Positions 1 through 5,034 of a stretch of 5,034 nt of DNA are shown here, piece by piece; positions within the stretch are counted from its first letter, which is position 1, and the number at the start of each line of letters is the position of its first letter. A program made the position numbers and the translations under genes. Under the pieces are notes generated by a model. That model did no database searches and was not told the DNA's origin. It saw only the letters and a program-made list of their open reading frames with translations. The stretch spans positions 1-5,034 of the forward strand of contig RFHZ01000216.1 of assembly GCA_003696125.1 (NCBI GenBank). Direction: 5' to 3'. Source of the DNA: Nitrospinota bacterium (GTDB lineage Bacteria; Tectomicrobia; Entotheonellia; J063).

Positions 1-101
1 ATCTCTTCTGGAGTTTCGATTATTAGGGAGGCGAATTGTATTCAGGTTCGTAGCCAGCCGTTTTCCAGGGAATTGAGACAGGTCCCTTCATGAAACCCTA
101 T

Positions 102-131
102 TTGCAAAAAGGGGGTGGTGTGACGTATACT
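102..131 (+). promoter_or_regulatory. Possible sigma-70 promoter for the carbonic anhydrase-like gene
   Basis: A TTGCAA -35-like box (102-107, four of six consensus positions) and a TATACT -10-like box (126-131, five of six) are separated by 18 bases. The predicted transcript would start near 138, giving a leader of about 70 bases before the ATG at 207. It is the best promoter match I see upstream of this gene, but the -35 is weak. An upstream gene outside the window could also read through. Confidence 0.4.
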
Positions 132-159
132 CTCCTGCAGACACGGCATGAGAATCGGT

Positions 160-177
160 ACCGTCTTTGGGGACGGT
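160..177 (+). other. Small hairpin in the 5' leader of the carbonic anhydrase-like gene
   Basis: ACCGTC (160-165) and GACGGT (172-177) form a perfect 6-bp inverted repeat around a TTTGGG loop. It lies downstream of the predicted transcription start and ends 17 bases before the Shine-Dalgarno sequence (195-201). No T run follows, so it is not a classical terminator. It could stabilise the mRNA, serve as a short operator, or be chance. Confidence 0.35.
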
Positions 178-206
178 GAGCCATAAGTCAATAAAAGGAG
201 GCCTAT

Positions 207-740
207 ATGATTCGAGAGTTTAACGGCATTCGACCAAAGATCCATGAAACCGCCTTCATCGCCGAGACGGCCATGGTCATCGGAGAGGTGGAGATCGGCG
301 AGGAGTCGAGTGTCTGGTTTAATACCATCATCCGGGGGGATGTGGGCCTGATCCGGATCGGGAACCGGGTCAATATCCAGGATGGCTGCCTGCTCCATAA
401 CAATACCGGTGGTCCCTATCTCATCCTGGAGGATGAGGTGAGCCTGGGGCATTGCGTGGTGGCCCACGGCTGTACCCTGAAGCGACGCTCCCTCATCGGC
501 ATCGGTGCCATCGTGCTCGACGGCGCAGTGGTGGGGGAGGAGAGTATTGTCGCCGCCGGCACGCTGGTCCCCCCCGGCATGGAGATCCCTCCCCGCACCC
601 TGGTCATGGGCTCCCCGGCCAAAGTGAGACGGGAGATTACGGAACGCGACTATGAGCTCATCAGGCGGACCTATACCGAATACGCCAAACGAGGACAGGT
701 GTACAAGCGACTCGGTTTTGAGCGAGGCCAGGAGGGATGA
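207..740 (+). CDS. Gamma-class carbonic anhydrase-like protein (left-handed beta-helix)
   Basis: This 177-residue protein is a typical single-domain member of the gamma carbonic anhydrase / YrdA / CaiE family, expected to be a cytoplasmic trimer. It shows hexapeptide repeats of the left-handed beta-helix from about residue 10 to 140 (for example VIGEVEIGEES and SLIGIGAIVLDGAVVGEES). The three metal-ligand histidines are all present: H64 in the DGCLLHNN segment, and H82 and H87 in GHCVVAHGC. R43, D45, Q58 and D59 match Arg59, Asp61, Gln75 and Asp76 of the archaeal enzyme Cam. The C-terminal GSPAKVRR motif (135-142) is also typical. It lacks the acidic loop carrying the proton-shuttle glutamate of Cam, as most bacterial homologues do, so CO2 hydration activity is plausible but unproven. 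AAGGAGG (195-201), five bases before the ATG, supports the start. It lies upstream of the mutase operon, 99 bases from the mutase ATG, so a metabolic link is possible but not shown. Confidence 0.9.
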   Translation: MIREFNGIRPKIHETAFIAETAMVIGEVEIGEESSVWFNTIIRGDVGLIRIGNRVNIQDGCLLHNNTGGPYLILEDEVSLGHCVVAHGCTLKRRSLIGIGAIVLDGAVVGEESIVAAGTLVPPGMEIPPRTLVMGSPAKVRREITERDYELIRRTYTEYAKRGQVYKRLGFERGQEG

Positions 741-747
741 GGAGGAT

Positions 748-776
748 TTGACAGAAAACAGGAGACATGATATATT
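748..776 (+). promoter_or_regulatory. Strong sigma-70-type promoter for the acyl-CoA mutase operon
   Basis: A perfect TTGACA -35 box (748-753), an optimal 17-base spacer, and a TATATT -10 box (771-776, five of six consensus) sit in the gap after the stop codon of the preceding gene (740). The predicted start of transcription near 783 gives a leader of roughly 57 bases. This suggests the mutase-ligase genes can be expressed independently of the carbonic anhydrase-like gene. I found no clear operator palindrome next to it. Confidence 0.7.
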
Positions 777-822
777 TGCGGCCATCGAGGGATGCGGAGT
801 CAAATCGATGGACCTATCTGTG

Positions 823-831
823 GAGAAGGAG
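823..831 (+). promoter_or_regulatory. Ribosome binding site that fixes the mutase large-subunit start
   Basis: GAGAAGGAG ends eight bases before the ATG at 840. The upstream in-frame ATG at 792 has no properly spaced Shine-Dalgarno sequence: only GAGGG directly abuts it. The extra 16 residues from 792 resemble nothing in the family. The ATG at 840 is therefore preferred. Confidence 0.75.
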
Positions 832-839
832 CATGCACA

Positions 840-2543
840 ATGGGCGCGAGTGACCAGGGACTACCCCCTCCTCTTTCGGCCATGGCTGCGGCCAGGGCTG
901 ACTGGACAGAACGGGAGCTCAAGCAGGCACTGGAGCGTCTCCCGGAGCGTCAACCGGAGTTTAAAACCCTTTCCGGTTTGCCGGTGAAACGCCTGTACGG
1001 CCCGGAAGATGTCATAGAGCTCGATCCCGTAAACGATCTCGGCTTTCCCGGTCGCTATCCCTTTACCCGGGGACCTTACCCCACCATGTACCGCTCCCGA
1101 CCCTGGACCATGCGCCAGATCGCCGGTTATGGACAGGGGAAAGACACCAATGCCCGCCTGAAGTACCTGATCGCCCAGGGGCAGACCGGTATCTCCATCG
1201 ACTTCGATATGCCTACCCTCATGGGGTACGACTCTGATGATCCCCGCTCGCGGGGAGAGGTGGGCCGGGAAGGGGTGGCGGTCGATACGGTAGAGGATCT
1301 TGACGAGATCCTTGAGGGTATCGATATCGGCTCCATCAGCGTCTCCATGACCATCAATCCGACCGCCTGGATCCTCTTTGCCATGTACCTGGTCATCGCC
1401 GAACGGCGCGGTGTGCCCCCGGAAAAGCTCTCCGGTACCGTCCAGGCCGATATCTTAAAGGAGTATATTGCCCAGAAAGAGTGGATCTATCCCATCCCTG
1501 CCAGCATGCGTATCGTGCGTGATCTCATCATCTACAGCACGCAGCACCTTCCCCACTACAACCCGATCAACATCAGCGGCTACCATATCCGTGAAGCAGG
1601 AGCCAATGCCATTCAGGAGGCCGCCTTTACCCTGGCCAACGGGATCGCTTATGTGGAGGCGGTCTTAGAGAAAGGGATAGATGTCGATGCCTTTGCCCCG
1701 CGTCTCGCCTTCTACTTCATCGCCGAGCGGGATTTCTTTGAAGAGATAGCCAAGTTCCGGGCAGCACGCCGGGTCTGGGCCAGGATCATGAAAGAACGCT
1801 TTCATGCCCGGAAGGCGGAGTCGATGCGCCTCCGCTTCCACTGCCAGACGGCCGGCTCGAGTCTCACCGCCAGGGAACCGCTCAACAACATCGCCCGGAC
1901 CACACTACAGGCCCTCTCCGCCGTGTTAGGTGGGGCACAGAGCCTGCATACCAACGGGATGGATGAAGCCCTGGCCATCCCCTCGGAGCTGGCGATGAAG
2001 GTCGCCCTGCGTACCCAGCAGATCCTCCTGGACGAAGCAGGGGTGGCCAATACCATCGATCCGCTGGCCGGTAGCTACTTTGTCGAGTCCCTGACCAATC
2101 AGGTTGAGGAGGGGATCTGGCAATACATCCACCGCATCGATGAGCTGGGTGGGGCGGTAGCAGCAGCAGAGCAGAACTTCTTCCAGGCCGAGCTGGCCGA
2201 GACCGCTTACCGCTACCAGCAGCAGGCAGAGCGGGGAGAACTGGTGCGGGTCGGGGTGAATAAATACGTAGACCCCCAGCAGTCCAGCGAACTCCCCTTC
2301 ACCCTGCATCAGGTCGATCCGGCCGTGGAAGAGCGGCAGAAGAAACGGCTGGCAGAGATCAAGGCAAAACGGGATCGACACAAGGTGGAGCATTGCCTGC
2401 AAACCCTGGCCGCAGTGGCCCGCACCGATGAGAACCTCATCCCTCCCACCATCGAAGCGGTCAAGGCACACGCAACCCTGGGAGAGATCGTCAACACGCT
2501 CAAGGATGTCTTCGGTACCTATGTCGAGAAGCCGGTTTTTTAG
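840..2543 (+). CDS. hcmA: B12-dependent acyl-CoA mutase large subunit, 2-hydroxyisobutyryl-CoA mutase-like
   Basis: This 567-residue protein is the substrate-binding TIM-barrel chain of a split adenosylcobalamin-dependent mutase. Its length fits stand-alone large subunits (about 550-570 residues) and it has no B12 domain of its own. The family core is clear: [11 protein letters not shown] (80-90), the FDMPT..GYDSD segment, [11 protein letters not shown] (199-209), and NISGYH with His249, equivalent to catalytic His244 of Propionibacterium methylmalonyl-CoA mutase. Aligned to that enzyme, substrate-binding Tyr89 is Ile94 and carboxylate-binding Arg207 is Gln212. Methylmalonyl-CoA mutase needs both. 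Isobutyryl-CoA mutase has Phe and Gln, and 2-hydroxyisobutyryl-CoA mutase has Ile and Gln. I infer an HcmA-type enzyme that interconverts 2-hydroxyisobutyryl-CoA and 3-hydroxybutyryl-CoA, or a close relative such as a pivalyl-CoA-type mutase. The family is certain and the substrate is inferred. The ATG at 840 is chosen over one at 792 on ribosome-site grounds. The small subunit follows after 10 bases. Confidence 0.9.
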
Positions 2544-2553
2544 GGGAGAGAGG

Positions 2554-2970
2554 ATGGCACAGCGGAGAGTTCGTATTCTGATGGCAAAGGTTGGTCTGGA
2601 CGGTCATGACCGTGGAGTCAAGGTGGTGGCTCGTGCCCTGCGCGATGCCGGTTTTGAGGTCATCTATACCGGTCTCCATCGCACCCCGGAAGATGTGGCC
2701 GAGGCAGCGGTGCAGGAGGATGTCGATCTGATCGGTGTCAGCATCCTCTCCGGCGCTCACATGGCCCTCATTCCCCCCTTGCTGGACCGGTTGCGGGCCA
2801 ACGATGCCGCCGACATCAGGGTGGTGGTCGGTGGGGTCATCCCGCAGGAGGATCAACAGAAGCTCCTGGACCTGGGGGTTGCTGCCGTCTTCGATCAGGA
2901 GACGACCACGGCGGAGATCATCCGGTGGATTCGCCAGGAGATCGGCGATACCGCCACCCTCTCGGTATAG
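2554..2970 (+). CDS. hcmB: B12-binding small subunit of the acyl-CoA mutase (HcmB-like)
   Basis: This 138-residue protein is the cobalamin-binding Rossmann-like partner of the preceding large subunit. It carries the base-off/His-on signature DxHxxG (D16, H18, G21), with His18 as the lower axial cobalt ligand. The SxL element (S63-L65 in GVSILSG) and the GG pair (G93-G94 in VVVGGVIP) follow at the usual spacings. The length matches stand-alone B12 subunits of split mutases (about 130-145 residues). In the last loop, where methylmalonyl-CoA mutases read VFGPGT, this protein reads VFDQET. Glu116 then falls at the position of the Asp that positions the substrate hydroxyl in HcmB of Aquincola tertiaricarbonis. 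That alignment is from memory and could be off by one or two residues, and Asp114 is also nearby. GGGGAGAGAGG directly precedes the ATG. A longer in-frame start at 2428 overlaps the large subunit and is rejected. The ligase gene follows after 11 bases. Confidence 0.92.
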
Positions 2971-2981
2971 GGGGAAAGGTG

Positions 2982-4409
2982 ATGGATTTCCAGCACTGGC
3001 CACCGGTCTACGATGAGCACTACTTCCCCGCTCCGTCCCAGCGTTACTGGTTTCCGCACATCGAAACCATGGATCCGGCGGAACGCGAGACCCTGATCCT
3101 GCGAAAACTGCAGGCCATAGTGCGCTGGGCCTGGGAACACTCCCCCTTCTACCGGCAGAAATGGGAAGGGGCAGGGGTGCATCCCGATCATCTACGCACC
3201 CTGGACGACCTGCACCGCTTCCCGGTCGTGACCAAAGCAGAGCTGCGACGCGAGCAGGCCGAACATCCCCCCTTCGGACGCTATCTCTGTGTGGATCGTT
3301 CTGAAATTATCCGCATCCATGGGACCTCAGGGACGACCGGGAAACCGACCGTCTTTGCCATTGGCCGGGATGACTGGCGCCGTATCGCCAATGCCCATGC
3401 CCGCATCATGTGGGGGATGGGACTGCGTCCCACAGACACCATCTTCATCGCCTCCTTTTTCAGTCTGTACCTGGGGAGCTGGGGGGTGCTGGTGGGAGGG
3501 GAACGGCTCCAGGCCACCTGCTTCCCCTTTGGTGCCGGGGTGCCGGGACAGACGGCTATGGCGGTCCGCTGGTTGCGCGAGATGCGACCGACCGCCTTCT
3601 ACAGCACGCCCTCCTATGCCCTCCACCTGGCCGAAGTCGCTGCCGAGGAGCAGATCGATCCGCGCGATTTCGGTTTTCGTCTCATGTTCTTCTCCGGAGA
3701 GCCGGGGGCAGGGATTCCGGCCACCAAACGGAAGATCGAGGAGATCTTTGGCGCCCGGTGTGTCGACAGCGGGAGCATGGCGGAAATGACCCCCTGGATG
3801 TCCAATGCCGAGTGCGCCTTTCGGCACGGGATGCATCTCTGGCAGGATCTGGTCTACTGTGAGGTCTGCGATCCGCAGACGTTTGAGCCTGTTCCCTTTG
3901 GCCGCGAAGGGACCCCGGTCTACACACACCTGGAGCGCACCTCGCAGCCGATGATCAGGCTCCTCTCCGGCGATCTGACGCGCTGGGTGAACGAGCCGTG
4001 CGAGTGTGGTCGCACCTATCCCCGTCTCCCCTATGGCATCTATGGACGCATCGACGATATGTTCATCGTACGGGGTGAAAACATCTATCCGAGCGCCATC
4101 GAGGATACCCTGCGGCCGATGGAGGGATTTGGGGGAGAGTTTCAGATCATTATCGACCGGGAAAAGGCGATGGATAAGCTGGTGATCCGGGTGGAGTACA
4201 GTGAAGAGTGGGCGCAACAGGCGAAGATCACACCCGGAACGCTGGACCAGTTGCAAGACCAGATGGCCAAACGCCTGCGCAGCGTGATCGGGGTCTGGCC
4301 GGTCATCAAGCTGGAACCTCCCGGCACCTTACCCCGGACCGAGTTTAAAGCCAGGCGCGTCGTCGATAACCGCCAGCTCTACGAGGCGCTTGTGGAGCCG
4401 TCTTCCTGA
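2982..4409 (+). CDS. Phenylacetate-CoA ligase-family acyl-CoA synthetase (probable 2-hydroxyisobutyrate-CoA ligase type)
   Basis: This 475-residue, AMP-forming acid-CoA ligase belongs to the PaaK branch of the adenylate-forming superfamily and is cytoplasmic. Visible motifs are the ATP phosphate loop IHGTSGTTGKPT (112-123), the LSGDLTR segment with Asp331, the hinge region GRIDDMFIVRGENIYP (355-370), and a C-terminal PRTEFKARRV with Lys456 as the likely catalytic lysine. The region usually reading D-x-YG-x-x-E in PaaK is DSGSMAE (262-268), so the aromatic residue is replaced, which suggests a different acid pocket. C278, H285, C340 and C342 could form a structural zinc site, as suspected in some PaaK-like proteins; this is inference. 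In known 2-hydroxyisobutyrate operons a PaaK-like ligase of similar size (Hcl) accompanies hcmA and hcmB, so the same role is likely here: making the mutase substrate from the free acid. The ATG at 2982 follows GGGGAAAGG closely; a GTG sits just before it at 2979. A longer start at 2925 lies inside the previous gene and is rejected. Confidence 0.88.
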   Translation: MDFQHWPPVYDEHYFPAPSQRYWFPHIETMDPAERETLILRKLQAIVRWAWEHSPFYRQKWEGAGVHPDHLRTLDDLHRFPVVTKAELRREQAEHPPFGRYLCVDRSEIIRIHGTSGTTGKPTVFAIGRDDWRRIANAHARIMWGMGLRPTDTIFIASFFSLYLGSWGVLVGGERLQATCFPFGAGVPGQTAMAVRWLREMRPTAFYSTPSYALHLAEVAAEEQIDPRDFGFRLMFFSGEPGAGIPATKRKIEEIFGARCVDSGSMAEMTPWMSNAECAFRHGMHLWQDLVYCEVCDPQTFEPVPFGREGTPVYTHLERTSQPMIRLLSGDLTRWVNEPCECGRTYPRLPYGIYGRIDDMFIVRGENIYPSAIEDTLRPMEGFGGEFQIIIDREKAMDKLVIRVEYSEEWAQQAKITPGTLDQLQDQMAKRLRSVIGVWPVIKLEPPGTLPRTEFKARRVVDNRQLYEALVEPSS

Positions 4410-4414
4410 TCTGC

Positions 4415-4435
4415 AAGGTGGATGCGGCCCACCTT
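4415..4435 (+). terminator. Hairpin just after the ligase gene, possible weak terminator
   Basis: AAGGTGG (4415-4421) and CCACCTT (4429-4435) form a perfect 7-bp stem with a 7-base loop, starting five bases after the ligase stop codon. No T run follows on the + strand, so it is not a standard intrinsic terminator. It may mark the 3' end of the operon mRNA, protect it from exonucleases, or act together with Rho. Confidence 0.4.
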
Positions 4436-4447
4436 ACACCGGCAAAG

Positions 4448-4476
4448 TTGACAGAACCACCTTCTTCGAGTATGCT
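4448..4476 (+). promoter_or_regulatory. Sigma-70-type promoter for the secreted-protein gene
   Basis: TTGACA (4448-4453, perfect -35) is followed after exactly 17 bases by TATGCT (4471-4476, four of six matches to TATAAT). It lies downstream of the ligase hairpin, and predicts a transcript starting near 4483 with a leader of about 120 bases. The bases TTGACAGAA are identical to those at the -35 of the mutase operon promoter. Confidence 0.6.
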
Positions 4477-4483
4477 ATCCAGT

Positions 4484-4604
4484 AAGAGGGGAATAAGGTA
4501 TTTTTCATGCCAAGGAGGTGATGTTTACTCGTTACCGTCGGGAAGGTAAGCAGGTGAAGATGAGGAAGGCGTGTGGCTTTCACCAAAACAGAAAGGAGGA
4601 GAAT
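4484..4604 (+). promoter_or_regulatory. Long 5' leader with an unused strong ribosome-site sequence
   Basis: The predicted leader holds AAGGAGGTGA (4512-4521), a perfect 10-base complement to the 16S 3' end. It runs straight into an ATG at 4521, with no spacing for that ATG. A 5-bp stem TTACC/GGTAA (4532-4536 with 4545-4549) and a 6-bp stem GGTGAA/TTCACC (4553-4558 with 4579-4584) are possible. I recognise no known riboswitch. The real start probably uses AAAGGAGG at 4592-4599, five bases before the ATG at 4605. Confidence 0.3.
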
Positions 4605-5034
4605 ATGAAGAGACTGTTTTGGATCACGGTATTGGCGCTGGGAATACTCTCCGTAGGCTGGAGTGGTGCTTTTGCAGGTACAGCCTGCCTTGATGCTGTT
4701 ACTGCTTGTAATGACATAAAGATTCTGTTCAAGGGTACCGGCGATCCAAAAATCCTCACTCTCAATGGATGGGAGTATGGGTGTAATCGGACAGACCGTA
4801 TGATCTATGGTACAATGAGAGTCGAGGGGAACACCGCTTCGATAAACTACACAAAGAGTGGGCTACTTGGTAGCGGTGGCAACTTTGATGCAACCTATGT
4901 GGCGATTATCGATCTCACCACCAACTCAGGGCCGTATACTTTTACGCAAACCGGTGGGGGCGCTACCGGCGGGAGTGGGACATATAATGTGATCGCCTGC
5001 CCGCCATCTGCCAGCAGTGCGGACCGGTTTGTAG
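4605..5034 (+). CDS. Secreted protein of unknown function, 3' end outside window
   Basis: I do not recognise this family. The frame is open for 143 codons to the window edge without a stop, so the gene is incomplete. It begins with a clear Sec signal peptide: MKR, a hydrophobic stretch from about residue 4 to 19, and a probable signal peptidase I site after AFA (residue 24). No lipobox is present. The mature part is rich in Gly, Thr, Ser, Asn and Tyr, with alternating hydrophobic stretches that suggest beta-strands. It has four cysteines (28, 35, 60, 132) that could form disulfides outside the cytoplasm. The segment from about 109 to 125 is very Gly/Thr-rich. The coding sequence looks more A+T-rich than the upstream operon. 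It has its own ribosome site (AAAGGAGG, 4592-4599) and a predicted promoter, so it is probably not part of the mutase operon. In-frame starts at 4521 and 4560 would add a basic extension before the signal peptide and are less likely. Confidence 0.75.
   Translation, partial: MKRLFWITVLALGILSVGWSGAFAGTACLDAVTACNDIKILFKGTGDPKILTLNGWEYGCNRTDRMIYGTMRVEGNTASINYTKSGLLGSGGNFDATYVAIIDLTTNSGPYTFTQTGGGATGGSGTYNVIACPPSASSADRFV

Follow-up and report, generated by a model that had tools for sequence, protein, structure and literature searches.

The window, an entire contig (C531) of 5,034 bases from the genome of an uncultured bacterium (4.18 Mb in 990 contigs), very probably carries hcmA-hcmB-hcl, the gene set for the known route from 2-hydroxyisobutyrate via 2-hydroxyisobutyryl-CoA to 3-hydroxybutyryl-CoA, as judged from its predicted proteins. 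The 2-hydroxyisobutyryl-CoA mutase (HCM) system is already known, and the window is a further member from a phylum with few genomes (five compared, its own included). The right name changes the predicted metabolism, i. e. a 2-hydroxyisobutyrate user instead of another propionate enzyme. A sequence-only reading had warned that a default label as methylmalonyl-CoA mutase (MCM) would mislead; this is indeed the annotation given to the orthologues of Methylibium petroleiphilum PM1 and Xanthobacter Py2.

Gene layout, small subunit and ligase

The following features were assigned:

207..740, + strand: gamma-carbonic-anhydrase-family hexapeptide protein, 177 aa (NF050158 223 bits, below the cut-off of 250)
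840..2543, + strand: hcmA, predicted HCM large (catalytic) subunit, 567 aa (PF01642 703 bits; PDB match 4r3u_A; tree)
1119..1121, + strand: codon of Ile94 (= HcmA Ile90 = MCM Tyr89; alignment)
1200..1202, + strand: codon of Asp121 (= HcmA Asp117; Ala in MCM and the isobutyryl-CoA mutase type; alignment)
1473..1475, + strand: codon of Gln212 (= HcmA Gln208 = MCM Arg207; alignment)
2554..2970, + strand: hcmB, predicted small B12-binding subunit, 138 aa (PF02310 102 bits; DGHDRG motif at residues 16-21)
2979..4409, + strand: hcl, predicted 2-hydroxyisobutyrate-CoA ligase (PaaK-like, AMP-forming), 476 aa, GTG start (PDB match 6hdw_A; GTSGTTGKP motif)
4602-5034, + strand: 5' part of a gene whose product begins like a signal peptide (MKRLFWITVLALGILSVGWSGAFA), ending at the contig edge; family-model searches with it gave zero matches

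The start codon of hcmA is uncertain (ATG at 792, 840 or 882), and residues are numbered from the ATG at 840. Gaps of merely 10 bases between hcmA and hcmB and 8 bases between hcmB and hcl suggest that the three putative genes form a single operon. Contamination of the bin was considered and rejected, as GC content and tetranucleotide profile lie within the range of the other contigs (r 0.937 for the window against the genome, compared to 0.90-0.99 for the other contigs and 0.38-0.70 for flanks of related loci), with the proviso that a foreign source of similar composition would look alike.

The separate small subunit displays the DxHxxG motif of B12-binding proteins in the form DGHDRG. Its best PDB matches are 2yxb, a subunit of another B12-dependent mutase (147 bits), and then 4r3u_C, the small subunit of HCM (137 bits). 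The ligase appears to be a counterpart of the 2-hydroxyisobutyryl-CoA synthetase 6hdw_A, with which it shares the PaaK-like family and motifs and which leads its matches among solved structures by 380 bits (641 bits; next is PaaK 4r1l with 260 bits). Generic family models recognize it as phenylacetate-CoA ligase, under their cut-off.

Active site and phylogeny of the large subunit

The closest solved structure of the large subunit is HCM (4r3u_A, 716 bits, versus 476 bits for human MCM), and identities amount to 58.6% with HcmA of Aquincola tertiaricarbonis and 41.9% with MCM from P. shermanii (1req). Ile94 in TMRQIAGYG and Gln212 in AQKEWIYP are exactly 118 residues apart, and a three-way alignment with 4r3u and 1req equates them with HcmA Ile90/Gln208 and MCM Tyr89/Arg207 (the PDB sequence of the latter numbers both one lower), so that coordinates and alignment agree on the assignment made by the sequence-only reading. 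Tyr89 and Arg207 presumably hold the substrate carboxylate in MCM; neither is present in the window protein. The strongest signature residue, which that reading lacked, is Asp121. It aligns with HcmA Asp117, a site at which both MCM and the Phe/Gln mutases have Ala instead. Ile90, Asp117 and Gln208, which we take to determine HCM specificity, have their roles reportedly from the HCM structure study of Kurteva-Yaneva et al. 2015. This Ile/Asp/Gln triad, i. e. the HCM signature, is complete in the window protein, and the site of Ile94 harbors neither the Phe of the isobutyryl-CoA mutase type nor the Val that we take to mark the RCM type (Kyrpidia tusciae RcmAB).

A scan of genome contigs yielded 80 related loci with 56-83% identity from MAGs or isolates of Rokubacteria, Methylomirabilota, Chloroflexota, Myxococcota, Acidobacteriota, Actinomycetota, Nitrospirota, Planctomycetota and Pseudomonadota. 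All 80 relatives carry Asp and Gln at the signature sites, while the third position is Ile in 78 and Leu in two. This conservation argues against a chance origin of the Ile/Gln pattern, even if part of the uniformity stems from selecting the relatives for their resemblance to the window and HcmA. The selection bias is countered by a tree that in addition contained MCM, Phe/Ala/Gln, Tyr/Ala/Arg and Val/Asp/Gln rows. All Asp-bearing mutases fell into one clade with 100/100 support, including the window and excluding the Tyr/Ala/Arg rows. The Val/Asp/Gln rows from Shinella and Sinorhizobium, which serve as stand-ins for RcmAB and are called RCM-type by signature only, branch within this clade. 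They share Asp and Gln with the window protein, but have Val at residue 94.

Two further mutase large subunits of the same genome served as internal controls, one with Tyr/Ala/Arg on contig C293 and one with Phe/Ala/Gln on contig C811. Both share 53-54% identity with the window copy, little below the 59% of HcmA. Overall identity therefore cannot decide between the classes; residues and tree do. The C293 copy adjoins genes for a biotin carboxylase and a biotin carrier protein (named by reading the translations), as expected of a propionate-type MCM, whereas the isobutyryl-CoA-mutase-like C811 copy belongs to a clade other than that of the window. With these two separate enzymes, the MCM role in this genome is already filled.

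That the window encodes an ordinary MCM is hence hardly conceivable. The large subunit strongly matches family models named methylmalonyl-CoA mutase and shares with MCM (1req, human) the expected fold and B12 chemistry, but Ile and Gln occupy the sites of the Tyr/Arg pair, the protein groups with HCM outside MCM in the tree, the C293 copy with its biotin-dependent neighbors is at hand, and the equivalog model for MCM (NF006944) scores 615, well under its cut-off of 876. On the basis of residues, tree and this score, the MCM identity was rejected. An isobutyryl-CoA or pivalyl-CoA mutase is highly improbable, in a comparison that covered MCM, the Phe/Gln type, HCM and Val/Asp/Gln rows. Gln212 is common to the Phe/Gln mutases, but Phe is absent, Asp121 is present, and the C811 copy in its different clade fills the Phe/Ala/Gln slot, for which reasons an isobutyryl-CoA mutase was likewise rejected. 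The earlier assignment as HCM-type rather than MCM is thus borne out by the Ile/Asp/Gln residues, the clade and the closest solved structure.

Predicted pathway and substrate

The identity and order of the genes, together with the signature residues and the clade, lead us to infer as follows which reaction HcmAB catalyzes, in what direction it runs in the cell and with which stereochemistry. Hcl would activate 2-hydroxyisobutyrate with ATP and CoA to 2-hydroxyisobutyryl-CoA. HcmA and HcmB may then jointly hold adenosylcobalamin and the CoA ester, with Ile94 and Gln212 standing in for the carboxylate-holding Tyr/Arg of MCM and Asp121 probably binding the substrate hydroxyl. In a radical 1,2-shift, the thioester carbonyl would migrate from the tertiary to a methyl carbon, giving 3-hydroxybutyryl-CoA, most likely as the (S)-ester as in Aquincola, which is expected from Ile rather than Val at residue 94. 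This product could enter ordinary β-oxidation via acetoacetyl-CoA by a 3-hydroxyacyl-CoA dehydrogenase, followed by thiolysis. Candidate genes of the 3-hydroxyacyl-CoA dehydrogenase type are found on contigs C97 and C835.

The sequence-only reading had proposed a branched acyl-CoA without free carboxylate as substrate. This view is supported and can be narrowed, as Asp121 together with the adjoining 2-hydroxyisobutyryl-CoA ligase homologue specifically indicates 2-hydroxyisobutyryl-CoA as the putative substrate. It is rather unlikely that the main substrate is instead a larger 2-hydroxy branched acyl-CoA such as 2-hydroxy-2-methylbutyryl-CoA, or that the enzyme runs in reverse from 3-hydroxybutyryl-CoA, with 2-hydroxyisobutyryl-CoA as a minor substrate. 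Such a role would accord with the position of the window's subclade deep in the HCM clade and with two residues close to the active site that differ (Tyr292 in place of Phe, Ile120 in place of Thr). Moreover, a B12 mutase of Desulfosarcina cetonica is also expressed on butanone and pentanones (PMC7888143), and HCM of Bacillus massiliosenegalensis also converts L-lactyl-CoA (PMC11599936). Yet, the three key residues are those of HcmA, and the adjoining ligase has the 2-hydroxyisobutyrate ligase as its nearest match. Quite improbable is a function in acetone assimilation, in which a thiamine-dependent lyase would combine acetone with formyl-CoA to 2-hydroxyisobutyryl-CoA ahead of the mutase. Sulfate reducers use this route (PMC7888143), and about 21 of the 80 HCM loci have a 2-hydroxyacyl-CoA-lyase-like gene nearby. 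It needs no ligase, however, whereas the window has one and lacks the lyase. In the genome, no thiamine enzyme exceeds the cut-off of the 2-hydroxyacyl-CoA lyase model (best 319 bits versus 600), which makes the acetone route less likely. The preferred reading remains the ligase-dependent use of 2-hydroxyisobutyrate.

Gene neighborhoods and distribution

Like HcmAB of Aquincola (4r3u), the window system consists of two separate subunits with Ile/Asp/Gln and a linked hcl, but it falls into a separate deep subclade. The gene order hcmA-hcmB-hcl also differs from hcmB-hcl-meaH-hcmA in M. petroleiphilum PM1, a documented HCM strain whose HcmA is almost identical to 4r3u in the tree. The PM1 locus reads GntR, hcmB, hcl, meaB, hcmA, hypothetical, adenosyltransferase, thiamine enzyme, gamma-carbonic-anhydrase family protein, adenosyltransferase and 3-hydroxybutyryl-CoA dehydrogenase. 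A meaH chaperone gene and a GntR regulator often flank HCM genes, while neither is found on the 5-kb contig; meaH was also undetected in 9 of the 39 relatives with long flanks. One MeaB-type GTPase gene lies elsewhere in the genome on contig C30, and its product could act as chaperone. The missing meaH and GntR genes count against the HCM reading, as do the limited identity of 59% with the characterised enzyme and the deep position of the window's subclade.

On the available stretch, 68 of the 80 relatives have a linked hcl and 64 a linked hcmB; for the 39 relatives with long flanks, the counts are 36 and 38, respectively. This is in line with the report that hcl shares an operon with hcmAB or rcmAB (PMC7176365). 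The surroundings of the Val/Asp/Gln mutases are different from those in the window: on the Shinella and Sinorhizobium plasmids (L136, L137), the mutase and its small subunit are accompanied by a LysR regulator, MeaB, an enoyl-CoA hydratase and another AMP ligase. Many HCM loci (about 21 of 80) in addition harbor a thiamine enzyme of the 2-hydroxyacyl-CoA lyase type, for example L047 (9467-11176), L066 (8598-10322) and L082 (1944-3683) besides about 18 others. NF058623 scores 785-836 bits for the two tested (L082: 785.6 bits), and lyase and mutase routes thus appear to meet in one cluster at these loci. A SAR324 locus (L044) combines an oxalyl-CoA-decarboxylase-like enzyme with HCM and has no ligase.

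The gamma-carbonic-anhydrase-like gene of the window lies 99 bases upstream of hcmA on the same strand, and its product conserves three zinc-ligand-type His in comparison with 3vnp. Such genes occur near 29 of the 80 HCM loci and also in the clusters of PM1, Xanthobacter Py2 and Agrobacterium deltaense. Loci with a gamma-carbonic-anhydrase/PaaY-like hexapeptide gene by the HCM genes comprise L026, L028, L051, L056, L062, L063 and L068, as well as L077, L085, L098, L133, L134 and L135. These neighbors are either single-domain proteins or double-domain proteins with a degenerate zinc site; in the double-domain proteins of PM1 and Py2, zinc-ligand-type histidines are lost in the second domain. 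Nineteen genomes with a total of 63 Mb contain about 20 strong homologues, a density at which chance would place about 0.25 such neighbors at 80 loci of some 10 kb each. This is only a rough guide, as the loci share ancestry and the linkage itself was the reason for including some genomes. On the other hand, the homologues most similar to the gene in the window (45-52%), from one Rokubacteria and two Myxococcota genomes, are not near HCM, and hence its location may be accidental. It is possibly an accessory of the hcm operon in the window. That it encodes a functional, hitherto unrecognized accessory of 2-hydroxyisobutyrate metabolism, such as a PaaY-like thioesterase that removes dead-end CoA esters, is doubtful.

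The closest kin of the large subunit stems from an ANGP1 MAG (83% over 441 columns; its contig stops within the gene), followed by a Dehalococcoidia MAG (72%). Four other genomes of the same phylum hold no comparable mutase (best match 54%), which would fit a patchy or horizontal mode of spread as well as gaps in the data. The spread of relatives over many phyla suggests that 2-hydroxyisobutyrate is a widespread substrate, the natural source of which has been called not yet identified (PMC7176365). More sampling of natural HCM diversity would also aid engineered carbon-fixing pathways (PMC11599936). In one genome of 2.5 Mb (G036), 19 matches to the mutase were found, some of them partial, pointing to an unusual expansion of B12 mutases.
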